Positions 1-11,135 of a stretch of 11,135 nt of DNA are shown here, piece after piece. This DNA comes from Propionibacteriaceae bacterium (GTDB taxonomy: Bacteria; Actinomycetota; Actinomycetes; Propionibacteriales; Propionibacteriaceae): the NCBI GenBank assembly GCA_031255975.1, contig JAIRRM010000146.1, forward strand, positions 1 to 11,135, read 5' to 3'. The notes below the pieces were generated by a model that made no database searches, had not been told where the DNA came from, and saw only the letters and a program-made list of their open reading frames with translations. Position 1 is the first letter of the stretch, and every line of letters begins with the position of its first letter. The position numbers and the translations under genes were made by a program.

Positions 1-896
1 TGCTCAATGTAGCGCTTGGACAGTTCCAGCGACTTCAGGATACGTTCGCGTGACCCCTCGTAGGCACGATCCTCGACCTCAACGCACACCGGCCCGTTGT
101 ACTCCACATCGTTCAGAGCCGAGGCGAACTTGCCCCAGTCGATGTCGCCATGACCAGGCAACTTGGGGCTCATGTACTCCAACGGGTACGCCATGATGCC
201 CACCTGATCCAGTTTGTACGGATCGACGTGAATATCTTTGATATGCACGTGCAGCAGTTTCTCGGCGAAATCGTAGATGGGCTTTATGGGATCCATCATT
301 TGCCAGGCGAAGTGGCTGGGGTCATAATTCAGACCCAGCGCCGATGAATCCAACATGTCGAACACCTTTGCCCAGATGGCAGGCGTGGTGAACAGGTTTT
401 GCCCTCCCGGCCACTGCTCTACTCCGAACAACATGGGGCAGTTCTCAATGCCCACCTTGACGCCTTTGTCGGCGGCGTGGGTCAGAATGGCGGGCCACAC
501 CTCGCGTACCAATTTGAGATTTTCATCAACGGTGAGGCGCTGGTCGCGTCCGATGAATGTGGTTACCAGGTTTACGCCCAGCAACGCCGAGGCATCGATC
601 ACCTTGTGCAAGTGCTCGACGGCTGCGGGGCCGCCTATCGGATCAAGCGGGTTGGGGTAAAAGCCAAGCGACGAGATGGAAACGCCCGACTCGGCTAGCA
701 GCCCGTTTATCTCGGCGGCTTTGCCGTCTGTGAGGGACGCCACATCAAGGTGGCTCACTCCCGCGTAACGTCGCTTCGCCGGGCCGCTCGGCCAACAGGC
801 CACCTCGACGCAACCGTATCCTTGGGATTTGGCTATCTCGATAACCTCAGAGAACTCCCAGCCGTCCAGGATAGCGCTTACGAAACCTACCTTCAT
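1..896 (-). CDS. Sugar phosphate isomerase/epimerase, TIM-barrel (3' end cut by window edge)
   Basis: 298 codons are visible and the frame stays open to the window edge. The last visible residues (SKRYIE) resemble the usual C-terminus of this family, so only a few codons are probably missing. The protein belongs to the xylose isomerase-like TIM-barrel (AP endonuclease 2) superfamily, whose members interconvert keto and epimeric sugars or sugar phosphates in the cytoplasm with a divalent metal. Likely metal ligands are E151 (GIENC), D192 and H195 (NYDPSH), H218 (HVHIKD) and E273/E275 (VEVED). The loop LPGHGDIDW (about 246-254) is also typical. The start ATG at 896 follows GGGAG with good spacing. 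It lies 45 bp downstream of a Gfo/Idh/MocA oxidoreductase on the same strand, a common pairing in inositol and rare-sugar catabolism. The substrate cannot be named from sequence. Confidence 0.9.
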   Translation of the reverse strand, partial: MKVGFVSAILDGWEFSEVIEIAKSQGYGCVEVACWPSGPAKRRYAGVSHLDVASLTDGKAAEINGLLAESGVSISSLGFYPNPLDPIGGPAAVEHLHKVIDASALLGVNLVTTFIGRDQRLTVDENLKLVREVWPAILTHAADKGVKVGIENCPMLFGVEQWPGGQNLFTTPAIWAKVFDMLDSSALGLNYDPSHFAWQMMDPIKPIYDFAEKLLHVHIKDIHVDPYKLDQVGIMAYPLEYMSPKLPGHGDIDWGKFASALNDVEYNGPVCVEVEDRAYEGSRERILKSLELSKRYIE

Positions 897-920
897 GATG
901 TTCTCCCTACTTTTGCTTTC

Positions 921-940
921 CGGTACCCTCCGGGTTACCG
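921..940 (-). other. Small hairpin between oxidoreductase and isomerase genes
   Basis: Arms GGTACCC and GGGTTACC (plus-strand reading, 922-939, extended by a C-G pair) fold into about 8 bp with one bulged base and a 3-nt loop. It lies in the 45-bp gap just after the oxidoreductase stop and about 25 nt before the isomerase start. No U-tract follows on the minus strand, so it is not a convincing terminator. It could tune relative expression or stabilise mRNA ends, or be chance. Confidence 0.35.
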
Positions 941-941
941 C

Positions 942-1997
942 TCAGGGCCGGTTCTCGGGGATGGCAACCGTGCCACCCATACGTGATGACTCCATGCAGG
1001 CGAACACCGCCCGCATCGCGGCCAACGCCTCCGCGCCAGATACCGGCGAGGGGCCCCCTGTCAATACGGCGCTGATGAAGGCGTCGATGACGCCGGAGGC
1101 CGTCTGGTTGTCGTTGGTCTGAATGGCCTCGACGCTGTAGCGTTCCATCGGCTGACCGGGGCGAATGACCTGCACCTGGTAATCGGGGTTGGTATAGATC
1201 TCGATGATGCCCTGCTGACCGTACAGAATCGTGGTGTTGTCTTCGATGCCGTGGAAACTCCAACTGGCCATCATGGTGCCGATAGCGCCATTGCTAAGCG
1301 TGTAAAGCGCGATGGCGTTGTCGTCTACCGCGATGGGGTTGCCTTGGGCGTCCACCTTGTCGTTGCTGGCGAGAGTGGCTTTTGCCTCCACCACGCGCGC
1401 TCCGGTGAGAAAATGCAGCAGGTCTGTCTTGTGTATGCCGAGGTCACCGACGGCACCCATGGTGGTCATCTGGGGGTTGAAGAACCAGGTGTTTGGGCCG
1501 GGGTCAACGCTCCACGTCTCGGGGCCGCCATGGCCGAAGGTGGTGCGGAACGTCACCAGTTTGCCGATGGCTCCCTCGTGGAGTAGCTTGCGGGCCAACT
1601 CGTGTGCCTTGGCGAAGCGTTGATTATGCCCGAGCATCAGCAGTTTGCCTGAAGCGTCTGCCGCCGCGACCACCGCTTCACAATCGGCCAGAGTGGTGGC
1701 CATCGGTTTCTCCAGCAGCACATGTTTTCCAGCCTGTAGCGCCGCAATGGCGATTTCGGCGTGGCTCACGTTGGCCACGCAGATACTCACCGCGTCAATG
1801 GCGGGGTCGGCCAGTAGCTCTGCCCAAGAGTGATACGTTTTGCCGTCGTACGGGGCCGCGCACTCTGCCGCGCGCGCCGCGTCACGGTCGAAGAAGCCGA
1901 CGAGTTTGGCGTTCGGATTGGCGGCGTACTCGGGGATATGTCGCACCTGCGCGATCCTGCCGCAACCGATAATGCCGATGTTAATGGTGTCAGTCAT
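942..1997 (-). CDS. Gfo/Idh/MocA-family NAD(P)-dependent oxidoreductase
   Basis: A 351-residue cytoplasmic dehydrogenase acting on a sugar or polyol. The N-terminal Rossmann fold shows NIGIIGCGRIA (about 6-15), the family signature EKP at 96-98 with likely catalytic K97, and the GDLGIHKTD segment (184-192) whose D/H residues complete the active site in this family. The C-terminal half is the usual alpha/beta dimerisation and substrate domain. Length is normal (about 330-380). I prefer ATG at 1997 because GAGG lies 6 nt upstream and the protein then begins MTDTINIG; an in-frame GTG at 2009 would add four residues. It is the first gene of a two-gene unit with the isomerase downstream. Inositol 2-dehydrogenase-like activity is possible, but the substrate is not determined by anything visible. 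Confidence 0.92.
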   Translation of the reverse strand: MTDTINIGIIGCGRIAQVRHIPEYAANPNAKLVGFFDRDAARAAECAAPYDGKTYHSWAELLADPAIDAVSICVANVSHAEIAIAALQAGKHVLLEKPMATTLADCEAVVAAADASGKLLMLGHNQRFAKAHELARKLLHEGAIGKLVTFRTTFGHGGPETWSVDPGPNTWFFNPQMTTMGAVGDLGIHKTDLLHFLTGARVVEAKATLASNDKVDAQGNPIAVDDNAIALYTLSNGAIGTMMASWSFHGIEDNTTILYGQQGIIEIYTNPDYQVQVIRPGQPMERYSVEAIQTNDNQTASGVIDAFISAVLTGGPSPVSGAEALAAMRAVFACMESSRMGGTVAIPENRP

Positions 1998-2044
1998 GGT
2001 GAGCCTCACAATCCTGCCCCGATGCCAGCTATGCCAACGGGGTG

Positions 2045-2068
2045 TCGCGTAGGTAATCGTATCGCGTA
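2045..2068 (-). promoter_or_regulatory. Candidate promoter region of the sugar gene pair with a direct heptamer repeat
   Basis: On the minus strand TACGAT (2061-2056) fits a TAnnnT -10 element, leaving a leader of about 50 nt before the oxidoreductase start. It is flanked by two copies of TCGCGTA (plus-strand reading, 2045-2051 and 2062-2068, period 17). No good -35 is seen. The repeats could be regulator half-sites; this is weak evidence. Confidence 0.3.
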
Positions 2069-2133
2069 AAACTGTGCCCAGGTGGCCCTTTGGGATGTCT
2101 GGTGCGCTGAGATTGGCGGATTCCGGACGGGGT

Positions 2134-2352
2134 TCAGCGGTTACGCGCCGCTCGGCGTTGTGGGTTGATTATCTTTGCGATCATCTCCGGGGTGAGGCCG
2201 ATCATCTTGGCCAGGTGCGAATAGGTGAAGTCTCCCGATGTGTACAACATACGTACCAGGTGATCGCGCCTATCAAGCGCTTGGGAGGCTAAACGCTTGT
2301 GCTCCTGGGCCGCTAGTTGGGCCTCCCTCGCGGCCGCCAGTCTTATGTCCAT
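2134..2352 (-). CDS. Small helix-turn-helix protein, 72 aa
   Basis: A short basic protein that I cannot assign to a named family. Residues 1-30 are rich in Ala, Arg, Gln and Glu and should form one long helix, possibly a coiled coil. Residues about 40-63 (FTYSHLAKMIGLTPEMIAKIINP) look like a helix-turn-helix: SHLAKMIG as the first helix, LTP as the turn and EMIAKII as the recognition helix. The tail is basic (RRAARNR). The ATG at 2352 has GAGG only 4 nt upstream. It lies 60 nt downstream of rsr on the same strand, separated by a strong hairpin, so it may be a weakly co-transcribed third member of the Ro locus. A DNA-binding regulatory role is inferred from the HTH pattern only. Confidence 0.65.
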   Translation of the reverse strand: MDIRLAAAREAQLAAQEHKRLASQALDRRDHLVRMLYTSGDFTYSHLAKMIGLTPEMIAKIINPQRRAARNR

Positions 2353-2370
2353 ATCGCCTCGCGCAGGGTA

Positions 2371-2404
2371 AGCGGGCCCGCCAACTTCAGTTGGCGAGCC
2401 CGCT
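2371..2404 (-). terminator. Strong 15-bp hairpin between rsr and the small HTH gene
   Basis: Two 15-nt arms (2371-2385 and 2390-2404) enclose a 4-nt loop. The minus-strand RNA pairs along all 15 positions with one G-U wobble and a UGAA loop; the plus-strand RNA has a C-A mismatch at that position. It begins 8 nt after the rsr stop. There is no U-tract on the minus strand, so it may terminate or attenuate rsr transcription as many actinobacterial hairpins do, or protect the mRNA 3' end. The plus strand does run into CTTTTCGTTT, but no plus-strand gene ends here. Confidence 0.65.
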
Positions 2405-2412
2405 CTTTTCGT

Positions 2413-4050
2413 TTACTGACCACGGATGAAGTCTCCAATCAGATTGGGGACGGCACTGTCGAAGCCGGCCACGTCAAGCATCCCGGCGTCCGACGGATCG
2501 GCGATGGAGAACGACGTGGCCGTCGTCGCCACCACAACCAACTTTGCAGGGATGCCCAGTTGGTCACGGTATTGCCTGAGCGCCTGATACGGGTGGATGT
2601 CACCCGCCCAGGTTTCGTTGTCGGTGTACACGATGAACGTGTCCACCGGCACCTTCGCCTTAGCTGCCCAGAGCATCGGCAGTGCGCAGTCGGTACCTCC
2701 GAACGGGAGGTTGTCTGTCTTACGGAGCACATCATCCAGCCGCATTCGCGGCGAGATGTCCAGCTTCGAAATGGCGCACCCTCCGAAGAGGGATGCGCTC
2801 TTCTTGGCGTAAAGCGGTTGTGTCGCCGTAAAGGCCACTACCTCGTAGTCCGGTTCCGTCGCTGCGGTGACTAACGCCATAGCCGCCGTCGCCTCCCGGG
2901 CGCTGAGCGGCATTCCGCTGATCGGTGCCGTCATGGAGCCCGACACATCGAGTGCGAGCAACAGACGCTTTCCGGTCGGCTCGACACCCCCATACGCCGC
3001 ATAGAAGGCGGCATCAAGGGCGTCGAGCACCTGGCGTTCAGGTGTCCACTTGCTGTCGCCGCGTACCCCCTTACCGTTCGCGTAGGTACGCAAGGCGACC
3101 AGCACGCTCATGGGATGCACCCTGGCCCCGTGCAGCCTGACCGGATCGGCCAGTTGCCGTGCGATGAGTTTGCCGGTGTCTCCTCCGGTCAGCCCGAGCC
3201 TGGTGAGGCGCGGCAACTGCCGTAGCAGTGCCGTCTGGGGCAGCCCGGCATGGATCAGCGCCTCCCACACTCCCGTCATGGTGAGCGCGACATCTGGCAG
3301 CGTCTCCCAGGGCATCCCAGGGTTCTCGCTAATCAGCCTGACGAAGTCGGCCTCAGCGCCAGCCGCTCCCAGTGCCTGCGCCTGCGTGTACGCGCCGACG
3401 ATGCTGGGCAGCCCCGCCGTGTCGCCGGTGCCCTTGGAGACGGCCCAGGCGAAAAGATCGCCATGGGCGGCGTCCATCCCGGTGGGGTGGGCAAGACGCA
3501 ACAGATCCCGGTGCGTCCAACCTTCACGTTGCCGGTACTTGACGAGCTGATAGGCCAGCTTGTCGGCGGACTGGTTCAGGTACCAGTCGGCGACCGCACG
3601 CCTGAGCCCGCGCCCCCAGGAGCGGAACTGCCGTACGTATCCGATGAAGATGAACAGGTGTGTGCCGGTACGGGCCACCTGCGGCAGCTTCTCCAGCGCG
3701 TAGGTCCTGCCTGCATCATCGGCAAACGAGGCGGCGATGGCGAGGGCGAACAGCGCCGGATTGGCCCTGGGTGCCCTGCCCGCGACGGAAACCTCGACGA
3801 TGATGTCAACCAACAGCCGGGGATTCGTCTCTGCCAACTGCATCACGATTTCGGCGTTCTCCGCAGCAAGCTCACGAGGCTGGGCGTAGTACGTGCCTCC
3901 TTCGACCCCCAGGGTCAGGAAACGCCGCAGTCGCGCCTCGTCGTCGATCGCGAAGGTGTATCCACCGGCTGAGTTTTCAACCTGATCCTTCCGCGCTCGC
4001 AGTCGTTGGCTGGTTGCCCGCGTGCTAATTATCTTCAATATGTCTGTCAC
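2413..4050 (-). CDS. rsr: Ro60 orthologue Rsr: TROVE domain plus vWA domain RNA-binding protein
   Basis: The 545-residue product has the two-domain layout of Ro60/Rsr. Residues 1 to about 340 are the HEAT-repeat TROVE ring, recognisable from NSAGGYTF, RRFLTLG and GGTYYA near the N-terminus and repeats such as RTGTHLFIFIGYVRQF and MPWETLP. Residues about 360-545 are a von Willebrand A fold with an intact MIDAS: D368-V-S-G-S372, T453 (GGTDCALP) and D477 (VYTDNETW). In known bacteria Rsr binds Y RNA on the outside of the ring and single-stranded RNA ends in the cavity, and helps exonucleases such as PNPase in rRNA maturation and stress-time RNA decay. I chose GTG 4050 because AAAGGAGG lies 8 nt upstream and the product then starts MTDILKII. 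Two Y RNA modules lie directly upstream on the same strand, an arrangement that strongly supports the Ro assignment. Confidence 0.93.
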   Translation of the reverse strand: MTDILKIISTRATSQRLRARKDQVENSAGGYTFAIDDEARLRRFLTLGVEGGTYYAQPRELAAENAEIVMQLAETNPRLLVDIIVEVSVAGRAPRANPALFALAIAASFADDAGRTYALEKLPQVARTGTHLFIFIGYVRQFRSWGRGLRRAVADWYLNQSADKLAYQLVKYRQREGWTHRDLLRLAHPTGMDAAHGDLFAWAVSKGTGDTAGLPSIVGAYTQAQALGAAGAEADFVRLISENPGMPWETLPDVALTMTGVWEALIHAGLPQTALLRQLPRLTRLGLTGGDTGKLIARQLADPVRLHGARVHPMSVLVALRTYANGKGVRGDSKWTPERQVLDALDAAFYAAYGGVEPTGKRLLLALDVSGSMTAPISGMPLSAREATAAMALVTAATEPDYEVVAFTATQPLYAKKSASLFGGCAISKLDISPRMRLDDVLRKTDNLPFGGTDCALPMLWAAKAKVPVDTFIVYTDNETWAGDIHPYQALRQYRDQLGIPAKLVVVATTATSFSIADPSDAGMLDVAGFDSAVPNLIGDFIRGQ

Positions 4051-4058
4051 CACTCCCA

Positions 4059-4066
4059 CCTCCTTT
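4059..4066 (-). promoter_or_regulatory. Strong ribosome binding site that fixes the rsr start
   Basis: AAAGGAGG on the minus strand, 8 nt from GTG 4050 and 5 nt from the adjacent in-frame GTG 4053. It rules against the longer upstream ATG at 4107, which would put the Shine-Dalgarno sequence inside the coding region. Confidence 0.8.
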
Positions 4067-4157
4067 CGCTTACCGAGGAACAGTGACGATGAGGACATGG
4101 GGGGCAACGCGGACGTGTGGTATCGACCGGAAGCCCGTTTTAGATGCTCAGCTTTCT

Positions 4158-4240
4158 CGGGCCAAGCCGGGCCGCGGGATTCGAACCCGTAACGCGGTAT
4201 GCCGCACTCGCCAATGAGATAACCGACCGATTGCGGCCCG
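4158..4240 (-). ncRNA. Y RNA-like module B with tRNA-like fold in normal order
   Basis: The 5' strand (4240-4218) matches that of module A at 18 of 23 positions without gaps, including CGGGCCG and GGUUAUC. The parts follow tRNA order: UA at 4221-4220; a D-arm CUC-AUUGGC-GAG (4218-4207) with the GG pair; a reduced hairpin GCGG-CAUA-CCGC (4205-4194) in place of the anticodon arm; and a T-arm with canonical loop UUCGAAU (4189-4175). Two exclusive closing stems are possible: CGGGCCGC (4240-4233) with GCGGCCCG (4175-4168), or a long Y-type stem with GGCUUGGCCCG (4168-4158), in which C4233 is bulged. It is not a functional tRNA because the anticodon loop is missing and the acceptor-to-D distance is too long. 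The end lies about 107 nt before rsr with no terminator, so it may be processed from the rsr leader. Confidence 0.75.
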
Positions 4241-4273
4241 CGTCGCCTCCCACATCCTCATATTCAGTTAGGT

Positions 4274-4411
4274 GTTGCGGACATGGGTTCACCCGCTGGA
4301 ACTCCCTCCTGCTCTGCCGTTTGAGCTACCGGCGTCGCCGCCGCCCAGGACTCGAACCTGGATGTGGAGGCCCAGATCGTACTTGATAACCAACTGGCTT
4401 CGGCCCGCAAC
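4274..4411 (-). ncRNA. yrlA: Y RNA (YrlA-type) module A with circularly permuted tRNA-like domain
   Basis: The ends pair perfectly: GUUGCGG (4411-4405) with CCGCAAC (4280-4274). The next bases, GGCCGAAG then GUUGGUUAUC, resemble the conserved Ro-binding strand of Y RNAs; C4402 can be bulged as in animal Y RNAs. Inside lies a tRNA-like fold in permuted order: stem CCUCC (4370-4366) with GGAGG (4309-4305); a T-arm with a 5-bp stem and canonical loop UUCGAGU (4361-4345); an acceptor-like hairpin CGGCG-GCGA-CGCCG (4343-4330); UA at 4328-4327; and a D-arm GCUC-AAACGGCA-GAGC (4326-4311) containing the GG pair. It lies just upstream of rsr and begins where the promoter at 4420-4448 would start transcription. 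That bacterial Y RNAs mimic tRNA is known; this fold is my reading of complementarity. Confidence 0.8.
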
Positions 4412-4419
4412 GAAGAGTA

Positions 4420-4448
4420 ACTGTAACGTGTTACAGAGGGGGATGCAA
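4420..4448 (-). promoter_or_regulatory. Sigma70-type promoter of the Y RNA/rsr unit
   Basis: On the minus strand, TTGCAT (4448-4443) and TACAGT (4425-4420) are separated by exactly 17 nt. The first purine at a usable distance is G4411, which is also the first base of the perfect terminal stem of Y module A. This agreement between promoter geometry and RNA 5' end is the main support. Confidence 0.6.
4421..4436. promoter_or_regulatory. Perfect palindrome over the Y RNA promoter -10 (likely operator)
   Basis: CTGTAACGTGTTACAG consists of 7-bp arms with a 2-bp spacer. It covers five of the six -10 bases and reaches into the spacer of the Y RNA promoter, so a bound dimeric regulator would block transcription. 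The regulator is unknown. It is unlike the HAIR site of clpB 105 bp away. Confidence 0.55.
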
Positions 4449-4541
4449 ATCGGGTCGTCGCGTCTTTAGGTATCGCCGGATATAGCGCCGTATCTCGTGC
4501 CTACCAGCCGTAGTTTGCCGGGAATACCCAAGGGTAAAAGT

Positions 4542-4566
4542 AAGTTGAGCGTGATAGACTCAACTT
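4542..4566. promoter_or_regulatory. HAIR element (HspR operator) upstream of clpB
   Basis: AAGTTGAG-N9-CTCAACTT is a perfect 8-bp inverted repeat. Its core TTGAG-N9-CTCAA (4545-4563) matches the HspR-associated inverted repeat consensus CTTGAGT-N7-ACTCAAG except for three outer positions. HspR is known to repress clpB, dnaK and related heat-shock genes in Actinobacteria. It ends 28 nt before clpB, the expected place. hspR itself is not in the window. Confidence 0.85.
4552..4560 (+). promoter_or_regulatory. Possible extended -10 of clpB inside the HAIR
   Basis: TGATAGACT fits TGnTAnnnT and lies within the HAIR, so HspR binding would occlude it. No convincing -35 lies 17 nt upstream. A start site near 4567 would give a leader of about 27 nt. 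Confidence 0.3.
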
Positions 4567-4593
4567 ATCTGATGGCTAGGAAGGTTACTGAAA

Positions 4594-7167
<2,574 letters not shown>

Positions 7168-7202
7168 TCCGAGCAGATCGGCGCTGGTAGGGCTGGCGGG
7201 GA

Positions 7203-8204
7203 TCAACTCTTGATGAAAATGAGGTTCGCCGCGGCGCGTACCACCGTGCCGCCTGGCACCTGAACCGGCCCTTGGCCGTGCCAGTCAGTCAGCAACGCCA
7301 ACACCGCCTGGGTACGTTCGTAGCTGAGTTCGAGGTGGTAAGCCGCCAGCCACTGCCGGATCACGCGGCCTTGCAGGGACGCTGGGGTGGTGGCGACGGT
7401 GGCGGCGTGCAGGGCGCCGGCGTCGGTACGGGCTGTGGCGAGCACCGTCGCCGCCAGTGCGTCCAACTGGTCGGCGTCGGCGCGGGCGAGGTCGGCGGTA
7501 CGGGCCAAAGCCTCGGTGACGCCGGGGCCGAGCACCTCGGCGAGACGCGGCATAAGTTCGGCCCGTATCCGGGCCCGCAGGAACCTGGGGTCGGCGTTCT
7601 GCGGGTCTTGCCAAGGGGTGAGACCGAACTCGGCGCAGGCGGCGGTGGTCGCGGCGCGGCGTAACCGCAGCAGCGGGCGGATAAACTCCGGACTCACACC
7701 GAAACGCTCCGGCATTCCGGCCAGCGAACGGGTGCCGGAACCGCGCGCCAGCCCCAGCAGCACGGTCTCGGCCTGGTCGTCCAGGGTGTGCCCCAGTAGC
7801 ACCAGGTCGGGTGATGTCGCCATCGCGCCCCCACCGCGCAGCGCGGCATAACGAGCGTCACGGGCGGCGGATTCCAACCCGTCGGGTGAATCCACGGCAA
7901 CATTCACTAGAACCACTTCAGCCGGTATGCCGAGCGCGGTGACCTGGCGCGCCGCTTCGGTTGCCACTGCGGCGGAGCCGTGTTGTAACCCGTGATCGAT
8001 CACCATGGCGCTCATTTCGCGCAACGGGTCGGGGCAGTGTGTTTGCACCCATGCGGCGGCGGCGGCCAATGCCAGCGAATCCGGGCCACCAGAGCAAGCG
8101 ATACGTACGGCGCGGCGGCGCGGCGACCCCTCGTCGGCTGCCAGCCAAGGGCGCACCGCGGCGACCACCGCCAGCGCGTTCGGCCCGAGCGCTTTCCGGG
8201 CCAT
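7203..8204 (-). CDS. tilS: tRNA(Ile)-lysidine synthetase
   Basis: 333 residues. TilS uses ATP and lysine to convert C34 of the CAU-anticodon tRNA-Ile to lysidine, so that it reads AUA as isoleucine; it is cytoplasmic and usually essential. The PP-loop motif S38-G-G-P-D-S43 is intact, and VLLGHTLDDQAETVLLGL is the typical second conserved block. Length fits the short actinobacterial form without the C-terminal domain of the E. coli enzyme. ATG 8204 lies 3 nt after the stop of the metalloprotease gene with only a weak GAG upstream, which suggests translational coupling. In mycobacteria tilS is followed by hpt and ftsH, but here the next gene is convergent clpB, 35 nt away. Confidence 0.95.
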   Translation of the reverse strand: MARKALGPNALAVVAAVRPWLAADEGSPRRRAVRIACSGGPDSLALAAAAAWVQTHCPDPLREMSAMVIDHGLQHGSAAVATEAARQVTALGIPAEVVLVNVAVDSPDGLESAARDARYAALRGGGAMATSPDLVLLGHTLDDQAETVLLGLARGSGTRSLAGMPERFGVSPEFIRPLLRLRRAATTAACAEFGLTPWQDPQNADPRFLRARIRAELMPRLAEVLGPGVTEALARTADLARADADQLDALAATVLATARTDAGALHAATVATTPASLQGRVIRQWLAAYHLELSYERTQAVLALLTDWHGQGPVQVPGGTVVRAAANLIFIKS

Positions 8205-8207
8205 TGG

Positions 8208-9311
8208 CTACTCGGCCCGGCGGGCGCGTGCTGGGCCCGATTCGCTCTCGGTGTCCGTCGGGAGCGGCGGCGGCACTAAGCCGCGCGAAGCGGTGCCGAC
8301 GCGGTTCATCCAGGCGGCCGGATCGCTCAGCTCTGCCAATGTCGGCACGTTCTCGGGAGAGGCGAACGCCAGATTCAGCGTGCCCATGCTCGCATCGCGC
8401 AGCACGGCGCGGCAGAAACGCGCCCCGTCGGCGTACTGCGCCAGCTTGGCGTCCATGCCGGTGAGCTTGGCCGGCAGTGCCTTCAGGCCGGTGGTGCGCT
8501 CGGCGCGTCGCTTATCGAACTTGGCGCGGATGCTGCTCAAGGACGGGATGACTCGCGGCCCCACCTCGTCCATGATGACGTCGGCATGACCCTCCAGCAG
8601 ACTCATCTGCGCCGTTAGCGCGTCCAACGCGGCGGACATCTTGGGTGGGGCGGATTCGCGGAGGATGTCCATCAGCCCCAGGGTGGCCATCTTCCCGCGG
8701 CCAGCCCGCAACACCCGTTGTCCGATGTCGAGGAACATGTCCGCGCGTTCGTCTTCGTCTGCTTCGGCGAGCGCCATCTCGCTTATCAGCCGCAGCAATC
8801 GGTCGGCTAGCCAGGGCGCGGCGGCGAACTGGGCTTGGTGGGTCTGCTCGTGTAAACACACCCAGAGCCGGAAATCGTGCGGATCAACACTCAGTTTGCG
8901 CTCCGAATCCATCACGTTGGGGGCGACCAGATACAGCGCGGGGCGTTGGAACGGTACGAATTGCCCCAGCAGGCCCCTGGCGAGATAACTCATCACCCCG
9001 CCGAGTATCAATCCGAGGCTCTTACTGGGACGATCCTGGGTGAGTGACGGGGTGTCCAACCCGGAGGCTTGCAACAGATGCGCCGAGTTGGCCAGGTTGA
9101 CGGCGATGATGGACGGACGATCCACCACGTACACCGCCGCCCGTCCGTCGTTTGGCAGTCCGGAGGTGTTGACCACCAACTCTATGGCCTTGGCGGCGGC
9201 GGCTTTCAGTTCGCTTACCGCTGCGGCCATCTCGCGTTTGGCCACCTGTGGCCCGGGCGGAGTGAGCCGCTTGGCGGTGCGCGCGGCCATTTCCCAATCG
9301 ACGGAGATCAT
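8208..9311 (-). CDS. Zinc-dependent metalloprotease of the Zincin_2 / DUF2342 family
   Basis: 367 residues. A zincin active site H154-E-Q-T-H158 (HExxH) is intact, and L239-E-G-H-A-D243, conserved about 85 residues later, may supply a further metal ligand. The family is known from actinobacteria, where members are labelled zinc-dependent metalloprotease or coenzyme F420 biosynthesis-associated; their substrate is not established as far as I know. There is no signal peptide or obvious membrane segment, so the protein is probably cytoplasmic. ATG 9311 has only a weak AGG upstream; an alternative is the Met at residue 8. It stands between dacB and tilS, the same order as Rv3627c-Rv3626c-Rv3625c in Mycobacterium tuberculosis, which strengthens the assignment. 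Confidence 0.88.
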   Translation of the reverse strand: MISVDWEMAARTAKRLTPPGPQVAKREMAAAVSELKAAAAKAIELVVNTSGLPNDGRAAVYVVDRPSIIAVNLANSAHLLQASGLDTPSLTQDRPSKSLGLILGGVMSYLARGLLGQFVPFQRPALYLVAPNVMDSERKLSVDPHDFRLWVCLHEQTHQAQFAAAPWLADRLLRLISEMALAEADEDERADMFLDIGQRVLRAGRGKMATLGLMDILRESAPPKMSAALDALTAQMSLLEGHADVIMDEVGPRVIPSLSSIRAKFDKRRAERTTGLKALPAKLTGMDAKLAQYADGARFCRAVLRDASMGTLNLAFASPENVPTLAELSDPAAWMNRVGTASRGLVPPPLPTDTESESGPARARRAE

Positions 9312-9337
9312 GGCTACAGCCTAACGCGCCTGACGGT

Positions 9338-9376
9338 GCGGCTGGCCACCACTCACGCCAGGCAGACCACGCACCC
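9338..9376. repeat. Decayed second copy of the dacB 3' end
   Basis: This 39-nt stretch in the 117-bp gap after dacB matches 9414-9452, the last codons of dacB and the bases after its stop, at 29 of 39 positions by my count. Eight of the ten differences are transitions. On the minus strand it would read VVCLA-stop against MVCLT-stop in dacB. Confidence 0.5.
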
Positions 9377-9413
9377 TTCAGGTTGTTGGCGACTCAGACA
9401 GCGAGGCGAAGGC

Positions 9414-9452
9414 GCGACTGGTCGCTACTTACGTCAGGCAAACCATGGCCCC
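9414..9452. repeat. dacB 3' end, partner copy of the imperfect direct repeat
   Basis: It contains the dacB stop (9431-9429) and the last codons. It is offset 76 bp from the decayed copy at 9338-9376. A local duplication followed by drift is the simplest explanation. Confidence 0.5.
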
Positions 9453-10427
9453 TACCATGGCATCGAGATACGCCTGTCGCACACCGCTGCCGACAGGGGC
9501 ATCGTTGATAAACACGGCGAAGACCGTCCAGACGCCCGCCTGTTGCTGTGGCGTCACCCCGGCCAGCGCCGAGACACCGGGCAGAGTGCCGGTTTTGGCG
9601 CGCACCCGGAGCACCGCGTCCGGCTCGGCAGCGAAACGTCCCGTCAGGGTGCCGGAGACCCCGCTCAACGGCAGATAGGTGAGCAGTTCGCGTATCGCGT
9701 CGTGACGATCAGCCATGGCCCAGCGGATGAGGTTCACCACCAGCGTCGGGCTGATTCGGTTTCCGGGGGAGAGCCCAGAGCCGTCCAGCAGCACCGGATC
9801 GTCAATGAGCAGCCCGTGAGCGTCCAGCCAAAGTGTTAGCGCCTCGGTGCCGCCCGCGATGGTTGCCGACAACCCGTACGCCGGGCCCAGGTGAGTAAGC
9901 AGGATGTCGGCGTAGTTGTTCACGGAGTAGAGCAAGGTGAATCGCAGGGCTTCGGTCAGCGGTAGCGGGTTTTCCCAATCGATGACGGCACCGGCATAAG
10001 CGGCCAATGAGGAGTCATGCGGCTCACCCAAGGTTATGGGGTAGTCGGGGCCGAGGACGTCCAGCGTAGCCAATCCGGTGAGCAGTTTCATCACGGACGC
10101 CGGGGTGGCGGCGGCGTGTGGGTTTCGCTGCCACAGTACGGTGCCGTAAGAGGTGGCGGCGAGCCCGTACACCTCGCCGGGTGTTTCGGCTGCCAGGGTG
10201 TCGAGTTGGTAGACGAGCGACGCCAGCGTCACGTCCATCGCGGTTCCGCACGGTTCCAACTCCGGGTCGAACGGCACGGTGAAAATCGCGCGCCGCATGG
10301 TTTCCCGCTCTGCTGCGTCAGGCATCGGTTCGGCGGCGACGCAACCGGAAAACAGCATGACCAGACTGAATAGCATGACGGGCAAGCGTCGCGATGCTCT
10401 GTCCAGTTGGGTTCGGCTAACTGTCAT
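9429..10427 (-). CDS. dacB: Compact D-alanyl-D-alanine carboxypeptidase/endopeptidase (peptidase S13, PBP4-like), exported
   Basis: 332 residues. S13 enzymes trim the terminal D-Ala of peptidoglycan stem peptides or cut cross-links outside the membrane. The three penicillin-binding motifs are present: S111-V-M-K114, S168-V-N170 and K278-T-G280. The N-terminus has basic residues, a hydrophobic segment (about 15-28) and LFSGC29, which looks like a lipobox although F at -3 is not ideal, so it is probably a lipoprotein or secreted. The oddity is spacing: SxxK and SxN are only 57 residues apart, against about 240 in E. coli PBP4, whose extra domains are inserted there. This copy therefore lacks most of that insertion. 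ATG 10427 has a weak upstream GGA. It is first in a dacB-metalloprotease-tilS series and divergent from ppa. Confidence 0.9.
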   Translation of the reverse strand: MTVSRTQLDRASRRLPVMLFSLVMLFSGCVAAEPMPDAAERETMRRAIFTVPFDPELEPCGTAMDVTLASLVYQLDTLAAETPGEVYGLAATSYGTVLWQRNPHAAATPASVMKLLTGLATLDVLGPDYPITLGEPHDSSLAAYAGAVIDWENPLPLTEALRFTLLYSVNNYADILLTHLGPAYGLSATIAGGTEALTLWLDAHGLLIDDPVLLDGSGLSPGNRISPTLVVNLIRWAMADRHDAIRELLTYLPLSGVSGTLTGRFAAEPDAVLRVRAKTGTLPGVSALAGVTPQQQAGVWTVFAVFINDAPVGSGVRQAYLDAMVGAMVCLT

Positions 10428-10521
10428 CTATCCAGGTTCGCGCGGTATCGTCGGACATGACGGGGCCGTCCCGCGCCGCTGGCCCTAACCCAAAGCCTAA
10501 CCGCAGAGATGGAGAACCGCC

Positions 10522-11085
10522 GTGTCAGAGGATTTACGTCAGCAGGAGACCGACCCTGTGAGCAGCATCACGTTCGACGTGACCATTGAGATCCCGCGCG
10601 GGGTCAAGAACAAGTACGAGATGGATCACGGCACTGGCCGTATTGTGCTGGATCGACCGCTGTTCACGTCCACGCAGTACCCGTACGATTACGGCTTCAT
10701 TGAGGGCACGCTGGGCGACGACAGCGACCCGCTGGATGCGATGGTGGTGCTCACCGAGCCGACGTTCCCCGGTTGCATGATTAAGTGCCGCGCCATCGCC
10801 ATGTTCCAGATGACCGACGAGAAGGGCGGCGACGCCAAGGTGTTGTGTGTGCCGGTGTCTGACCGCCGTCGTGCCTACCTCGACGACATCACCGATGTGG
10901 CCGAGTACGTGCTGCTTGAGATTGAGCATTTTTTCACCGTTTACAAGGATCTGGAGCCCGGCAAGAGCGTGGAAGGCGCTTCCTGGGTGGGCCGGGCCGA
11001 AGCCGAAGCCGAGATTCGGCGCAGTTTTGCGCGGGCAAAAGGCACTGACTACGAGCTATACAGCCACGAGTTGCACCATAAGTGA
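10522..11085 (+). CDS. ppa: Inorganic pyrophosphatase, family I
   Basis: 187 residues from GTG 10522. It hydrolyses pyrophosphate to two phosphates in the cytoplasm and so drives biosynthetic reactions. The signature D67-S-D-P-L-D-A73 is intact, as are [11 protein letters not shown] (23-33), YPYDYGFI (53-60), D99/D104/K106 in the DEKGGDAKV block and K142 in YKDLEPGK, which match the metal- and pyrophosphate-binding residues of the E. coli enzyme. Two starts are possible: GTG 10522 with GGAG 7 nt upstream, and GTG 10558 with AGGAG 9 nt upstream, which gives a 175-residue protein beginning [12 protein letters not shown], closer to typical family N-termini. The divergent arrangement with dacB is the same as Rv3628/Rv3627c. 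No clear promoter is visible in the 94-bp gap. Confidence 0.97.
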
Positions 11086-11135
11086 GTTACGGCGGCTGAA
11101 TTGGCATCGGTTTGAGGCCGTATTCCCCGTTGCCC

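What the first reader, a model, noticed from the sequence alone, without database searches (positions are those of the whole stretch)
4158..4411. Two tandem Y RNA modules directly upstream of the Ro60 orthologue
A 254-nt non-coding stretch holds two non-identical modules on the rsr strand. Their 5' strands match at 18 of 23 positions without gaps (4407-4385 and 4240-4218). Module A carries GGCCGAAG and GGUUAUC; compared from memory with human Y1 it agrees at about 17 of 22 positions of the Ro-binding strand. Both carry D- and T-arm-like hairpins. Bacterial Y RNAs linked to rsr are established knowledge; this tandem non-identical pair may bind two Rsr rings or two partners.
Basis: partly seen in the sequence, partly recalled or inferred. 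Interest (0 to 1): 0.85.

Follow-up and report, generated by a model that had tools for sequence, protein, structure and literature searches.

The report
Tandem Y RNAs with their own switch
Two small structured RNAs of the Y RNA class sit in tandem in front of a bacterial version of the human Ro60 protein, a common arrangement among its relatives, and the cluster also seems to carry its own dedicated regulator: a palindromic DNA site at the start and a small, unstudied DNA-binding-like protein at the end.

Summary
The finding is real; its borders need correcting. A covariance model built from 40 actinobacterial relatives, without the window, finds two significant hits in the window and its whole genome: Y RNA A 4411-4274(-) (77.4 bits) and B 4244-4106(-) (52.0 bits). 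B ends at 4106, not 4158. A has T- and D-arm-like hairpins, B only the T-arm. The stems covary strongly. The tandem is ordinary: 47 of 50 compared loci carry 2-4 Y RNAs before rsr.

New: a palindrome, TGTA-N6-TACA, lies just before Y RNA A, and a 72-residue helix-turn-helix-like ORF follows rsr. Among 49 evaluable actinobacterial loci 26 have both, 21 neither, 2 the protein with a one-mismatch palindrome, none the palindrome alone. In 20 of 21 rsr-bearing genomes that I picked from 30, the searched pattern occurs once, at rsr. The protein lies next to rsr in 21 of 30 rsr-bearing family genomes; 1 of 168 others has a weak hit. I propose an autoregulated operon: operator, Y RNAs, rsr, regulator. 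Expression and binding are untested, and kinship explains part of the co-occurrence.

The parts
4422..4435 (-). palindrome TGTA-N6-TACA (with one more symmetric pair: 4421-4436), proposed operator
   Evidence: The patterns TGTAACNNGTTACA and YTGTAAYRYGTTAYAR each occur once in the own genome, here. The same kind of site lies 4-51 nt before a Y RNA in 26 of 28 compared loci with the HTH gene, with one mismatch in the other 2.
4420..4448 (-). promoter-like hexamers TTGCAT (4448-4443), 17 nt, TACAGT (4425-4420), overlapping the palindrome; predicted start near 4413
   Evidence: Read by eye; the consensus scan found no promoter. Several relatives have TTGACA at the corresponding place. Inference.
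4274..4411 (-). Y RNA A, T-arm + D-arm (tRNA-like) type; lower stem 4411-4403 with 4282-4274, T-arm 4361-4345, D-arm 4326-4311
   Evidence: R1 77.4 bits, E 3.4e-16; one of two significant hits in the whole genome; Rfam YrlA 27.5 bits on 4362-4311, below its gathering score of 69.
4106..4244 (-). Y RNA B, T-arm-only type; lower stem 4244-4236 with 4114-4106, T-arm 4189-4175
   Evidence: R1 52.0 bits, E 1.7e-10; nematode sbRNA ceN72-3 28.6 bits on 4245-4106, below its gathering score of 38.
4084..4266 (-). long stem made by outward extension of the lower stem of B; possible processing site between the Y RNAs and the rsr mRNA
   Evidence: Inverted repeat 29 nt, 79%; fold z-score -5.85, 0 of 200 shuffles as stable. 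The processing role is inference.
2413..4053 (-). rsr, Ro60 orthologue; likely start GTG 4053 behind AAAGGAGGT (4066-4058)
   Evidence: TROVE 148.9 bits and vWA_Ro60 218.5 bits (on the longer ORF 2413-4107); 371.5 bits to D. radiodurans Rsr 2nvo and 364.8 to vertebrate Ro 1yvp, with the His187 column conserved (position counted by hand).
2134..2352 (-). 72-residue HTH-like protein directly downstream of rsr, proposed regulator
   Evidence: Family of 32 aligned members including this one, each found just after rsr; AlphaFold2 pLDDT 88.9, helix 3-38 then helices 44-51, 55-62, 65-70.

Best explanation
The stretch 4448-2134 (- strand) is one Ro60/Y RNA operon: operator/promoter, Y RNA A (tRNA-like), Y RNA B (T-arm only), rsr, small HTH gene. 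SHOWN by sequence comparison: the two Y RNAs, their Ro-binding stems, the rsr identity, the palindrome, and the tight co-occurrence of palindrome and HTH gene. INFERRED: one transcript starts near 4413 and is cut at the lower stems to release the Y RNAs; each Y RNA binds the Rsr ring through the shared stem-bulge-stem, while the different inner parts (tRNA mimic in A, other hairpins in B) bring different partners, PNPase being one candidate; the HTH protein binds the palindrome as a dimer across the promoter and represses its own operon until an unknown stress lifts it.
For: Y RNAs: a model built without the window gives 77.4 and 52.0 bits, next best 13.6, and no other significant hit in the 1.6 Mb genome. 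On the 40-sequence MAFFT alignment 95.8% of cells pair, 21 of 32 pairs have changes on both sides, 0 of 500 shuffles reach any of the five measures, and slid versions pair 36-50%. Five further rsr loci drawn from the class, not used for the model and no copies of earlier loci, all carry hits just upstream of rsr. Rsr; a PNPase gene is present. Regulator: 49 evaluable loci: 26 both, 0 palindrome only, 2 HTH only (palindrome with one mismatch), 21 neither; Fisher p 6.5e-12, not corrected for kinship. The 5 later loci have neither. Of the 30 rsr-bearing family genomes, 20 have the palindrome at rsr (each pattern hit being the only one in its genome), 7 lack it and also lack the HTH gene, and 3 are cut upstream of rsr. 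HTH family: 21 of 22 hits among 198 genomes are next to rsr. Half-sites vary symmetrically: the pair flanking TGTA/TACA is complementary in 24 of 29 sites, as G-C in 19 and C-G in 5. Nocardia L026 has both while the 10 other Nocardia loci have neither.
Against: No expression or binding data. Single-sequence folding of A and B does not return the upper Ro stem and is only mildly more stable than shuffles (z -1.64 and -1.93). On the rsr tree the exact palindrome changes 7 times and the HTH gene 6; only 2-4 independent pairs lie on strongly supported branches, of which 2 go the same way and none the opposite way, too few for a significant sign test. Foldseek PDB matches of the HTH model are weak (best E 0.6) and Pfam gives the window protein only sub-threshold HTH hits. 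L082 has the HTH gene with a broken rsr and neither palindrome nor Y RNA found. The consensus scan found no promoter and no terminator. The 21 genomes were my choice; the second pattern was not searched in the other 9 rsr-bearing genomes.
Confidence: 0.74

Rival explanations
1. The palindrome is the site of a regulator encoded elsewhere; the HTH gene is only co-inherited with that version of the operon.
For: Co-occurrence is partly phylogenetic: 6-7 changes on the tree, 2 concordant well-supported independent pairs. The two innermost palindrome pairs are mostly not symmetric (10 and 7 of 29).
Against: Each pattern hit is the only one in its genome and lies at rsr, which fits a local regulator; the HTH family is nearly confined to rsr loci; both traits are gained or lost together in L026 and in L011/L023.
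Confidence: 0.17
2. The small protein binds RNA, for example a Y RNA or rRNA, as an extra part of the Ro particle.
For: Pfam MRP-L20 (mitochondrial ribosomal mL58) matches member L003 above its cut-off (33.7 versus 30.4 bits) and is the precomputed domain of 92 of the 120 listed homologues; mL58 is also the best PDB sequence match of the profile, E 0.054.
Against: It does not explain the co-occurring DNA palindrome; 22 of 50 loci with Y RNAs show no HTH gene (one of these, L098, is cut 56 nt after rsr); the nearest folds, though weak, are mostly DNA-binding regulators.
Confidence: 0.09
3. Only A is a working Y RNA; B is a decaying copy.
For: B scores lower, lacks a D-arm, and in L084 and L085 the later Y RNAs have no T-arm.
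Against: B keeps a complete lower stem, bulge, upper stem and UUAUC strand; T-only and hairpin-only Y RNAs recur across the compared loci.
Confidence: 0.08
4. The modules are decayed tRNA genes.
For: T-arm and D-arm hairpins; a weak tRNA-Sec match, 20.9 bits with cut-off 47.
Against: ARAGORN finds no tRNA in the window; the T-arm precedes the D-arm; conserved stems unlike a tRNA enclose both.
Confidence: 0.01

Closest known systems
Bacterial Y RNAs (D. radiodurans Y RNA; Salmonella YrlA/YrlB; M. smegmatis Yrl)
   Same: Small RNAs next to rsr with a stem for Ro60/Rsr; YrlA has a tRNA-like domain; more than one Y RNA per locus (Salmonella rsr-yrlBA-rtcBA; PMC7790460 and PMC4726728, passages).
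   Different: Here they lie upstream of rsr behind a palindromic site. Neither the window nor any of 19 relatives' loci reaches Rfam's YrlA score. No rtcA or rtcB is among the nine window proteins scanned.
Nematode sbRNA family ceN72-3_ceN74-2 (Rfam RF01656)
   Same: Ro-like stem, bulge and GGUUAUC strand align to B over its full length, 28.6 bits.
   Different: Below the curated score of 38; no claim of common descent.
RtcR control of the Salmonella rsr-yrlBA-rtcBA operon
   Same: A dedicated regulator beside a Ro60/Y RNA operon (PMC7790460, passages).
   Different: RtcR is a sigma-54 activator with a CARF domain, divergently encoded. Here it is a 72-residue HTH-like protein co-directional after rsr, with a palindrome at a sigma-70-like promoter.
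RYPER (Rsr, Y RNA, PNPase; PMC4726728 and PMC8058203, passages)
   Same: Rsr, Y RNA and a PNPase gene are all in the genome.
   Different: No evidence of a complex.

Membership tests
Bacterial Y RNA (functional class) | Encoded beside an Ro60 orthologue | tested here: met
   The likely rsr start 4053 lies 52 nt after B.
Bacterial Y RNA (functional class) | Conserved Ro-binding stem-bulge-stem with covariation in relatives | tested here: met
Bacterial Y RNA (functional class) | At least one Y RNA per species with a tRNA-like domain (recalled from Chen 2014, which is not held) | tested here: met
   A has T- and D-arms.
Bacterial Y RNA (functional class) | Expressed and bound by Rsr | not testable with these tools
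   Needs RNA-seq and pull-down.
Rfam YrlA RF02553 | Gathering score of 69 bits | tested here: not met
   27.5 bits for A, no match for B.
tRNA gene | Recognised by ARAGORN or the Rfam tRNA model | tested here: not met
Ro60/Rsr protein | TROVE and Ro60-type vWA domains | tested here: met
   Above Pfam cut-offs.
Ro60/Rsr protein | Conserved Y-RNA-contact histidine (H187 in vertebrate Ro60, PMC4030889 passage) | tested here: met
   Alignment to 1yvp: LLRLSH with LLRLAH (position counted by hand).
NCBIfam Rsr NF041674 | Cut-off of 900 bits | tested here: not met
   508.8 bits.
Known HTH regulator families (Pfam) | Curated cut-off of an HTH family | tested here: not met
   Window protein: Crp, MarR and HTH_3 hits of 13-15 bits, cut-offs 23-27.
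RYPER complex | Y RNA tethers Rsr to PNPase | not testable with these tools
   PNPase gene present; tethering unknown.

The most novel reading that the evidence does not exclude
A large actinobacterial group controls its Ro60/Y RNA particle with a dedicated, single-target switch: an HTH protein of roughly 70-120 residues encoded after rsr binds one palindromic site at the head of an array of Y RNAs with interchangeable inner modules on a shared Ro-binding stem. It would be a previously undescribed family of autoregulator for Ro60 RNPs.
Probability: 0.7. Interest if true: 0.65.

Novelty: new variant of a known kind. Interest (0 to 1): 0.58.

Why it matters
Of the papers I saw, only those on the RtcR system of Salmonella explain what turns a bacterial Ro60/Y RNA operon on. 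A co-encoded regulator with a single genomic target gives a handle: deleting one small gene should switch the particle on or off, making its function directly testable in harmless actinobacteria. The 130 Y RNAs predicted here also show an Rfam gap, and that one Ro protein is commonly supplied with several Y RNAs of different inner design.

Tried and rejected
Rejected: tRNA or tRNA relic (and covariation); Rfam YrlA membership (below cut-off); the tandem pair as something unusual (47 of 50 loci have 2-4 Y RNAs). A first home-made detector was noisy (107 hits upstream of rsr, 33 on the opposite strand, 23 in shuffled sequence) and was replaced by the covariance model. A1 used 40 T+D-type Y RNAs from 31 loci; some T+D hits (for example in L013, L015, L028) were left out and no window sequence was used. 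Gene-neighbour clustering: of the 14 largest clusters printed I read all but the small HTH ORF as rsr or its shadow frames, or as narrow ones; this was by coordinates only. Weak HTH-profile hits in G154 and in ten class genomes (21-34 bits) were set aside; G154's, a distant HTH-like protein in a genome without rsr, was looked at, the ten were not. Off-locus pattern matches in G038, G089, G176 and G181 are in line with the backward-pattern control (5 of 198 genomes); G181's rsr contig begins inside rsr. G114's match is a Y RNA locus cut by the contig edge.

Rows dropped before the 49-locus count: non-actinobacterial loci, and L035 and L044 (actinobacterial by title), all of which lacked both traits; duplicates of the same record; loci cut upstream or downstream or broken (L007, L077, L082, L089, L098, L111, L112).

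Papers: the main ones (Chen 2014; Sim & Wolin 2018; Boccitto & Wolin 2019; Sim 2020) are not held, so I cannot say the HTH gene is unpublished; the searches listed no paper whose title or shown abstract deals with it. Seen: passages of PMC7790460, PMC4726728, PMC4030889, PMC8058203, PMC9569102, PMC7824862; the rest as search listings.

Full report
WHAT WAS CLAIMED. Two tandem, non-identical Y RNA modules at 4411-4158 on the minus strand, directly upstream of an Ro60 orthologue.

THE GENE. The minus-strand ORF 2413-4107 has TROVE (148.9 bits) and Ro60 vWA (218.5 bits) domains. Matches to many actinobacterial relatives begin at residues 13-22 of that ORF, so GTG 4053 (residue 19) behind AAAGGAGGT is the likely start (inference). 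The protein matches D. radiodurans Rsr (2nvo, 371.5 bits) and two further Ro60 sequences (9nen 367.6 and 1yvp 364.8 bits) along nearly the whole length, and the column of the Y-RNA-contact His187 is kept (His187 role from a passage of PMC4030889).

THE RNAS. Rfam at gathering thresholds finds nothing. With permissive settings YrlA covers 4362-4311 (27.5 bits, cut-off 69) and the nematode sbRNA family ceN72-3 covers 4245-4106 (28.6 bits, cut-off 38). In the actinobacterial loci T-loop motifs cluster on the rsr strand just upstream of rsr. From these I aligned 40 T+D-type RNAs of 31 loci, none from the window. RNAalifold returned a lower stem, an upper stem, a T-arm, an acceptor-like stem and a D-arm. 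On that alignment 95.8% of cells pair (shuffles 76.8%), 21 of 32 pairs have changes on both sides, no shuffle of 500 reaches any measure, and slid structures pair 36-50% of cells.

INDEPENDENT TEST. The model from that alignment, R1, finds in the window A 4411-4274 (77.4 bits, E 3.4e-16) and B 4244-4106 (52.0 bits, E 1.7e-10); the third hit has 13.6 bits. In the rest of the genome the best is 19.9 bits, E 0.35. Five rsr loci drawn later from other families of the class, none a copy of an earlier locus, all have R1 hits just upstream of rsr. Against this, single-sequence folding of A and B does not return the upper stem and gives modest z-scores (-1.64, -1.93). The structure rests on comparison, not on thermodynamics.

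TANDEM ARRAYS ARE ORDINARY. In 50 actinobacterial loci (R1 hits) there are 130 Y RNAs: 3 loci with one, 26 with two, 9 with three, 12 with four. By simple motif rules the first is T+D type in 38 of 47 multi-copy loci, and the last is T-only or hairpin-only in 36 of 47. The closest relatives have two (L085) and three (L084). Salmonella's operon also has two (rsr-yrlBA-rtcBA; PMC7790460, passages). The lower stem usually runs on outward (mean 5.4 further pairs, control 1.8; B of the window 20); for B the extended element folds far better than shuffles (z -5.85), which could be a cutting site separating Y RNA from mRNA (inference).

THE PALINDROME. TGTAACACGTTACA ends ten nucleotides before A and overlaps a -10-like hexamer; several relatives show TTGACA at the -35 position. 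I searched 21 of the 30 rsr-bearing genomes of the family (my choice, mainly those with a visible palindrome). TGTGTA-N6-TACACA occurs once in each of 15, YTGTAAYRYGTTAYAR once in each of 5 others, always at the rsr locus by coordinates; G155 has neither. Of the nine not picked, six (G070, G071, G072, G082, G098, G109) show no palindrome before their Y RNAs (loci L110, L038, L104, L018, L108, L107) and three are cut upstream (G074, G181, G194). In all 198 genomes of the family the first pattern hits 20: the 15, a contig-edge Y RNA locus in G114, and four unrelated places, against 5 genomes for the backward control. The flanking pair varies symmetrically (G-C 19, C-G 5, other 5 of 29), as expected for a dimer site; the two innermost pairs are mostly not symmetric (10 and 7 of 29).

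THE SMALL PROTEIN. A 72-residue ORF (2134-2352) follows rsr. A profile of six members finds the family just after rsr in 33 of 99 sequences searched, the window included, two of them one record. By first start codon most members overlap the rsr stop; the window's starts 60 nt after it. In 198 family genomes it is found in 22: 21 next to rsr, and one weak, distant hit; of the 30 rsr-bearing genomes 9 show none, one of these (G039) cut after rsr. In 394 class genomes only the window's own copy scores above 34 bits, although 6 of these have rsr. AlphaFold2 gives a long helix and a helix-turn-helix (pLDDT 88.9). PDB fold matches are weak but mostly DNA-binding regulators. Of 120 listed homologues 92 carry the label of mitochondrial ribosomal protein L20, and where a source names them it is mostly as hypothetical.

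LINK. Of 49 evaluable actinobacterial loci 26 have both, none the palindrome alone, 2 the protein with a one-mismatch palindrome, 21 neither (Fisher 6.5e-12). A positional test gives the same picture, with one chance-like one-mismatch site in L081 and one palindrome in L098, whose contig ends 56 nt after rsr. The five later loci have neither. On the rsr tree the exact palindrome changes 7 times and the HTH gene 6; on strongly supported branches 2 independent pairs go the same way, none the opposite way, so kinship is not fully excluded. L082 keeps the HTH gene beside a broken rsr, and no palindrome and no Y RNA were found there.

READING. Most likely an autoregulated Ro60/Y RNA operon: operator, Y RNA array, rsr, HTH regulator. 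Repression rather than activation is inferred from the overlap with the promoter. The inducing signal is unknown. Presence is patchy: rsr in 30 of 198 family genomes and 6 of 394 class genomes; G196 of the same genus has clpB but no rsr or Y RNA beside it.

NOVELTY. The Y RNAs are new members of a known class. The regulator-palindrome pair did not turn up in the searches named under Tried and rejected; the key reviews are not held, so this stays open.

Noticed in passing
L032, L033, L036, L040, L043, L045, L047, L053, L057, L079 (and L035): In records titled Deltaproteobacteria, Myxococcales, Kofleriaceae, Bradyrhizobium, Eremiobacterota and Glaciihabitans, rsr sits inside dense same-strand tRNA arrays: 8-19 ARAGORN tRNAs per locus, on both sides of rsr.
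   Followed up: partly
window 4542-4567: Inverted repeat TTGAGC-N7-ACTCAA upstream of clpB, resembling the HspR-type HAIR element (recalled); the same letters stand before clpB in G196 (L160).
   Followed up: partly
Rfam RF02553: None of 19 actinobacterial rsr loci reaches the YrlA gathering score although each has R1 hits: an annotation gap a new family could fill.
   Followed up: yes
small HTH proteins, for example L003:4586-4798: Pfam MRP-L20 (PF12824) matches the L003 protein above its cut-off (33.7 versus 30.4 bits), and 92 of 120 listed homologues carry that label, probably a shared HTH rather than a ribosomal protein.
   Followed up: partly
L082:2560-4386: Bifidobacteriaceae MAG with rsr broken into three frames, an open HTH gene, and no R1 hit or palindrome found: probably a decaying locus.
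   Followed up: partly
window 4084-4266: The stem of B runs on for about 20 pairs beyond the 9-pair lower stem into the rsr leader; 10 of 130 Y RNAs have 14 or more further pairs.
   Followed up: partly
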